Assembly (NCBI RefSeq): GCF_013340305.1
Contig: NZ_BLVP01000001.1
Coordinates: 496,001-560,000, forward strand
Source of the DNA: Desulfovibrio psychrotolerans
GTDB lineage: Bacteria; Desulfobacterota; Desulfovibrionia; Desulfovibrionales; Desulfovibrionaceae
Direction: 5' to 3'
DNA length: 64,000 nt
The stretch's first letter is position 1. Each line of letters opens with the position of its first letter. This document shows positions 1 to 64,000 of this stretch, one piece after another. A program made the position numbers and the translations under genes. The notes below the pieces were generated by a model. The model saw nothing but the letters and a program-made list of their open reading frames with translations, did no database searches and was not told the DNA's origin.

Positions 1-364
1 ACATGAACGGCATGAGCGCCCACGCCGGCAGGTTGGGGAACGAAAGCACGGCCCACGTGGCCCCTATGGCACCCAGCGCGAACTGCCCTTCTGCCCCGAT
101 GTTCCAGACCTGCATGCGAAAGCACACCGCAACGCCCAGCGAACACAGGAAAATGGGTATGCTCTTGAGGGCGGTATCTTCCAGCGCGTAGTCGTGGGCG
201 AACGCGCCGTCCCACAGCATGAACAGGGCGCGCATGAACGGCTTGCCCTGAATGGCAAGCAGCATGCAACTGATGCCCAGCGAAAGGGCCAGTGCCGCGA
301 AAAAAATAAAAAAGGAGCCCCACCGAAGGGGCTCCTGTCTTTTTGCTATCCTGAATCCTAGCAT
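1..364 (-). CDS. ABC transporter permease (nucleoside/BMP type), partial
   Basis: This is the N-terminal ~121 residues of an inner-membrane permease; the gene runs off the left edge. The ATG at 364 follows a GGAG at about 14 bases and lies 38 bases after the stop of the BMP lipoprotein gene. The protein opens with a basic, cytoplasmic-looking stretch (IAKRQEPLRWGS), then a hydrophobic helix, and later shows WNIGAEGQFALGA, a typical motif of YufP/NupP-type permeases in BMP-dependent nucleoside ABC transporters. With the adjacent binding protein and xanthine phosphoribosyltransferase, the inferred role is uptake of nucleosides or purine bases. Codons 10 to about 23 contain a perfect terminator-like hairpin, described separately. 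Family assignment is firm; substrate is inferred. Confidence 0.85.
   Translation of the reverse strand, partial: MLGFRIAKRQEPLRWGSFFIFFAALALSLGISCMLLAIQGKPFMRALFMLWDGAFAHDYALEDTALKSIPIFLCSLGVAVCFRMQVWNIGAEGQFALGAIGATWAVLSFPNLPAWALMPFM
300..336 (-). terminator. Terminator-like hairpin inside the permease coding start
   Basis: On the reverse strand AGGAGCCCC (336-328) pairs perfectly over 9 bp with GGGGCTCCT (321-313) around a 6-base TTCGGT loop. It is followed by an almost unbroken T run (six T, A, seven T). This is the form of a strong intrinsic terminator, yet it lies within codons 10-23 of the permease, 67 bases after the BMP gene stop. It may act as an attenuator setting the ratio of binding protein to permease, suppressed when ribosomes cover it. 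The structure is seen directly; the function is inferred. Confidence 0.6.
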
Positions 365-402
365 GAAACGGAGGTCTCCAGTACCCCTGACAATGGCGTA
401 CG

Positions 403-1551
403 CTATTCGTTGGAGCCGACAACACCTTCCACGAACCAGGTCATGCCCAGAAGCACGTCGTCGGGAGCCACTTCGCCTGCGGCGATGCGTTCCTTGCCGG
501 ACTGGTCGTTGATGGGACCGGTGAATACCTTGTACGCGCCGCTCTTGATTTCAGCCTTGCGTGCGTCAACAAGGGCGCGGACCTCTTCGGGCACCATTTC
601 GCCGTAGGGGGCGATGTCAACGATACCTTCTGCAAGGCCCCACCAGTAATGATCGGACTTCCACTCGCCCTTGCGCACCTTGTCCACCACGGTGGTGTAG
701 AAGGGAGCCCAGTTCCATACGGCGGCGGTGAGGTGCGACTTGGGAGCGAAGGCAGTCATGTCGGTGTTATAGCCCACGGAGTAAGCACCGCGTTCCTGTG
801 CGGCTTCCTGCGGGGCGGGGGAATCCTGATGCTGGGCGATCACGTCGGCACCGATATCCAGCAGCGACTTGGCGGCTTCCTTTTCGGTGGCCGGGTCGTA
901 CCAGGTCTTGGTCCACACCACGTGCACCTTCACGTCGGGGTTCACGGCACGGGCACCCAGCGTGAAGGCGTTGATTCCGCGAATGACTTCAGGAATGGGG
1001 AAGGCGGCGGCATAGCCGAGGATGTTGGACTTGGTCATCTTGCCTGCGACCATGCCGGTAAGGTAACGGGCCTGATAGATACGGCCGAAGTAGGCAGACA
1101 TGTTCTCGGCGGTCTTGTAGCCGGAGCAGTGCAGGAAGGTAAGATTGGGGAACTCGCCAGCCACCTTGAGGGTGGGGTCCATGTACCCGTAGCTGGTGGT
1201 GAAGATGATATCGAAGTTCTTGCGGGCCATGTTCATGATCACGCGCTCGGAATCAGCACCTTCCGGAACGGATTCCACATACGAGGTGGTCACGCCTTCC
1301 ATGGCGGCAACAGCCTGACGGCCCATATCGTGGGCATAGGAGTAGCCTGCGTCCCCGATGGGGGAAACGTAGACAAAGCCAACCTGCATGGGCTTCACTT
1401 CAGCAGAGGCTGCGGCCTGTTCCGCAGGCTTTGCGGTCTCTTCAGCCTTGGGGGCTTCCGCCGCAGGCTTCTTTTCCTCGGAGCCGCAACCAGCCAGGCC
1501 GAACACGCCCAGCAGCAGTACCATCAACAGCGCAGCAAAACGTATACGCAT
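403..1551 (-). CDS. BMP-family substrate-binding lipoprotein
   Basis: A 382-residue periplasmic binding lipoprotein of the BMP/Med family, which delivers nucleosides or purines to ABC importers. The chosen ATG at 1551 is preceded by AGGA eight bases upstream; an in-frame codon six residues earlier lacks a ribosome site. A signal peptide ends in a lipobox (GLAGC), followed by an Ala/Glu/Lys-rich linker of about 30 residues. The mature domain begins at MQVGFVYVSPIGDAGYS, the characteristic BMP opening, and includes DIIFTTSYGYMDP. It lies 114 bases after gpt and just before its permease on the same strand. The family call is strong; purine nucleosides are the likely ligand because of gpt, but this is inference. 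Confidence 0.9.
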   Translation of the reverse strand: MRIRFAALLMVLLLGVFGLAGCGSEEKKPAAEAPKAEETAKPAEQAAASAEVKPMQVGFVYVSPIGDAGYSYAHDMGRQAVAAMEGVTTSYVESVPEGADSERVIMNMARKNFDIIFTTSYGYMDPTLKVAGEFPNLTFLHCSGYKTAENMSAYFGRIYQARYLTGMVAGKMTKSNILGYAAAFPIPEVIRGINAFTLGARAVNPDVKVHVVWTKTWYDPATEKEAAKSLLDIGADVIAQHQDSPAPQEAAQERGAYSVGYNTDMTAFAPKSHLTAAVWNWAPFYTTVVDKVRKGEWKSDHYWWGLAEGIVDIAPYGEMVPEEVRALVDARKAEIKSGAYKVFTGPINDQSGKERIAAGEVAPDDVLLGMTWFVEGVVGSNE

Positions 1552-1665
1552 CGTGTTCCTCCAGAACAAAAATTCAGCTCATCCCGGCAACCCACGCAGC
1601 ACACGCGGCGCGGGCTTTCTCCGGTTCACGCCTGACACACAGAGCCACTTCGGAAAAAAGAAAAA

Positions 1666-2154
1666 TTACCCTTCTTCAGCCAAATTGACAATAGGTGCCA
1701 CAAAGCGCACCTCCGAATCCCACGGGAAGAGAATCCACGTATCCTGACTGACTTCGGTGATGAAGGTATCGACCATGGGCCTGCCCTTTGGCTTGGCGTA
1801 CACGGTGGCAAAATGCGCCTTGGGCATCATGTCGCGCACCACTTTGGCCGTGGTGCCCGTATCCACAAGGTCATCCACGATAAGCCAGCCTTCGCCGTCG
1901 CCATCCACATGCTTGAGCACCCGCAACTCGTCCTGATCCTTCCAGTTATAGCTGGAAATGCACACCGTTTCTATGAGGTGCACTTCTAATTCACGGGCAA
2001 GCACCGCCGCAGGGACCAGCCCGCCCCGGGTTATGGCCACAATGCCCTTGAACGGGCCTTTTTCCAGCAGCCGCCATGCCAGAGCCTTGGCGTCCCGGTG
2101 CAACTGCTCCCACGAGACGGGAAACATCTTCTTGTAGCGTTCAGCTTTGGACAC
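1666..2154 (-). CDS. gpt: Xanthine phosphoribosyltransferase
   Basis: A 162-residue type I phosphoribosyltransferase resembling enterobacterial Gpt, which converts xanthine or guanine plus PRPP to XMP or GMP. The PRPP-binding signature is [12 protein letters not shown] (about residues 90-101), and [14 protein letters not shown] is the upstream PRTase strand-loop. Length matches the family (about 152-165). The start is GTG at 2154 with AGGA four bases upstream. It heads a reverse-strand unit with a BMP-type binding lipoprotein and permease, so uptake and phosphoribosylation of purines appear genetically linked. Hypoxanthine specificity cannot be excluded from sequence alone. Confidence 0.9.
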
Positions 2155-2526
2155 GCAATCCTGCCTTGTTCAGACCCGGTTGTTTCCGGCGTATCATCAC
2201 GCGCCGGAAGATGATGGACAACGCATGTGCGCATAGTTTCTGCGGCGCCATGCAGTAATAAGGATTTCTTTGCACTTCTTTACATACAAAGGCGTTGTGC
2301 CGCACCCTATAGTGGCGCAACCAGAACGGTATTCGCGCAACAGGCTCGCGGCGGGCTCGCGGCGTACACACGACAGGCGCGCAAAGGCTATTGCCTGCAC
2401 AGCACAAACCATTTCTGCGCACGGGGAAGGTGCGCCTTCGTTGCTGCGTCATTTGCCCAGTTGTGCGCAATCTGTCAAGTAAGGCAGCACTTACATGCGG
2501 CCTTCGCAAGCCCCCGCCCCGCCTGA
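2155..2526 (-). other. Intergenic region upstream of gpt
   Basis: No convincing gene lies here. On the reverse strand, about 35-55 bases before gpt, CCGGCG and CGCCGG can form a hairpin around ten bases. Short open frames on both strands lack ribosome sites and run into gpt. The region must contain the gpt promoter, but I could not identify a confident one. Confidence 0.5.
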
Positions 2527-3741
2527 CTATGCCTGCTCCTCTGCTCCTTCCGCATCACGTTTTGCCTTGCGGGTTCCCTCATACAGTTCGTACTCCAGCA
2601 GGCGGCATTCAATCTTGGCGGTATGAAACGGCAGCCTGCGCTTGGTGCGCAGCCCCACCTGCTTGGCCAGTTCCGGATTGCCTGTGAACACGTAGCCCAT
2701 ATATCCCCGGCAGCGGTTCTTGAAAAAATCCCCCATGCCCGTGTACAGGGCTCCCAGCTGCTCCCTGTCTCCCAGCCGCTCGCCGTAGGGCGGGTTCATG
2801 ATAACCATGCCCGGCCCGTCCGCAGCGGACAGTTCCGGCACGGGCACTTCCGAATAGTCTCCGGTTCCCAGCTCGATATACCGTTCCACGCCCGCAGCCT
2901 TGGCATTGCGGTAGGCTGCCTCTGCCGTGGGCCGGTCTATGTCTGTGGCGATAATGCGGATGGGCAGATCGCCGCCTGTTTCCGCAGCTTCCGCCTCGTC
3001 CAGCAGGGCATCCCATTCCGCAGGGTCATAGCCGGGCACGTGCATGAACCCGAAATTTTCGCGCATAAGCCCCGGCGCGCTGTTCAGGGCTATAAGCGCA
3101 GCCTCCACGGCAAGGGTTCCGCTGCCGCACATGGGGTTCACGAAATGGGTGGTGCCCCGCCAGCCGGAAGCCAGAATAACGGCTGCAGCCAGCGTTTCCT
3201 GCATGGGGGCCTTGCACGGCAGTTTGCGGTAGCCCCGCCTGTTCAGCGGCTCACCCGAAGTATCCAGATACAGGGTGCAGCTGTCGCCCACCCAATGCAG
3301 AAAAAGCACCGTGCCCGTGGCGTCCGGGCCGGAATCTGGCCGTACACCGGAAAGCCCGCGCAATCGGTCCACAACGGCGTCCTTTACCCGGACGTTGGCA
3401 AAGCGGGTATCGCGCATGCTGTCGTTGCCGGTGACGTAGGAATCCACGGTGAGGTATCCGTCCGGCGCGATGTAGTCTTCCCACGGAATATCCCGCACCT
3501 GCCGGTACATCTCTTCCGCGTCCAACGCCCGGAAGCTTTTAAGGACGTACTGGATTCTGTTTGCGGTACGCAGGTGCAGGTTAAGCCGCATGCACTGCCG
3601 CAGCGTGGCCTGTGTTTCCACACCGGCCGTATGCTCGGCTCCTACAGGAAAGCCGAGGGCTGCAAGTTCCTGCGCAAGGAAAGGGGCAGCCCCACGGGGA
3701 CACGTTGCCAGCACGGGACGCGATATTTCGAAAACACTCAT
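2527..3741 (-). CDS. THUMP-domain class I rRNA methyltransferase (RlmL-like)
   Basis: A 404-residue SAM-dependent RNA methyltransferase of the RlmL N-terminal/YpsC family, which makes m2G in 23S rRNA. The opening ATCPRGAAPFLAQEL is the usual ferredoxin-like/THUMP start. A THUMP domain spans roughly residues 50-155. The Rossmann domain carries FVNPMCGSGTLAVEAA (SAM-binding loop) and the catalytic N6/N2-type motif MNPPYGERLG. The C-terminus ends in charged residues. The start at 3741 is 32 bases after the upstream glycosyltransferase stop, with GGA upstream; a longer frame would overlap that gene. The exact modified nucleotide is not provable here. Confidence 0.88.
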   Translation of the reverse strand: MSVFEISRPVLATCPRGAAPFLAQELAALGFPVGAEHTAGVETQATLRQCMRLNLHLRTANRIQYVLKSFRALDAEEMYRQVRDIPWEDYIAPDGYLTVDSYVTGNDSMRDTRFANVRVKDAVVDRLRGLSGVRPDSGPDATGTVLFLHWVGDSCTLYLDTSGEPLNRRGYRKLPCKAPMQETLAAAVILASGWRGTTHFVNPMCGSGTLAVEAALIALNSAPGLMRENFGFMHVPGYDPAEWDALLDEAEAAETGGDLPIRIIATDIDRPTAEAAYRNAKAAGVERYIELGTGDYSEVPVPELSAADGPGMVIMNPPYGERLGDREQLGALYTGMGDFFKNRCRGYMGYVFTGNPELAKQVGLRTKRRLPFHTAKIECRLLEYELYEGTRKAKRDAEGAEEQA

Positions 3742-3772
3742 GATATGTCCGTTCCGGCCCAAAGTTCTTCCG

Positions 3773-5419
3773 CTACGCCGCAGGTGCCGACAGCTTGGCG
3801 ATGATATCCGCCTGAGCCGCCGCTTCATCGTTGCAGCGCATGGTCTCGTACTCAGAGGCCGTGTATTTCATTTGCAGTTTGTACATGTTGGCGTAGGCGT
3901 TGCCGAACTCCCCGCTGTCCGAGTGGGCGGTTTTGCCTGTACGCTTCATGTGGGTAACGCGCAGATGCCCCGTGTACACGGGCAGACGCCCGTGCAGCAC
4001 GCCCCGCAGGTCGTGCTCCAGATCATCATACTGCGTGGGTGAAAATCGCAGGTCAAACCCGCCGTGCTCCAGCAGCGTCTCCCGCAGATACATGTGGGTG
4101 CATCCGGTGACGGAGGCGCAGGGGCGCATGTAGTCGAACCAGCCGAAATCCAGTTCCTGATGGTGAATGTCGGAAACGCTGAACCGGCGCTGATACGGCT
4201 CCATCCGCTCCGGGGCGGGCAGCACCTCGCCGCCTTCATTCAGGTGCAGGTCCACGGCCTGCAGAACCATGGGATTATCATGGTCCACAACCTTGCATCC
4301 CCATGCCAGCGCATCGGGATAGGCGTTCATGGCAGCCCCGAAACGGCCAAGCCAGTCGGGGGGAAGCATGGCGTCGTCGTCCAGATACGCCACCCAGCGA
4401 CAATCCGCAAGCTCACGCGCCTGCATGAGCCAATTCCGGGCCGCAGGCGCGCCCACGTTCAGCGGCAGCGAGATGATCTGCATGCGGTCACGCCCCATGC
4501 GTTCGCGCCATGCGCGCAGCACCTGCGGCGTGGCATCCACTGAGCCGTTATCCAGCACCACCACACTATTCGATCCCATCTGGCTGGCGGCGATTGACTC
4601 CAGCGCCCTGTCAAGGCAGTCCGCCTTGTTCCATGTATACAGCAGGGCCGCGCCGTGTCCTTCCGGCAGGCGCACATCTTTGTCCAGCCCGGTGCGCACG
4701 TCATGCAGGCGGAGCAGCGTATTCACGCACCAAGGACGTGCGTGCGCCACTTCCTGCCAAAGCCGCACTGCCTGCACGGCGTCACCCGCCCGGTATAACG
4801 CCTCTGCCAGACGCGCCCGCATGAAGGGCAGCGGAAGTTCGGCCAATGCCCGCTCCCAGTGCAGTGCCGCATCGGCATATCTGCCGCGCGCAAAGGCCGT
4901 ATCGCCCAGCACGCGTTCCGCCAGCGGACGCGGCAATGCTCCGTCCGCACGGACCCATGAGTCCACACGGTCGTACTGTCCTTCGTAGAACCCCACCATC
5001 AGCGCCTGCGCCGTCCAGAACAGGGATTCCGGTTCCTTCAGCTTCTGCTGCTCGAGGAAGCGGAACGTCTTTTCCGTTTCCCGCTTCTGCAGTAATCTGT
5101 TCAGGTAGGCCGGATTATCAGGACGCCGCCATCCCGCCTGCACGGCGGCGACAACAGGGCGCACCTGCGGCGCAAGCAGGGGACGCACTCCATGCAGGGC
5201 AAGCAGTTGCCCTGCCGTGTCGCCGTCCAGACAATCCTGCTCCCATGCGGCAAGGAGCATGTCGGACCCCAGCCCGGCATGAAAGGCGGCGCGGGGTCCG
5301 CCCTTGCCCGCAAGCCCCAGCGCGGTATCCGCCATACCCAGCAGATGCACCTTTCCCACACCGCCCTTGAGCAGCGGGCGCGACAACTCAGGCACCAGTC
5401 CCTTCCAGTCAATGATCAC
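3773..5419 (-). CDS. Family 2 glycosyltransferase with helical N-terminal region
   Basis: About 548 residues. The N-terminal ~260 are helical and repeat-like (ADAALHWERALAELP resembles a TPR helix pair). The C-terminal half is a GT-A glycosyltransferase: LLYTWNKADCLDRALESI, VVVLDNGSVDATPQVL (nucleotide-binding strand and loop) and VAYLDDDAMLPPDW (DDD metal motif). It closely parallels the divergent gene at 5584, including NVGAPAARNWL. No ATG fits; GTG at 5419 with GAGGAA eight to thirteen bases upstream is chosen, but TTG at 5467 or 5536 remain possible. The acceptor is unknown; flagellin or surface glycan glycosylation are candidates by inference. Confidence 0.85.
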   Translation of the reverse strand: MIIDWKGLVPELSRPLLKGGVGKVHLLGMADTALGLAGKGGPRAAFHAGLGSDMLLAAWEQDCLDGDTAGQLLALHGVRPLLAPQVRPVVAAVQAGWRRPDNPAYLNRLLQKRETEKTFRFLEQQKLKEPESLFWTAQALMVGFYEGQYDRVDSWVRADGALPRPLAERVLGDTAFARGRYADAALHWERALAELPLPFMRARLAEALYRAGDAVQAVRLWQEVAHARPWCVNTLLRLHDVRTGLDKDVRLPEGHGAALLYTWNKADCLDRALESIAASQMGSNSVVVLDNGSVDATPQVLRAWRERMGRDRMQIISLPLNVGAPAARNWLMQARELADCRWVAYLDDDAMLPPDWLGRFGAAMNAYPDALAWGCKVVDHDNPMVLQAVDLHLNEGGEVLPAPERMEPYQRRFSVSDIHHQELDFGWFDYMRPCASVTGCTHMYLRETLLEHGGFDLRFSPTQYDDLEHDLRGVLHGRLPVYTGHLRVTHMKRTGKTAHSDSGEFGNAYANMYKLQMKYTASEYETMRCNDEAAAQADIIAKLSAPAA

Positions 5420-5583
5420 GGACAGTTCCTCGGTTTCAGGGTTGACATCCCGTTCGGTCCCCTTCAAAGTTCGCAGAGGATTCAGCTTCCGCAGTGTGCC
5501 TTGGTTCCGCCCCGGAATCAATACCCAACAGGGCAAGGGGGTTCCCGGCCAGCCTCCGGCGTCCCATAGCCAACGGACACTCC

Positions 5584-7251
5584 ATGAACCACGCCTTTAC
5601 CACCGCGCAACTGGACATTCTGTTTGATGCCGTGCCGACACTCAAACTGGGCGCACTGGGCCACGACAACGCATGGCGGCATATCTCCCTTGCGCTGGAA
5701 GCAGTTCACGCCGACACAGAGCACCAACCCGTGTTCGGACGGTTTGTGACCGAACTGGGCCTGTGGGCCCTGCAGGATACGCCGCTGGATGAAAACCTGC
5801 TCTGGCTCGCCTGCAACCATCCGCCGCTGGAAGCTCTGCTGCACAAACTGCCCGTGGAGACATGGCTGAGGCTGGCATCCCGGCCGCCAGCCGGCAACCC
5901 CGGTCACGACGGCTGGACGGAAACCTTCGACGCAGACGATCTGCCCGCCGCGCTCAGAACCGCACGAACGATGGAAGAGCACATGCTGTTCCGGTTGGGT
6001 GCCCTCTTTTACCGGGCACTGGCACTGGGACAGTTTGATCTGGCCCGCGAAACAGTCGCCGCCCTTCCCCCGGACCTTCCCGGAAGAGAGCCACTGACCG
6101 CCCGGCTTCTGGCGGAGTGCTCTCTGTTCTCGCTGCCGCCGGAAGAGGCACTCGCAGCGGTCCGGCAGGTGGAGCACCCGGCCTTCTCTTTGTGGCGCGA
6201 CAGGCAGACGGCATATCTTATGCGTACGCTCGGCGATATGGACGGCGCAGTTTCGCTGTATACAAGCCTGTGGATGCGCTTGGGGTTTCACCCCAACCTC
6301 AGCCTGCATCTTTATGACCTGCTTTTTCCGCAGCCCGAAACCGCCCTGCCTGACGGAGAAAGCGCGCCGGCCATTGCCCTGTATTCGTGGAACAAGGCGG
6401 AAGAACTGCGGCAGACGCTGGAGAGCCTGCGCGCCTCCGAGACAGGCGGGTGCCCCGTCTTTGTTCTGGACAACGGTTCCACCGACCACACCACCGCCGT
6501 GCTGGACGCCATGCAGCAGCAATGGCCCGGGCATCTTTTCCGGCGTATTGCCCTGCCCGTGAATATAGGCGCACCCGCCGCACGCAACTGGCTGCTCTCG
6601 CTCCCGGAAATCAAGGCCCGCCCGTGGACGGCATTTCTGGATGACGACCTTGTGCTGCCTGCGGACTGGCTGCGCCTGCTCTGGAGCACCGCCTGCGCCC
6701 ATCCGCATGCGGGAGCGGTGGGCGGCACCATTACAGACCACACACCGCCAAACCGCATTCAGTGCGCCGACTTCTTCCTGCTGCCGATGGACTTTGGCCA
6801 GCGAAGCTTCTCGGATCTGGCTGAACAGACATACATTCATGCCAACGCCGCAGGCTTGTGCGAACCGGACCTTGCGCGCTATATACGCCCCTGCCTGCAT
6901 GTCTCCGGGTGCTGCCATCTGGTGAACATGCGCAGCGTGGAAGCCTGCGGCGGGTTTGACGTCCGCTTCACCCCCAGCCAGTTCGATGATCTGGAGCGCG
7001 ACATGCGGGCTTTCAGCAAGGATTTTCCCTGCGTATACAACGGCAATGTCCGCATAGGCCACATGCAGCACTCCAGCCTCCGGCAGGCCGCGACCAGAGA
7101 ACAGCGCGGCAGGGTGCTGGGCAACAAAATCAAATTGGAATTCATCCACCAGGGCAAGGAAGTAGACCGCCTGCGTGAATCCGCCCGCCTTATGGCCCGT
7201 GACGACCTGAAACAAAAAACGGACAGCCTGCACAGGCTGCTCGGTCAATGA
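5584..7251 (+). CDS. Family 2 glycosyltransferase, paralogue of the divergent neighbour
   Basis: 555 residues with the same plan as the gene at 3773-5419: a helical N-terminal ~250 residues, then a GT-A domain. Matching motifs are ALYSWNKAEELRQTLESL, VFVLDNGSTDHTTAVL, NIGAPAARNWLL and TAFLDDDLVLPADW, with the DDD metal site intact. Later CLHVSGCCHLVNMRSVEACG and FTPSQFDDLERDMR also have counterparts in the paralogue (CASVTGCTHMY, FSPTQYDDLEHDLR). ATG 5584 follows CGGAC. The two genes are divergent and separated by about 165 bases. Its stop overlaps the next start by ATGA, so it is coupled to a third glycosyltransferase. Confidence 0.88.
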   Translation: MNHAFTTAQLDILFDAVPTLKLGALGHDNAWRHISLALEAVHADTEHQPVFGRFVTELGLWALQDTPLDENLLWLACNHPPLEALLHKLPVETWLRLASRPPAGNPGHDGWTETFDADDLPAALRTARTMEEHMLFRLGALFYRALALGQFDLARETVAALPPDLPGREPLTARLLAECSLFSLPPEEALAAVRQVEHPAFSLWRDRQTAYLMRTLGDMDGAVSLYTSLWMRLGFHPNLSLHLYDLLFPQPETALPDGESAPAIALYSWNKAEELRQTLESLRASETGGCPVFVLDNGSTDHTTAVLDAMQQQWPGHLFRRIALPVNIGAPAARNWLLSLPEIKARPWTAFLDDDLVLPADWLRLLWSTACAHPHAGAVGGTITDHTPPNRIQCADFFLLPMDFGQRSFSDLAEQTYIHANAAGLCEPDLARYIRPCLHVSGCCHLVNMRSVEACGGFDVRFTPSQFDDLERDMRAFSKDFPCVYNGNVRIGHMQHSSLRQAATREQRGRVLGNKIKLEFIHQGKEVDRLRESARLMARDDLKQKTDSLHRLLGQ

Positions 7252-8504
7252 GCCCCATGCCCGAACACACAAGCACCCGCCTCAGCATCATCATACCCGT
7301 ATGGAACCGCTGGGATCTCACAGAGGCCTGCCTGCGCAGCCTGCGCGCGCACACGCCCGGCAATTTTTTCGATGTGATCGTGGTGGACAACCACTCGGAA
7401 GATACCACCGCCACCGCGCTGCAACCGCTGGGCGAAAGCCTTTTCGGAGAACGGTTCCTGCGCCTGCGCCTTTTGCGGAACGAAGGATTCGGCCCCGCCT
7501 GCAACGCGGGGGCGAAGGCGGCACGCAGCCCGATGCTCTTTTTCCTGAACAATGACACCCTGCTCACGGAGAACTGGCTGCCGCCGCTGCTCAAAGCCAT
7601 GTCCTCCGACGCCCGGACGGGCGCGGCAGGCCCGCTGCTCCTTTATCCTGATTCTGACAGGGTGCAGCATTGCGGCATAGCGTTCACCCCGTCGCTGCGC
7701 ACGGAACACCTCTACGCGAATTTTCCCGCCAGCCACCCCGCCGTACACGCCAAGCGCACCTTGCAGGCCATTACAGGTGCGGCGTTCATGGTGACAAAAG
7801 AACTGTTTCTGGCCTGCGGGGGGTTCTTTCCGGGCTACCGCAACGGTTCTGAAGATCTTGAATTGTGCTGCCGCATCCGGGAAGCGGGCAGGCGGCTGGA
7901 GGTGGTTGCGGAAAGCCGCATATACCATCTGGAAAGCCAGACCCCCGGACGGGGAGATGATGACCCGGCCAACGCCGCCCTGCTCAACGAACGGTGCAAG
8001 GGCTGTTTCGGGCCTGACGTACACCGGCTGGGACGGCGAGATGGCTACGAGATGGCCCTTACCCCGTGGCTGGAATCCTATCTGGTATTGCCGGCGGAAC
8101 GGGAACAGGCGCTCACCGAGTCGCTGACCAGCCCCTTTGACGCCGCTGCCTGCTGGAGCATGCTGCAAAAGGAGCCGCTCTGGCATACGGGCTACAGCCT
8201 GCTCGCCGCCGTGCTGGAACAGCACGGCAAATTCGCGGAGGCAAGCGGCCTGCGCCTTTTGCAGACCAATTTCTTTCCCATGCTCCCGCACTACAGGCAG
8301 CTTGCCTCTACCGCCGCCAAAGCGGGCAATCTGTCTCTGGCCAAACAGGCGGTGGACAAAGCGGAACACGTTTCATCGCTGCTGGAAGACCCCGGCCCGC
8401 TGATCAAAAAGGCGGCAGGACTGGCCAACTGGGCGCGCAAGGCAGGGGAAGCTGACCTGCAACGCCTCTACGAAAACTGGCTGCGCGATCTCGGCGTTCT
8501 GTAG
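7248..8504 (+). CDS. Family 2 glycosyltransferase (rhamnosyltransferase-like)
   Basis: 418 residues. The GT-A domain begins at LSIIIPVWNRWDLTEACL and has VIVVDNHSEDTT, NEGFGPACNAGAKAA and FFLNNDTLLTENW (NND in the metal-motif position), then TGAAFMVTKELFLACGGF and NGSEDLELCCRIREAG, typical of WbbL-like enzymes. The C-terminal ~150 residues are helical and TPR-like. The start overlaps the preceding gene (ATGA), indicating coupled translation. The three glycosyltransferases probably act on one glycan; the acceptor is not indicated. Confidence 0.88.
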   Translation: MSPMPEHTSTRLSIIIPVWNRWDLTEACLRSLRAHTPGNFFDVIVVDNHSEDTTATALQPLGESLFGERFLRLRLLRNEGFGPACNAGAKAARSPMLFFLNNDTLLTENWLPPLLKAMSSDARTGAAGPLLLYPDSDRVQHCGIAFTPSLRTEHLYANFPASHPAVHAKRTLQAITGAAFMVTKELFLACGGFFPGYRNGSEDLELCCRIREAGRRLEVVAESRIYHLESQTPGRGDDDPANAALLNERCKGCFGPDVHRLGRRDGYEMALTPWLESYLVLPAEREQALTESLTSPFDAAACWSMLQKEPLWHTGYSLLAAVLEQHGKFAEASGLRLLQTNFFPMLPHYRQLASTAAKAGNLSLAKQAVDKAEHVSSLLEDPGPLIKKAAGLANWARKAGEADLQRLYENWLRDLGVL

Positions 8505-8809
8505 CGGAAAAATCCGGCCCGGGCACGGCCAGAGCAGGATTATAGGACGGTAAGTGCGGGAATATAGCACGGGCAGCCCGCGCCCTCTCCTGCTGCCGGA
8601 CTGACAGAGAACGGGCTGCAATGCCTGCCTTGCCGGTGTTGGCAGGTGCAGGTCTGTCCGCCGGTGCAGGTGAGCACAAAAAGCACGCAGCACACGCACG
8701 CAAAACACATGCTCACACTCCGCGCACTGCATGCAGCGCACAAAAAAACGGAACATGTACGGCAGAAAAAGGTGGTTTTACACCACAAAATAAACGTGTT
8801 GCCTGCGTA
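8505..8809. other. Convergent intergenic region with weak terminator
   Basis: This gap separates the convergent glycosyltransferase and trmH genes. On the reverse strand GTGGT/ACCAC (8786-8772) with a 5-base loop followed by TTTTT forms a short terminator candidate for trmH. No gene or conserved RNA is visible in the rest. Confidence 0.4.
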
Positions 8810-9400
8810 TTATTTTTCCACCCATTTTTCCAATATGGCGTTGTACTCTTCTTCCGTATAGGTAGGAGAATCGTACTTTCCTGCCAACTGCCGTTGGCGG
8901 GCCGCTTCCGACAGGATGACGGCTGCGGCAACGGAAACATTGAAGCTCTGGATCATGCCATACATGGGAATGTAGACCTCGCCATCCACAAGCCCCACCA
9001 GTTCAGAGTCCACACCCCGATGCTCGTTCCCCATGATCACAGCCGTGGGCCGCGCCAGATCATACTCCTGCAACGGCCTTGCGGCAGGTGTGCAACTGGT
9101 GGCCAGCACCTGCATGCCCTCTGCACGCAAAGCCTTCATCAGGCTCTGCTCATCCTTGTGCCGCACAGTATCCACCCACTTGCGCGCAGAGGCGGACGAA
9201 CTGGCTCCCAGTGTGGGAAAAGCGGTGTCAGTATAGTACAGATGCACCCTGGGAACACCAAAGGCATCACAGCTTCTGTATATGGCCGACACATTGTGCG
9301 GGTCGTGGATGTTGGCAAGCACCAACGTCAGATCCTTCTGCCTGAGCGCAAGCACGCGCCGCAGCTTTTCAAGCCTTTGTGTAGTTCTTTCTCTCACCAT
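8810..9400 (-). CDS. trmH: TrmH/SpoU-family 2'-O-ribose RNA methyltransferase
   Basis: A 196-residue SPOUT methyltransferase resembling TrmH, which methylates the 2'-OH of G18 in tRNA. The three SPOUT motifs are present: NIHDPHNVSAIYRSCDAFG (motif 1), VIMGNEHRGVDSE (motif 2) and IPMYGMIQSFNVSVAAAV (motif 3), the last two forming the trefoil-knot SAM site. The short N-terminal RERTTQRLEKLRRVLALRQ is the usual TrmH tRNA-binding helix. Length is slightly below enterobacterial TrmH (229), with a short C-terminal extension. Closely related SPOUT enzymes with other targets cannot be ruled out. Confidence 0.88.
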   Translation of the reverse strand: MVRERTTQRLEKLRRVLALRQKDLTLVLANIHDPHNVSAIYRSCDAFGVPRVHLYYTDTAFPTLGASSSASARKWVDTVRHKDEQSLMKALRAEGMQVLATSCTPAARPLQEYDLARPTAVIMGNEHRGVDSELVGLVDGEVYIPMYGMIQSFNVSVAAAVILSEAARQRQLAGKYDSPTYTEEEYNAILEKWVEK

Positions 9401-9680
9401 TCTTTTTCACCGATGCATACATCATATTTAATAGGTTCACCGCAGTAAAAACGCGAACTTCGCTTTACGGATGTTTCCTTCAATTGTCACCCCCGGCGGT
9501 GGGGTATAAAACCGAAAAACCAACATCTTTCCCCTTTGTCCGCTTTTACGGGTCAACATTCTGAATACATTGATTAAATAAGCTTTCTACCGGGTTTTAT
9601 TAAATTTTTCTGTCTTCGTCTATTGAAAAGTACCTTCCGTCTGGGTAGAAGTACACAGGTCATGCAAATTCTTTACACCT

Positions 9681-9800
9681 TAACAGCACCATAGGTGCCA
9701 GCTTCCATCGAAGCTGAGACTGGGTTAGGCCGACGGTATTCCGGCTGAAGGGGTTCTCCGGAGTCATCGTCGCAAGGCATTTCTACATCGCGAAAGAGTA
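9681..9800 (+). ncRNA. Structured 5' leader of the Na+/H+ antiporter, candidate cation riboswitch
   Basis: The ~400-base gap before the antiporter contains a compact folded segment. CACC/GGTG (9687-9697) forms a small hairpin. CAGCTTC/GAAGCTG (9699-9716) forms a 7-bp stem with a tetraloop, followed by GAGACTGGGTTAGGCC. Then GCCG/CGGC (9729-9745) pairs. The arrangement and the downstream antiporter recall the nhaA-I motif described as a Li+-responsive riboswitch; I recall the family from memory and cannot run a covariance search. The segment ends about 40 bases before the start codon, where it could gate the AAGGAGG site. Confidence 0.5.
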
Positions 9801-9836
9801 TGGACGTTGACTGAAGACAACAAGGAGGCTGATACG

Positions 9837-11276
9837 GTGTTTACCTGGCGTACCATCAAATCATTGGCTGTCACTGCTGCCACACTGGCTGCCATCATGC
9901 TGCCCGCACTGGCTGTTGCCGCCGGTGCCGACGCACCGCATCTGGACGGCGGCGAACTTTCCGCCCTCTGGGTCATTCCCTTTGCCTGCATGCTGCTCTC
10001 CATCGCCATTTTTCCTCTGGCTGCCCCTCACTTCTGGCACCACCATTTCGGAAAAGTTTCGGCATTCTGGGCGCTTGCATTCCTCATTCCCTTTACCATC
10101 CAGTTCGGTTTCTCCCTTGCGCTGTATGAGACCCTGCATACGCTGTTCCTTGAATACATTCCGTTCATCATCCTGCTGTTCGCCCTGTTCACTGTGGCGG
10201 GCGGCGTGCGGCTCACGGGTACGCTCGTGGGCACCCCGATGCTGAACACCATCATCCTGATCATAGGCACCCTGCTGGCAAGCTGGATGGGAACCACCGG
10301 CGCAGCCATGCTGCTTATCCGTCCCCTGCTGCGCGCCAACGCGCACCGCAAGTACCGGGTGCACACCGTTGTGTTTTTCATCTTCCTTGTCGCCAACATA
10401 GGCGGCTCCCTGACGCCGCTGGGCGACCCGCCGCTGTTCCTGGGCTTCCTGAAGGGTGTTTCCTTCTTCTGGACCACCATTCACATGTTCCTGCCCATGA
10501 TGTTCCTGCTCTGCCTGCTGCTTCCTGCCTACTTCATCATGGACACCATCCTGTTCGGCAAGGAAGGCAAGCCCATGCCCAAGAACGCCGGTGCTGAAGC
10601 AGGCGAAAAGTTCGGCATGGAAGGCAAGGTTAACCTGCTGCTCCTGCTCGGCGTTGTCGGCTCCGTGCTGCTTTCCGGCATGTGGCGTCCCGGCGTGTAT
10701 GTTGACGTTTACCACACGCATGTGGAACTGCAGAACATTGTGCGCGATCTTCTGCTGCTCACCATCGCAGGGCTTTCCCTCAAGCTTACCGACCCGGAAA
10801 GCCGTCGCAAGAACGACTTCAACTGGTTCCCCATTGTGGAAGTGGGCAAGCTCTTCGCGGGCATATTCATTTCCATGATTCCCGCTATTGCCATCCTGAA
10901 GGCGGGAACCAGCGGCGCGCTTGCCGGCATAATCAATCTGGTCACGCGCGACGGCGAACCTGTGAACGATATGTACTTCTGGCTCACCGGCTCCCTGTCT
11001 GCATTCCTTGACAATGCGCCGACCTACCTGGTGTTCTTCAACACCGCAGGTGGTGACGCCGTATACCTTATGGACCATGTGGAAACCCTGATTGCCATCT
11101 CCATGGGCGCGGTGTTCATGGGAGCCATGACCTACATAGGCAACGCTCCCAACTTTATGGTCCGCTCCATCGCAGAAGATCAGGGTGTGAAAATGCCCAG
11201 CTTCTTCGGCTACATGGCATGGTCCGTAGCGTTCCTGATTCCCTGCTTCATTCTCTTGTCTATCATCTTCATATAG
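9837..11276 (+). CDS. nhaD: NhaD/ArsB-superfamily Na+/H+ antiporter
   Basis: 479 residues with about twelve hydrophobic segments, of the ion-transporter superfamily (NhaD-like). Diagnostic stretches are GGSLTPLGDPPLFLGFL, SAFLDNAPTYLVFF and MTYIGNAPNFMVRSIAE; the paired Asn-Ala-Pro loops are typical of this antiporter group. It would exchange Na+ or Li+ for H+ at the inner membrane. The start is GTG 9837, decided by a perfect AAGGAGG at 9822-9828 with eight bases spacing; a TTG ten codons upstream would place that site inside the gene. A leader with riboswitch-like structure precedes it and a strong terminator follows, so it is probably monocistronic. Confidence 0.85.
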   Translation: MFTWRTIKSLAVTAATLAAIMLPALAVAAGADAPHLDGGELSALWVIPFACMLLSIAIFPLAAPHFWHHHFGKVSAFWALAFLIPFTIQFGFSLALYETLHTLFLEYIPFIILLFALFTVAGGVRLTGTLVGTPMLNTIILIIGTLLASWMGTTGAAMLLIRPLLRANAHRKYRVHTVVFFIFLVANIGGSLTPLGDPPLFLGFLKGVSFFWTTIHMFLPMMFLLCLLLPAYFIMDTILFGKEGKPMPKNAGAEAGEKFGMEGKVNLLLLLGVVGSVLLSGMWRPGVYVDVYHTHVELQNIVRDLLLLTIAGLSLKLTDPESRRKNDFNWFPIVEVGKLFAGIFISMIPAIAILKAGTSGALAGIINLVTRDGEPVNDMYFWLTGSLSAFLDNAPTYLVFFNTAGGDAVYLMDHVETLIAISMGAVFMGAMTYIGNAPNFMVRSIAEDQGVKMPSFFGYMAWSVAFLIPCFILLSIIFI

Positions 11277-11298
11277 GCACGGGAGATTCCGCTTCACC

Positions 11299-11335
11299 GG
11301 CCCCGGCAAGGCACACGCCCTGCCGGGGCCTTTTT
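11299..11335 (+). terminator. Intrinsic terminator after the antiporter gene
   Basis: GGCCCCGGCA (11299-11308) pairs perfectly with TGCCGGGGCC (11321-11330), followed by TTTTT. It begins 23 bases after the stop codon. Confidence 0.9.
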
Positions 11336-11502
11336 ACTCCTGCCGAAGAGTGGCAACGACATTGAGCATTCGCACACTTTTTTCCGTTTTGTGGCACGTT
11401 GACGGAAAACTCTTCCGGATGGTATGCAGCACATCCTAGGGCATTCGCTGCGCACCGGCCTTTCCGGCTCTGCGCACTCTGCCGCCAGCAACGGAGCACA
11501 CC

Positions 11503-12267
11503 ATGCATATATCCGAAGGCGTTCTGCCGCCGCTCATCCTTGCCGGTTCCGCCTGCCTCACTGTAGCGGGTACCGCCATTGGACTGAGAAAGCTCGATTA
11601 CGACAACCTCGTCACCGTTGCCATTCTTGCCGCCGCCTTTTTTGTAGCCTCGCTCATCCACGTGCCCATCGGGCCCACTTCGGCCCATCTTATCCTGAAC
11701 GGGCTGCTGGGCGTTATCATGGGCTGGGCCGCCTTTCCCGCCATTCTTGTGGGGCTGACCCTGCAGGCCATGCTGTTCCAGTTCGGCGGCCTGACCACGC
11801 TCGGGGCAAACACCCTGAACATGGCGCTGCCTCCGGTGCTCTGCTTCTATATTTTCCGCCCGATGCTGGGCGGCTCAGCTTCGCGCCGCTCTGTGGCCGC
11901 TTTTGCCTGCGGCGCAACCGCCGTGGGCCTTTCTGCAGTATTTACGGCTGCCACGCTGGCCCTTGCGGGGGATGCCTTCTTCCATGTAGCGCAGGTGCTG
12001 CTGCTTTCCAGCATTCCTGTCATGCTCATTGAGGGGGTTATAACGGCGGGGATTGTGGGCTTTCTCGCCAAGGTGCGCCCGGAGGTGCTGTTTTTCGCCT
12101 CCGCTCCCGGCAGGTACGGTATTACAAGCGCACCGACAGTGCCGTCAGATCAAACGGCATGTGGCCAAACAGCACATGATAAGCACTCGAGCCGCGCGGA
12201 CAGTACAGGTAACACGGACAACGCGGCGCCGGATTCCCCGCAACCTCTCAGCGCCACCGCGCGCTAG
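11503..12267 (+). CDS. cbiM: ECF-type Ni2+/Co2+ transporter S-component CbiM
   Basis: 254-residue membrane protein beginning MHISEGVLPP; the N-terminal Met-His(-x)-Ser/Glu segment forms the metal site in CbiM/NikM, so this start is fixed by chemistry as well as by CGGAG upstream. HVPIGPTSAHLILNGLLG and FGGLTTLGANTLNM are family signatures. About six helices end near residue 205. The last ~45 residues are polar, low-complexity and contain His, Cys and Asp. No separate CbiN or NikN gene follows. Specificity for nickel versus cobalt cannot be decided; Desulfovibrio needs both, for hydrogenases and corrinoids. Confidence 0.92.
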   Translation: MHISEGVLPPLILAGSACLTVAGTAIGLRKLDYDNLVTVAILAAAFFVASLIHVPIGPTSAHLILNGLLGVIMGWAAFPAILVGLTLQAMLFQFGGLTTLGANTLNMALPPVLCFYIFRPMLGGSASRRSVAAFACGATAVGLSAVFTAATLALAGDAFFHVAQVLLLSSIPVMLIEGVITAGIVGFLAKVRPEVLFFASAPGRYGITSAPTVPSDQTACGQTAHDKHSSRADSTGNTDNAAPDSPQPLSATAR

Positions 12268-12276
12268 GCACCGACC

Positions 12277-13056
12277 ATGCTGGACGAGCCGTTCTCTCTG
12301 GGCAGCAGCCGCCTGCACCGTATGGATGCCCGCTGCAAGCTGCCCGTTGCCTGCCTGTGCGCCCTTGTCTTCGCCCTGATACAGTCACCCGAAGCGGCTG
12401 CCGCTGCCCTTGGCTATGCCGTCCTGCTGGTTGCCGTGGCAAGGCTGCCCCTGTTTTCCCTGCTGAAACGCCTTGCCGTGGTCAATATTTTTATCGGGCT
12501 TCTCTGGCTCTTTCTGCCCTTTTCCACACCGGGCACCCCCGTTACCACCCTCGGGCCGTTCACGGCCACGCACGAAGGTTTGCAGCTTGCCACCCTCATC
12601 ACCCTGAAATCAAATGCCATAGTGCTCTCTTTTATCGCCCTTGCGGCTACCTCGTCCATCACTGCCATGGGCGGGGCACTCCGCGCCCTGCGTGTGCCGG
12701 ACAAACTCTCGCTGCTGTTTCTCTTCACGTGGCGCTATGTCCATGTCATCGCACAGGAATACTCCCGGCTGCATACGGCGGCAAAGGTGCGGGGCTTTGT
12801 TCCTTCCACCGCCATGCATACCTACCGCACCTACGCTAATCTGGCCGCCATGGTGCTGATACGCAGTTGGGACCGGGCGGAAAGGGTAAACGACGCCATG
12901 CGCCTGCGGGGATTCACCGGCACGTTTCGCTCCCTGCGCCCGGCACCGTTGTCCGGAGGCGATGCAGCCATTGCGGTGCTGCTTTCGCTCCCCCCGCTTG
13001 TGTACGGACTCTCCCGGCTTATTTCCACCCTCATGCCCATTTCAGGAACATCATGA
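12277..13056 (+). CDS. cbiQ: ECF transporter transmembrane component CbiQ
   Basis: 259-residue T-component of the CbiMQO transporter. Hydrophobic helices are followed by the cytoplasmic coupling motifs: AAKVRGF (about residues 169-175) and AMRLRGF (about 210-216), the two Ala-Arg-Gly signatures that contact the ATPase. It starts 9 bases after cbiM and overlaps cbiO by ATGA, showing an operon with coupled translation. Confidence 0.92.
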   Translation: MLDEPFSLGSSRLHRMDARCKLPVACLCALVFALIQSPEAAAAALGYAVLLVAVARLPLFSLLKRLAVVNIFIGLLWLFLPFSTPGTPVTTLGPFTATHEGLQLATLITLKSNAIVLSFIALAATSSITAMGGALRALRVPDKLSLLFLFTWRYVHVIAQEYSRLHTAAKVRGFVPSTAMHTYRTYANLAAMVLIRSWDRAERVNDAMRLRGFTGTFRSLRPAPLSGGDAAIAVLLSLPPLVYGLSRLISTLMPISGTS

Positions 13057-13838
13057 CGCATACGCCTTCCGCCGTTTCAGCCTGCACATCGTCAGGCGGG
13101 CAGCAGAATCCTTCCGTCCTGCTGGAGACGCTCGACATTGCCTACACCTATCCCGGAGCATCCGCGCCCGCCCTCAAAGATGCCTCCCTGCGGATTGAAC
13201 AGGGAATGCGAATAGGAGTTATGGGGCACAATGGCAGCGGCAAGACCACCCTGTTTCACATCATCATGGGGTTGGTTACGCCGCACGCGGGCGAGGTGCG
13301 CTTTCTGCAACGGCCCATGCGCACGGAAAAAGACTTCCGGCAACTGCGCAGGGAAGTGGGGCTGCTGTTCCAGCAATCGGATGATCAGCTGTTCTGCCCC
13401 ACGGTGCTGGAAGACGTGGCCTTCGGGCCGTTGAATCTGGGCAAGACGCCTGACGAAGCGCGGGATATTGCCAGAGAAACGCTGCGCAACGTGGGGCTGC
13501 GCAACTTTGAACAGCGCATTACCCACAGGCTTTCCGGCGGTGAGAAGAAAATGGTTGCGCTGGCGGCAGTGCTCGCCATGCAGCCGCAGGTGCTGCTGCT
13601 GGACGAACCCACAAATGATCTGGACCCGCACACCCGCGAGCACCTTATTGAACAGCTCAACGCGCTGCCGGTAACGCGCTGCATCATCTCCCACGACTGG
13701 GATTTTCTGGAACGCACATGCAGCAGCTTTGTTTCGCTGCGTCAGGGCAGCGTACACAAGACGGATCATGTTCCGCATGTGCATGTGCACATCCATGACG
13801 GCGGAGATACCGAACACAGGCACGAAGACCACGATTAA
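13053..13838 (+). CDS. cbiO: ECF transporter ATPase CbiO with His-rich tail
   Basis: 261-residue ABC ATPase powering CbiMQ. Walker A is GHNGSGKTT, the signature LSGGEKK, Walker B VLLLDEPT, and the switch His is in CIISHDW. The start ATG overlaps the cbiQ stop. An unusual feature is the C-terminal tail of about 27 residues (235-261) with nine histidines, in HVPHVHVHIH and EHRHEDHD. Such tails bind transition metals in other nickel proteins (established for accessory proteins such as HypB), so cytoplasmic Ni/Co buffering or sensing at the transporter is a reasonable inference. Confidence 0.93.
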   Translation: MTHTPSAVSACTSSGGQQNPSVLLETLDIAYTYPGASAPALKDASLRIEQGMRIGVMGHNGSGKTTLFHIIMGLVTPHAGEVRFLQRPMRTEKDFRQLRREVGLLFQQSDDQLFCPTVLEDVAFGPLNLGKTPDEARDIARETLRNVGLRNFEQRITHRLSGGEKKMVALAAVLAMQPQVLLLDEPTNDLDPHTREHLIEQLNALPVTRCIISHDWDFLERTCSSFVSLRQGSVHKTDHVPHVHVHIHDGGDTEHRHEDHD

Positions 13839-13870
13839 CCCCTGCCGAGAACGCTGGCAATCATAGCGAT

Positions 13871-13903
13871 TTCTGCGGCTTCTGCGGCTTCTGCGGCTTC
13901 TGA
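13871..13903. repeat. 9-bp tandem repeat
   Basis: TTCTGCGGC occurs three times head to tail followed by a partial TTCTG, in the gap between the convergent cbiO and GT9 genes. It is out of any supported gene. No function is evident; copy-number variation by slippage is plausible. Confidence 0.75.
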
Positions 13904-13934
13904 TGGTGCCGCAAGGTCCATCAGACATCTGACT

Positions 13935-14990
13935 TCAGATGTCTTGACGCGGCGAAAACAACTTGGGCTGCACGTCCTCCCACACCCGGTCCGGCGTAAC
14001 GTTTTTCATGCAGTCGAAGTGGCCCTTGGGACAGGTTTGCGGGCCGTGCAGACCGCACGGACGGCATGGGACGTCTGCCTCCAGCACTGTGGAGCCGTTG
14101 CCGCGCGGGAAAAAGCCCAACGCGCGTACCGTAGGGCCAAAAATGGCGGTGACAGGAGTGCGCTGCGCCCATGCAATGTGCATGGGGCCTGAGTCATTGG
14201 TCACATAGCAGTTCAGCCTGCCCAGATAGGCCGCAAGAACCGGCAGCGAAAGCTGCCCGGAAAGATCGGTCACCATGCCCGGACCGCCCATGCCGTCTCC
14301 CACTCCGCTCAGTTCGAGCACCTCGCGGGCCATGGCTTCCTCGCCGGGACCGCCGAAGAGCAGCACCTGCGCCCCTGCTTCTGCCGCGCGGCGCACAACC
14401 TGCGCAAAGCCTGCGGCGGGCCAGCGTTTTGTGCCCCACACGGAACCGGGATGCACGCCCAGAACGGGCCGGGTCACATGCTGGCGCCAGAACGTGGCAG
14501 CGGCAGCATAGGCTTCATGCGGGAGCACCATCTCCGGCCAATGCTCCATATGCTCAATTCCCAGCGGTTTCACCAGTTGCAGCAGACGCTCGATTTCATC
14601 AAGCCTGTCAAAGCTCCGGTCCACCGTGTGGGTATAGAACCAGTTGTTGATGAAAGGACGATTGTACCCTATGCGCGTGCGCGCGCTGGTCCAGCGGGCA
14701 ATAATGCCGCTGCGCACACTTGAATGGGCCGAAATCCACAGGGAATAGTTGCAGGCGGCAAGCCTGCGTCCCATGGCAACGGCAGCGCCGAGGCCGTTCT
14801 CTCCCCCGCGCTTGTCGTATTCATACACGGCGTCCAGCTCCGGTTGCGCCTCGAACAGCCCCTTCAACCCCCTGCGCACGTAAAAATGAATGGCGGAATG
14901 GGGATACGCAGCCTTCAGCGTGCGGATGAGCGGCAGCGTGAGCACCGCATCTCCCAAAAACGCCGTATTCCATACACCGATGACGCTCAT
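13935..14990 (-). CDS. Glycosyltransferase family 9 (heptosyltransferase-like)
   Basis: 351 residues, GT-B fold, resembling WaaF/WaaC heptosyltransferases that add L-glycero-D-manno-heptose to LPS core. The N-terminus has NTAFLGDAVLTLPLIRTLK (nucleotide-sugar loop region). The C-terminal half has VLGVHPGSVWGTKRWP and YVTNDSGPMHIAWA, the ADP-heptose binding signatures, then TAIFGPT. A Cys-rich segment, CRPCGLHGPQTCPKGHFDC, near the end is common in this subfamily. It overlaps the downstream end of the GmhB-like gene by ATGA, which supports a heptose/LPS role. WaaF versus WaaC is not resolved. Confidence 0.88.
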   Translation of the reverse strand: MSVIGVWNTAFLGDAVLTLPLIRTLKAAYPHSAIHFYVRRGLKGLFEAQPELDAVYEYDKRGGENGLGAAVAMGRRLAACNYSLWISAHSSVRSGIIARWTSARTRIGYNRPFINNWFYTHTVDRSFDRLDEIERLLQLVKPLGIEHMEHWPEMVLPHEAYAAAATFWRQHVTRPVLGVHPGSVWGTKRWPAAGFAQVVRRAAEAGAQVLLFGGPGEEAMAREVLELSGVGDGMGGPGMVTDLSGQLSLPVLAAYLGRLNCYVTNDSGPMHIAWAQRTPVTAIFGPTVRALGFFPRGNGSTVLEADVPCRPCGLHGPQTCPKGHFDCMKNVTPDRVWEDVQPKLFSPRQDI

Positions 14991-15643
14991 TGCTCCGCCT
15001 CCCGCGTTGTTCCGAGAATCCAGTCCGCGGCGGCGTCCAGATCAGCAGCCACACAGTGCGGCCCGTATAGCCCGTATGGCCGGTCTGGCCCGTATGGCTC
15101 AGATTCCGGGAACGCTTTCCAGCGGACGGTTGCATTTTCGGACAAGCGGTCTGTGCCGGATATTCCCAGCTTCTCCGCCTCGACCCGCCCCTTGCCCGTA
15201 AGCACGAGCACCGACGCGGCAAGGCCCGCGTTCAGACCGAACACGACATCCGCCCGCTTGTCACCCAGCATCACGCTTTCTTCTGGCACGAGCCTGTTCT
15301 CCCTATGCAGGGTATCCCACATGCCGATCCCCGGCTTGCGGCATGGGCATTTCTCGTGGGGGGCATGCGGGCAGTGCAGCGTTCTCTCCACGATAATGCC
15401 ATGGGCAGCCAGCATGGCAGCCAGCCTGCGGGTGCAGGCCAGAAAGTCCTGCTCCGAAAAATACCCGCGCCCGATGCCGGACTGATTGGTCAGGATGAAC
15501 AGGCGCATTCCGGCTGCGGACAGCCGACGCAACCCCTCCACAGCCCCCGGCAGAAATTCCACCTGCTCCGGGTCGCTCAGATAGTGTTTGTCGTGAATGA
15601 CCGTGCCATCCCGGTCCAGAAGAATGTTGCGGATAGGGGACAT
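14987..15643 (-). CDS. gmhB: D-glycero-D-manno-heptose bisphosphate phosphatase (GmhB-like HAD)
   Basis: 218-residue HAD phosphatase: LLDRDGTVI (motif I nucleophile), FILTNQSGIGRGYF (motif II), a Cys/His zinc loop CPHAPHEKCPCRKPG, and VMLGDKRADVVFGLNAG (motif IV), all typical of GmhB, which dephosphorylates heptose 1,7-bisphosphate in LPS precursor synthesis. The ATG at 15643 has an ideal GAGGAG seven bases upstream. The downstream heptosyltransferase-like gene overlaps by four bases. Near the C-terminus (about residues 183-195) a Tyr/Pro/Gly-rich insertion encoded by 9-bp repeats interrupts the fold's end. Confidence 0.88.
   Translation of the reverse strand: MSPIRNILLDRDGTVIHDKHYLSDPEQVEFLPGAVEGLRRLSAAGMRLFILTNQSGIGRGYFSEQDFLACTRRLAAMLAAHGIIVERTLHCPHAPHEKCPCRKPGIGMWDTLHRENRLVPEESVMLGDKRADVVFGLNAGLAASVLVLTGKGRVEAEKLGISGTDRLSENATVRWKAFPESEPYGPDRPYGLYGPHCVAADLDAAADWILGTTREAEQ
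15061..15096. repeat. 9-bp tandem repeat inside gmhB
   Basis: Four 9-bp units related to GCCCGTATG lie head to tail within the gmhB C-terminal region. They encode PYGP/DRPYGLYGP-like peptide on the reverse strand. The unit length keeps frame, so expansion or contraction would change a surface loop without inactivating the protein. Confidence 0.7.
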
Positions 15644-15849
15644 GAAACGCTCCTCGTGCGGTTGCCGCGTGTTGTTGCATGCACGCGGCTTTTTGGCAAG
15701 ACTGTCCAGCAGAACTGCGCGCACCGCTTGCCTGCGGGTATTCTGCCTCAATCCTGTTGCTTTTCAGGGCATACGCCCTATAGAATATACCCAGAAGCAA
15801 CGATCGTTTCACATCACCCCAGCCTAACCATGCTCAAGGACATTTCGAT

Positions 15850-16887
15850 ATGTTGGAACTGACCCTGGCAGTAACCATAGCTCTGCTTGTTTCTTCCTAT
15901 TGTTCCGTGGCGGAAGCCGTGCTTTACTCTGTCCCGTGGAGCTATATAGAACGCCTACGCGCCAGCGGCCATCGTTCAGGAGAACTGCTTTATAAGCTTC
16001 GCAAGCACATTGAGAACCCGATAACCGCCGTCCTCACACTGAACACCGTAGCGCACACGGCAGGGGCAGCCGTGGCGGGAGCGGCTTTTGCCGATGTGTT
16101 CGGTGCCAGATACATGGCTATTTTTGCAGGACTTTTCACCATAGCAGTGCTTGTTATCTCCGAAATCCTGCCCAAGACCATAGGAGTAGCCTACGCACGC
16201 CCGCTTGCGCCAATCATAGCGCCACAGCTCAACGCACTGGTGTGGCTTCTCAAACCAATCATTGTAGTATGCGGAGCCTTGTCGCGACTGTTTACTCCGA
16301 GCAAAAGCGGCCCGCACACCAATGAAGACGACATACGGGCAGTTGTGAGCCTTTCTCAACGGTCCGGCACCATTAAGCCGTATGAAGAAACCGCCATCCG
16401 CAACATTCTCTCGCTGGACCACAAGCGTGTGGAAGACATAATGACCCCGCGCACGGTCACCTTCTCCCTTTCGGCAAATCTGACCGTACGTGAAGCAAAG
16501 GAAAAGGGCGACTTCTGGCATTACAGCCGCATCCCCGTATATGACGAACACAACGAAGACATGGTGGGCATTGTACTGCGCCGCGCCATTCTTGAAGAAC
16601 TTGCTGCCGACAGGCATGAAACCAAGCTCTCGGAAATAATGCGCCCCGTGCAGTTTATTCTGGAATCCGTAACACTCGATAAACTGCTGGAAAACTTTCT
16701 GGAAACGCGCATGCACCTGTTTGTGGTTCTAGACGAATACGGCGGGGTTTCCGGCGTGGTGAGCCTTGAAGACGTGGTGGAGGAGATTCTGGGCAAGGAG
16801 ATAGTGGACGAGACCGACCGCGTGGAAGACATGCGCCAACTGGCCCGCCGCAAACGGGGACAGTTGAGCAAGGGGTCAGGAATATAG
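15850..16887 (+). CDS. CNNM/CBS-domain membrane protein (hemolysin/CorC-like family)
   Basis: 345 residues. An N-terminal CNNM (DUF21) membrane domain of about four helices (residues 1-140; AEAVLYSVPWSYIERLR, ISEILPKTIGVAYA) is followed by a CBS pair (about 195-320; VEDIMTPRTVTFSL, YSRIPVYDEHNEDMVGIV, LDEYGGVSGVVSLEDVVEEI). The C-terminal CorC_HlyC domain found in many family members is absent; the protein ends soon after the CBS pair. Members are linked to Mg2+/Co2+ efflux or sodium-coupled transport. AAGGA precedes ATG 15850. Substrate unknown. Confidence 0.88.
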   Translation: MLELTLAVTIALLVSSYCSVAEAVLYSVPWSYIERLRASGHRSGELLYKLRKHIENPITAVLTLNTVAHTAGAAVAGAAFADVFGARYMAIFAGLFTIAVLVISEILPKTIGVAYARPLAPIIAPQLNALVWLLKPIIVVCGALSRLFTPSKSGPHTNEDDIRAVVSLSQRSGTIKPYEETAIRNILSLDHKRVEDIMTPRTVTFSLSANLTVREAKEKGDFWHYSRIPVYDEHNEDMVGIVLRRAILEELAADRHETKLSEIMRPVQFILESVTLDKLLENFLETRMHLFVVLDEYGGVSGVVSLEDVVEEILGKEIVDETDRVEDMRQLARRKRGQLSKGSGI

Positions 16888-17311
16888 GCTATCAGCACAC
16901 AGGCCGGCGCCATGTGCAGTTTTCTTCACATGGCGCTATTATCAATGCATTTCGGGTTGTTATCAGGCAATAACAGGCTGTTGTGTATATTTTTTTTACT
17001 TGGAAAGCCCGCCCCCATGGGGTACATCGCCTTGTACGCGCTTATACGTTGCGCAAGGCGGCTATCTGTTCGGGAAAACTGCCCGAAAGGGCCAGACAAG
17101 AACAGAAGCACGACACAGGCTGCTCATACGGGGGTCTGATGCGAGCCTGCTCCGCAGGCGAAGAGATTGCGGTATTTTGACGGGACGAGAACCTCGTAAC
17201 GCAGTTCAAAATGCCTTGCAATCAGGAATTATTCTCACTAAGATGGAAGCATGCCAACTGTAATCTCTGCTGCCCGCATGGGCGGCAACACCGTTTCCGT
17301 CAGGAGGCCAC
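16888..17311. other. Intergenic region between the CNNM gene and ccmE
   Basis: It contains a perfect 10-bp inverted repeat GCGCCATGTG/CACATGGCGC (16907-16936, 10-base loop) just after the CNNM gene, without a good T tail. An AT-rich stretch with eight T lies at about 16988-16996. Two consecutive hairpins before ccmE are listed separately. No gene is supported. Confidence 0.6.
17145..17223 (+). promoter_or_regulatory. Folded leader upstream of ccmE
   Basis: A small hairpin GCCTGC/GCAGGC (17145-17159, 3-base loop) is followed by a long interrupted stem. In that stem GATTGC pairs with GCAATC (17165-17170 with 17218-17223), ATTTTGA with TCAAAAT (17174-17180 with 17206-17212), and ACGAG with CTCGT (17185-17189 with 17193-17197). 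Three stacked helices with internal loops resemble a regulatory RNA more than a terminator. It ends about 80 bases before the AGGAGG of ccmE. No known riboswitch class was recognised. Confidence 0.45.
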
Positions 17312-17728
17312 GTGGCAAAACAGAACAGTAAAAGTGTATACCTTGCCGCCCTGTTTCTTTTTCTGGGCGGTGTAGGCTACCTTCTTTTCTCGGGTTTTTC
17401 CGAAAACAGCGTCTACTTTCTGAATGTTTCCGAGGCAATGGCCATGCCGCCGGAAAAGCTGACGTCTGTGCGTCTTTTCGGCACCGTCAAGCAGGAAGGG
17501 CTGGAACAAAACGCCAACGGGCTCGGTGTCAGCTTTCTCATTGAAGACAAGGACAACAAATCTCTTGAAATGCGCATAGACTTTAAGGGAGCCGTTCCGG
17601 ACACCTTCAAACCCGGGGTGGAAGTCATAGTGGAAGGCGGCCTTGCCCCGGACGGCAAGACCTTTGCCGCCAAGACCCTGATGACCAAATGTCCCTCCAA
17701 ATACCAGAAAGAGAACCGGGAAGGCTGA
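17312..17728 (+). CDS. ccmE: Heme chaperone CcmE, cysteine (CXXXY) type
   Basis: 138 residues: one N-terminal membrane anchor (about 8-27) then an OB-fold periplasmic domain with VRLFGTVKQEGLEQ and the usual EGGLAPDGKTFAAKTLMTKCPSKY region. CcmE carries heme from CcmC to CcmF; in most bacteria the heme is bound covalently by a His in an HXXXY motif. Here the position is Cys127 in CPSKY, the variant described for Desulfovibrio Ccm systems that lack CcmG and CcmH. The start is GTG 17312 with AGGAGG. It is first in the operon. Confidence 0.93.
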   Translation: MAKQNSKSVYLAALFLFLGGVGYLLFSGFSENSVYFLNVSEAMAMPPEKLTSVRLFGTVKQEGLEQNANGLGVSFLIEDKDNKSLEMRIDFKGAVPDTFKPGVEVIVEGGLAPDGKTFAAKTLMTKCPSKYQKENREG

Positions 17729-17805
17729 CACGCACTTCCCGCGCGCCCTTCGACATCATACGCCCTTTACCCAATGCCCCGCCGCTTACCGGCTGAAGGA
17801 GAACC

Positions 17806-19719
17806 ATGCATCTTCTCGCGTATCTTCTGCTTGTCGCATCGCTTATGTTCTGCATCGGCTTCGGCACCATTGCCGTGATGCAACTCTGGCAAGGCCGCAC
17901 CCTTGTGCTGCCGTGGATGGAAAAAGCCCACCTCATGGTTACCGCGCTGATGACGGTAAGTTCGCTCATTCTTCTCTGGGCACTCGTCAACTTTGATTTT
18001 TCCAACAGCTACGTTGCGCGGTACACCAGTCTGGACCTTTCCACCTTCTACCGCATGACCGCCTTCTGGGCAGGGCAGGCCGGTTCGCTGCTTTTCTGGG
18101 CATGGTCCGTAGCCATTTTCGGAGTATTTTTCCTCTATTCCGACGCCTACAAGGCACTTTCAGAAGGCACCAAGGTCTGGTTCTGGCTCATTTTCCTCAG
18201 TGTCATGGCCTTTATGCTGCTGCTGCTCACCTCATGGAGCAACCCCTTCACCATGATCAGCCCCGCCCCCAGAGACGGCAACGGGCTGAACCCCCTGCTC
18301 CAGAACCCCGGCATGATATTCCATCCTCCGCTGCTGTTCCTCGGCTACGGCGGGTTTGCCATTCCCGGCTGCCTTGCCCTTGCGCAGGCGCTGAACGGCT
18401 CCGTGAAGCAGGAAGGATCATGGACCGCCATATCCCGCAACTTCACGCTCATCGCGTGGCTGTGTCTGAGCGCGGGCATCATTCTCGGCGGCTGGTGGGC
18501 ATACATGGAACTGGGCTGGGGCGGTTACTGGGCATGGGACCCGGTGGAAAACGCCTCGCTTATTCCCTGGCTGGTGGGCACTGCCTTCCTGCACACATCG
18601 GTCATTGAAAGCCGCCGCAACAAACTGCACCGCATAAACATCTTCCTCATGGCGCTGACCACCATATCAGCCTTCTTCGCCACCTATCTGGTCCGCAGCG
18701 GCGTAGTGGATTCGCTGCACGCCTTCGGCGACGGCGGCGTGGGCACCCCACTGCTCATCTTCATCATCCTCTTCACGGGCATAAGCCTGCTCACGGCCCT
18801 GCAGTACAAGCACCCGGAATCCCGCCCCCTCTCCGAACCCGCAAGCCGCGAAGGCTTTCTGGTGCTCACGGCGTGGGTGCTGCTGGCCCTGGGCATCATC
18901 ATCCTTGTAGCTACCATGTGGCCCGTGTTCTCCAAGTTCTGGAGCGAAAGCCCGCTTGGTCTGGAACCGGCCTTCTACAACCGGGTCTGCCTGCCGCTGT
19001 TCGTGGTCATATCCGCCCTGCTAATGGTCTGTCCGTGGCTCGGCTGGAAAGGCGGAATCCGCGACCCGAAACGATTCGGCATCGTTCTCGCCAGTGCTGC
19101 CGTTGCAGCGGGCGTGCTGATATCCATGGGATACACGTTGCCCATGGCCGTTGCGGGCGGTGCCACGGCCATTGCATGCCTTGCGGGCATTGCCCTGCTC
19201 TTTGCCACGGAACCCGCCATGCGCCGCAGCATGCGCAGCATTGCGGCCTACGGCGTGCATGTGGGCCTTGCACTTACCGTACTGGGCGTGGCCATATCCG
19301 GCCCCTACAAGCAGGAACAGCAGATAGAGCTCGGCCTGAACGAATCGGTGCAGGTGGGCAGCTACACCTTTACCTACAAGCAACTCAATCAGGGCGAAAC
19401 CCGTGCCTACATCTTCATCGAAGCAGACCTTGAAGTAACCCGCAACGGAAAGGCCGTGGGCCCCATGCACCCGCAGCGCAGGCTCTACCACAAGTTCCCC
19501 AGCAGCGCGTTTTCCGAGGCTGCAACCATCTTCTCGCTGGGCAATGAAATGTATGCCACCCTGCTCGGTGCAAACGAAGGACACAAGGCCACACTCAAGC
19601 TGAGCGTGAATCCGCTGGTGAACTGGGTATGGATAGGCGGCACCCTGATGTGCCTGTTCCCGCTGCTTGGGCTCTCCACGTACCGCAAGCGTGAAAACGG
19701 GGACCCCGATGCTGTGTAA
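17806..19719 (+). CDS. ccmF: Heme lyase CcmF
   Basis: 637-residue polytopic inner-membrane protein that ligates heme to apocytochrome c. The WWD domain is present (ELGWGGYWAWDPVENASLIPW), flanked by conserved His residues, as are FTMISPAPRDGNGLNPLLQNPG and MIFHPPLLFLGYGG. AAGGAG precedes ATG 17806. The C-terminal periplasmic segment (LGLNESVQVGSYTF) is typical. Length agrees with the family (630-660). It overlaps ccmA by 11 bases. Confidence 0.95.
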   Translation: MHLLAYLLLVASLMFCIGFGTIAVMQLWQGRTLVLPWMEKAHLMVTALMTVSSLILLWALVNFDFSNSYVARYTSLDLSTFYRMTAFWAGQAGSLLFWAWSVAIFGVFFLYSDAYKALSEGTKVWFWLIFLSVMAFMLLLLTSWSNPFTMISPAPRDGNGLNPLLQNPGMIFHPPLLFLGYGGFAIPGCLALAQALNGSVKQEGSWTAISRNFTLIAWLCLSAGIILGGWWAYMELGWGGYWAWDPVENASLIPWLVGTAFLHTSVIESRRNKLHRINIFLMALTTISAFFATYLVRSGVVDSLHAFGDGGVGTPLLIFIILFTGISLLTALQYKHPESRPLSEPASREGFLVLTAWVLLALGIIILVATMWPVFSKFWSESPLGLEPAFYNRVCLPLFVVISALLMVCPWLGWKGGIRDPKRFGIVLASAAVAAGVLISMGYTLPMAVAGGATAIACLAGIALLFATEPAMRRSMRSIAAYGVHVGLALTVLGVAISGPYKQEQQIELGLNESVQVGSYTFTYKQLNQGETRAYIFIEADLEVTRNGKAVGPMHPQRRLYHKFPSSAFSEAATIFSLGNEMYATLLGANEGHKATLKLSVNPLVNWVWIGGTLMCLFPLLGLSTYRKRENGDPDAV

Positions 19720-20356
19720 GCTGGACAAGGTGGCCAAGTTCTACGGTACGCGGCTGGTCGTCAAAGACATAAGCTGCTGCGTGGAACAGGGCACCGTGAC
19801 GCTGCTGGCCGGTCCCAACGGGGCCGGCAAGTCCACACTGCTGAAGATTATGGCCGGGCTTGCCCGGCCCAGCGCAGGCGCGGTGGAGCGTTCTGTCAGC
19901 GAGGAAGGCATAGGGTATGTGGGGCACCAAACCTTCATCTACCCCGGCCTTTCGGCACTGGAAAACCTGTCTTTCTGGGCTTCACTGCATAATCTGACAG
20001 TGGAGGAATCCACCCTTCTTGAGGCCCTGGACCGGGTGGAACTGAAGCGTTTTGCCTTTGAACGGGCGGGAACCTTTTCTCGCGGCATGGCGCAGCGGCT
20101 GAATCTGGCCCGCGTATTCCTGCTTAATCCGGCATTTATCCTGCTGGATGAACCGGGTACCGGACTGGACGTACGCTCCATGACCATACTGCACAACGAA
20201 ATTGAGGCTGCCCGGAAGCGCGGAGCCGGTCTGGTCTGGATAAGCCATTCCGTGGCCTCTGACCTGCCGCGGGCAGACACGGTGCTCTCCATCCGCGACA
20301 GGCGCGTGGACTACTACGGCCCCGCCGCAGGATACACGCCGGAGGCTGCATGCTGA
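19709..20356 (+). CDS. ccmA: Heme export ABC ATPase CcmA
   Basis: 215-residue ABC ATPase that drives release of heme-loaded CcmE. Walker A GPNGAGKST, signature FSRGMAQRLNLA, Walker B FILLDEPGTGLD. The signature LSGGQ motif is degenerate (SRGMAQR), as is usual for CcmA. The start ATG 19709 lies inside the end of ccmF, and its stop overlaps ccmB, so all three are translationally coupled. Confidence 0.93.
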   Translation: MLCKLDKVAKFYGTRLVVKDISCCVEQGTVTLLAGPNGAGKSTLLKIMAGLARPSAGAVERSVSEEGIGYVGHQTFIYPGLSALENLSFWASLHNLTVEESTLLEALDRVELKRFAFERAGTFSRGMAQRLNLARVFLLNPAFILLDEPGTGLDVRSMTILHNEIEAARKRGAGLVWISHSVASDLPRADTVLSIRDRRVDYYGPAAGYTPEAAC

Positions 20357-21027
20357 GGCAGGCTGCGGCCATAGCCGCAAAAGACCTGCGGCTGGTGCTG
20401 GCACGGGGTACGGGGCTTATTCAGGCCCTGCTGCTGGGGCTGCTGCTCATCTTTGTCTTCAGCCTGTCGCTGGAAGTGGGCCAGACCATGCAGCCGCAAG
20501 GCGCGTCTGCCATCTTCTGGCTGGCCTCCGCCTTCTGTCAGGTGCTCATCTTCAACACCCTGTTCGGGCTGGAAGAACAGAACGGCGCACGGTTCGGGCT
20601 GCTGCTCGCGCCCATGCCCGTGCAGTCGGTCTGGATAGGCAAAGCTCTGGCCGGGCTGGGGCTGCTGCTGTGCGCGCAAGCCATCTTTGTTCCGGCCACG
20701 GTGGTCTTTCTGGGACAGAATGTCTCCGCGCTATGGGGCACGGGCCTTGCTGCCCTGCTGCTCACGGATTTGGGCATAGTGCTGCTGGGATCGCTGCTGG
20801 GCGCCCTGTCACAGGGGCAGGCTGCGCGCGAATCGCTGCTTTCCATCATTCTTTTTCCGCTGCTCATTCCGGTGCTGCTGGCGGGCATACGTATAGGTGC
20901 GGCAGCCTTTTCAGGCGACATCCCGGAAGGCACAGCCAACTGGCTGGGGCTTGCCGGTGCCTTTGACGCCCTGTTCGCAGGCACGGGCCTGCTGCTTTTC
21001 GGCTTTGTCTACAGCGGGGAAGAATGA
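20350..21027 (+). CDS. ccmB: Heme export ABC permease CcmB
   Basis: 225 residues with six hydrophobic helices; begins with the CcmB-type AAIAAKDLRLVLARG amphipathic helix. EQNGARFGLLLAPMPVQSVWIGKAL and LLSIILFPLLIPVLLAGI are characteristic. It pairs with CcmA and CcmC to form heme-loaded CcmE at the inner membrane. It overlaps ccmA by seven bases. Confidence 0.93.
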   Translation: MLRQAAAIAAKDLRLVLARGTGLIQALLLGLLLIFVFSLSLEVGQTMQPQGASAIFWLASAFCQVLIFNTLFGLEEQNGARFGLLLAPMPVQSVWIGKALAGLGLLLCAQAIFVPATVVFLGQNVSALWGTGLAALLLTDLGIVLLGSLLGALSQGQAARESLLSIILFPLLIPVLLAGIRIGAAAFSGDIPEGTANWLGLAGAFDALFAGTGLLLFGFVYSGEE

Positions 21028-21100
21028 TACACCACACACCGTCTGCCCCGGGCAGACAACAGCCTTCTTCTGAGAACCGCAAACCCCTTGCGAGGACGCG

Positions 21101-21775
21101 ATGCGCGACAACTGGATAGCTCCCGTATCGCTGGCGGCGGGCCTGAGCTTTGCCGTATGCCAGTATTTCATCTTCGTCTACGCGCCTGTGGAGCAGACCA
21201 TGGGCATTGTGCAGAAGATTTTCTATTTCCACCTGCCGCTGGCGTGGTGGGCACTGATCAGCTTTGCCGTGGTATTTGTGGCTTCCATCATGTACCTGCG
21301 CAAGCGCGACTGGTTCTGGGACAACCTTGCCGGAGCCGCAGCGGAATTGGGCGTGCTTTTCAGCGGCCTTGCCCTTGCCACGGGCATGGTCTGGGGCAAG
21401 CACAGCTGGGGCGTCTGGTGGACATGGGACCCGCGCCTCACCACAACCCTGATCATGTGGTTTGTCTACGCGGGATACCTTATCCTGCGATCCATGGCCC
21501 TTTCACGCGAACGCAGGGCTGTGGTCTGCGCCGTGCTGGGCATTGCAGCCTTTGTCGATGTGCCTCTGGTATTCCTTTCCGCGCGGCTGTGGCGTTCCAT
21601 CCACCCCGCCGTGTTTGCCTCCAAAGAGGGCGGTCTGGAACCGGAGATGAAACTCACCGTCATCCTGTGCGTTCTTTCCTTCGGCCTGATATGGCTGGCC
21701 ATGTGCGCCGTGCGCACCCGGCAGGCCGCCCTCACGGACAGGCTGGACACCATTGCGGCACACGGAGAAGCATAA
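21101..21775 (+). CDS. ccmC: Heme transport protein CcmC
   Basis: 224 residues with six helices and a WWD domain (GKHSWGVWWTWDPRLTTTLI). Flanking His residues in IFYFHLPLAWW and RLWRSIHPAVF correspond to the heme ligands. CcmC loads heme onto CcmE in the periplasm. GAGGA precedes ATG 21101. Confidence 0.94.
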   Translation: MRDNWIAPVSLAAGLSFAVCQYFIFVYAPVEQTMGIVQKIFYFHLPLAWWALISFAVVFVASIMYLRKRDWFWDNLAGAAAELGVLFSGLALATGMVWGKHSWGVWWTWDPRLTTTLIMWFVYAGYLILRSMALSRERRAVVCAVLGIAAFVDVPLVFLSARLWRSIHPAVFASKEGGLEPEMKLTVILCVLSFGLIWLAMCAVRTRQAALTDRLDTIAAHGEA

Positions 21776-21805
21776 TTTACGCCGGGCATCATACAGGAGA
21801 ATCGT

Positions 21806-21958
21806 ATGGAAAGTTCCTCATGGCTCCTCATGGCCAATATCGCCATATGGCTTGGCATAGGCAGCTATCTGTGCCTTCTGGCACACACCCAGAAACAGTT
21901 GGACAGACGCATCCGCCAAATGGAATTGCTCAACACGGAGTCGCAGCGTGAAGAATAA
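21806..21958 (+). CDS. ccmD: CcmD-family small membrane protein
   Basis: A 50-residue protein too short for routine ORF calling. It has one membrane helix (WLLMANIAIWLGIGSYLCLL) followed by a basic, charged tail (KQLDRRIRQMELL), the plan of CcmD, which stabilises the CcmABC complex. AGGAG lies five bases upstream of the ATG, and it sits directly after ccmC, the normal ccmD position. Its stop overlaps the start of the next gene by 11 bases. Confidence 0.85.
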   Translation: MESSSWLLMANIAIWLGIGSYLCLLAHTQKQLDRRIRQMELLNTESQREE

Positions 21959-22547
21959 CAGTACCGCCCACAGTGTACATGGCGGCAAGATGATCGTACT
22001 CGCCCTTCTGGGCGTAAGCCTGCTGGCGATTCTGGTCACCTCGTTCGTCTACCGCACCATGCACCCGCACATTACCGAGGTCGTCCGCGAACAGCCCCCG
22101 GCGCAGATGCCGCAAAACGGTGCTCAGCAGGGAGCATCCACCGAAGAACTGGCGCATCTTATGGCCCTGATGCAGGAAGACCCCAACAACCCGGACGTGC
22201 TCAAGCAAATATCGGACCTGTTCATCCGCACCAAGGACTGGGAACGGGCACTCTTTTTCCTGCAGAAGGCTATGGTCGCCACCCCTTCCGACCCGCAGAT
22301 ACTGTATATGCACGGGATAGTGCTGTTTAATCAGGATAAGCCCGAAGAAGCTGCGGCAGCCTTTGAGTCCCTTCTGGCCATAGAAGACGATGCCTCGGCC
22401 CGGTACAACCTTGGCATCATCTACAAGCACTTCCTCAAGCAGCCCGAAAAGGCGCAGGAGCATTTTTCCGCCCTGCTCGCCAACGACAATGCGGAGCCCG
22501 AGTTGAAACAACGCGCCCAGCAGGAACTGGAAACGGAACACAAATAG
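21948..22547 (+). CDS. TPR protein of the ccm operon (NrfG/CcmI-like)
   Basis: 199 residues: an N-terminal membrane anchor (about 15-35), then two to three TPR-type repeats (WERALFFLQKAMVATPSDPQ; PEEAAAAFESLLAIEDDASA; PEKAQEHFSALLANDNAEP). TPR domains in NrfG and CcmI hold apocytochromes during maturation; since this system lacks a visible CcmH/CcmG, it may do that here (inference). The GTG start at 21948 lies inside ccmD with CGGAG upstream. A terminator follows, so it is the last gene of the operon. Confidence 0.85.
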   Translation: MKNNSTAHSVHGGKMIVLALLGVSLLAILVTSFVYRTMHPHITEVVREQPPAQMPQNGAQQGASTEELAHLMALMQEDPNNPDVLKQISDLFIRTKDWERALFFLQKAMVATPSDPQILYMHGIVLFNQDKPEEAAAAFESLLAIEDDASARYNLGIIYKHFLKQPEKAQEHFSALLANDNAEPELKQRAQQELETEHK

Positions 22548-22572
22548 CCGCATACGGCCTATGGATACCTTC

Positions 22573-22604
22573 CGGGCAACATGGAAACCATGTTGCCCGT
22601 TTTT
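22573..22604 (+). terminator. Intrinsic terminator of the ccm operon
   Basis: CGGGCAACATGG (22573-22584) pairs perfectly with CCATGTTGCCCG (22588-22599) around AAA, followed by TTTTT. It is 25 bases after the TPR gene stop. Confidence 0.95.
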
Positions 22605-22913
22605 CGTTTGTGCAGTAGGGTGGCGAATGCTGCACGGCATCTCTTTTTTTCCGCCACTTGCGGAAACGAATTCTCCTGCGGACAGGTCTTGCGCCATGCT
22701 CTCCCGGCCCCTTGCGCGGCCCGCCCCTTCTCTGCCCCGTGTGCGCCCTTTTGCATCCGCATGCCCCTGCGCGCCGGACAGACCGTTGCGGCACACGGCA
22801 CAGCACGCACAACCGCAGCATACACCGCTCTTGCCACCCGCTTCTCAAAGATGCCTGCCCCGCCGGGGATTACACCCGCTGTCATCCGCCCTGCAGCCAT
22901 CACTGCCGCTCGC

Positions 22914-23009
22914 GTTGCAACGCCCGTCGCCCGGCCCACTGCTGCGCCCATTACTGCACCAATTGCTAAGCCCGTTGCTAAGCCCGTTGCTAAGCCCGTT
23001 GCTGCGCCC
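22914..23009. repeat. Eight-unit 12-bp tandem repeat
   Basis: Eight contiguous 12-bp units, the best three being GTTGCTAAGCCC or ATTGCTAAGCCC and the rest degenerate (for example GTTGCTGCGCCC and ACTGCTGCGCCC). Read forward they give a V/I-A-x-P tetrapeptide periodicity; read in reverse, a Gly-Leu-Ala-Thr periodicity. They end 11 bases before the guaB promoter. Confidence 0.8.
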
Positions 23010-23019
23010 ATTGCCGAGA

Positions 23020-23049
23020 TTGACACACCCGGAACAGACAGCGTATAGT
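23020..23049 (+). promoter_or_regulatory. Sigma-70 promoter for guaBA
   Basis: TTGACA (23020-23025), an 18-base spacer and TATAGT (23044-23049) make a near-consensus promoter about 230 bases before guaB. The start point would be near 23056. Confidence 0.7.
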
Positions 23050-23280
23050 AGTAAATTATACTTTAACAATTTTGTCAAAGATTGCCCGGCCCGCCGGACC
23101 GCGCCGGGATGCGCACATACTCCGGGGCTTTTCGCCGTTTGCGAAGCGCCCCATGCCGTCCCGATGAGCCGGAAACCTGCGGCAGTCTGCCACACTCGCC
23201 AGCAAAAGACCGCAAAACGAGTCCACTCGTTGTAAGGCCTTGAAAATGATAGCCACACAAACCTTTGGGAGACCCACACG

Positions 23281-24738
23281 ATGAGCGAAATCATAGGCAA
23301 GGCTTTGACGTTCGACGACGTCCTCCTGCTTCCCGGTTACTCGGAAACCACACCGGACATGGTAGACGTAAGTACGCGCCTGACACACTCCATCCCCCTG
23401 AACATTCCCCTCATTTCCGCAGCCATGGATACGGTGACGGAATCCGAAATGGCCATTGCCATGGCCCGCAACGGCGGCATAGGCGTCATCCACAAGAACA
23501 TGCCGCTGGAACAGCAGTGCCTGGAAGTGCAGAAGGTGAAGAAGTCCGAGTCCGGCATGATTCTGGACCCCGTGACCATTGAACCCGACCTCACCATTGC
23601 GCAGGCTCTGGAAGTGATGTCCGTTTACAAGGTTTCCGGCCTGCCCGTGCTGCGCGGCAAGGAGCTTGTGGGCATTCTCACCAACCGTGATGTCCGGTTT
23701 ATCGAATCCCCTGAGACAACCAAAGTTTCTGAGATGATGACCAGCAAAAATCTGGTGACCGTTCCCGTGGGCACCACGCTGGAAGAAGCCAAGCGCCACC
23801 TGCACGAACACCGCATTGAAAAACTGCTGGTGGTGGACGCTGACCGCACGCTCAAGGGCCTCATCACCATGAAGGACATAGACAAGGTGGTAAAATACCC
23901 CCATTCCACCAAGGATGAGCAGGGCAGGCTGCGCGCTGCCGCCGCTCTGGGGGTGGGCAAGGATTGCGAAATGCGCGCCGAAGCGCTGCTCAGAGCCGGT
24001 GCGGACGCACTGGTGCTGGATTCTGCCCACGGCCACTCCAAAAACATTCTGGACGCCGTTGCCATGATCCGGGGCAGCTTTCCCGCCGCACAGGTGGTGG
24101 CAGGCAACATTGCCACCTATGACGGAGCCAAGGCCCTGTTCAAGGCGGGCGCAGATACCGTGAAGGTGGGCATAGGACCCGGTTCCATCTGCACCACGCG
24201 CATTGTGGCCGGTGTGGGCGTGCCGCAGATATCTGCCGTGCAGGAAGCCTACAAGGCTGCGCTGGAAGTGGACCGCACCATCATCGCAGACGGCGGCATC
24301 AAGTACTCCGGCGATATTGTCAAGGCCATAGCCGTGGGCGCAAGCACGGTGATGATAGGTTCCATTTTCGCCGGAACGGATGAATCGCCGGGTGAAACCG
24401 TGCTCTATCAGGGCCGTCGTTACAAGAACTACCGCGGCATGGGCTCCATAGACGCCATGAAGGCAGGCAGCTCCGACCGCTACTTCCAGGAAAAAAGCAA
24501 GAAGCTGGTGCCCGAAGGCATTGTGGGCCGCGTTCCCTACAAGGGCCCCGTGTCGGACACCATCCACCAGCTCATCGGCGGCCTGCGCTCGGGCATGGGC
24601 TATGTGGGTGCGGCTACCATAAGCGATCTGACCCGCAAGGCCCGCCTTGTGGAAATTTCGCCCGCCGGCCTGCGCGAATCGCACGTGCACGACGTTATCA
24701 TCACCAAGGAAGCCCCCAACTACAAAATGGAAAACTAG
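23281..24738 (+). CDS. guaB: IMP dehydrogenase
   Basis: 485-residue TIM-barrel enzyme that oxidises IMP to XMP with NAD, the committed step to GMP. The catalytic loop is [11 protein letters not shown] with the nucleophilic Cys; the phosphate-binding stretch [14 protein letters not shown] and the flap GMGSIDAMK region are present. A CBS (Bateman) domain is inserted at about residues 95-205. Full family length. GGGAG lies about 10 bases upstream. guaA follows after 27 bases, so both enzymes of GMP synthesis are co-transcribed. Confidence 0.97.
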
Positions 24739-24765
24739 GGACTCGTCTTCCCGCAAAGGATATCC

Positions 24766-26316
24766 ATGGAATCCATCAGCAAAGTCATCATTATAGACTA
24801 CGGTTCGCAGTTCACGCAGCTTATCGCGCGGCGCGTGCGTGAAGCAGGCGTGTATTCTGAAATCCACCCCTGCATCGTCACGGCGCAGGAAGTGAAGGCC
24901 ATGCGCCCCTCTGCCGTCATTCTTTCCGGCGGTCCCGCCAGCGTGGGCGATGCAGATGCCCCCGCGCTGGACATGGGTTTTCTGCAACTGGGCGTGCCCG
25001 TGCTGGGCATATGCTACGGCATGCAGTTGCTGGCGCACAACATGGGCGGCGCCTTGGCAAGCTCGGAAACCCGTGAATACGGCCCTGCCGACCTGCAGAT
25101 TCTGAAGTCCTGCCCCCTGTTTGAAGGCATTGCGCAGGAAGATGCCTCCCGCGTCTGGATGTCGCACGGCGACAAGGTGAAGGCAGCCCCGGCCGGGTTT
25201 GACGTTGTGGGCCGCACGGAAACGCTGGATATCGCCGCTATGGCGGACGAATCCAGAAACATCTATGCGCTCCAGTTCCACCCGGAGGTGCACCACTCCG
25301 TGGACGGCACGCAGATGATCAACAACTTCCTGTTCAAAATCGCCAAAATCAAGCCGGACTGGACCATGTCCGGATTCATCGAAAGCGTTATCCGCGATGT
25401 GCGCGAAGCCGTGGGACCGGAAGGCAATGTGGTCTGCGGGCTTTCCGGCGGCATAGACTCCACCGTGGTCGCCGTGCTGCTGAATAAGGCCATAGGCCAC
25501 CGCCTGCACTGCATCTTTGTGGATAACGGCCTTATGCGCGCGCAGGAAGTGGAAGAGGTTTCCAGCTATCTGCGTGAGCACTTCGACCTTAACCTCACAG
25601 TTGTGGACGCCAGCGAACGGTTCCTCTCCAAGCTGGCAGGCGTGGACGACCCCGAAAAGAAACGCAAGATCATCGGTTACGAGTTCATCGAGATATTTGA
25701 TGAAGAAGCACACCGCATTGAAAATGTGGCCTATCTCGCACAGGGCACGCTCTACCCGGACGTGATCGAATCCATCTCGCACAAGGGCCCCTCCGCCGTC
25801 ATCAAGAGCCACCACAACGTGGGCGGGCTGCCGGAGAAGATGAAGCTCAAGCTCATCGAACCCCTGCGCGAGCTTTTCAAGGACGAGGTGCGCAAGGTGG
25901 CCATGGAACTGGGCATGCCCGATTCCATTGTATGGCGCCATCCCTTCCCCGGTCCGGGGCTTGCCATCCGCATCATCGGCGAAATTACGGCCGAGCGGCT
26001 GGAAATCCTCAGAAAAGCGGACAAGATCGTGCAGAACGAGTTGACTGCTTCCGGCTGGTATCGCAAAGTGTGGCAGGGATTTGCCGTTCTGCTGCCCCTT
26101 AAGACCGTGGGCGTTATGGGCGACGGGCGCACCTATGAGCACGTTATCGCCCTGCGCATTGTGGACAGCGTGGACGCCATGACGGCGGACTGGGTGCGCA
26201 TGCCCTCCGAGATTCTGGAGCGCATCTCCAGCCGCATTATCAATGAAGTTAAGGGTGTGAACCGGGTGGTCTACGACATTTCGTCCAAGCCCCCGAGCAC
26301 CATTGAATGGGAATAG
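24766..26316 (+). CDS. guaA: GMP synthase (glutamine-hydrolysing)
   Basis: 516 residues: an N-terminal class I glutamine amidotransferase domain ([16 protein letters not shown] with the catalytic Cys; FHPEVHHS with the catalytic His) and a C-terminal ATP-pyrophosphatase domain ([17 protein letters not shown]-loop) plus dimerisation domain. It aminates XMP to GMP. AAGGA precedes ATG 24766. Confidence 0.97.
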
Positions 26317-26346
26317 TGTAAACCTCATCACCTCAGGCGAAACTGC

Positions 26347-26790
26347 ATGTTCGGAATCGGCACTACTGAAATACTGGTCATTCTTGTTGTGGCCCTTATC
26401 GTTCTCGGTCCGAAGAGTCTGCCCAAGATTGCCCGCTCCATGGGCAAGGGGCTGGCGGAATTCCGCCGTGTTTCCACGGACTTCCAGCGAACCATAAATC
26501 TGGAAGTAGACATGGAGGAACACGAAAAGCGTAAGAAGGAAGCCGCCAAGCGCCTGTATGGTGACGAGGACACGGAAGAGACGAAGCCCAAACCCAAAAA
26601 GAAGAAAAAAGCCGCCGCCAAAACGGCTGAAGCCAAGACGGAAAAAAAAGTGACGGGTGACCTTGCCGTTGCGCCTGAGCCTGAACAGAAGGCGGGAACC
26701 GAACCCGTCGATACTGACGGTACAGGCAAGGACCCCGTTGCCGCCGCAACCGATGCTGCCGCAAACAATGCCACCGGGGATAAGGCATGA
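26347..26790 (+). CDS. tatB: Twin-arginine translocase subunit TatA/TatB
   Basis: 147 residues: one short N-terminal membrane helix (TTEILVILVVALIVLGPKSLP), an amphipathic helix (KIARSMGKGLAEFRRVSTDF), then a charged, disordered tail rich in Lys, Ala, Glu with a KPKPKKKKKAAAK stretch. FGIGTTEILVILVVALIVLGP matches TatB better than TatA because of the Glu at position 8. It overlaps tatC by ATGA, forming a tatBC pair. The tail has the opposite charge to the acidic tatC extension. Confidence 0.9.
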   Translation: MFGIGTTEILVILVVALIVLGPKSLPKIARSMGKGLAEFRRVSTDFQRTINLEVDMEEHEKRKKEAAKRLYGDEDTEETKPKPKKKKKAAAKTAEAKTEKKVTGDLAVAPEPEQKAGTEPVDTDGTGKDPVAAATDAAANNATGDKA

Positions 26791-27998
26791 GCGATACCCC
26801 CAAGACCCCGCTTGACGACGGGCGGGAAGAACAGGACGCTTCTGCGGATACCCCCGGAGAGGATTCCGGCATTTCTTCCGGAGCGTCTGAAATCACGCCC
26901 GGAGACGCCGTTTCGGACACGACCGGTGCGGTTTCCGGTAATTCCGTTACCCCGTCTGGCGGCACAGAAGATGATTCCAACGCCGGGCCGAATGCGTCTG
27001 TTGACATGCCCGCAGGCGAACCTGCTGGCGAGTCAGTTGACGATTCCGGCCCGGCGGATTCGGAATCCGTTCCCCACCCTCCGCCGCCTTTCCCTTTTGA
27101 ACAGGACCCGGAGACCGGAGCGTCGGACGATCCTTCCCTGACCGCCTCCTCTGAGGATGATGACGACGACGAAGAAGAAGAAGAAGAAGAAGAAGAAGAG
27201 GAAGAGGAGGAGGAGGAAGAATCCCCCATGACCCTCATCCAGCATCTGGACGAATTGCGCAAAAGGCTGAAGTACATAGCCTTTGCAGCAATAGCCGGAT
27301 GTCTGGCCTGCTACGGTTTTGCCGAGCGCCTTTTCGGTTATCTTGTGGCTCCCATGGTGGACTACATGCCGGAAGCGAGCAGCTTCATCTTCACGGCACC
27401 CCATGAAGCCTTCCTCACCTATCTGAAGGTGGCTGCTCTGGCAGGGATATTCCTGGCCAGCCCGTACATATTCTATCAGATATGGGCTTTCATCGCGCCC
27501 GGCCTGTATGATGAAGAACGGAAATACATCATTCCCGTGGCACTCTTTTCTGCCATTTTCTTCATCGGCGGGGCATCGTTCGGCTATTTCATCGTCTTCC
27601 CTGCCGCATTCGAATTCTTCATGAGTTTCAATAACGAGCACATTCAGGCCATGCTGAAGCTGGATGAATATCTGAGTTTCTCCATCAAACTGCTGCTGGC
27701 CTTCGGATTGGTGTTCGAAATGCCCCTTTTCGCTCTCATTCTCAGCCGCATAGGCATCCTCACGGCAGACATGATGCGCAAAGCTCGCCGCTACTCCATT
27801 TTGGGAGCGTTTATTGTGGCGGCCATTCTTACTCCGCCCGACATCTTCTCGCAATTGTTGATGGCGGGCCCCCTGCTCATCCTGTACGAGGTGTCCATTA
27901 TCGTGGCCAAGGTGTTCGGTAAAAAACGCCGGGGAGCCGAGGAACCTGAAGAAGAAAAAGAAGAAGAAACGGAAGAAGCCGCCAAGGCGGAAAGCTAG
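26787..27998 (+). CDS. tatC: Sec-independent translocase TatC with acidic N-terminal extension
   Basis: From residue 148 the protein is a normal six-helix TatC ([15 protein letters not shown] at the start; [40 protein letters not shown]), the receptor for twin-arginine signal peptides. Before it lie 147 residues of low-complexity, Ser/Thr/Gly/Pro/Asp/Glu sequence ending in five Asp and seventeen Glu (124-145). The C-terminus is also acidic. ATG 26787 overlaps tatB by ATGA, supporting the long start. ATG 27228, directly after the GA-rich run that doubles as a Shine-Dalgarno, would give a canonical 256-residue TatC. Confidence 0.92.
27205..27230 (+). promoter_or_regulatory. Internal Shine-Dalgarno and start codon within tatC
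   Basis: The GAG/GAA-rich end of the poly-glutamate coding run (27205-27220) contains repeated GGAGG, and ATG 27228 follows at normal spacing. Translation from here yields a TatC of ordinary length. The site is seen directly; its use is inferred. Confidence 0.5.
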
Positions 27999-28068
27999 CG
28001 GCTGCATGCCAATACAACGCCCACGACGGGGCCGGTTGCCCGGTTCCATGCAGCGGGAGGATACTATC

Positions 28069-28662
28069 ATGACGGAACGAACCGCCAGCATAGAACGCAC
28101 CACCAGCGAAACGACCATAGCCCTTTCGCTTAATCTTGACGGCACAGGTGCCGTGCAGGTTGACAGCGGCTGGGGTTTTGCCGACCACATGCTCACGCTC
28201 ATCGGCTTCTGGGCCGGGTTTGACCTCACCCTGCGTTGCAAGGGGGATACGCATGTGGACGCACACCACACGCTGGAAGACGTGGGCATCTGTTTCGGGC
28301 AGGCGTTGAACCAGTGCCTTGCGGACAAGACGGGCATCCAGAGGATAGGCTTTGCCAAGGTGCCCATGGACGAAGCCATGACCGAGGTGAATATAGACAT
28401 CTCCGGCCGCCCCTATCTGGTCTACCGCGGAGATGAGCTTCTGCCCCCGGTTATGGCAGGAGAAGAAGCGGACCTGTGGAGGGAATTCTTCAAGTCCGTT
28501 GCCTTTGCCGCAAAGATGAATATGCATATATGTTACCTGTATGGCAAAAACGGCCACCATCTGCTCGAATCGGCCTGCAAGGGGCTGGGTCTGGCATTAC
28601 GCATGGCAGCAAGCCGTACACGCGCACAACTTCTCAGCACAAAAGGGAGTCTGGATTCATGA
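28069..28662 (+). CDS. hisB: Imidazoleglycerol-phosphate dehydratase
   Basis: 197 residues, step 6 of histidine synthesis. The two metal-binding His clusters are intact: [11 protein letters not shown] and [11 protein letters not shown], the latter near the C-terminus. It is the monofunctional form without phosphatase domain. GGGAGGA lies nine bases before ATG 28069. It overlaps the following lipoprotein gene by ATGA. Confidence 0.95.
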
Positions 28663-29303
28663 AATACCGCACCCTCATCCAACTGGCCCTTGCCGTGGCG
28701 GCGGTGCTCACCCTGGGAGCATGCCAGCAGATAACCCAAGGCCCGCGGCCGCTCCCGGAGCAGGCCATAGGCGTTGCCCAGTTCACCCAGCCCACCCATA
28801 CGTGGGATCTGCTCGCGGGGTATATTCCCGATGGCCAGCCCAAGGTTGACGACAAGGTGTTGCGCGATTTGGACGAATCCTTCGAGACCCTGCTCTTTCG
28901 GCAGACCAAGCGACGGTACGTCAGCTCCGGTGCAAGCACCCGCTGCCTGGAAATGGACATGCGTAAGCGCAACGGCTCCACCACCGCGCTGGAAACATGG
29001 CTGGACGTGGGCCGCTGCATGAAGGTGGACCTGCTCATCGTGCCGCATATTCTGGCATGGAAGGAGCGCGACGGGGGAGATATGGGCACGTTCATTCCCT
29101 CCGCCGTTACCATGGATATTTTCGTCGTCGACATCGTCAAAGAGCGGGTTAGCGCCCGTTACCACTTTGAGGAAACTCAGGAAAACCTTGCCAGCAACCT
29201 CATGAACTTTGACAAGTTCATGGAACGCAAGGGTAAGTGGATAACCGCCCGCCAGCTTGCGGAAGAAGGCATGCGCACGGGCATAAAGGAGCTGGGCCTG
29301 TGA
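28659..29303 (+). CDS. Uncharacterised lipoprotein between hisB and hisA
   Basis: 214 residues with a signal peptide and lipobox (LTLGACQQ), so a lipid-anchored periplasmic or outer-membrane protein. I do not recognise the domain. The mature part has alternating strands and helices, a Cys pair in [11 protein letters not shown] and [14 protein letters not shown], and an overall look of the GNA1162/CsgG-like lipoproteins ([33 protein letters not shown]), which is only a suggestion. Its ATG overlaps the hisB stop and its TGA overlaps the hisA GTG start, so it is locked into a histidine operon although a biosynthetic role is not apparent. Confidence 0.85.
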
Positions 29304-30034
29304 TCATCTTTCCCGCTGTGGACATAAAGGGTGGACAGGCCGTTCGCCTGAAGCAGGGCCGTGCGGACGAGGAAACCGTTTTTTCATCCGATCCTGTAGC
29401 AATGGCCCGCCAATGGCAGGACGAAGGCGGACAATGGCTGCACGTGGTGGATCTGGACGGCGCGTTTTCCGGTGAACCTGTAAACCGCTCCCTCATCCGG
29501 CGCATTTGCTCCAACATAGACATTCCGGTGCAACTGGGCGGCGGCATACGCGACATTGAAACAGCCCGCGCCTACCTTGATTCCGGCGTCTCCCGCCTTA
29601 TCATCGGCACCATGGCTCTTGCCGAACCGAACCTCTTCGGCTCGCTGTGCAAGACGTTTCCGGGAAGAATCGGCGTCTCTCTGGATGCCGAAGGCGGCAG
29701 GCTGAGGACAAAGGGATGGGTGGAAGATTCCGGCCTTACGGTCTACGATGTGCTTCCCCGTCTGGAAAAACAAGGTGCAGCCTTCATCATCTATACAGAC
29801 ATTGACCGTGACGGCATGCAGACCGGCGTAAACCTGCCGGCTCTGAAAACACTGGCAGAAACGTCCTCGCTGCCGGTCATTGCCGCAGGCGGTGTAGCCA
29901 CCATGGATGATGTGAAGGCCCTGTACCCCCTAAGCCGCACTGCCAATCTGGAAGGAGCCATTTCCGGACGCGCCATCTACACGGGCACCCTCAATCTGCG
30001 GGAAGCCACAGCGTGGATTGCCGCACAGGGATAA
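29300..30034 (+). CDS. hisA: ProFAR isomerase HisA
   Basis: 244-residue TIM barrel catalysing isomerisation of ProFAR to [22 protein letters not shown] is the N-terminal signature with the catalytic Asp; VQLGGGIRD and [14 protein letters not shown] (second catalytic Asp and phosphate loop) are conserved. The start is GTG 29300, overlapping the preceding stop, with AAGGAG nine bases upstream. Confidence 0.96.
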
Positions 30035-30068
30035 CGCTCCCTTTTGCCGCCTGATACGCCTGCGTATG

Positions 30069-30095
30069 CGCCCGTTCGTATGTTTCGGGCGTTTC
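30069..30095 (+). terminator. Possible terminator after hisA
   Basis: CGCCCG (30069-30074) pairs with CGGGCG (30086-30091), then TTTC. The stem is short and the T tail weak. Confidence 0.35.
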
Positions 30096-30229
30096 GCGGG
30101 TATATCCGGCTTCGGCTTTCCGGCCCCTCCGGGCTTACGCGCCCTATTCCATAAACAACAACGCCGGGCACCGGGCATCTCTCCATAACGCAACCGGCCG
30201 CCCAACGCACAGAATACGGACCACCCGCC

Positions 30230-30727
30230 ATGAGCATTGATTTCAAAGATCTCGCCAGCCGTCACCCGCTGTTCTCCCGGCTGACAGGACAGGTCATCTG
30301 GCTGCTCTTTGAAGAACACAAGGCCTCTTCCGAAGACATAGACGCCTTTATGGAACACTACCTCGCGTGGCGGAACGAACAGCTTTCCGTCATGGCCGCG
30401 CTGGAAGCCAACAGGGGAGCCTATCTGCGCATTACCACAGACCCGCCTCTCAACACGGGGAACGATGCGCCGCACATTGCCTCGCGCCCGCCATGCAAGC
30501 ATTGCCGCTCGCTCCACGGTGCCATTCTGCCTGCATCGCATCCGGACATCATCCGTTGCCTGCCGCCTTTTGCGCTGGGCTGCCGCTGCCGGGCAGAGAT
30601 AATTACCACCGAACAGGTCCCCCCAAACGCACCGCTCATCTTCTCGTGCGAAATGCCCCGGCGTGAACTGCACTGCGCCAGCGAGTGGATATTCTCCGTT
30701 CCGTGGGCCAAGCACCGCAAGTCCTGA
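30230..30727 (+). CDS. Small protein with phage Mu F-like Cys motif
   Basis: 165 residues, uncharacterised. The N-terminal half is helical ([37 protein letters not shown]). The C-terminal half has [12 protein letters not shown] and [14 protein letters not shown], a CxxC...CxC pattern with LPPF that resembles the zinc-binding core of the Mu gpF/SPP1 gp7 minor head family (PxHPxCRC). No other phage gene is nearby, so it may be a domesticated or convergent motif. It lies just before recQ; their frames nearly abut. The ribosome site is weak (GGACC). Confidence 0.7.
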
Positions 30728-30738
30728 CGGGGCGGGCC

Positions 30739-33024
30739 GTGCAGCAAATCCTTTCGAACCGCTCTGCGCTTCCGTGCGACGATCCGCTGGAGGTGCTGCG
30801 CACCGTCTACGGCTACCACGCCTTTCAGGGGCGTCAGGAAGAAGTCATACGGCATGTCGTGGCCGGTAACGACGCGCTTGTGCTTATGCCCACAGGCGGC
30901 GGCAAATCCCTGTGCTACCAGATTCCTTCGCTGATGCGTCCGGGAACGGGCATCGTTGTGTCTCCGCTTATCGCCCTTATGCAGGATCAGGTGCAGTCGC
31001 TCACGCAAATGGGGGTCCGGGCCGCCTTCCTGAACTCCAGTATAGGCCCTGCCCAGCAACGGGAGGTGGAATCCCGGCTCCGGCAGGGCGGGCTGGACCT
31101 GCTCTATGTGGCCCCGGAAAGGCTCGTCACCCCGGTATTTCAGGAACTGCTGCGCTCCCTGCCCATAGCCCTCTTTGCCATAGACGAAGCACACTGCGTT
31201 TCGCAATGGGGCCACGACTTCCGGCCGGAATACACGCAGCTGAGCCTGCTCCACCGCCTGTTTCCGCAGGTGCCCCGCATTGCGCTCACCGCCACGGCGG
31301 ACGGGCCCACCCGCCGCGATATCGCGGAGCAGTTGCAGCTCCAGAACGCCTCTGTCTTTTCCACGGGATTTGACAGACCCAACATTTCCTACACCGTGGT
31401 GCCGAAAAGCCGTGGCGCGGACCAACTGCTGGAGTTCATAACCCGCCGCCACCGGGGAGAGGCGGGAATAGTCTACCGCATTTCCCGCAACAAGGTGGAG
31501 GAGACGGCCTCGCTGCTGCAGGAGCACGGCCTTGCCGCCCTGCCGTACCATGCAGGCATGACAGCCATTCAGCGGGCGCATAATCAGGAACGGTTCATGC
31601 GCGGGGAAGGGGTGGTCATGGTGGCCACGGTTGCCTTCGGCATGGGTGTGGACAAGCCAAACGTCCGCTTCGTGGCCCATATGGAACCCCCCAGAAGCCT
31701 TGAAGCCTACCATCAGGAAACCGGACGTGCGGGGCGCGACGGGCTTCCGGCAGAGGCATTTCTTACATATGGGCTTGCCGATGTGGTCATGCTGCGCAAA
31801 ATGATAGGCTCTGCACAGGAGAACCCGCGCGCCCACGTGGAACACAACAAACTGGATGCCCTGCTGGGATTTCTGGAAACAACGGAGTGCCGCCGCAACG
31901 CCCTGCTCTGCTATTTCGGGGAAACACCCCCGGCCCCCTGCGGCAACTGCGACACCTGCATCACCCCGCCGCACACATGGGACGGCACCGTGGCCGCGCA
32001 AAAGGCACTTTCCGCCGTCTACCGCACGGGGCAACGCTTCGGTGTGGCCCACCTTGCCGATATTCTTGCAGGCAAACTCACCCGCAGGGTATCTGATCAC
32101 CGCCATAATGAACTGAAAACCTTCGGCTGCGGCAAAGAGCTGGGCAAGGATATGTGGAAGTCCGTCTTCCGCCAGCTTGTGGCGCAAGGGCTGCTGGATG
32201 TGGATATGGAAGGGCATGGCAGCCTGCTGCTGAACCGGCACAGCTGGGAGGTGCTCCGGGCGGAACGGGGTGTCCGCCTGCGGAAGGACACTGCGGACAC
32301 CCGCAGCACACACCGGAACGCTTCGCCAGAGACGGATGCCGAACTGCACGCTGCTCTGGCCCATCCGGCAGGCAGCGCCCTGCTCACCGCCCTGCGGGAG
32401 GAAAGGCTCCGGCTGGCGGAAACGCAGGACGTGCCCCCCTATGCCATCTTTCCGGACAAAACCCTCATGGAAATGGCGGCCTACCGCCCTTCCTCGCTGG
32501 ATGAGATGAGCAATCTCTACGGCGTGGGGCAGGCCAAGCTTACCATGTACGGGCGCGTTTTTCTGGATATTGTGGCCCGGTGCGAGGCCGAGCACGGCAG
32601 GCCTCAGGCGGTTCTGCCCATTCCGCAACGTGCCGGGGAAAAGGAAAAACGCCGCGCTGCCCGCAAGAACCGGGGCATGACCGATACCCTGCGCGCATCG
32701 GTGGAGCTTTTCCGCCGGTTGGGCAATGCGGAAGCCGTAGCCCGTGAACGCGGATTGGCAGACGGCACGGTCTACGGTCATCTGGCGCAGGCTATAGGAT
32801 TCCGCGAACTGACGCTGGATGAGATGACAAGGGGCATCCCCCCTGAACAGGTGGACGAAATGCGCGAAGCCATAGGCGCATGCAACGCCACGGGAGCGGG
32901 CATCCGGGGTGCCTTCGAATCCTTGCAGGGACGGTATACGTATGGATTATTGCGGTGCGTTGCCACAGACCTGCGGCTCTCTTCCGGAGAAAACGGCCCG
33001 CACGCAGAAACGGAAGACTGGTAG
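30739..33024 (+). CDS. recQ: ATP-dependent DNA helicase RecQ
   Basis: 761 residues from GTG 30739. Superfamily 2 motifs: Walker [33 protein letters not shown] (Walker B plus aromatic loop), and [16 protein letters not shown] zinc cluster (CYFGE...CGNCDTC), an RQC winged helix and an HRDC-like domain ([18 protein letters not shown]) follow. The last ~120 residues form an extra helix-turn-helix-like domain ([18 protein letters not shown]), known from some longer RecQ proteins. A start 18 codons earlier would overlap the preceding gene by 43 bases and has no better ribosome site. It unwinds recombination and replication intermediates. Confidence 0.94.
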
Positions 33025-33030
33025 TCCTGC

Positions 33031-35667
33031 CTAGCCTACCTCAAAAGGCAACCTGCCGTGTTCCATGATGCGGAAAAGGCGATCCTGTGTGACGGGACGC
33101 GAGAAAAGATACCCCTGCGCAGCCTCGCACCCCAGTTCCGCTAGCACGGCGGCCTGTTCCTGCGTTTCCACCCCCTCCGCCACCACCTCTATGCCCAGCC
33201 CCCGTCCCAGGCTGACAATGGCCTGCACTATGCCGCGCGAAGCCCTGTCTTCCAGCACGGTGGAGGTGAAGGTGCGGTCAACCTTGATCATATTCACGGG
33301 GAACTGACGCAGATAGTTGAATGAAGAGAACCCGGTGCCGAAATCATCCAGCGCCACGCGCACGCCAAGCTCCTTGAGCTTCCACAGGCGCTCTCGCACA
33401 GCCTCTTCCCCCTTGAGCAGGGTGTTTTCCGTAATCTCAAGGCAGATGTCGGAAGGAACGCACCCGGAACGGCTGATAATGCGGGTGAACACGTCCAGCA
33501 AATCCCAGCGGCGGAAGCTCAGGGCAGAAACATTCAGGTTCAGCACCATGGGCCGGACAGCTTCGCCCCGCTCGCGCCATGACGCAATGACGGCACACCC
33601 GAATTCCAGCATCTGGCAATCCAGCCCGAACACAAGGCCCGCCTCTTCCGCCGCCTCCACAAACTCATCGGGCATGCGTAACGCACCGCCCGGCTGCCGC
33701 CAGCGTGCCAGCACCTCAGCGCCGCGCACCCTGCCGGACTGCAAGGTAACATATGGCTGAAACACAGGAATAAATTCCGAGAACTCCAGCCCGCGCCGGA
33801 TGGCGTTTTCCAGCTGGAGCATATCCTTCATACGCTCATTCAGCTTGCGGTCAAAAACCTCATAGCGCCCAGGTCCCGCTTCTTTGGCGCGGTACATGGC
33901 GGCATCGGCATCGCGCAGAATATCTTCGGGCTTTTCATAGTCGCGCGCCTGAAACACCGCGCCTATGCTTGCTCCGCTATACACGTCCACGCCGTCCACA
34001 CTGAAGGGCATCTTCAATTCGTTCAGTATGCGCTGCACCGCATGGGTGGCCTGAATGGCTTCGCCGATATCGTCCAGAAGAATAGCAAATTCATCACCGC
34101 CAAACCGGGCAAGGGTATCGCAGTCGCGAAGGCAGCACTTCACTCTCCGTGCAAACTGCATGAGCAGGGCATCGCCCGCCTTGTGCCCCATGCTGTCGTT
34201 CACCACCTTGAACCGGTCCATATCCATGAACAGCACGGCAAACCGGTAGTCCGGATACCTGCGGGCGCGTCGCACAGCCCCTGTGAGCCTGTCCATGAAA
34301 AGGCTGCGGTTGGGCAGCCCGGTGAGTGCATCATGAAACGCCATGTGCATAAGCCTGTCATCGGCCAGCTTGTGCTCGGTAATATCTTCCATGAGCACAA
34401 CGGCAAAGGAAAACGTGCCGCGCAGATCAAGTACGGCGGTGAAGGTCTGCCTGCACCAGAATAGCGCGCCGGAAGCAAGGCGGCATTCGCAGGAGAGCGT
34501 AAAGGATTCCAGCCTGCCGGAACGCAGTTCGCCAAATTGTCTGAGGGCTTCGGAACGATCGTGCTGATCCACGATGCAGTCCGTAATGTCGGTGCCGGGC
34601 AAGGCATCGGTCCGCATCTCGAACATTTCTGCCATGCGCCCGTTGCTTTCCAGAACCGCGCCCTGCGGCCCGACCATGCACACGCCCAACCCGGAATGTT
34701 CAAATACCGCGCGAAAACGGGCCTCGCTGGCGCGCAATGCCTCGCGCTGCTGAAATGTTTCTATGGCCCCGCCCACATAGCCGGAGATGAGTTCCAGCAA
34801 ATTCAGGTCGTCAGGGGTATAAACATCGTCGTCGGAATAACTGCGCACCGCAAGCACACCAACGCTGCGCCCCGCATGGGTACGCAGAGGCACTCCCAAC
34901 CATACGGCGGGACGGGGAATGGCCGGGCAGACAATGCCCTTGCTTTCCAGTTCCTCAATTTCGCATCGCGTGATGAGAAAGGGACGCCCCCACACGAAAA
35001 CAAACTCCGTGAGGCCGTTCCCGAAATCGCGCCCCGAAGGGGTGGTGCGGCGGGTGTCTGAAAAATAAGGGAAAGTAATCCGGGAACCGGGACCGTCCGT
35101 CAGGGCTATGGAGCAGTTTTCCGCCGGCATCAGTTTGCGCATGACGCGGTGAACCCCGCTCATGAGACCGCTCAGGGTGTGTTCGCCCAGAATGGTCTGC
35201 GTAAGCAGTTGCAGAGCGGCGTAAGCCTTTTCGCTTCTCGCGCCCCGTGGCTCCTCTGCCGCGCCGCCTGTCTCCGCTGGCAACAGGCGTAACAGCCGCA
35301 GAACATAGCGTGTATTGGTCTGCACATCGGTAAGGGGGAACAGGTCAACCTGTGCGGCAACATTGTTCCCGCCCCCCGAGCGGACGCAGGTACGCAGGCT
35401 TCCGGAATCCTGCCCGCCTGAGGCTACAGCCCTGAAGAGTGCCTGTTCGTCCGCAGGGCTGCCACCGGCAGGAGACGTCTCTGCAAAAAACCGGTGCCGG
35501 GAGTGGACGTTGCAGCCTGTAACCCGCTCCATTTCTGCATTCAAATATACCGGCTCACCTGCGCACGTATAGACGGCCACTCCCACGGAAGCGGCATCAA
35601 ACAGCCTGAAAAGCGCACCGTCAAACGGGCGCGATCCGGTCTGCGCTAAAGTCTGTTGCTGCGGCAT
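33031..35667 (-). CDS. PAS-GAF-PAS-GGDEF-EAL c-di-GMP turnover protein
   Basis: 878 residues from ATG 35667 (AGGAACC upstream). Domains in order: PAS (about 15-120), GAF (about 165-320; HRVMRKLMPAENCSIAL), PAS (about 330-450), GGDEF (RFGGDEFAIL, residues 523-527, intact active site) and EAL (about 620-870; GAEVLARW, EITENTLL, DDFGTGFSS, EVVAEGVET). Catalytic residues of both enzymatic domains appear conserved, so it could both make and degrade c-di-GMP. There is no transmembrane segment, hence cytoplasmic sensing. It is convergent with recQ and has an 11-bp repeat array upstream. Confidence 0.93.
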   Translation of the reverse strand: MPQQQTLAQTGSRPFDGALFRLFDAASVGVAVYTCAGEPVYLNAEMERVTGCNVHSRHRFFAETSPAGGSPADEQALFRAVASGGQDSGSLRTCVRSGGGNNVAAQVDLFPLTDVQTNTRYVLRLLRLLPAETGGAAEEPRGARSEKAYAALQLLTQTILGEHTLSGLMSGVHRVMRKLMPAENCSIALTDGPGSRITFPYFSDTRRTTPSGRDFGNGLTEFVFVWGRPFLITRCEIEELESKGIVCPAIPRPAVWLGVPLRTHAGRSVGVLAVRSYSDDDVYTPDDLNLLELISGYVGGAIETFQQREALRASEARFRAVFEHSGLGVCMVGPQGAVLESNGRMAEMFEMRTDALPGTDITDCIVDQHDRSEALRQFGELRSGRLESFTLSCECRLASGALFWCRQTFTAVLDLRGTFSFAVVLMEDITEHKLADDRLMHMAFHDALTGLPNRSLFMDRLTGAVRRARRYPDYRFAVLFMDMDRFKVVNDSMGHKAGDALLMQFARRVKCCLRDCDTLARFGGDEFAILLDDIGEAIQATHAVQRILNELKMPFSVDGVDVYSGASIGAVFQARDYEKPEDILRDADAAMYRAKEAGPGRYEVFDRKLNERMKDMLQLENAIRRGLEFSEFIPVFQPYVTLQSGRVRGAEVLARWRQPGGALRMPDEFVEAAEEAGLVFGLDCQMLEFGCAVIASWRERGEAVRPMVLNLNVSALSFRRWDLLDVFTRIISRSGCVPSDICLEITENTLLKGEEAVRERLWKLKELGVRVALDDFGTGFSSFNYLRQFPVNMIKVDRTFTSTVLEDRASRGIVQAIVSLGRGLGIEVVAEGVETQEQAAVLAELGCEAAQGYLFSRPVTQDRLFRIMEHGRLPFEVG

Positions 35668-36043
35668 TCGGGTTCCTATGAATACAGAACGCCGGACTAT
35701 ACGTCCCGGCAAGGGCCAAGGCAACCACTAACCTGTTGCCACAGGCAGTAAAATGCGGCTGCAACATCCCTTAAAAAGGTCATTCTGGGCAAGAAAAGGG
35801 GCACGGCCAAGGTACGGAAGAGGTACGGAAGGGGTACGGAAAAGGCACGGAAGGGGGCAAATCTGGGGTGCTGAGAAGCGGTGCCAATGCGGCGCACAGC
35901 GTAATGAGAATCCGGCAGGATATCTGTGCAACCGCCTGCACGAGCAAGGAAAGGCAGTGGACCGTGATGCCTGTCACCGGCTGCCCAGCAGGTATTGTGG
36001 CAGCCGGTTGCCCCGGACAATCGCGTGTCCGGATCAGGAAAAA
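35668..36043. other. Gap with repeat array upstream of the GGDEF/EAL gene
   Basis: The gap between the MoaD-like gene stop and the GGDEF/EAL start on the same strand contains the 11-bp repeat array (35811-35854). Otherwise I see no gene and no clear promoter. Confidence 0.5.
35811..35854. repeat. Four-unit 11-bp direct repeat
   Basis: GGTACGGAAGA, GGTACGGAAGG, GGTACGGAAAA and GGCACGGAAGG lie head to tail, 144-187 bases upstream of the GGDEF/EAL start. The 11-bp period is close to one DNA turn, so all units face one side of the helix, as in arrays of regulator sites. Confidence 0.8.
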
Positions 36044-36268
36044 TTAGCCTCCGCCCACCGCAGGGAAAAGACCCAGCCGGTCGCCGGATGAAAGAACAGC
36101 CTCCGGCTGCACATGTACGCCGTTTATGAAACGGATTTTCACCTCATCTGCCGGAATCTGCAGCAGGGCGATGACCTCTTCCACCCGCGTTCCCTCTTCC
36201 ACGTCCAGCACGCCCTCTGCGGGAGCATAGTGGGCAAGGGTGGCAAAACATTTGATTTCTATACGCAT
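36044..36268 (-). CDS. MoaD/ThiS-like sulfur carrier
   Basis: 74-residue beta-grasp protein with the MoaD-type end VLSSGDRLGLFPAVGGG, whose C-terminal Gly-Gly would be adenylated and thiocarboxylated. IKCFATLAHYAP is the usual first strand. AGGAAG precedes ATG 36268. It follows the REC-HD-GYP gene, whose stop ends one base downstream of its start, so it is the last gene of a regulatory operon rather than a cofactor operon. Sulfur donation for a molybdopterin or tungstopterin enzyme such as the AOR at 45.1 kb is possible but unproven. Confidence 0.85.
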   Translation of the reverse strand: MRIEIKCFATLAHYAPAEGVLDVEEGTRVEEVIALLQIPADEVKIRFINGVHVQPEAVLSSGDRLGLFPAVGGG

Positions 36269-36269
36269 A

Positions 36270-37337
36270 TCATTCTTCCTTGAAAACGGCCTCAACGGAC
36301 TGCGCCCGTGCCAGAATACCCATAGCCGCATCTGCCACAGCGGGGCAATACAACGTACCACGATGCACGCGCAATTCTTCCATAACCTCATCCACCGAAC
36401 GGGCAGGACGATACGGCCTGTGCGAAAGCATGGCTTCCACAACGTCAGCCACGGCGACAATACGGGCCTCCGGCAAGATAGCCTCTCCCTGCAAGCCCTG
36501 CGGATACCCGGAACCGTTCATCCGTTCATGGTGCTGCAGAACAATATCTGCCACAGGCTGCTCAAAGGGAACCCGGCTGAGCACATCGTATGCCGAACGG
36601 GGATGCAGGTACACAAAAGCCCATTCCAGCTTGGACAGGGCACCAGGTTTGGACAGAAATTCCGAAGGAACATGCATCAACCCTATGTCGTGCAGCAGGC
36701 CGGCGGTTTCCACGCCTTCCACCCGCGCCGCCGTAAATCCCATATTATCGGCAAGGGTGCGCGCCAGAAGGGAAACCCGCTGCTGATGCATGCCCGTAAA
36801 GCTGCTCTGCATGTCCGTAACGCCGGAAAGCGAAGCCACAGTAGCCCGCATAAGCCTGCGCATCTTTCTGTATGAGGCCTCAAGGTCTGCAGTCCGCTCG
36901 GCCACCTTGCTTTCCAGACCTTGACGGTACGCCTCGTTTTCCCTGAGCAGCTGCGCCCGGGAGAGGCACCGCCCCATCACGTAATCCAAAATCTGCATGT
37001 CCACCAAGGGCTTGGTCACAAAATCCCATGCACCGCACCGCATGGCGTCTATGACATCCTGCATCACCCCTGTTCCGGAAACCACCACCACGGGCAGCAA
37101 CGGGTTAGCACTGCACACCTTGCGGATGAACTCCATGCCGTCCACTTCCGGCATGCGCAGGTCCACGAGCACAATATCCGGCATGTCGGCACGCAACGCA
37201 GCCAGACCTGCACGGCCGTTTTCCGCCGTGGTAACCACGCTGCCGCAATCTTCCAGATACACCCGCATGTTATCGCGGATAGCAGGGTCGTCATCCACAG
37301 CGAGTACACGCACATTGACAAGAGACGCCAGTTTCAC
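36270..37337 (-). CDS. Response regulator with HD-GYP phosphodiesterase domain
   Basis: 355 residues: receiver domain (1-125, phospho-acceptor Asp59 in IVLVDLRMPEVDG), a coiled segment, and an HD-GYP domain (about 170-345) with LLHDIGLMHVP (HD at 216-217) and HHERMNGSGYPQG (269-281). HD-GYP proteins hydrolyse c-di-GMP to pGpG or GMP. It overlaps the upstream GAF gene by ATGA and the downstream MoaD-like gene nearly abuts. Confidence 0.93.
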   Translation of the reverse strand: MKLASLVNVRVLAVDDDPAIRDNMRVYLEDCGSVVTTAENGRAGLAALRADMPDIVLVDLRMPEVDGMEFIRKVCSANPLLPVVVVSGTGVMQDVIDAMRCGAWDFVTKPLVDMQILDYVMGRCLSRAQLLRENEAYRQGLESKVAERTADLEASYRKMRRLMRATVASLSGVTDMQSSFTGMHQQRVSLLARTLADNMGFTAARVEGVETAGLLHDIGLMHVPSEFLSKPGALSKLEWAFVYLHPRSAYDVLSRVPFEQPVADIVLQHHERMNGSGYPQGLQGEAILPEARIVAVADVVEAMLSHRPYRPARSVDEVMEELRVHRGTLYCPAVADAAMGILARAQSVEAVFKEE

Positions 37338-38314
37338 AGCCCCTTCCCCCCCTTTGGCTCCGCCGGTTTCTCAAGAGGCGAAAAAACGCAGCGCACCCGC
37401 GTGGCGGGAAACTGCTCGGGTATGGCACAGGCATGCACGGCAGCCCATGCCTGCTCCGCATCGGCGGCAACGGCAAGCCGCAGGGTTGTTCCCTCAGGCA
37501 GTTCGCCCGCACGGCTGCTCTCCAGCAATGACTGAAGGACCGGACGATCTTCCGGCACAACAAGCAGGTGCAGACCGAACCCGGCCATGTGATCATCGCC
37601 CGCAAGACCCAACGGTAGAGCGCCCCACGCCCCGGCGGCAACAGCCAGCCTGCGGGCGCAACTGTTTGCATACACCACCCCGCCGTCTCCGGCCACGTCA
37701 AATACCGCCACAGGCAGCGACTCCAGCGCCTCGCGGGGTTCACGTTCCCCCTGCCGGACAAGCCGGTACAGTTCAAAGCTCTCTATGGCATTGGCGCAGT
37801 GCTTGAGCACGATGGACAAAAGAGACAGAAGAATGCCGGAAAGATTCCGCTCCCCTTTTGGCATAAGTCCCACAAACATGCCCCGTGTGCGCGACGTGGT
37901 GGCAAGCACGTGCAACACCAGACGGTACCGGTTGTCGCGGGAGTAAACGGTAATGGGCCTGTTTTCACGCACCGCAAGGGAGAACACGCCGTTGTCGATG
38001 AGCTGCCGCACCTCTGCTTCCAGTTCGTCCGCAAAGTCAGAAGGTCTGCACAGGGAGAGAACAAAGTCCGAACTGGCTTCGTCCACAAGATAGAAGGCCG
38101 ATACCGGAAAATGGACAAGCTCGCCTATGCGCAAAATGGTTTCTTCCAGCAGTGCCGTGGGCTCGTGCAGCTTGTTGATACTGGTCTGAAAATCACCAAG
38201 GGTGGACGCCATTTCCAGCACATCCAGCGTGAAGCGGGCCTGCTCCTCAAGGTGCCGGAGACGCTGCTCCAGGCTATGATTTCCCGACAGGGAAAAAGAT
38301 GATGTGTCAGCCAT
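37334..38314 (-). CDS. GAF-like sensor protein of the HDOD/HD-GYP operon
   Basis: 326 residues with no membrane segment. A short coiled coil (EQRLRHLEEQARFTLDVLEMA) leads to a GAF-like domain (about 40-185; FPVSAFYLVDEASSDFVLSLC; GMFVGLMPKGER) and a PAS-like C-terminal part (VAVFDVAGDGGVVYANSCARRL). No kinase or output domain is present, so it probably signals by protein contact, perhaps to the co-encoded receiver/HD-GYP protein. It overlaps both neighbours by a few bases. Confidence 0.82.
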   Translation of the reverse strand: MADTSSFSLSGNHSLEQRLRHLEEQARFTLDVLEMASTLGDFQTSINKLHEPTALLEETILRIGELVHFPVSAFYLVDEASSDFVLSLCRPSDFADELEAEVRQLIDNGVFSLAVRENRPITVYSRDNRYRLVLHVLATTSRTRGMFVGLMPKGERNLSGILLSLLSIVLKHCANAIESFELYRLVRQGEREPREALESLPVAVFDVAGDGGVVYANSCARRLAVAAGAWGALPLGLAGDDHMAGFGLHLLVVPEDRPVLQSLLESSRAGELPEGTTLRLAVAADAEQAWAAVHACAIPEQFPATRVRCVFSPLEKPAEPKGGKGL

Positions 38315-39566
38315 CGACTTCCATTAAGCGTACAATTTCCGCGACCTGATAGTCCATCTGAACAGCCGTCTGCCACAGCAGGCTCACGGGCAGGCCCAAT
38401 GCCTCCCATGCCGCAGGGTCCAGCACGGGCACAAGCCTCTCGCCGCTTGTTCCCATTTCCAGCGCATTGGCAAGCACATCCGCCACGCTCATCAACGCCG
38501 CCTCAAGCGTATTGTGCGCCATGCCGGGCAGGTGATGATACCGCACATTCTTCTCCAGCGAAACAGGGCACTTCCATGCCTTGAGCAACATGCCTGCCAG
38601 CCGGTCATGGGTGAACCCCACCACCTCTTTTTCGCACTGGTGCACAAGGCTTCCCCGTTGCTGCGCCACATACAGCAGATGGGAGGCGTGGTCCGGCAGC
38701 CTTTTGTAGATTACCAACCTTCCTATATCATGCAGAATGCCCGCCACAAAGAACCTTTCCGTATTGGGCGCACGATGATGGCTTGCCAGTATACGCGCAG
38801 CCACTCCGCAGGCAATGGAATGCTCCCAGAAATGGCGCATGCTTACCAGCGCATGGGGAACACCCTTGAACGAGGAAATGACGGAAACCCCCATGGCCAG
38901 AGAAACCAGCTGGTTGCTGCCGATAATGGCTGTAGCCCGCGAAATGGTGTCTATACGCGCCCGAAGGCCGTAGAACGGGCTGTTTACTATCCGCAGCAGT
39001 CGCGCGGCAAGGTCGGTATCGTTGGCTATTACCTCCGCCACATCGGTTGCGGAACTGCGGGAGTCGTTTACCACCTCCACCAGCTTGTGGAATACGGACG
39101 GCAGGGAGCCGAGCTTCATATCCTCCTGCATCAGCGCCTGCGCTTCCACCGGGGCAGGCTGCGGTATGCCGGGCTTGGGCACTACAGGCTCATCCAGAAC
39201 CCCGAGCGGATTGTCTGCCCCTTCCGCCTGCCGCTCCGCCACGCGGCGGGCAAGGCGCATGGTGCACAGGCGCATCAGCTCCTGCACCACGGGCAACGCT
39301 TCGTCGTTATGGCGAAAACGCTCTGCCGTGCGATGCCGGGCCGCCTCGTACACTTCCGGCGAAATCTCGTCAGGCAATCCGGCTTCTTCCCCGTCCTGCC
39401 CGGCACCGTCCACCTGCGCCTCGGTCACGCCCCAAATCTTCATTACGCGCAGTGACTGTTCAGTCAGAAGCTCTCCGCCGGAAAGCAGTTTTCTTCCGTT
39501 CCTGTCCATCACATCGGCCGTGAGGCGCATACCCGCCTTAAGAGCTGCCAGAGAGAGAGTGCCCAT
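38307..39566 (-). CDS. HDOD-domain signalling protein
   Basis: 419 residues. The N-terminal ~60 (LAALKAGMRLTADVMDRNGRKLLSGG) resembles the small DUF3391-like beta domain seen before HD domains. The HDOD domain (about 160-360) has DMKLGSLPSVFHKLVEVVN, ANDTDLAARLLRIVNSPFYG, and AGILHDIGRLVIYKRLPDH. It opens a four-gene reverse-strand operon with GAF, REC-HD-GYP and MoaD-like genes. AGGAGG lies directly before two tandem ATG codons; the second (39566) is chosen for spacing. Confidence 0.88.
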   Translation of the reverse strand: MGTLSLAALKAGMRLTADVMDRNGRKLLSGGELLTEQSLRVMKIWGVTEAQVDGAGQDGEEAGLPDEISPEVYEAARHRTAERFRHNDEALPVVQELMRLCTMRLARRVAERQAEGADNPLGVLDEPVVPKPGIPQPAPVEAQALMQEDMKLGSLPSVFHKLVEVVNDSRSSATDVAEVIANDTDLAARLLRIVNSPFYGLRARIDTISRATAIIGSNQLVSLAMGVSVISSFKGVPHALVSMRHFWEHSIACGVAARILASHHRAPNTERFFVAGILHDIGRLVIYKRLPDHASHLLYVAQQRGSLVHQCEKEVVGFTHDRLAGMLLKAWKCPVSLEKNVRYHHLPGMAHNTLEAALMSVADVLANALEMGTSGERLVPVLDPAAWEALGLPVSLLWQTAVQMDYQVAEIVRLMEVDG

Positions 39567-39829
39567 CATCCTCCTGCGCTTCCGCGCATCATTCGTTCCT
39601 GTTCTGCCGCCGCATGCGACACTACACTCCTTACAAAGAATACCGCCCTGCGGCAACGCGTTTTGCCGGCACGACAGAATTTTATCGTCATGCGATACCC
39701 TCCCTGCTGCCGGAACGCGACACTTGCCGCCCTTCCCCTCGCCAAGGGATTCTGCTATCCAGTGTCTGCAATGCGGCACCACGGTGCCCACATCCGCAAC
39801 AACCCATACCCATGCCGGATATCCGCATC

Positions 39830-40300
39830 ATGAACGCGCTGGACATAACCTTCATCGTCATCACCGGCTTTTTTCTCATCCGGGGGCTCTTCAGGGGGCT
39901 TATCACAGAAATGGGCGCCATTGTCGGCGTTATCGGGGGCTTTCTGGCCGCCAATGCATACTACGCCCAAGCCGCACCCTATGTAAGCACCGTCATTGCA
40001 GACAGCGCATGGGCGGGCATTGCGGCCTACGCGGGCATTTTCATAGGCGTTATCATCGGCACGTCCCTTCTTGCGGCCATTCTGCACAAGCTCATAGGGG
40101 CTACACCGGCCGCCTGGCTGGACCATTTTTCGGGTCTGCTGCTGGGAGGCGTGAAAGGTGTGCTCATCTGCACCGTGCTGCTGGCCTGCATAACCTATTT
40201 TATGCCAAACGCCGACTTTGTGTACAATTCGCAAACCGCCCCCTACCTGCAGCAGACAACCGCCTTTCTGCGTCAATTCATGCCGGAGCGCCTGTACTGA
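39830..40300 (+). CDS. cvpA: CvpA-family membrane protein
   Basis: 156 residues with four hydrophobic helices and the CvpA pattern NALDITFIVITGFFLIRGLFRGLITEMGAIVG (quoted only in part: the LIRGLFRG turn is the family hallmark). Family members affect colicin V production and bile or envelope stress tolerance; the biochemical role is unknown. ATG 39812, six codons earlier, is an alternative start. mazG follows after about 70 bases. Confidence 0.82.
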   Translation: MNALDITFIVITGFFLIRGLFRGLITEMGAIVGVIGGFLAANAYYAQAAPYVSTVIADSAWAGIAAYAGIFIGVIIGTSLLAAILHKLIGATPAAWLDHFSGLLLGGVKGVLICTVLLACITYFMPNADFVYNSQTAPYLQQTTAFLRQFMPERLY

Positions 40301-40368
40301 ACGCCGCCGAACCGGACGGCTGCCATACGCGACCCTCTTCTTTCCACATTCTTTCTACGGAAGCACAC

Positions 40369-41214
40369 ATGAACAAGACCACCCTGCCGGAAGCAGTAAC
40401 AGCCCTGCAAAACGTCATCGAAAAACTCATCGGGCCGGATGGCTGCCCGTGGGACAAGGAACAGACACCGCAGTCGCTGTGCGACTACTTGCTGGAAGAA
40501 ACCTTTGAACTGGTAGACGCCATCCGCGCCGGAAAAATTGTGGATGTGCGTGAGGAACTGGGCGATGTGATGTTTCTCATGCTGTTCATCAGCCGCCTGT
40601 ATGAATGTCAGGGCTTCTCCCTTTCCGACTCCATAAACGAAAACGCGGCCAAAATGATCCGCCGCCACCCCCACGTATTTGATGACGCCAGCGTAAGCAG
40701 CGTGGCGGACGTATGGGCCAACTGGGAACGCATTAAGCGCTCGGAAAAAAAGGTGGGAGAGGAGAACGCCCCCCAGCGGCCCAAGGGCACCTTTGACAGC
40801 CTGCCCAAGGGCCTGCCGCCGCTTCTCAAAGCCTACAGGCTTAATTCCAAGGCTGCCCGCATCGGCTTCACATGGCCCGATGACGCGGGAGTGGAACGCC
40901 AGCTGGATGCCGAATGGCAGGAATTTCGCGATACCTGCGCAAGCGGCGATACGCAGGCGCAGGAAAGGGAATTCGGCGACATTCTCTTCACCATGGTGGA
41001 ATTCGGCAGACGCAAGGGGCTTAAGGCCAATGCCGCGCTGAACATGACCAACCTGAAATTCCTTGAGCGGTTCGAACGCATGGAGGCGCTGGCGCGGGAA
41101 AGAGGGCTCCAGTTTGCAGACCTTTCCTTCGAGGCGATGGATGCCTTGTGGAACGAGGTAAAAATTGAATCGGCGGACCCCGCCCGCACATCCCCGCAGG
41201 GTCCGGCCAGCTAA
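40369..41214 (+). CDS. mazG: Nucleoside triphosphate pyrophosphohydrolase MazG
   Basis: 281 residues with two MazG folds. The first has CPWDKEQTPQSLCDYLLEE and EELGDVMFLMLF (EExxE...ExxD metal site); the second has EREFGDILFTMVEFGRR. MazG hydrolyses NTPs and can lower ppGpp. GGAAG precedes ATG 40369. The downstream orphan starts 18 bases after its stop. Confidence 0.94.
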   Translation: MNKTTLPEAVTALQNVIEKLIGPDGCPWDKEQTPQSLCDYLLEETFELVDAIRAGKIVDVREELGDVMFLMLFISRLYECQGFSLSDSINENAAKMIRRHPHVFDDASVSSVADVWANWERIKRSEKKVGEENAPQRPKGTFDSLPKGLPPLLKAYRLNSKAARIGFTWPDDAGVERQLDAEWQEFRDTCASGDTQAQEREFGDILFTMVEFGRRKGLKANAALNMTNLKFLERFERMEALARERGLQFADLSFEAMDALWNEVKIESADPARTSPQGPAS

Positions 41215-41232
41215 GAGACAGGGAGCACGCAC

Positions 41233-42609
41233 GTGCCGCGCAGCCGCTTGCCGCACACAACCGCCGTCAGGGGACACACCCTGCACAGTGCCACGCCGGG
41301 AAAGGCCGTGCCGAAACTCCACGGCGAAACGCGGGATACGGCAAGCACTGTTGCCGAAACCACTGGCCTTCCGGCTGCGGGAACAATCAGGCCGCATGTG
41401 CGGACGGTGCTGCACCTGCTGCTAGAATGGGCGCAGGCAGAGCGGACACCGGGTACGGACGGCCTGCGCTATGCACAGACATCTCTGGGCGGGGATGACC
41501 CGGATACGCTACGCGCCGTGCTGTGCCCGGACCACCCGGACCACGAAACCTTTGTTGAACTTCTGCTTTTTCCCGATACGGTGCTGCACGCAAAGCTGGA
41601 CACCGTGCTCACGCCCGCCAGTTCACAAGAAGATTGTCAGGGAGACTCGCGGGGCGACTTCCGGGACGACTCACAGGCCGTTTCACGGCGCGATTCACAG
41701 GGCGGTTCACCAAGTGCATCGCAACACGCTTCAGGAACACCGGGAGACAGTTGCGGCCCCCTGCTGCCCCACGAAGCCCGGTACCTGACCACGGTGCTGG
41801 AGTCCCATCCGCGCACGGGCACGCTTCTGCTGGACAATGGCTCCAAGGTGCCGTTCGGGATTCCGGGCAACCTGTGGAAAACCATTGTCCCGCGCCTGCG
41901 CCTTTGCGCGGTCATTCCGCACGAAGTGCTGAACACCATCCACCGGGTACTGCCGCCGCCCGTTGCACGCCACGCCCGCATCCGCCTGCGGGCGGCGCGT
42001 TACGGTTGCCCTGCACTCCTGCTGCGCTTTCTGGAGCGGTATCCCGCTTCCGACCCGGCGTATACGGAAGTGCTGGATTTCTGGCTGCACATTCTTTCCA
42101 CACTGCCCCAAGATGCAGACCCGCAGGCTGTTCTGCTCCGCCGGTATCGCAGACTGGAAAAGGCGCTCAGACAGACACGGGAGTTTGCCGAGCGGCTGCA
42201 GCGCTATTCCATGGAAATGCTCATGATGCAGGGGGCGCAGGCACCGTTTATCCATGAAGAACATGCACGCGCCACCATGCGCATAATGGAGCGCATAGGG
42301 CTTGCCATGTTCGACACCTCTCTGGCAGGCGAAGGGGGTATGCGTGAGGCGGACTTCGGCACTCTGCCCCTGCCCGCGTCCATGGCCGGGCCACAAACTG
42401 GCAAAAGGCCCGGTCCATGGCCGGGTGACGATTCGGGCGGGCGGCTCCATGGTCTGCCTCATGGTCTGCCAGACGATCTGTCCGCTGGCCTGACGGATGA
42501 CCTGCCCTCTGGCCAACCGGATGACCGAAGTGGACCGCATGCTGGCAGACAGCACAGCGAGGACATCATGGACGCGGTACTGCGCACCATGCGTCTTCTG
42601 GACAGGTAA
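41233..42609 (+). CDS. Uncharacterised 458-residue protein downstream of mazG
   Basis: I do not recognise a family. GTG 41233 follows GGGAG. The N-terminal ~50 residues are low complexity. A folded region at about 55-125 (VRTVLHLLLEWAQAE; ETFVELLLFPDTVLHAKL) and another at about 175-385 (helical; RYGCPALLLRFLERYPASDP; LEKALRQTREFAERLQRYSMEML) are separated by a degenerate repeat rich in Asp-Ser (DSRGDFRDDSQAVSRRDSQG). A second repeat (HGLPHGLPDDLSAGLTDDLP) precedes the C-terminal helix. No membrane segment or signal is seen. It is probably co-transcribed with mazG. Confidence 0.75.
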   Translation: MPRSRLPHTTAVRGHTLHSATPGKAVPKLHGETRDTASTVAETTGLPAAGTIRPHVRTVLHLLLEWAQAERTPGTDGLRYAQTSLGGDDPDTLRAVLCPDHPDHETFVELLLFPDTVLHAKLDTVLTPASSQEDCQGDSRGDFRDDSQAVSRRDSQGGSPSASQHASGTPGDSCGPLLPHEARYLTTVLESHPRTGTLLLDNGSKVPFGIPGNLWKTIVPRLRLCAVIPHEVLNTIHRVLPPPVARHARIRLRAARYGCPALLLRFLERYPASDPAYTEVLDFWLHILSTLPQDADPQAVLLRRYRRLEKALRQTREFAERLQRYSMEMLMMQGAQAPFIHEEHARATMRIMERIGLAMFDTSLAGEGGMREADFGTLPLPASMAGPQTGKRPGPWPGDDSGGRLHGLPHGLPDDLSAGLTDDLPSGQPDDRSGPHAGRQHSEDIMDAVLRTMRLLDR

Positions 42610-42833
42610 ACGGCAAGGCAGCGCCGGGGGAAAGGCATATCCCAAGCAAAGCGGGCGGCAGCGCGTAATGCACCACCGCCCGACTCTCATTCGCTTACAG
42701 GGTCTTTTCCGCAACCGTTCGCACCTTCCGCCTTACGGCGGAATCACACCCCAGTACCGCCGCAGCGGCTAAAAAGGTGTTGAAAAACGTACCCTACGGC
42801 GATGCTGCGAAAATGAATGCTCACTAAAGTCCG

Positions 42834-43031
42834 CTAAACCATCACATCCAGATTTTCGCCCAGCCCCTGCACAGCCATAGGGGTTTCCGTTTTGGCACCG
42901 GCCTGCGGCTCGGGCCGGGCAAGCCTGTTCTGGTCCTGAACGCCGGTCTGATTCTCTGCCTGCGCCATGCGCTGCATTTCCATTACGTTAAAGGCACCTT
43001 CCGCGCCGCCCTTCATAGAACCTATATCCAT
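42834..43031 (-). CDS. Small YjfB-like putative motility protein
   Basis: 65 residues with an excellent AGGAG eight bases before ATG 43031. The beginning MDIGSM and the end LGENLDVMV match the pattern of the YjfB family (MDI... and LGxNID/DxxV), small proteins tentatively linked to motility. The middle is Gln/Asn/Ala-rich. Family assignment is a recollection and moderate. Confidence 0.6.
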   Translation of the reverse strand: MDIGSMKGGAEGAFNVMEMQRMAQAENQTGVQDQNRLARPEPQAGAKTETPMAVQGLGENLDVMV

Positions 43032-43384
43032 TATACTTCTCCTGTGTCTCCTGTTTCCGGTCATCCCCGGCATACCCGCCGCAGCGGGGATACATATGGA
43101 TGAACGCCGAAAAGCATGCGTAAAAAAGAATCACCTACCACACCATAACATTAGGCTTATCGGCCAACTTGACTTTCCCTTTAGGGGAAAAAGAAAAAAA
43201 ACAGCCGTCGCCTGCATTTTCTCCCCCCGGGCACATGGCCACGCAAATCGGAAAAGGAGTGCAATCGGTTGCCGTTTACAGTAGGATATGTTGTAAAGGC
43301 ACCCATTTAACACGCTGCTTTACAACCATGTTTCAACTCTGTCATGAGGAGGCGGAAATGTTGCTACCCGAAAAGGAGGCAAGG
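43032..43384. other. Divergent promoter region with inverted repeat
   Basis: This gap separates the divergent YjfB-like and Cys-rich small genes. It contains CCCTTTAGGGG flanked by A/T runs at about 43180-43205 and the GTTGTAAAG inverted repeat listed next. No gene is supported. Confidence 0.5.
43290..43326. promoter_or_regulatory. Inverted repeat, operator or hairpin
   Basis: GTTGTAAAG (43290-43298) and its perfect reverse complement CTTTACAAC (43318-43326) are separated by 19 bases, about 60 bases before the Cys-rich small gene. The spacing suits a dimeric regulator with widely spaced half-sites or a leader hairpin. Confidence 0.45.
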
Positions 43385-43540
43385 ATGAAAATTTGCCCGT
43401 TTCTCAAGACATCGGACGACAAGATGAAATTCTGCATCGGGCAGGACTGCATGATGTGGCACTTTAAAAACCCGCAGCGAAACGATGAAAACGACCCCGG
43501 CTATTGCGGACTGGCGGGAAAACCCGCCGGAGCCATGTAG
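43385..43540 (+). CDS. Small Cys-rich protein
   Basis: 51 residues with AAGGAGG six bases before ATG 43385; ATG 43358 with its own GAGGAGG is an alternative giving nine more residues. Four Cys (KICPFLK, KFCIGQDCMMW, GYCGLAG) could bind a metal or Fe-S cluster. No family recognised. It is followed by the PerM-family gene after 24 bases. Confidence 0.65.
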   Translation: MKICPFLKTSDDKMKFCIGQDCMMWHFKNPQRNDENDPGYCGLAGKPAGAM

Positions 43541-43564
43541 CCGTCATAAGGCCGATAATACCCC

Positions 43565-44725
43565 ATGTCTGAACAACCGGAAAACACTGACCACTTCCCC
43601 GCAGAAGAAAACAAGACACCTTTGGAACAGTTACGGCGCAGCTTTTCGCGTCAGGGGCTGTACGGCTACTTCCTCATCGTACTGCTGCTGCTTGCCCTGT
43701 ACCTTATGTACGGGCTCATACGGCCCTTCCTGCACACTGTTATCCTGTCCATCGTGGTTGCAGCCTGTTTTTCTCCGCTCTACACGCGCGTGCTGAACCG
43801 ATTCGGCAACAGGGAAATTCCGGCCGCGGCAGCCGTCATGGGTGTGCTGGTTATCTGCTTTGCCCTGCCGGTAGCCGTTTTTCTCTCCGGCCTCATACCG
43901 CAGACGCTGGACAGCATCCGTGCCGTGAACCACTGGCTGGGCGTAACGGACTTTGATTCCCTGCTCCAGCAAACACACATAGAGCCTGCCATAGCGTGGC
44001 TGCAGGCCAAACTGCCGTTCGTGGACCCGGTGGAACTGGACCTTAAGCACAACATAACCCTGCTCTCCAAGACCGTGGGGCAAAACGTCATCTCCTTTGC
44101 CACCACAGCACTGGGAGATACGGTGACATTCTTCTTCCACTTCCTGCTCATGCTGCTGATCATCTTCTTCCTGCTCAAGGACGGCAAAAAGATGCTGGCG
44201 GCGGTAAAATACCTGTGCCCCATGCGAGAGGAACAGGAAGACCACATCATCAACACCCTGCGTCAGGTTTCGCGCTCCGTGCTGGTGGGGGGGCTGCTGG
44301 TGGCCGTGCTGCAAGGCATAGTGGGCGGCCTTGGCCTTGCCTTTGTGGGCATTCCGGCTCTTTTCTGGGGAACGGTGATGGGATTCTGCTCCCTTATTCC
44401 CGTCATCGGCACAGGGCTGGTGTGGATTCCCGCCTCACTCTACCTGCTCATCATGGGCGAGTGGCAGAACGCCCTGTTCCTCACCCTGTGGTGCGCCCTG
44501 CCCGTTGCCGCCATAGACAGTTTTCTGCGCCCCTACTTCATGCGCGACAGCGCAGGCGTTTCCGTTTTCTTCATCTTCATGTCCATTCTCGGCGGCATAA
44601 AGGCCTTCGGCATGCTGGGCATTCTCTACGGTCCGCTGATCCTGAGCTTCACCATGGTCATGCTCACCATCTACGGAGAAGAATTTTCGGACGTGCTGGG
44701 CGACAAGCCCGCCAGCGCCAAGTAG
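43565..44725 (+). CDS. AI-2E/PerM-family membrane protein
   Basis: 386 residues with about eight helices and the family signatures FGILYGPLIL-like (GMLGILYGPLILSF) and GIPALFWGTVMGFCSLIPVIGTGLVWIP. The family was named for AI-2 export and includes Na+(Li+)/H+ antiporters; function here is open. The first ~30 residues are cytoplasmic and charged. Confidence 0.88.
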   Translation: MSEQPENTDHFPAEENKTPLEQLRRSFSRQGLYGYFLIVLLLLALYLMYGLIRPFLHTVILSIVVAACFSPLYTRVLNRFGNREIPAAAAVMGVLVICFALPVAVFLSGLIPQTLDSIRAVNHWLGVTDFDSLLQQTHIEPAIAWLQAKLPFVDPVELDLKHNITLLSKTVGQNVISFATTALGDTVTFFFHFLLMLLIIFFLLKDGKKMLAAVKYLCPMREEQEDHIINTLRQVSRSVLVGGLLVAVLQGIVGGLGLAFVGIPALFWGTVMGFCSLIPVIGTGLVWIPASLYLLIMGEWQNALFLTLWCALPVAAIDSFLRPYFMRDSAGVSVFFIFMSILGGIKAFGMLGILYGPLILSFTMVMLTIYGEEFSDVLGDKPASAK

Positions 44726-44824
44726 CTGCCCCCGGAACCACAGCAATCCATGCGTTAACACGTAAACAGGACACCACAGGCTGCCGCCACGGTGCCCCTT
44801 TCACCCATATTTGCCCACGCTAAA

Positions 44825-44854
44825 GGGGCCGGACAGCTTGTGCTGCCCGGCCCC
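44825..44854. terminator. Hairpin copy 1 (PerM side)
   Basis: A 13-base arm with one mismatch pairs around TTGT. The T tail is poor on both strands, so efficiency as an intrinsic terminator is uncertain. Confidence 0.5.
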
Positions 44855-45016
44855 GCAGATAGCTGATAAACCGTGTCTTTTCGAAAAGACAGATTTCTGT
44901 AAAGCCGGGCCTGAAATCAAAAAACGGATGTACCTCGCTTATGCGGGGTGCAGGGGCCGCTTGGTCCCTGCCCGCCGGAGGCGAAAAAACTCAAGAACTC
45001 CTTTCATCATGCTGAA

Positions 45017-45044
45017 GGGCCGGACAGCTTGCGCTGCCCGGCCC
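45017..45044. terminator. Hairpin copy 2 (AOR side)
   Basis: Near-identical to copy 1, with loop TTGC, 31 bases after the AOR stop. It is the likely AOR transcript end. Confidence 0.5.
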
Positions 45045-45075
45045 TGCTCATATCAGTCGCAAAGCGGTTCCGGAA

Positions 45076-46809
45076 CTAATCGACCAGAGCACCCTGCAGT
45101 TCGTCGGTGGTGAAATCCCACACCACGTTGTGGGGTGCCAGCTTTTCCTTCATCATGAAGGCGGGAAGCTGGTCATGCTCCTTGGTAAAGCCTGCAGCGC
45201 GGTTGAAGGCAAGCTCATCCTTCAGGGTATTTATGCCCAGTGCGCCAAAGTCGTCGGGAGTGAAGTTAATGCCGTGACGGGCAGAAACCATGTCGCAGAT
45301 TACCTGTGCGGCATCCGCCGTATCCAGCACTGCAAAGGCCACAAAGAGGCACAGACCAAGGCTGTCCACAGTGGCGGTGGCAATCTGCAGGGCCTTGGAG
45401 GTTTCCACCTGCCCAGCCTTGCCCAGCGGGTTCACATCGCCGCCCACCTTGAGCAGGTTCTGGCAGATGGCGTATCCTGCGGTATGGTCCGCACCCATGG
45501 TCGTGGTGGCGTAGGTTACGCCGATACCCTTTGCCGCACGGGGGTCGTAAGCGGGCATGGACTGTCCCTTCACGGTGGGCACGCGGTCCACGCCGAATGC
45601 CTGCGCCGCAAAGTCCACACCGCTGCCGACAATCTTGCCGAGGTAGTCCTTCTTGTCCAGCATGCGGTACACCAGCTTGTGGGCCGCTTCACCATCGCCC
45701 CACGGAATGACGCCGCCGTCCATGGCAATGGCCACGGTGTTGCCGGTTTCGATGGTGTCCACGCCAAGGTCATCGCAGGCACGGTCAAGAGCCGCAATCT
45801 GATCGATATCCTTGATCAGGGCGTTGCCGCCAAAGGCCCACACGGTTTCATACTCAAAACCGGAGGTAACGTATTCGCCCTTTTCGTCCACATAGTTCTG
45901 CGAGCACTGGATGATGCAGCCCGCATGGCAACCTTCCTTGGTCTTGCCGCCGCGCTTGGTGATAAACTCGGCGATTTTCTCGCCGGAGATATCAGAAGCG
46001 TGCGCACAGCGGCCATCACGGAAGTTCTTGGTGGGAAACGCTCCGGCTTCGTTGACAATGTTCACCAGCACGGCGGTGCCGAACGCAGGCAGGCCTTCGC
46101 CGGTGACGGGGTGGCTGCGCAGAATTTCTGCCCAGCGCTTGGAGGCAATCTTGAACTTTTCTTCATCGGCGTAGGCAAAACGCTCGCCATCCGTATCGTC
46201 CACCACAATGGCCTTCACCTTCTTGGAGCCCATCACGGCACCCAGACCGCCGCGACCGGCTGCTCGGGCGGGACGTCCCCACGGGTCGGAAAACTGGATG
46301 GATGCGGCCGTCAGGCAGGCTTCGCCAGCGGGTCCGATAAGCATGCCGCAGGCCTTTTTGCCGTACTTGTCCAGAATGTAGCCCATGGAGTCATACGTGC
46401 CCTTGCCGGTGATGGCGGCGGCATCTTCAAACTTCACGCCGTCTTTGGTGATAATGATATTGCAGAAGGGAGCATCATCGGCGGGCTTGTCTTCCAGCAC
46501 CATGGCAAGAATATCCAGACGGGCCAGCTTCTGGCAAAAGGAACCACCGGAGTTGGATTCCTTGATGGTGCCTGTGAGCGGAGATTTGGCCCCTACGGAG
46601 ATACGCCCCGAGTTTGCGGCGGCAGTGCCGGAAAGTGTGCCTATGGCAGCGACAAGCTTGTTGTCGCCACTCAGGGCGTGCACATCGGCAGGCACTTCGT
46701 TCAGGATAAGGCGCGAGGTCAGACCCCGGCCGCCCAGCCCTGCGTACTGACCCGGTTCTTCATAACGGAAGGTGCGATCCTTCGTATTCACTCTGAGAAT
46801 CTTTGACAT
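45076..46809 (-). CDS. Aldehyde:ferredoxin oxidoreductase (tungsten type)
   Basis: 577 residues. The N-terminal domain GGRGLTSRLILNEVP and RAAGRGGLGAVMGSKKVKAI are AOR signatures that bind the bis-tungstopterin. The [4Fe-4S] cluster Cys are at 294, 298 and 302 (CHAGCIIQC), a CX3CX3C spacing, with a further Cys in LGLCLF near the C-terminus. It oxidises aldehydes to acids, reducing ferredoxin; tungsten use is established in Desulfovibrio relatives. No ferredoxin subunit is adjacent. An uncharacterised gene is divergent from it. Confidence 0.93.
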   Translation of the reverse strand: MSKILRVNTKDRTFRYEEPGQYAGLGGRGLTSRLILNEVPADVHALSGDNKLVAAIGTLSGTAAANSGRISVGAKSPLTGTIKESNSGGSFCQKLARLDILAMVLEDKPADDAPFCNIIITKDGVKFEDAAAITGKGTYDSMGYILDKYGKKACGMLIGPAGEACLTAASIQFSDPWGRPARAAGRGGLGAVMGSKKVKAIVVDDTDGERFAYADEEKFKIASKRWAEILRSHPVTGEGLPAFGTAVLVNIVNEAGAFPTKNFRDGRCAHASDISGEKIAEFITKRGGKTKEGCHAGCIIQCSQNYVDEKGEYVTSGFEYETVWAFGGNALIKDIDQIAALDRACDDLGVDTIETGNTVAIAMDGGVIPWGDGEAAHKLVYRMLDKKDYLGKIVGSGVDFAAQAFGVDRVPTVKGQSMPAYDPRAAKGIGVTYATTTMGADHTAGYAICQNLLKVGGDVNPLGKAGQVETSKALQIATATVDSLGLCLFVAFAVLDTADAAQVICDMVSARHGINFTPDDFGALGINTLKDELAFNRAAGFTKEHDQLPAFMMKEKLAPHNVVWDFTTDELQGALVD

Positions 46810-47050
46810 GGCGTATACCCTCTTGGCCTATGCGGCATTTACTGCGATGCACATTTGCACCACAGTCCGATTATGCAATTGCTCCCATGGAAAACATGGG
46901 ATACATACGAAAGTGAGTGCAGAATATGCCATTTTTCTGCAATCATCCACAAATAATTCGACTTTTTCCTCTATCTGACTCGGTTATATATAGTTAGCCT
47001 GAAATCAGAGAAAGACAAATTCGAACCATAAACTACCAGGAATAACTTTT

Positions 47051-47641
47051 ATGGACATCTCTATTCGAACGGATGCGGAAGGCATGAACCACTGGGCCGG
47101 CATCATGCAGCACGGTGTGGTGGTGGAATCTCCGGTGGGCGGCACGGTGCGGTATGTGCTGGAAACAGGGTTCGACTTTGCCCACGGCTACGTGGAAGAC
47201 AGGATTAAGACCGTATTCATCGACGGGATGCCGGTGGACAACATAGACACCGCCGTGGTGCACGACGGGGCACGCATGGGGCTGGCTGCAGCCCTGCCCG
47301 GTGCCGCAGGCATTGCCATGCGCCGCAACAGCCCCTACGCCGCACTGCGCGGTGATATAACGCGCGGCGCAGAAGCTGAAGAAGAAATCGTGCCCGGACA
47401 CATAACCCTGCTGCTCTTCAACCTCATCATGGTGGAGAAAGGCGCACAGTTTCTGTCGCAGGGCGTGCAAACGACCGGATACCGTTTCGGCAGAATGCTC
47501 GCGGAACACCCTGCCACCGCCGCCCTGCTTGCAGACGCGCCTTCCGTTGCCGCAGAAAACTGTAAACGGCAGGAGCTGCTCGACTGGGCACAAAAAAACC
47601 CGGAAGCGAGCATACGCCTCCGGGTTGCCATTGCGGAATAA
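47051..47641 (+). CDS. Uncharacterised protein divergent from AOR
   Basis: 196 residues, no signal or membrane segment. AGGAA lies about nine bases before ATG 47051. It starts SIRTDAEGMNHWAGIMQHG and contains a hydrophobic Gly/Ala-rich segment (GARMGLAAALPGAAGIAMRR) followed by VPGHITLLLFNLIMVEKG. I do not recognise a family. The divergent arrangement with AOR over a 240-base gap suggests a shared regulatory region; a role in the AOR pathway is only inferred. Confidence 0.75.
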   Translation: MDISIRTDAEGMNHWAGIMQHGVVVESPVGGTVRYVLETGFDFAHGYVEDRIKTVFIDGMPVDNIDTAVVHDGARMGLAAALPGAAGIAMRRNSPYAALRGDITRGAEAEEEIVPGHITLLLFNLIMVEKGAQFLSQGVQTTGYRFGRMLAEHPATAALLADAPSVAAENCKRQELLDWAQKNPEASIRLRVAIAE

Positions 47642-47674
47642 CAAGACAGCGAAAAACCGGACTCCCCGCGCGGG

Positions 47675-48238
47675 TTAGTCCTGTCCACGCTCATAGCCGG
47701 GAAGCACGATAGAGGAAGCATCCTTGTTCATGCCTGCACCCTTGGGGCAGTCCTTCTGCAAATAACAGATTTCGCAGGCTCCCTTGAAGGGAAAGTGGGT
47801 TATCACGGCAAAACGGCGGGAAAGAGCCGTGGCATCGGCATTGTACGGACAGCCCTCTTCCTCCAGAGCCTCCACAAGACCGTCCGTGGGCTTGGGCGCG
47901 GGAGCGCATCCGGCATCCTGCACCTCCGGCAGCACCTGGTTCACGGCGCACATCACCATAACCTGCGCTAGGCTACCCGCAAGAAACGCGCTGGAAGGCG
48001 AGGTATCCCACACTCCGTCCACATCGGCTTCCACAGATTCATCCAGCCACACGGCAAGGTACTGAATCTTGCCCACCTTGAGCTTGCGGACATGGAGGCG
48101 CGGTGCCCACGATTCCCAGAACTGCGTCATCATTTCCATGGTGTTGCCGTCCACACGGTTCTCCTGACTCACGCTCATGAGCAGTTCCATGTCCAGATAC
48201 GGACGCACTTCCACCACTTCGCTCGTATATTCGCTCAT
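47675..48238 (-). CDS. Uncharacterised protein with Cys cluster
   Basis: 187 residues, cytoplasmic. The last third has CAPAPK, GCPYNADATALSRRF and CEICYLQKDCPKG, a CxxCx5C cluster that could hold Fe-S or zinc. The remainder is acidic (VWLDESVEADVDGVWD). No family recognised. It converges with the AOR-divergent gene and has GGGGA upstream of ATG 48238. Confidence 0.75.
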   Translation of the reverse strand: MSEYTSEVVEVRPYLDMELLMSVSQENRVDGNTMEMMTQFWESWAPRLHVRKLKVGKIQYLAVWLDESVEADVDGVWDTSPSSAFLAGSLAQVMVMCAVNQVLPEVQDAGCAPAPKPTDGLVEALEEEGCPYNADATALSRRFAVITHFPFKGACEICYLQKDCPKGAGMNKDASSIVLPGYERGQD

Positions 48239-48641
48239 ACTCGTCCCCGGCTTGCTGTTAGCGGACCGTTAAAAAGGCACCCGCGGGAAAGGACCGTCCT
48301 GCATTCCGTGCGGTTTCACCACGCACCGGTCCGGACTTCTTCCTGCGGTTCAGTTGTGCCGTTTTCAAACGGCCTGCGAGAATGGAATCATCTACAGGCT
48401 GTACTCTCTGATTGGGGGTGACTTTGCGGTATTCCGGGGTCCGCGTCAAGTAATCACGGGCAATCGCGGCATTCCGCCGGAAGGAACAGACAGCACGTGC
48501 GCTTTACTTCCCCCCTCTCCTGCCGTAGTATCTGCCAAGGGAGAACGGCCTGTTATGGTCTGCCACAGACTGTGACGGTCAGCAGGCCGAACCCGCTCCC
48601 GGCGCGTCCGCATCGGACACCCCCATGCAGCAGAGGACCCC
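48239..48641. other. Divergent intergenic region, nothing recognised
   Basis: This ~400-base gap lies between two divergent gene starts and must hold promoters for both. I see no convincing -35/-10 pair, riboswitch or gene. Confidence 0.4.
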
Positions 48642-48947
48642 ATGGCAGAATCTTCCATTATTCCGCAAAACAAGCAGCTGCCGGGCATGCTCACCATTGT
48701 TCCGCAGCGCCATGTGGGACTGGAGGACGTGCGCAGGCCCATGTTCAGCAGGCCTTACACCACGTTCCGGGATGATACGGAAATCATCATAGGCGACATG
48801 GTTTCCGATGCGCAGCGGCGGCACATGGCCGGATTTTCTTCCCGGCTCCGCGCAGGGCAGCTGCCCCAGCATGGCCCGCTGGCGATACAGACTCCGCTTG
48901 CCGCACCGGAAAGAGCCACCGGCAGCATTCTGGACACTTCCTCATAA
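48642..48947 (+). CDS. Uncharacterised 101-residue protein
   Basis: GAGGA precedes ATG 48642. The sequence is polar with no signal peptide (MLTIVPQRHVGLEDVRRPM; DDTEIIIGDMVSDAQRRH). No family recognised. It is followed after 44 bases by another small gene on the same strand, so the two are likely co-transcribed. Confidence 0.65.
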   Translation: MAESSIIPQNKQLPGMLTIVPQRHVGLEDVRRPMFSRPYTTFRDDTEIIIGDMVSDAQRRHMAGFSSRLRAGQLPQHGPLAIQTPLAAPERATGSILDTSS

Positions 48948-48991
48948 TCCATCGGCGGCAGCAGCCGCCTTCCACGCATAAAGGAGAAGAC

Positions 48992-49384
48992 ATGAGCAAG
49001 GGATACAAGCTCCCCGCGAGAATCCGCTACGAGTACGAAATTAAGCCTGACGCGGCTCTCGAATACGCTCACGGCGTGTGGGGTGGTGTGAACCCCCACG
49101 GCGAAGTGGAAATGAACTTTTACACAGAAAGTGACAAGCTGCCCTCCTTTTCAGAACGCATTATCTCCCCGGACGGCTCCATTGGGCATGAGATCATTCC
49201 TGCAGAGGGTGAACAGAAGGCGGTAACGCGCAACGTGCATTCACGCATTGTCATGAATTACAATACCGCCCGCGCCCTGTATGAGTGGCTGGATGAAAAA
49301 CTCTCTGCGCTGGAAGCGGAATGGGAAGCGGCTGGCACGGGCCCCATGTTCGACGGCCCGGGCAGCGGAGGTCTGGAGCAGTAG
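48992..49384 (+). CDS. Uncharacterised 130-residue protein
   Basis: AAAGGAG precedes ATG 48992 with ideal spacing. The protein is acidic, with strand-rich N-terminal sequence (RIRYEYEIKPDAALEYAHGVWGG) and a C-terminal helix (ARALYEWLDEKLSALEAEWEA). The overall look recalls small phage-regulatory or DUF3467-like proteins (VNPHGEVEMNFYTES; HSRIVMNYNTARALYEWL), which is a weak resemblance. A terminator follows. Confidence 0.72.
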   Translation: MSKGYKLPARIRYEYEIKPDAALEYAHGVWGGVNPHGEVEMNFYTESDKLPSFSERIISPDGSIGHEIIPAEGEQKAVTRNVHSRIVMNYNTARALYEWLDEKLSALEAEWEAAGTGPMFDGPGSGGLEQ

Positions 49385-49468
49385 CCATACCGCAGCCCGC
49401 TCCAGAAGAGCTTTTGACTGCGCGACTGAAATGAGCTTGGCAAAATTTTGCCACAACGCCTGATAGAG

Positions 49469-49516
49469 ATTCCGGCAAATATTCGGACAGATGTTCCGGC
49501 AGATATTCCGGCAGAA
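49469..49516. repeat. Four-unit 12-bp tandem repeat
   Basis: ATTCCGGCAAAT, ATTCGGACAGAT, GTTCCGGCAGAT and ATTCCGGCAGAA lie head to tail between the 130-residue gene and its terminator. It is not in a supported gene. Confidence 0.8.
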
Positions 49517-49537
49517 AGCCTGACAGATCGCTCCACA

Positions 49538-49575
49538 GGGCATCCGGCATAACAAAAGGCCGGTGCCCTGTTTTA
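49538..49575 (+). terminator. Terminator after the 130-residue gene
   Basis: GGGCATCCGGC pairs with GCCGGTGCCC (one bulged base) around a 10-base A-rich loop, then TGTTTTATT. It reaches the end of the convergent murJ gene. Confidence 0.7.
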
Positions 49576-51156
49576 TTGCCGTGTACGCTGTCCTTTCCTG
49601 CGGATAAGGCGCAGCAACGGGTCCAGCAGAGAAGGAGCCGCCACACGCGCCGCAACAGCATACGCAAGGCCGAACACGCCAAAGCTGGCCGCAAGCGACC
49701 AGAACGCTCCCCACAGCGGAGCCTGCGGCATAAACGCAGACACCATATCCGCCACACGCCACGCCCCTATGGCGGCAGGCAGGCAGCACAGCGCAGCAAC
49801 GGCAAAAACACGCGCCACGCCTTCGTACGCCTGTGCTCCGTAGCGCATGCGCCACACTCCCGCCAGCATAATGCTGTACAACACCACAGAAACCGTTCCC
49901 GCAGCGGCCACCCCCAGTGCCCCCCAAAGCCCGGACAGCCACCAGTACAGGGGCAATGCCACAATCGTTGCCACCGTGCCCGTCACCGCCGGGGTAATGG
50001 TATCCTTGCGCGCGTAGAAGGCGCGCCCGGTAAGCTGCTGCACACCCCAGAAGGCCACCGCCACCAGCATGATACGCAGTAAGGGCACTGTTTGGGCGGT
50101 CTGCTCATGCCCGAATCCGCCCTGCTGGAAGATGAGCCGCAGGGTGGGTTCCGCTGCGGCAATCATCCACGCGCTGACAGGAATAATCACCAGCATGGTG
50201 TTACGCATGGCCGAATTCAGGGTCGTGTTCACGCCCTTCTCATCCCCTTTTGCCACCAAAGCTGCCAGAAAAGGAAAGGAAGCCACGCCCGCCGCCTGTG
50301 CAATCACGCCCACAGGCACCTGCATGATGCGCCGGGCGTAGTTCAGCAGGCTAACGGCTCCGTCCCCGGTCAGTGAGCCGAAAATGCGCGCGAACTGCTC
50401 ATCCAGCACCACGATGGACTGCCCGATCATGAGCGGCAGCGCCAGCAGCAGAAAACGGCGCACTCCCGGATGGAAGAACCGCACACGCAGATGCATCCCC
50501 CCCCCGGCGCGCACCGCCAGCAGAGGCAGCAGAAAGCTCCCGGCACCTGCCCCCGCAAGAACCCCCCAGCAGAAACCTTCCATACCGCGGTCTATCATCA
50601 GCAGACCGCCGAGAATGATGCAGGCGTTATACACAAGCGGAGTAAGGGCGGGCACGGCAAACTGACGCCGCATGTACAGAACGCCGGAGAGGCAGGCTCC
50701 CAGCAGAAAGAACACCTGCGCGGGAAGAATGATGCGCAGGAAAAAAGCCAGACGGGCCATAGCCTCGCCACCAAAACCCGGCGCGGCAACAGCGGCAAGC
50801 CCCGGTGCCCCCGCCCAAGCCAGTGCGGTAAGCGCGCCCGCCACCAGAAATACCCAGCACAGAACGGCGGAAAGAAAATTCCACCCCTCCTCCTCGCCCT
50901 TTTCAAAATATTCGGCCAGAAGCGGAATGAGCGTGATGGAAAAATAGCCGCCCGCCAGCAGGTAGTTCAGGAAATCCGGAATGACAAAGGAGGCGAAATA
51001 AATGTCCGACTCCACGGTGGCACCGTGGTAATAGGATATAACCTTGTCGCGGATAAGTCCCATGAAGCGCGAAAGAAACACGCTTGCCGCCATGATGAGG
51101 GCGGCTACCCCCATGCGCTGCCGCCCGGTGACCATGTTACCGAAAAAATTCCCCAT
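49573..51156 (-). CDS. murJ: Lipid II flippase MurJ
   Basis: 527 residues with about fourteen helices of the MOP superfamily. FLSRFMGLIRDKVISYYHG near the N-terminus is the MurJ signature; NTTLNSAMRNTMLVIIPVSAWMI and GRAFYARKDTITP are also typical. It flips lipid-linked peptidoglycan precursor. ATG 51156 is chosen by alignment to family starts; a longer frame to 51258 lacks a ribosome site. Confidence 0.92.
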   Translation of the reverse strand: MGNFFGNMVTGRQRMGVAALIMAASVFLSRFMGLIRDKVISYYHGATVESDIYFASFVIPDFLNYLLAGGYFSITLIPLLAEYFEKGEEEGWNFLSAVLCWVFLVAGALTALAWAGAPGLAAVAAPGFGGEAMARLAFFLRIILPAQVFFLLGACLSGVLYMRRQFAVPALTPLVYNACIILGGLLMIDRGMEGFCWGVLAGAGAGSFLLPLLAVRAGGGMHLRVRFFHPGVRRFLLLALPLMIGQSIVVLDEQFARIFGSLTGDGAVSLLNYARRIMQVPVGVIAQAAGVASFPFLAALVAKGDEKGVNTTLNSAMRNTMLVIIPVSAWMIAAAEPTLRLIFQQGGFGHEQTAQTVPLLRIMLVAVAFWGVQQLTGRAFYARKDTITPAVTGTVATIVALPLYWWLSGLWGALGVAAAGTVSVVLYSIMLAGVWRMRYGAQAYEGVARVFAVAALCCLPAAIGAWRVADMVSAFMPQAPLWGAFWSLAASFGVFGLAYAVAARVAAPSLLDPLLRLIRRKGQRTRQ

Positions 51157-51375
51157 ACGCCCGATGCCTCGTTGTGCGTGAATGCCCTGTTTTCGCGTAC
51201 TGCCTATCCTATCATGCCCCGAAACGCCAGCGCGGGAAAAAGGAGCAGTACTCATCATATGACATTTTCGTGAACAACGCCCGAAAAGTAGTACTGAAAA
51301 GTACGACGCAATCCCCGCATACAGGACGGTAACATTCTGTTTTTCCTGCTATATGACAAATACCACATTTCCTTG

Positions 51376-51404
51376 TTGACACAGCGGAGCAAGATTCATA
51401 TATC
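51376..51404 (+). promoter_or_regulatory. Promoter of the SAM riboswitch transcript
   Basis: TTGACA (51376-51381), a 17-base spacer and TATATC (51399-51404) place a transcript start near 51411, just before the aptamer's first helix. Confidence 0.7.
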
Positions 51405-51410
51405 CACCCC

Positions 51411-51566
51411 TGTCACTACTCATGACGAGGACGCGAGGGAAAGGCCCTTTGACCGTCCGGCAACCTGCCCTGTGGGCAAGGTGCCAAAGCCGACCCGCGC
51501 GTTGCGCGGATCCATGAGGCGATGTCAGCAAACGCATCGACCTTTCGGCATGAGAGGTCTTTTTTT
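51411..51566 (+). ncRNA. SAM-I (S-box) riboswitch with terminator
   Basis: All S-box elements are visible. P1 is CTCATG/CATGAG (51419-51424 with 51513-51518). P2a is GGACG/CGTCC (51429-51433 with 51454-51458), enclosing a GA-flanked kink-turn and a GAGGGAAAGGCCC loop stem. CCGGCAACC is followed by P3 TGCCC/GGGCA (51466-51478), GGTGCCAAA, and P4 CCGCGC/GCGCGG (51495-51509). The core matches the family consensus, which I know from S-box leaders. The expression platform ends in an intrinsic terminator at 51539-51566, so SAM binding should switch transcription off. Confidence 0.88.
51539..51566 (+). terminator. Riboswitch terminator
   Basis: GACCTTTC pairs with GAGAGGTC over eight bp (one G-T) around GGCAT, followed by seven T. 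Its loop and 3' arm contain CATGAG, the same hexamer as the P1 3' strand, so the P1 5' strand could pair alternatively with it as an antiterminator. Confidence 0.8.
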
Positions 51567-51657
51567 GTTGTCGGGTGCCGCATCCGGAGTTGGTACCGGG
51601 AACCATGGTCCCGGAACACGCCGGACGGTGACGTACTGTGCGGACAGGAGAATAACG

Positions 51658-51927
51658 ATGATCAGCTTTCTGGAACGTTGCAAGGCCAGCCCTCAGGGCA
51701 CCATACGCTTTCTGTACCACGACACGGGCAGCGATCCCATGCCTGCGGATGTCAGCGACCCTCTGGCACTGCTGGGAGACATACGGCTGCTGCAACTGAC
51801 AGCTGCCCAGATGGAGACCTTGCGCTCGCTGGTGACGGAAGACCTGCACCGTGAAGGAGCGGAAGAAGTGTGGCGTACCCGCGCCTTCCGCAAGAACGTG
51901 ATCCATTCTTTCGGCATGGTGGTATAA
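51658..51927 (+). CDS. Orphan protein controlled by the SAM riboswitch
   Basis: 89 residues with AGGAG seven bases before ATG 51658. It begins MISFLERCKASPQGTIRFLY, has an acidic middle (DTGSDPMPADVSDPLALLGD) and a helical end (EDLHREGAEEVWRTRAFRKN). No signal, membrane segment or recognisable domain. The frame is open upstream through the riboswitch, but that is chance. It is alone between the riboswitch and its own terminator, so its expression would rise when SAM is low. That places it with methionine or SAM metabolism by regulation, without a known function. Confidence 0.82.
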   Translation: MISFLERCKASPQGTIRFLYHDTGSDPMPADVSDPLALLGDIRLLQLTAAQMETLRSLVTEDLHREGAEEVWRTRAFRKNVIHSFGMVV

Positions 51928-51952
51928 CGCACTCAACCATCCGGAACAGCGT

Positions 51953-51984
51953 AAAAAAAAGCCGGGGCGTTCCCCGGCTTTTTT
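51953..51984. terminator. Bidirectional terminator
   Basis: Eight A, GCCGGGG (51961-51967), loop CGTT, CCCCGGC (51972-51978), then six T. It serves the forward orphan gene and, read in reverse, the HAD gene. Confidence 0.92.
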
Positions 51985-52030
51985 GCTTTCATCAGTGCAT
52001 GGCTATTTGACTCTGGTCCTTACGCGGTTA

Positions 52031-52531
52031 TCAGTCAAACCCCAGCAGGCGCAACGCCTGCGGCAGGTCTGCAAACCGGTGAATCGTCGTATAACGGTCA
52101 CCACTCCGCACATCGGCGGAGCCAAGGTTCAACCACACGGCGCTCATTCCTGCATTCGTCGCGCCCCACACATCCCCCATAAAGTCGTCACCCACCATCA
52201 CCACACGGCCCGGCGCAAGCCCAAGGTCGGCAAGCACATGCCGCCAGAATTCCGGCCAGGGCTTGGGCCGCCCGATGCTGCGATAGGTGTATATCCTGTC
52301 CAGCAGCAGCCCCACGCCCATGCACTCCAGCGATTTCCGTATCTCGCCTTCTTCAGATTCAGACGCATTGGACGCCAGCCCCATGAGCCATGAAGAACGC
52401 AGAAGCTGCAGGGTTTGCGCAGCGCCTTCCACGGGCGGCACCTGAGACCAGCCGCTGCCCGGCCCCAGATAGTAAGGCATGGATTCCATGAGCGTCCCAC
52501 CCCAGTCGAACAAAATGGCCCTGTCTTTCAT
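52031..52531 (-). CDS. HAD-family hydrolase
   Basis: 166 residues. HAD motif I is FDWGGTLM (an FDWGGT variant), motif II LMGLASNASES, motif III Lys in GRPKPWPEFW, and motif IV MVGDDFMGDVWGATNAG. It is a small phosphatase of the Cof/phosphoglycolate-type group; substrate unknown. ATG 52531 is chosen; a longer frame lacks support. Confidence 0.82.
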   Translation of the reverse strand: MKDRAILFDWGGTLMESMPYYLGPGSGWSQVPPVEGAAQTLQLLRSSWLMGLASNASESEEGEIRKSLECMGVGLLLDRIYTYRSIGRPKPWPEFWRHVLADLGLAPGRVVMVGDDFMGDVWGATNAGMSAVWLNLGSADVRSGDRYTTIHRFADLPQALRLLGFD

Positions 52532-52796
52532 GTGCCGGTCACCCCATGTTCCGTGTGTGCGATGAACTGCCTGTGCAGGGGCAAGCGCAGCACATGCGTC
52601 CACCTGTCTGAATAGTTTCCGCATGTTGCATTCCGCCACGCCGCAACGTCAGTTATGCACATGCAGCACAAGCGGGCAAAACGTCAACCGGTCAATTGGA
52701 ATGCTCGCGACGGTCATGCGTCTCTGCTGCACAGGCCGTGTGCAGCAGAGGACGCAGCCGCCCTTCAGGCGAGGAAGGAGGAAGGAAATCCTGCGC

Positions 52797-54353
52797 TCAG
52801 CGGTAGCGGGCGCGTTCGGAGGCGATAAGAGATTCCAGCCCGAATTTCTTTACGCGATACCCCATCTGGCGGGGGGTAAGACCCAGTTCATCTGCGGCTT
52901 TATACTGAATCCAGCCCACACGTTTCAGGGCGTTAATGACCTCTGTGCGCTCAATATCTCTGAGCGAATGATGGGGGCTTGCACCATCCGAAAAGCTGCC
53001 CGTATCGCCAGAAGAACCGTTGGACGCCAGCAGCGGCGTAAGCATGTGGGTTTCAATGCGCGAGGTTTCCGCCATAATGACCAGCCGCTCGATAAGGTTC
53101 TCCATCTCGCGCACGTTACCGGGCCAGTCGTAGCGGCGCAGCATGTCCAGCGCGTCGGCTTCAAAGGCAATCTGGCGGCCGTATTCGGTGGCAACCTTCC
53201 CGAGAAAGTGATTGAGAAGCCCCACCACGTCTTCCTTGCGTTCCCGCAGGGCAGGAATGAGGATGGGGAAAACACTCAGGCGATAGAACAAATCCTGCCG
53301 GAACAGGCTCTGTTCCACCAAATCCTCAAGGTCGCGGTTGGTGGCGGCAATAATGCGCACATCTACCCGCCGCGTGAGGTTGCTGCCCAGCCGTTCAAAC
53401 TCGCGGTCCTGAATCACGCGCAGCAGCTTTGCCTGCAACGCAAGAGGCAGCTCGCCTATCTCGTCCAGAAAAATGGTTCCCTTGTTCGCCTCTTCAAACC
53501 GCCCGGCCTTGGAATTCACCGCGCCCGTAAACGCCCCACGCTCATAGCCGAACAGCTCAGATTCCAGAAGATTTTCGGGAATGGAGGCGCAGTTCACCTT
53601 AACAAATGGAAAATTTGCCCGGTCAGAAAGGTCATGAATAACGCGGGCGATAAGCGTTTTGCCCACGCCGGATTCCCCCAGCAGCAACACCGTGGCACGG
53701 GTGGGGGCAACGCGCTCCACCTGCCGTTCCACATCCAGCATGGCGGGACTGCGGGCAACAATGTATGGCCCCTTTATCTCCTTGGAGACGCGGTACCGAA
53801 GAGAAACATTTTCGCGCTTCAGCTCATCCACGCGCTCTTCCACCTGCTCGTTCAGGCTGATGAACTGCGCAATAAGCGTGGCAACAATGGTCAGAAAGCC
53901 CACATCTTCGTCAAAGGACACATCGTCATCAAACAGGCGGTCCACATTAAGCACACCTATGGGGGTGGCATGCAGCAGAATGGGCACTCCGAGAAAGGAA
54001 ACCCTGTCACGCTCCACCTTCCGCGCACCTGTCTTGTCCAGAAAAAGCGGATCATTGTGCACATCGGGCACGATATAAGGGCGGGCAGTCTCAAAGATCA
54101 TGCCGGTTACCCCTTCGCCCAGCCTGTACACCCCGCGCTTCTTCTCTTCAGGCGAAAGCCCGTGCGACGCCGTAATGACCAGCGCCCCGCTGGCGCGGTC
54201 CATAAGCGTTATGGTGGCGCGCTTCATGCTCAGGTTGTCAGATAGAATGGCCAGAATCTCGCCCATGGACTGTTCCAGGTCGAGCGCCTTGTTGATGACA
54301 TTGCTGATGTCTGCAAGGACCTTAATCTTGAGGCTGGCAAGGGTATCGTTCAT
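52797..54353 (-). CDS. Sigma-54-dependent activator, NifA-like
   Basis: 518 residues: an N-terminal GAF domain (about 25-180; GVYRLGEGVTGMIFETARPYIVPD), a sigma-54 AAA+ domain (Walker A LLLGESGVGKTLIA; GAFTGA loop in YERGAFTGAVNS; Walker B TIFLDEIGELP) and a Fis-type HTH ending LGLTPRQMGYRVKKFG. The GAF-AAA-HTH plan and the RQMGYRVKKF helix are as in NifA/VnfA activators. No nif genes are in this window, so its target and effector are unknown; it may act elsewhere. The start is uncertain (ATG 54353). Confidence 0.92.
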   Translation of the reverse strand: MNDTLASLKIKVLADISNVINKALDLEQSMGEILAILSDNLSMKRATITLMDRASGALVITASHGLSPEEKKRGVYRLGEGVTGMIFETARPYIVPDVHNDPLFLDKTGARKVERDRVSFLGVPILLHATPIGVLNVDRLFDDDVSFDEDVGFLTIVATLIAQFISLNEQVEERVDELKRENVSLRYRVSKEIKGPYIVARSPAMLDVERQVERVAPTRATVLLLGESGVGKTLIARVIHDLSDRANFPFVKVNCASIPENLLESELFGYERGAFTGAVNSKAGRFEEANKGTIFLDEIGELPLALQAKLLRVIQDREFERLGSNLTRRVDVRIIAATNRDLEDLVEQSLFRQDLFYRLSVFPILIPALRERKEDVVGLLNHFLGKVATEYGRQIAFEADALDMLRRYDWPGNVREMENLIERLVIMAETSRIETHMLTPLLASNGSSGDTGSFSDGASPHHSLRDIERTEVINALKRVGWIQYKAADELGLTPRQMGYRVKKFGLESLIASERARYR

Positions 54354-54834
54354 ACACCGCATCAAGCAAAGCCGATGCCGAAACTGCACACTGCACCCTT
54401 TTTTCTTTTATCCGATATGGTATCAGCCACTTAGCAAACCTTCAAAAAAGTGGGGACGAGACCGTTCACCGGAAACAGGGATATTGAAAAACAAATTTGT
54501 CATTTCAAAATTTTCTATTTTTACAATTTTGGCATTAACAACATAAATCAGAGCGGCAATCCTCCTGTCGTCCCGTACTATCCGTTGCACATCCACGGCG
54601 ATATCCCCCAAACGAGGGGTTCCGGCGATCTGAAACAGGCAAAATTGTAGGATGGGCAGTGCGGATTACGCTCCCCACCCCTTTCAACATCCATTTTTGT
54701 GTTTACAAAATTGTTATTTGACATCTCTGTAAAACGATGCGGCCCTGCGCACCCGTCTCCGGCATGTTGCCGCAGCTACGAATGCGGCAGGGCCGCTTGC
54801 ATATGTTCCGCGCTAAAAAACGGATGGGAAAATG
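54354..54834. other. AT-rich gap with cruciform-like hairpin
   Basis: The ~480-base region is much more AT-rich than its surroundings (around 54470-54560 and 54690-54730). It holds an outer 10-bp inverted repeat GCGGCCCTGC/GCAGGGCCGC (54739-54796) enclosing CGGCA/TGCCG (54760-54772), probably the terminator of the SPFH-NfeD unit. No gene is seen. Confidence 0.5.
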
Positions 54835-55767
54835 CTATCTTCCCTGCCCGCCCACTTCCTTCACGGTAGACATGGCCGTAGCAATAACGCCTGCCACGTC
54901 CGCCACGTTGCTCGGCATGAGCACCGTGTTGGTGGCCTTGGCAAGGTTGCCGAACTGCGTAATATACTGCTCCGCAAGGCGCATGTTCAGAGCTTCCAGC
55001 CCGCCGTCTCCCTTAACCGCTTCCGCCACATCGCGGATACCGCGCGCCGTAGCCGTTGCAACCAGTTCTATGCGCTTTGCGTCTGCTTCGGCCACCAGCG
55101 TAACCTGCGCCGCCTTACCCAGCGCTTCGTTGATCTGCTTCTGCTTTTCACCTTCAGACTGGTTGATCATGCTCTGGCGCACACCTTCGGATGTGGCGAT
55201 ACTCGCCCTCTTCTGGCGTTCGGCCGTCATCTGCGCTTCCATGGCTTCCTTGACGGAATGAGGAGGCGTTATATCCTTAATTTCGTAGCGCAGTACCTTC
55301 ACACCCCACGACATGGCCGCCTGGTCAATGGCGTCAATGACTTCGGTGTTAATCTTTTCCCGCTCCTCAAAGGTCTTGTCGAGATCGATCTTACCAATGG
55401 CGGACCGCAGGGTGGTCTGTGCCAGCTGCGAGGCCGCGCGCAGGTAGTTGTCTATGCCGTAGGCAGCCTTGAAGGCATCCTGCACTTCCAGATAGATGAT
55501 GCCGTCCACTTCCACGCTCACGTTGTCTTTGGTGATGCATATCTGGGCGGGAACATCCACCACATGTTCCTTCAGGCTGAACGAATAGGCGATGCGGTCC
55601 ACAAAGGGCACCAGCACATGAAAGCCCGCTTCAAGGGTGCGGCTGTATTTGCCAAGCCGCTCCACTATGCCCGCACTTTTCTGGGGCACGATGACCGCCC
55701 CTTTGATAAGAACCACAACAAGCAGTACGGCCACTGCTATCAATGCTATTGTTGCCGGTGTTAACAC
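54835..55767 (-). CDS. SPFH/band 7 membrane protein (stomatin-like)
   Basis: 310 residues: one N-terminal membrane helix (about 5-27), the SPFH domain (about 30-190; VPQKSAGIVERLGKYSRTLEAGFHVLVPF) and a helical C-terminus (KRASIATSEGVRQSMINQSEG). GTG 55767 has AAGGAG seven bases upstream, which fixes the start. Oligomeric stomatins scaffold membrane microdomains. Its usual partner NfeD is the next gene upstream in the same operon. Confidence 0.92.
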   Translation of the reverse strand: MLTPATIALIAVAVLLVVVLIKGAVIVPQKSAGIVERLGKYSRTLEAGFHVLVPFVDRIAYSFSLKEHVVDVPAQICITKDNVSVEVDGIIYLEVQDAFKAAYGIDNYLRAASQLAQTTLRSAIGKIDLDKTFEEREKINTEVIDAIDQAAMSWGVKVLRYEIKDITPPHSVKEAMEAQMTAERQKRASIATSEGVRQSMINQSEGEKQKQINEALGKAAQVTLVAEADAKRIELVATATARGIRDVAEAVKGDGGLEALNMRLAEQYITQFGNLAKATNTVLMPSNVADVAGVIATAMSTVKEVGGQGR

Positions 55768-55906
55768 AGGTATTCTCCTTTTGTAGGAAGGTCCGTTGGC
55801 CACCGGAGGCCGCGCCTCCGGAAGCATATCCATTTACGGTTCCACGCGGACACTCTCGGGCGGGCAAAAACACGTTTCACCCGGCACCGCATTCCGCCAT
55901 CATTTG

Positions 55907-56383
55907 TCAGTTCTCGCCGCCACCCGCAGGCACTCGACGCAGCAGCAGGCACGAACGGTTGTTCCTGTCCACCCCTGTTATTTCGGCCTCTTCTCCGGCG
56001 GCTATGTCTTCCTGCGCCACGGCGGTCCACATGGTTCCCCTGAACCTTACCCTGCCGTGCCTGCCCGCCTGCAAAGGCACCTCAATCCGTACCCGCGCGC
56101 CCACCTGCACGTTGCCGGTATCCTCCTGCATGCCCCCTTCGCTGCGCCCCACAAAGACACGCACCGCCACTTTGCGCAGGGTGAGCAGGGAGAACAGTGT
56201 TACCACGATAAACACCCCCACCTGCACGGCAAAGGCGTCCGGTGCCACGGCTGCCACTATGGCCGCTGCCAGGCACCCTACGCCAAAGAACATAATAACG
56301 AACCCGGGGGCACCCAGTTCGGCAAGCATGATGAGCACTCCGGCCAGAAACCATATGAGCCAAGGGGAAAGAAAAGACGTCAT
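55907..56383 (-). CDS. NfeD-family membrane protein
   Basis: 158 residues with three helices (PWLIWFLAGVLIMLAELG; FVIMFFGVGCLAAAIVAAV; VGVFIVVTLFSLLTLRK) and a C-terminal OB-fold (VRIEVPLQAGRHGRVRFRGTMWTAVA). AGGAG precedes ATG 56383. NfeD proteins pair with SPFH proteins, and the SPFH gene follows on the same strand after about 140 bases. Confidence 0.9.
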   Translation of the reverse strand: MTSFLSPWLIWFLAGVLIMLAELGAPGFVIMFFGVGCLAAAIVAAVAPDAFAVQVGVFIVVTLFSLLTLRKVAVRVFVGRSEGGMQEDTGNVQVGARVRIEVPLQAGRHGRVRFRGTMWTAVAQEDIAAGEEAEITGVDRNNRSCLLLRRVPAGGGEN

Positions 56384-56828
56384 TGTAACGGCTCCTTGCG
56401 ATTGGTGCATCCGATGGGAGACAGATTTCTTGAGTGTTCGAACAGTGTTTATGCCGCCCCGCAAAGGGGCTGTATTCTTCTATAACGCATTTGTGCGCGA
56501 CTGTCATGGAACATCCGCAACAATCAGATACTTCTTGGGTTGCGCTGCAAAAGGCATCTCCGGGCACAGTGCCATTTCCTGTTGTTGCAATGCACACACC
56601 ACAGGAAGCTTTGCCCGTGCCGAGGTCTGCCCCGGATGCCCGCAATCCGCTAACCGGCAGAGGGTCCGAAACGATGTAATATAGATATTATAAATATATA
56701 AGAGATATATTCATCATCACAATCAATTTGTCCACGACGTTCCCTGCGGATATCGTCACCTGATCGTAACATCCGGCCAATGGCACGCGCCATTGCCCCC
56801 CTATTCCACACCAAGCAAGGAGAGACTC
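56384..56828. other. Divergent region between nfeD and pstS
   Basis: The right half (56680-56760) is AT-rich and probably contains the pstS promoter; a candidate Pho box is listed separately. I found no gene. Confidence 0.5.
56752..56773 (+). promoter_or_regulatory. Candidate Pho box before pstS
   Basis: Two 11-bp direct repeats, ATCGTCACCTG and ATCGTAACATC, lie 56-77 bases before pstS. The 11-bp direct-repeat arrangement is that of PhoB sites. Sequence match to the enteric consensus is partial. Confidence 0.45.
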
Positions 56829-57662
56829 ATGTCGCGCATCTTCCGTCCTGTTATGCTTGCTGTCTTTTGTTTGGCCCTTGCCGTTCCCATGGCATGGGCA
56901 GCCCCTCTTGATGCCTTTCAGGGCAAACAGGGCAGCATAAACATTGCCGGTGGCACCGCTCATATTTCAGTTATGAAAGAAGCCGCCAAGCGCATTATGA
57001 CCGTAAACACCGACATCCGCATCAGCGTTGCCGGGGGCGGAAGCGGACTGGGCGTTCAGCAGGCGGGCGAGGGGCTTGTGGATATCGGCAATGCCGGACG
57101 CCCGCTCTCTCCCGAAGAAGTAGAAAAGTACGGGCTCGTCAGCTTTGCCTTTGCCATAGACGGCGTGGCGGTGGTGCTGCACCCGGAAAACCCTGTAACC
57201 GAGCTCACCTCCGAACAGGTTCGCGATATTTATGCAGGCAAGATAACCAACTGGAACGAAGTAGGTGGCGCAGACAGGGCCATCACCCTATACACCCGTG
57301 ACGAAGCAAGCGGCACCCGCGAAGTGTTCGACGGCAAAATGCTTGCCAAGGGTCCCGTTGTCGTTTCCGCCAACGTGGTGCCCTCCAACGGTGCCATGAA
57401 GACCTCCGTGGCACAGGACCCCGGTGCCATCGGATATGTGGGCATAGGCCACATAGACACCACAGTGAAGGCCCCCACCGTGGACGGCATGACCCCCTCG
57501 CAGGAAAATGCTGCAGATGGCAGCTACACCATCACCCGCAAGCTGTACATGAACACCAAGGGCGAGCCGCAGGGGGTGGTGAAGGATTTCATCGACTACC
57601 TGTACACTGCCGAAGGTGAAGAAATCATCCGCGCCAGCGGCTACATACCGACCGGAAGATAA
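56829..57662 (+). CDS. pstS: Phosphate-binding protein PstS
   Basis: 277 residues with a signal peptide (LAVFCLALAVPMAWA). GGGSGLGVQQAGEGLVDIGNAGRPLSPEE and TRDEASGTREVF are the phosphate-binding loops of PstS. Length is of the shorter class. AAGGAG lies before ATG 56829. It leads pstCAB. Confidence 0.93.
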   Translation: MSRIFRPVMLAVFCLALAVPMAWAAPLDAFQGKQGSINIAGGTAHISVMKEAAKRIMTVNTDIRISVAGGGSGLGVQQAGEGLVDIGNAGRPLSPEEVEKYGLVSFAFAIDGVAVVLHPENPVTELTSEQVRDIYAGKITNWNEVGGADRAITLYTRDEASGTREVFDGKMLAKGPVVVSANVVPSNGAMKTSVAQDPGAIGYVGIGHIDTTVKAPTVDGMTPSQENAADGSYTITRKLYMNTKGEPQGVVKDFIDYLYTAEGEEIIRASGYIPTGR

Positions 57663-57663
57663 T

Positions 57664-58542
57664 ATGCCCGGCAACAAGGACCGCATTGCGGGCCTGCTGC
57701 TCGGTACAGCTGCCGCAACAGTGGCATGCGCCGTGGCAGCTGTGTTCGGTTTTCTGTTCCTCTTTGCCCTGCCCGTCTTCACAGGCGGGCAGGGTCTTGC
57801 CGTTCTGGGCGGCACATGGCAACCCGAAACCGGCCAATTCGGTATTCTGCCCATGCTGGCGGCGTCTGTGTGTCTTGCGCTTTCCGCTCTGGCACTGGGC
57901 TGGCCGCTGGCACTGGGACTGTGTTGCAGCATACGTGGTTTTGTTCCCGCGCCGCTTGCACGGTTGCTCCTTGCCCTGCTGCGCGGCATGACAGCCTTTC
58001 CCACTGTGGTCTACGGATTTGCCGCACTCTTTCTGCTGGTTCCCTTTATGCGGGAAGCAGCGGGTCGCGGCTCCGGCCTGTGCTGGGCAACGGCGGCACT
58101 GGTGCTGGCATTGGTGGCGCTGCCGACCATGGTGCTGGTTATGGATGCCGGAATACAGCAGATGGAAAGGCGCTTACACCTCACCGGGGCCGCTCTGGGG
58201 TTCAACCGCCGCCAAATCCTTGTCCATCTTGTGCTGCCTGCCTGCCGGGGTAACCTGTCTGCCGCCGCCGCTCTCGGATTCGGCCGCGCCATAGGCGATA
58301 CGCTCATTCCGCTTATGCTGGCAGGCAACGCCCCGCAATGGCCCCACTCTGTCTTTGACAGCATCCGCAGCCTCACAGCTCACATCGGCCTTGTGCTCGC
58401 CACAGACACCCACAGCGCGGCCTACGGTTCGCTCTTTGTGGCTGGCTGCCTTCTGCTGCTTGTCAACGTGGCAGTGCAACTGGCTCTCAGGGCGCTGCCG
58501 ACAAAGAACGGCTCTTCGGCCACCTACGGATACGGCGCATGA
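57664..58542 (+). CDS. pstC: Phosphate ABC permease PstC
   Basis: 292 residues with six helices and the EAA-like loop GAALGFNRRQILVHLVLPA. It begins two bases after pstS and overlaps pstA by ATGA. Confidence 0.92.
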   Translation: MPGNKDRIAGLLLGTAAATVACAVAAVFGFLFLFALPVFTGGQGLAVLGGTWQPETGQFGILPMLAASVCLALSALALGWPLALGLCCSIRGFVPAPLARLLLALLRGMTAFPTVVYGFAALFLLVPFMREAAGRGSGLCWATAALVLALVALPTMVLVMDAGIQQMERRLHLTGAALGFNRRQILVHLVLPACRGNLSAAAALGFGRAIGDTLIPLMLAGNAPQWPHSVFDSIRSLTAHIGLVLATDTHSAAYGSLFVAGCLLLLVNVAVQLALRALPTKNGSSATYGYGA

Positions 58543-59426
58543 AGCACCCGCAGCTTTCCCTCATCACCGCATGGGCGTGGTTCTCTGCCCTTGTGGTTCC
58601 GGCGGCACTGACCGCTTTGACCGGAGTTTTGCTTGTACGCGGACACGGTGCACTGGGCAGCGAACTGTTTTTCGGCAACGTCCCGGCACTGGACGCCATG
58701 ACCGGACGCATTCCCGTATGGGACGGCATCTGGCCCGCGTGTGTGGGCACCCTCTCCCTCCTTGGCCTGACCATGCTTTTCGCCCTTATTCCCGGCATTG
58801 GCTGCGGCGTATACCTTGCCGCATTCGCCCGCCCTGCAGTCCGGGCATGGCTGGGCTTGGCACTGGACCTGCTGGCCGGAATTCCCTCCATTGTCATGGG
58901 GTTGTTCGGTTTCACCCTGCTGCTCACCCTGCGACGCACCCTGCTGCCACAGACTGGCCCTTCCCTACTGCTGGCATCTGCCTGTCTTGCCCTGCTCGTA
59001 CTGCCCGTGCTCGTCACCACCACCCGCGGCGCGCTGGAGGCGCTTCCACGCCAGTTATCCCTGAGCAGTGCCGCCATGGGGCTGGGGCAATGGGCCACCA
59101 TGCGCCGCGTGCTGCTTCCGGCTGCGGGCCGGGGCATTCTGGGCGGCGTGCTGCTCGCCGCCGGACGCGCCGCAGAAGATACGGCTGTCATCATGCTGAC
59201 AGGCGTGGTTGCCAATGCAGGGCTGCCAGCCGGTGTGACCGCCAGATTTGAAGCCCTGCCCTTTACCATCTTCTACCGCTCAGCAGAATACCGAGATGCC
59301 ACGGAACTCCAGCAGGGCTTTGCCGCCGCCCTTGTGCTTCTGGCCCTTTCCCTGAGCCTGCTCGCCGGCGCCCGCATGCTGCAACTGGCGCTGGAACGCA
59401 GATGGGAAGGGACTGTTGTCCGCTAA
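58539..59426 (+). CDS. pstA: Phosphate ABC permease PstA
   Basis: 295 residues with six helices; the coupling loop reads SSAAMGLGQWATMRRVLLPAA. GRAAEDTAVIMLTGVVANAG matches PstA. It is coupled to pstC by ATGA. Confidence 0.92.
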   Translation: MKHPQLSLITAWAWFSALVVPAALTALTGVLLVRGHGALGSELFFGNVPALDAMTGRIPVWDGIWPACVGTLSLLGLTMLFALIPGIGCGVYLAAFARPAVRAWLGLALDLLAGIPSIVMGLFGFTLLLTLRRTLLPQTGPSLLLASACLALLVLPVLVTTTRGALEALPRQLSLSSAAMGLGQWATMRRVLLPAAGRGILGGVLLAAGRAAEDTAVIMLTGVVANAGLPAGVTARFEALPFTIFYRSAEYRDATELQQGFAAALVLLALSLSLLAGARMLQLALERRWEGTVVR

Positions 59427-59464
59427 CCTTCTTCATAGCAAAGATCAGTTCACAGGAACCCCGC

Positions 59465-60277
59465 ATGATTTCGCCAGACCACTTTCCTTCCATCGTTTCC
59501 AGTGCCGCGCGGCTGGCTGATGTCTCCGTCTTCTTCGGCAACGCAAAAGTGCTGCATGACATAACCCTCAATGTGCCTGCGCAGGGCGCTACGGTGCTGG
59601 TGGGAAGATCCGGTTCCGGCAAAACAACGCTGCTGCGTGTTTTCAACCGCCTGAATGAATGCCTGCCCGGCAGCCGCACAGCAGGCTGCGCCACTCTGCG
59701 GCTGGATGGCCGGGATATGGATATCTATGGTTCCGCCTTCAGCGATCCTTCACGCCTCCGTGTCCGCGTGGGCATGGTTTTCCAGTCGCCGGATGTGCTG
59801 CCCCTTTCCATACGCCGGAACATGGAACTGCCCCTGCGTCATGCGCTGGGCCTTTCGCAGGCATCCATCACTCCCCGCATGGAAGAGGCACTTAAAGAAG
59901 CCGCCCTGTGGGACGAAGTGGCCCACAGGCTGGATACGCCTGCCGAAACACTTTCCGGAGGCCAGCAACAGCGCCTGTGCCTCGCCCGTTGCCTTGCCAT
60001 GCGCCCGGACCTGTTGCTGCTGGACGAACCCACAGCCTCTCTGGACAACGTTGCCTCGCGCACAATCGAATCGTTGCTCGTCACGCTGAAGCAACGCATA
60101 CCGGTTATCATGGTATCGCACAGCCTTGGGCAGTCTCTCCGCTTGGCGGACAGGCTGGTACTCATGAGTGCAGGACGCATACGCCAATGCTGGGACAGAG
60201 CGCACGGCCTCCCGGATATCGCCCAACTGGAATCACTGCTCGAAGCCGCACAGGAGGAAGATGCATGCTGCAGATAA
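59465..60277 (+). CDS. pstB: Phosphate ABC ATPase PstB
   Basis: 270 residues. Walker A VGRSGSGKTTLL, signature LSGGQQQRLCLAR, Walker B LLLLDEPTASLD, switch His MVSHSLG. AGGAA precedes ATG 59465. No phoU follows; instead a HAD gene overlaps its end by 13 bases. Confidence 0.92.
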   Translation: MISPDHFPSIVSSAARLADVSVFFGNAKVLHDITLNVPAQGATVLVGRSGSGKTTLLRVFNRLNECLPGSRTAGCATLRLDGRDMDIYGSAFSDPSRLRVRVGMVFQSPDVLPLSIRRNMELPLRHALGLSQASITPRMEEALKEAALWDEVAHRLDTPAETLSGGQQQRLCLARCLAMRPDLLLLDEPTASLDNVASRTIESLLVTLKQRIPVIMVSHSLGQSLRLADRLVLMSAGRIRQCWDRAHGLPDIAQLESLLEAAQEEDACCR

Positions 60278-60798
60278 CCATTCCCGGCGGGGCATCCCTT
60301 GCCCTTGAAACGCTTGTTCTGGATTACAACGGCACCGTGGCGCTGGATGGAGAGCTGCTGCCCGGCGTGGCAGAACGCCTTACCCGGCTGGCACCGGCCC
60401 TGCGTATTGTCGTGCTCACAGCCGATACACACGGCACGGTTACCCGCGCCATGCAGGGCTTACCGGCTGAGGTTATGGTCATAGGGCCTTCCGGCGGCAA
60501 GAATGGAAATGCCGCACCGCAGAAGCCGGAGTGCAGCTCTGTCCCCGCTTCCATCCCGCAGGACAGTGCCAAGCTGCAAGCCCTGCTGCGGCTGGATGCC
60601 ACCCGATGCGTCGCCTTCGGCAACGGACGCAATGATGGACTGATGCTCAGACGGGCCGCCCTTGCCGTTGCCGTGATGGGGCGTGAGGGCGTTGCCGCCG
60701 AGGCACTGCTTGCCGCCCATGTGACCGTATACAGCATTGAGGATGGGCTTGATCTTCTGCTGCATCCCGACAGGCTGCGGGCGACCTTGCGCTGCTGA
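60265..60798 (+). CDS. HAD-family phosphatase in the pst operon
   Basis: 177 residues. Motif I is VLDYNGTVALDG, motif II VVLTADTHGT, and motif IV AFGNGRNDGLMLRRAALAVAVMG, the pattern of small P-type-ATPase-like soluble phosphatases. An ideal AGGAGGAAG lies before ATG 60265, and the gene overlaps pstB by 13 bases, so it is translationally linked to phosphate uptake. The substrate is not known. It occupies the slot often held by phoU, but is unrelated to it. Confidence 0.85.
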   Translation: MLQITIPGGASLALETLVLDYNGTVALDGELLPGVAERLTRLAPALRIVVLTADTHGTVTRAMQGLPAEVMVIGPSGGKNGNAAPQKPECSSVPASIPQDSAKLQALLRLDATRCVAFGNGRNDGLMLRRAALAVAVMGREGVAAEALLAAHVTVYSIEDGLDLLLHPDRLRATLRC

Positions 60799-60893
60799 TT
60801 GCATTCTCATTGCCGTCCGGTCCGTTTTGTGTATGCTGGCAGCAGGACTCTGCCGTTGCCGGCTTTCCTGTAGCACATAACGGACACACACTC

Positions 60894-63491
60894 ATGAACA
60901 GTGCAGATGCAACCGATTCCCCTCCGGCATTCTCAATCATCCAGGCGCTTCCTTCATCCCCGGCTGCTACCGGAGGGGACACATGCCCTTTCCTGCTCCG
61001 GGTGCTGACCTTCAGCCTGCTGCTGGTCCTGCTCGCCACTGTCCCTGCACGTGTTGCCCACTCCGAAACCGTGCGCGTGGGCGTGTATGAAAACAACCCG
61101 CTGCTGTTCCTCTCACCGGAAGGAAAACCATCGGGCCTGTTCGGCGACATCCTGCAAGAAGCGGCCACAAGGCTCAGATGGGAGATTGTCATCGTCCCCG
61201 GCAGTTGGGACACCTTGTATGAGATGACTGCCAGAGGCTCGCTGGACCTTCTGCCTGCCGTGGCGTTGCGGGATGACAGGCTGGCGATTTTTGATTTTTC
61301 CGAAACAGCCCTGCTCACCAACTGGGGCGAAATCTTCGTTCCCCGCCATTCCGGCATACAGAGCTTTCCCGACCTCGGAGAAAAACGCATTGCCCTGCTC
61401 AAGGGCGACACCCATAACAAGGCACTTACCGAAATCATGCAGAGTTTCGGGCTGCCATTCACTGCCGTGGAGTTCTCCTCCTACGCAGATTGCTTCCTTG
61501 CGGTGGCGGCGGGCAATGCCGATGCGGCAGCCGCAAACCGCATGTTCGGATTACGGCACAAGGCGGCGCATGATCTCAAAGGCACCCCCATCATCTTCAA
61601 TCCCATACAGATGCGCTTTGCCGTGCCCAAGGGGGACCCGCACTCTCTGCTGCCCCGTCTCAACGGTGTCATAGCGGACCTGATGCATACAAACGACTCC
61701 GCCTACACACGCGGCATGCGGCTGTGGATAACGGCAGAAAGCAACGGAGAAATGCCCAGTTGGCTTCTGTTTGCCATGGGCGGCCTCATAACCGCCGTCA
61801 TCCTGTCCGTTGCCCTGAGTATTTTCCTGCGCATGCAGGTTCGTCTGCGCACTGCCCGGCTGACCGAACTGAACAGAACCCTGCAGGAAGAGGTGGCGGT
61901 ACGCGCACAGGCAGAGCGCAACCTCGCCCGCAGCGAAGAGCGGCTCACTCTGGCACTGGACGCGGTGAACGCCGCCGTATGGGACTGGCGAACAGATACC
62001 AATCAGGTGTATTATAGCTCCCACTGGTACACCATGCTCGGCTACTCGCCCTATGAAATGCCCCAAGCTCTGGAAACATGGCGCAATCTGGTACACCCGG
62101 ACGACTTGCCCGGCGTGGTCAAAATGATCGCGGAACACCTGCAATCCGGCGCAACCTTCGAAGCGGAGTTCCGTATGCTCGCCAAAGACGGAAACTGGCG
62201 GTGGATTCTTGCCAGAGGCAGGGCCATAGAACGGCGCGATGAAGAAACCCTGCGCATGATGGGCATCCATCTGGACATTACAGAACGGCGCATCTTCCAG
62301 AGCCAGATCATTCAGGCCAAAGAAGAAGCAGAGGCCGCAAACAAGGCCAAATCCGAGTTCCTCGCCAACATGAGTCATGAAATACGCACGCCGCTGAACG
62401 GCATAATGGGCATGCTCCAACTGTTGCAGGCCGATGCCCTCTCAGGCGAACAGCGGCAATATGCCAACACGGCCCTGCAATCGGCAAAGCGACTTTCGCA
62501 ACTGCTCTCAGACATCCTCTACCTCTCCCGCATAGAGGCGGGCAAACTGCCCATTAACGATGCCCCCTTCTCCCTTGCCGCCCTGCTGCGGGAAACGCAG
62601 GATCTGTTTTTCCCCATTGCCAAGCAGACCGGAATTGCCCTGCATGTATACGCAGACCCCCGCATTCCGGAAACAGTAATGGGAGATTCTGCCCGGCTGC
62701 AACAGGTGCTCACCAACCTTGCAGGCAACGCCTTCAAGTTCACCCAGCGCGGCAGCGTGCACATAGAAGCCTACCCCATGCCCGCCGCCAGACCGGGAAC
62801 AGTGCGGATACTTTTCTCCATCACCGACACCGGAGTAGGCATTCCCGATGACAAGATGCACATTCTTTTCGAGCCGTTTACGCAGGCGAGCGAAGGCTAC
62901 ACCCGGCAGTATCAGGGAGCCGGACTGGGCCTCTCCATCTGCAAACGGCTGGTACATCTCATGGGTGGCAACATGGCCATTTCCAGTGAAGAGGGCGCAG
63001 GCACCAGCGTCTACTTCTGCGTCACCTTCCGTCCCGCAGAAAAGCCGGAAACGCAGAAAACCGATAACACAGACGTGCTCGCCCCCATCTCCAGCCCGCT
63101 CCGCATCCTGCTGGCAGAAGACGAAGACGTAAACAGGCTGGCAACACGCCGCCAGCTTGAACTGCTGGGGCATTCCGTAACAACGGCGCGGAACGGGCAG
63201 GAGGCGCTTACCGCCCTGAAAGAAGACAGCTTTGACCTTGTGCTTATGGATATCCAGATGCCGGTCATGGACGGCGTGGAAGCCGTGCGCTGCATACGCA
63301 CCGGACCGGAATTCACCGCCGTGGCGTCCATTCCCGTCATTGCCCTCACTGCCTACGCCATGGACGGCGACCGGGAAACCTTCCTGAACGCGGGCATGGA
63401 CGGCTACCTTGCCAAGCCGGTGGAAACCGACTCCCTTGCCCGGACCATCGACAGCGTGCGCGGCAAAATACAAATACGCAGCATCGGGTAG
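60894..63491 (+). CDS. Hybrid histidine kinase with periplasmic binding-protein sensor
   Basis: 865 residues: membrane anchor or signal (about 34-58), periplasmic solute-binding family 3 domain (60-280; VRVGVYENNPLLFLSPEGKPSG), transmembrane helix (about 290-315), PAS (about 355-475), HisKA (phospho-His495 in NMSHEIRTPLNG), HATPase (SITDTGVGIPDDK; GAGLGLSICKR) and a receiver with Asp786 (LVLMDIQMPVMDG). The sensor is the domain used for amino acids, so it is not an obvious phosphate sensor although it follows the pst operon. No cognate HPt or regulator is adjacent. The start is uncertain. Confidence 0.92.
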   Translation: MNSADATDSPPAFSIIQALPSSPAATGGDTCPFLLRVLTFSLLLVLLATVPARVAHSETVRVGVYENNPLLFLSPEGKPSGLFGDILQEAATRLRWEIVIVPGSWDTLYEMTARGSLDLLPAVALRDDRLAIFDFSETALLTNWGEIFVPRHSGIQSFPDLGEKRIALLKGDTHNKALTEIMQSFGLPFTAVEFSSYADCFLAVAAGNADAAAANRMFGLRHKAAHDLKGTPIIFNPIQMRFAVPKGDPHSLLPRLNGVIADLMHTNDSAYTRGMRLWITAESNGEMPSWLLFAMGGLITAVILSVALSIFLRMQVRLRTARLTELNRTLQEEVAVRAQAERNLARSEERLTLALDAVNAAVWDWRTDTNQVYYSSHWYTMLGYSPYEMPQALETWRNLVHPDDLPGVVKMIAEHLQSGATFEAEFRMLAKDGNWRWILARGRAIERRDEETLRMMGIHLDITERRIFQSQIIQAKEEAEAANKAKSEFLANMSHEIRTPLNGIMGMLQLLQADALSGEQRQYANTALQSAKRLSQLLSDILYLSRIEAGKLPINDAPFSLAALLRETQDLFFPIAKQTGIALHVYADPRIPETVMGDSARLQQVLTNLAGNAFKFTQRGSVHIEAYPMPAARPGTVRILFSITDTGVGIPDDKMHILFEPFTQASEGYTRQYQGAGLGLSICKRLVHLMGGNMAISSEEGAGTSVYFCVTFRPAEKPETQKTDNTDVLAPISSPLRILLAEDEDVNRLATRRQLELLGHSVTTARNGQEALTALKEDSFDLVLMDIQMPVMDGVEAVRCIRTGPEFTAVASIPVIALTAYAMDGDRETFLNAGMDGYLAKPVETDSLARTIDSVRGKIQIRSIG

Positions 63492-63528
63492 CCGCCATAC
63501 ACAAAAGCTTGTTTCATTGACCACAGAC

Positions 63529-63563
63529 AACGCCCCGCCACCGGAAGGTGTGACGGGGCGTTT
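63529..63563. terminator. Terminator between convergent genes
   Basis: AACGCCCCG (63529-63537) pairs with CGGGGCGTT (63554-63562), with a further T. It lies between the kinase and cytochrome genes. Confidence 0.7.
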
Positions 63564-63598
63564 CGCATAATTCGCTGAGAAGCGGAGTTTACAGGCCG

Positions 63599-64000
63599 CT
63601 ATCTCCCAACGGGGGGCATAGGGTGGTGCGGCGACATTTCAGGAGTAAGTCCCGAATCCGGCCCGTGGCAGACCTGACAATTACCCTGCGCCCCTATAGC
63701 CGCATTAAGCTGCTGATACTGCAACGGCTGCACGGCATCCCTGTCCTTCCCGAAGGGGTTGTCCGAAGGATGCGTGGCGTGCGGACTGTTGTGGCAGGCT
63801 ATGCACGGCACGGTGCCGGTCATATCCTTGCGCACCCTGTAGAGCACGCTGGCGTCGGCGGTCCAGGTATTAAACGCCACGGCGTCCCTGCCCGGACGCA
63901 CATACGCCTCCGTATGGCAGGTAAGGCAGTCCGGCTGCTGCGCCCAGGGCGTTCTGGCGTTAATGGCCGCCACATCCGGCACGCTTCTGGGAGATACGGC
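63599..64000 (-). CDS. Multiheme cytochrome c, C-terminal part
   Basis: At least 133 residues; the gene begins beyond the right edge. Three CXXCH heme sites are present: CLTCH, CIACH and CQVCH, with extra His in HNSPHATHP and SPHHPMPP available as axial ligands. It resembles NapC/NrfH-associated or octaheme-type periplasmic cytochromes but is too incomplete to place. It depends on the Ccm system in this window. Confidence 0.85.
   Translation of the reverse strand, partial: AVSPRSVPDVAAINARTPWAQQPDCLTCHTEAYVRPGRDAVAFNTWTADASVLYRVRKDMTGTVPCIACHNSPHATHPSDNPFGKDRDAVQPLQYQQLNAAIGAQGNCQVCHGPDSGLTPEMSPHHPMPPVGR

What the first reader, a model, noticed from the sequence alone, without database searches (positions are those of the whole stretch)
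51411..51984. SAM-I riboswitch dedicated to one orphan 89-residue gene
A complete S-box aptamer with kink-turn, CCGGCAACC and GGTGCCAAA core, a promoter just upstream and a strong terminator downstream controls a single unrecognised protein (51658-51927) that has its own terminator. S-box leaders normally precede methionine or SAM synthesis or transport genes. A stand-alone orphan in a Desulfovibrio-like genome suggests a new member of the SAM regulon, for example a small regulator or enzyme partner expressed when SAM is scarce.
Basis: partly seen in the sequence, partly recalled or inferred. Interest (0 to 1): 0.85.

Follow-up and report, generated by a model that had tools for sequence, protein, structure and literature searches.

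The report
SAM-switched orphan small-protein gene
In a marine sulfate-reducing bacterium an RNA switch that senses the methyl donor SAM appears to control a single small protein of unknown role; in 34 related genomes the same gene carries a second, different SAM-switch-like RNA behind the first, so this protein is probably a dedicated part of how these bacteria cope with low SAM.

Summary
Window 51417-51520 is a complete SAM-I aptamer (RF00162, 74.2 bits; cut-off 44.4), with a promoter, an antiterminator/terminator pair, and one 89-codon gene with its own terminator. The protein matches no family or fold searched, but it is real: 35 full-length homologues in 348 genomes of the order, in three Desulfovibrionaceae genera, in all held genomes of each (10/10, 8/8, 17/17); median dN/dS 0.085.

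Beyond the finding: in 34 of 35 a second element lies between the SAM-I terminator and the gene. It has the SAM-II layout (covarying P1, GAUUU...UUGC...GCUAA core, probable pseudoknot). Rfam SAM-II models hit it weakly (best 27.6 bits, E 8e-5; cut-off 36). Only the window species lacks it. The same pair precedes a non-homologous 145-149-residue orphan in three more genomes.

Best reading: two unlike SAM-OFF switches in series, first transcription, then probably translation, keep a small soluble protein off unless SAM is scarce; this species keeps only the first. What the protein does is unknown. My searches found no printed RF00162-type SAM-I followed by SAM-II.

The parts
51376..51404 (+). 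sigma-70-type promoter, TTGACA - 17 nt - TATATC
   Evidence: located; TTGAC found in the stretch upstream of the SAM-I core in 29 of 35 leaders by a simple pattern; not listed by the consensus scan
51417..51520 (+). SAM-I (S-box) riboswitch aptamer
   Evidence: RF00162, 74.2 bits, E 1.5e-15, whole model 1-108
51512..51548 (+). antiterminator hairpin formed with the 3' strand of aptamer P1 when SAM is absent (predicted)
   Evidence: ViennaRNA fold of 51508-51552, -12.8 kcal/mol
51539..51566 (+). intrinsic terminator of the SAM-I expression platform
   Evidence: hairpin 51539-51559 and T tract
51567..51643 (+). leader stretch where 34 of 35 homologue leaders carry a SAM-II-like element and this species does not
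   Evidence: no SAM-II with the home-made model R1 (best 2.0 bits, other strand) or with Rfam at E up to 10
51646..51650 (+). Shine-Dalgarno AGGAG
   Evidence: sequence; a four-letter SD pattern lies in the 16 nt before the ATG in 35 of 35 homologues
51658..51927 (+). gene of the 89-residue orphan protein
   Evidence: 35 full-length homologues, own included; median dN/dS 0.085 over 80 pairs
51961..51984 (+). terminator of the gene, which makes it monocistronic
   Evidence: -21.1 kcal/mol hairpin with T tract

Best explanation
The gene makes a small soluble protein that is wanted only when SAM runs low. SHOWN by sequence: a promoter drives a leader that begins with a SAM-I aptamer followed by mutually exclusive antiterminator and terminator hairpins (the pairing by prediction). 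INFERRED from the family: SAM binding holds P1 closed, frees the terminator and stops transcription before the gene; without SAM the 3' strand of P1 forms the antiterminator and the mRNA is completed. SHOWN in 34 of 35 homologue leaders: a second element with the layout and core letters of the SAM-II class lies between SAM-I and the gene. INFERRED: this is a second SAM-OFF switch, acting on the mRNAs that escape the first, most likely on translation (in L024 it sits directly on the ribosome-binding site, 19 nt before ATG; in the others 33-154 nt before it, so a distance effect or another platform would be needed). Because the SAM-II aptamer measured in the paper I read binds SAM far more weakly than SAM-I, the pair may give two thresholds or a sharper OFF. 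The window species lacks the second switch, by parsimony a loss, and keeps the first. The protein's own job is INFERRED only from this wiring: a partner or effector of methionine/SAM supply, perhaps working through its highly conserved C-terminal tail.
For: SAM-I in the window and upstream of 35 of 35 homologues, window included. Antiterminator/terminator pair. SAM-II-like element in 34 of 35 homologue leaders and in three leaders of a non-homologous gene. P1 of 28 distinct elements: 91.3% of cells paired, 5 of 7 pairs with compensatory changes, 37 such cells against 11.4 in shuffles, at most 9 in slid versions. Both Rfam SAM-II families hit the same place in L089 (RF00521 27.6 bits E 8.1e-5, RF01726 15.5 bits E 0.9) and in L018 (RF01726 15.9 bits E 0.75, RF00521 13.6 bits E 0.5). 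RF00521's best match in the whole genomes G056 and G046 falls on the element. Pseudoknot P2b: own loop-tail pairing 8.18 against 6.92 for permuted tails, reached in 1 of 3000. With model R1 every credible place (37) has SAM-I in front. Coding: dN/dS median 0.085. Affinities: SAM-I about 4 nM, SAM-II about 1-10 uM (PMC1273637, passages read).
Against: No binding or expression data. No SAM-II match reaches the Rfam gathering score: best 27.6 of 36 bits; in the window's own genus L008 gave only 11.4 bits, E 2, below twelve other families' hits in that stretch by bits. In one search the element was the best RF00521 match in 2 of the 12 genomes that carry one, and in the other 10 it was not among the listed matches (E up to 10, 150 candidates scored); all 14 control genomes also gave matches at that threshold. 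P2b support is moderate: shuffling the letters of the tails reached the observed score in 55 of 3000, and in 6 of 8 sequences of one clade, two of five of another and the lone L047 the own tail pairs no better than other clades' tails on average (clades assigned by me). The SD lies outside the element in nearly all leaders, so the translational step is not anatomically obvious. The automatic antiterminator test on the other leaders was rough: 23 of 35 judged positive, three more of the 38 given were skipped, and some clearly picked wrong positions. Nothing in the neighbourhoods read points to methionine metabolism.
Confidence: 0.72

Rival explanations
1. The SAM-I switch is the only SAM sensor. 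The second element is a conserved pseudoknot of another kind (other ligand, protein site or RNA stabiliser) that resembles SAM-II by chance.
For: All matches lie below the Rfam SAM-II cut-offs; the SD usually lies outside; one species dispenses with it.
Against: Two independently built Rfam SAM-II models choose this place; P1, GAUUU, UUGC, the A-rich stretch and GCUAA stand in the order of the RF00521/RF01726 consensus (alignments); its 37 credible places all lie behind SAM-I; it recurs before a non-homologous gene.
Confidence: 0.15
2. The leader's main product is the terminated RNA itself, an sRNA made at high SAM that acts in trans; the protein is a side product.
For: S. meliloti SAM-II leaders give sRNAs (RZ, RA1, RA2) on termination (PMC9373788, passages read).
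Against: The protein is under strong purifying selection and an SD pattern is present in 35 of 35 cases; the aptamers are the conserved parts of the leader that I could recognise.
Confidence: 0.07
3. (Not exclusive with the best explanation; it concerns the protein only.) The protein is an ordinary small enzyme or binding protein of methionine metabolism too diverged for current profiles, not a new kind of effector.
For: SAM-I normally precedes such genes; elsewhere in the family it precedes metX and panC-metK operons (gene names given by eye). Profile comparison is weak for an 89-residue family with Neff 2.5.
Against: No credible Pfam, NCBIfam or PDB sequence match; no Foldseek match at E 0.001 in PDB or BFVD; no invariant Cys or His among the 20 invariant positions of 30 sequences.
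Confidence: 0.35

Closest known systems
SAM-I (S-box) riboswitch, RF00162, with terminator platform
   Same: Whole aptamer over the cut-off, antiterminator/terminator pair, promoter directly upstream.
   Different: Precedes a lone orphan 89-codon gene, not a named methionine/SAM gene.
SAM-II (SAM_alpha RF00521 / SAM-II long loop RF01726)
   Same: The element in 34 relatives has P1, the core letters and probable P2 of SAM-II.
   Different: Absent from the window itself; below the Rfam cut-off in every relative scored; found in Desulfovibrionaceae, whereas the ~200-genome survey PMC4239095 found SAM_alpha only in Rhizobiales and Rhodobacterales (passage read).
[quoted passage not shown] Pelagibacter' (bi-mechanism)
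   Same: Two unlike SAM aptamers in series, the first with a terminator, the second nearer the start codon (PMC9481103, passages).
   Different: Here the first is SAM-I and the second is SAM-II-like, and the gene is an orphan.
SAM-I/-IV followed by SAM-II, two examples counted in PMC9481103
   Same: The same order of a SAM-I-clan and a SAM-II aptamer (passage).
   Different: Here RF00162 is the best clan member and 37 genomes have the pair; the paper's supplement was not available, so overlap with its two examples cannot be excluded.
The single SAM riboswitch of Oleidesulfovibrio alaskensis G20, upstream of hypothetical RS11395 (PMC11124144)
   Same: SAM-I before a hypothetical protein in a Desulfovibrionaceae genome (passages).
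   Different: That protein's sequence was not in hand, so whether it is a relative is not known; no second aptamer is mentioned in the passages read.

Membership tests
SAM-I riboswitch (RF00162), window element | covariance-model score over the gathering score | tested here: met
   74.2 against 44.4 bits
SAM-I riboswitch (RF00162), window element | multi-helix junction and conserved core letters of the model | tested here: met
   full-length alignment to positions 1-108
SAM-I riboswitch (RF00162), window element | expression platform in which P1 competes with an antiterminator | tested here: met
   terminator and alternative pairing of the 3' strand of P1, by prediction only
SAM-I riboswitch (RF00162), window element | binds SAM and represses the gene | not testable with these tools
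   needs in-line probing and a reporter
SAM-II riboswitch (RF00521/RF01726), element of the relatives | score over the gathering score (36 and 44 bits) | tested here: not met
   RF00521: best 27.6 bits; L030 20.8, L047 20.5, L015 19.2, L018 13.6, L008 11.4; RF01726: 15.5 and 15.9. Hence called SAM-II-like here, not filed as an Rfam member.
SAM-II riboswitch (RF00521/RF01726), element of the relatives | P1 stem supported by covariation | tested here: met
   5 of 7 pairs with compensatory changes; structure named by me from these sequences, slid controls far lower
SAM-II riboswitch (RF00521/RF01726), element of the relatives | P2 pseudoknot between the P1 loop and the 3' tail | tested here: inconclusive
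   the UUGC/GCUAA part is invariant and so uninformative; the P2b part has moderate support
SAM-II riboswitch (RF00521/RF01726), element of the relatives | core letters GAUUU, UUGC, GCUAA in order | tested here: met
   invariant in 28 distinct elements (selected by that motif, so by construction) and present in the Rfam consensus
SAM-II riboswitch (RF00521/RF01726), the window itself | any SAM-II match between SAM-I and the gene | tested here: not met
SAM-II/SAM-V type bi-mechanism tandem | first aptamer with terminator, second controlling the ribosome-binding site | tested here: inconclusive
   the first part is met in the window; the second is anatomically clear only in L024

The most novel reading that the evidence does not exclude
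A fixed SAM-I then SAM-II pair, two unrelated RNA folds for one ligand in one leader, acts as a two-threshold OFF control that evolved in sulfate reducers around lineage-specific effector proteins. The 89-residue protein (three genera) and the non-homologous 145-149-residue protein (a fourth genus) would be functional stand-ins: small non-enzymatic effectors made only at SAM scarcity, which bind and redirect a core methionine/SAM enzyme, the former through its conserved C-terminal tail W..R..RKN.I.S.G..V.
Probability: 0.3. Interest if true: 0.78.

Novelty: new variant of a known kind. Interest (0 to 1): 0.6.

Why it matters
Desulfovibrio vulgaris makes homocysteine by an unusual route (DUF39, NIL/ferredoxin, COG2122; PMC5764234, passages read). 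A gene tied without exception to SAM switches in the 35 genomes that have it is a direct handle on how this group adjusts its SAM supply. The pairing of two structurally unrelated SAM-type aptamers on one small gene is a natural experiment on why a cell would sense one metabolite twice, and the window species, which lacks the second switch, is a built-in control.

Tried and rejected
Direct homology of the protein: Pfam, NCBIfam, PHROGs, PADLOC (a 13-bit MTase_II hit in one relative, E 0.016, judged chance), PDB sequences (best E 0.29), Foldseek against PDB and BFVD (90), plasmid and phage records (96, 97): nothing credible.

Weak matches in G240 and G246 (parts of residues 29-77, E 2e-4 to 9e-4): they lie in a 1011-1018-residue protein that looks like RNase R (named by eye). 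Rejected as chance across 288 genomes, and left out of the count of 35.

Single-sequence scan of genome contigs found no relative although relatives exist; the alignment scan found 10. The first result was a sensitivity failure.

Homology between the 89-residue and the 145-149-residue orphans: none by hhalign.

Conserved gene neighbourhood: by eye, next to murJ in the two further Halodesulfovibrio loci and the one g38 locus read, elsewhere in the two g8 loci read (murJ in the window by NCBIfam). No operon partner, no methionine gene seen.

G207 as a further SAM-II carrier (28.2 bits, E 0.003): rejected, it lacks the GAUUU core.

A remnant of SAM-II in the window leader: none.

Automatic antiterminator test of 38 leaders: not relied on except for the window.

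The RNA model R1 was built from the elements it later found, so its 37 hits are not independent proof; only the lack of others is informative, within the limits of that search (17 candidates scored per genome, stricter filters). The family-wide RF00162 search has like limits (12 per genome), so 44 genomes is a lower bound.

Full report
WHAT IS THERE. The window holds one Rfam match over its curated score, the SAM-I aptamer RF00162 at 51417-51520 on the + strand, 74.2 bits against a cut-off of 44.4, E 1.5e-15, aligned over the whole model. A promoter (TTGACA 51376-51381, 17 nt, TATATC 51399-51404) stands just before it; the consensus scanner did not list it because it demands T at the last -10 position. 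A terminator follows at 51539-51566. The 3' strand of P1 can instead pair downstream, 51512-51548, -12.8 kcal/mol against -11.5 for the terminator stretch cut by hand (an automatic cut gave -11.4 and -15.9): the usual S-box antiterminator, by prediction. After an SD (51646-51650, 7 nt before ATG) comes an 89-codon gene (51658-51927) and its own terminator (51961-51984).

WHERE IT COMES FROM. All ten named records hold a stretch of 490 bases, starting at SAM-I, identical to one of the unnamed loci. Three loci of the same genus g1 (L006, L011, L012) are thereby records titled Halodesulfovibrio, so the window is a Halodesulfovibrio if the genus grouping holds. In genus g38, L019 and L021 are records titled Nitratidesulfovibrio liaohensis and N. 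oxamicus, and L017 is Desulfovibrio sp. A2. The third genus, g8, has only MAG titles 'Desulfovibrio sp.' (L025, L034).

THE PROTEIN. A first search of 99 relatives gave 13 genomes, own included. A profile of those 13 (A1) found 37 of 288 family genomes, of which two are partial hits inside what looks like RNase R and are left out: 35 remain. A wider profile of 30 (A5) over 348 genomes of the order gave the same 35 plus one of those two (at most 15 candidates scored per genome). The gene is present in 10 of 10 held genomes of g1, 17 of 17 of g8 and 8 of 8 of g38, and was found in no other genus of the order. Beyond the order only the pattern scan looked (10 loci, all with Desulfovibrio-type titles). 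A four-letter SD pattern is present in 35 of 35; dN/dS over the 80 pairs of equal length with dS between 0.05 and 2 has median 0.085 and maximum 0.25. It is a real protein under strong selection. In the 30 aligned sequences, 9 of the last 18 positions and 9 of positions 34-56 are invariant, against 2 of the 48 others; the window protein looks soluble (GRAVY -0.11). The fold prediction (11 sequences) is all helical, mean pLDDT 81.9, pTM 0.72, with no Foldseek match at E 0.001 in PDB or BFVD. No family library recognises it, and tblastn found nothing in plasmid or phage records.

EVERY HOMOLOGUE HAS THE LEADER. RF00162 was found upstream on the same strand in all 13 first homologues and in 20 more loci. 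The family-wide search shows it in all 35 genomes, including the two whose loci were not (G251, G256). That search found SAM-I in 44 of 288 genomes, 49 places: 35 before this gene, 3 before another orphan, 5 before panC with metK downstream, 4 before what look like metX-metW-metY operons, 2 before a DraG-like gene in one genome (panC and metK by motif in 5 of 5; the other names by eye). By these counts, in a set weighted by how many species of each genus are held, the orphan is the commonest SAM-I target in the family.

THE SECOND ELEMENT. Reading the leaders showed, between SAM-I and gene, a conserved stem with GAUUU...UUGC in its loop and an A-rich stretch and GCUAA behind it, in 34 of 35 leaders; the exception is the window. 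The same stands in the three leaders before the other orphan. This is the layout of SAM-II. Test 1, Rfam: in L089 RF00521 scores 27.6 bits, E 8.1e-5, and RF01726 15.5 bits at the same place; other scores are 11 to 21 bits, all below the 36- and 44-bit cut-offs, and in L008 the match is worse than many chance families. In 13 whole genomes (12 with the element) RF00521's best match lies on the element in G056 and G046; in the other 10 the element is not among the listed matches, and all 14 control genomes also gave matches at this loose threshold. Test 2, P1 covariation in 28 distinct elements (A3): 91.3% of cells paired, 5 of 7 pairs with compensatory changes, 37 such cells against 11.4 (sd 2.4) in shuffles, none of 500 reaching it; the bare count of pairs with such a change is less telling (5 against 3.8, reached in 51 of 500); structures slid by 1-3 columns reach at most 9 such cells. 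Test 3, pseudoknot P2b: pairing of each loop with its own tail scores 8.18 against 6.92 (sd 0.35) with tails exchanged, reached in 1 of 3000; shuffling the letters of each tail reaches it in 55 of 3000, and one large clade mostly shows no advantage for its own tails. The verdict is SAM-II-like, probably a divergent SAM-II; the curated threshold is not met, and I do not file it as an Rfam member. Test 4, distribution: a model built from the elements (R1) finds 38 of 288 genomes, 37 being these leaders (by construction) and one a chance hit. Within the limits of that search, no credible copy lies without a SAM-I in front. Test 5, the window: none.

HOW IT LIKELY WORKS. SAM-I closes the terminator at high SAM; transcripts that escape meet the SAM-II-like element. 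In L024 that element abuts the SD (GCUAA to ATG 19 nt); in the others the distance is 33 to 154 nt, so direct SD masking is not evident. A precedent exists: in S. meliloti metA the SD within the SAM-II riboswitch is needed for translation that starts 74 nt downstream (PMC9373788, passages). Published affinities (SAM-I about 4 nM; A. tumefaciens SAM-II about 1-10 uM; PMC1273637, passages) suggest two thresholds. Both switches would be OFF at high SAM, so the protein appears when SAM is scarce. Its job is not shown. The wiring, the small soluble all-helical fold and the conserved C-terminal tail suggest an adaptor or inhibitor acting on an enzyme of methionine or SAM supply; this step is inference.

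COMPARISON WITH WHAT IS KNOWN. Tandem SAM-II/SAM-V, doublet SAM-I, doublet SAM-II, seven SAM-II to SAM-I/-IV and two SAM-I/-IV to SAM-II arrangements are counted in PMC9481103 (passages); RF00162-type SAM-I to SAM-II is not in the passages read. PMC12452182 (passages; not all occurrences shown) names none. PMC4239095 found SAM_alpha only in Rhizobiales and Rhodobacterales (passage), while PMC1273637 mentions a few in other proteobacteria and Bacteroides. PMC545781 reported S-boxes in Geobacter and Desulfuromonas but not in the two Desulfovibrio studied (passages). PMC11124144 notes one SAM riboswitch before a hypothetical protein in O. alaskensis G20 (passages); whether that is this family is not known. 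Literature searches that could have shown the arrangement: (open-licence PMC papers only; apart from the papers named here I saw listings). So the SAM-I part is a new member of a known class with a new target, and the tandem is a new variant of a known kind.

VERDICT. A sound observation and an essentially right interpretation. The extra result, a SAM-II-like second switch shared by all 34 other homologue leaders but absent here, raises its interest; the unknown protein function limits it.

Noticed in passing
G000:C8 (L095), SAM-I core at about 583; same in L092, L093, L094: A second SAM-I aptamer in the window's genome and three congeners (4 of 10 genomes of the genus) precedes a short hydrophobic ORF whose SD overlaps the 3' strand of P1 by eye, then what looks like metX-metW-metY: apparently a translational SAM-I over a small membrane protein.
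   Followed up: partly
L088, L089, L090 (genomes G022, G266, G267, genus g14): A non-homologous orphan of 145-149 residues, found only in these 3 of 288 genomes, sits behind the same SAM-I plus SAM-II-like pair.
   Followed up: partly
L082, L083, L086, L087, L091: In three other genera SAM-I with terminator precedes panC, in three of the five loci a DUF502-like gene, and metK (motifs; reading).
   Followed up: no
L084, L085 (genome G101): Two nearly identical SAM-I leaders in one genome precede an ADP-ribosylglycohydrolase-like gene (named by eye) near contig ends, possibly a mobile or repeated region.
   Followed up: no
window 49573-51258 and 52797-54389: The orphan lies between a divergent murJ and a HAD hydrolase, with a NifA-like sigma-54 activator beyond (NifA model 527.7 bits, just under its 528.85 cut-off).
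   Followed up: no
window 51596-51614: A CCGGGAACCATGGTCCCGG hairpin sequence lies in the stretch where the relatives have the SAM-II-like element; role unknown.
   Followed up: no
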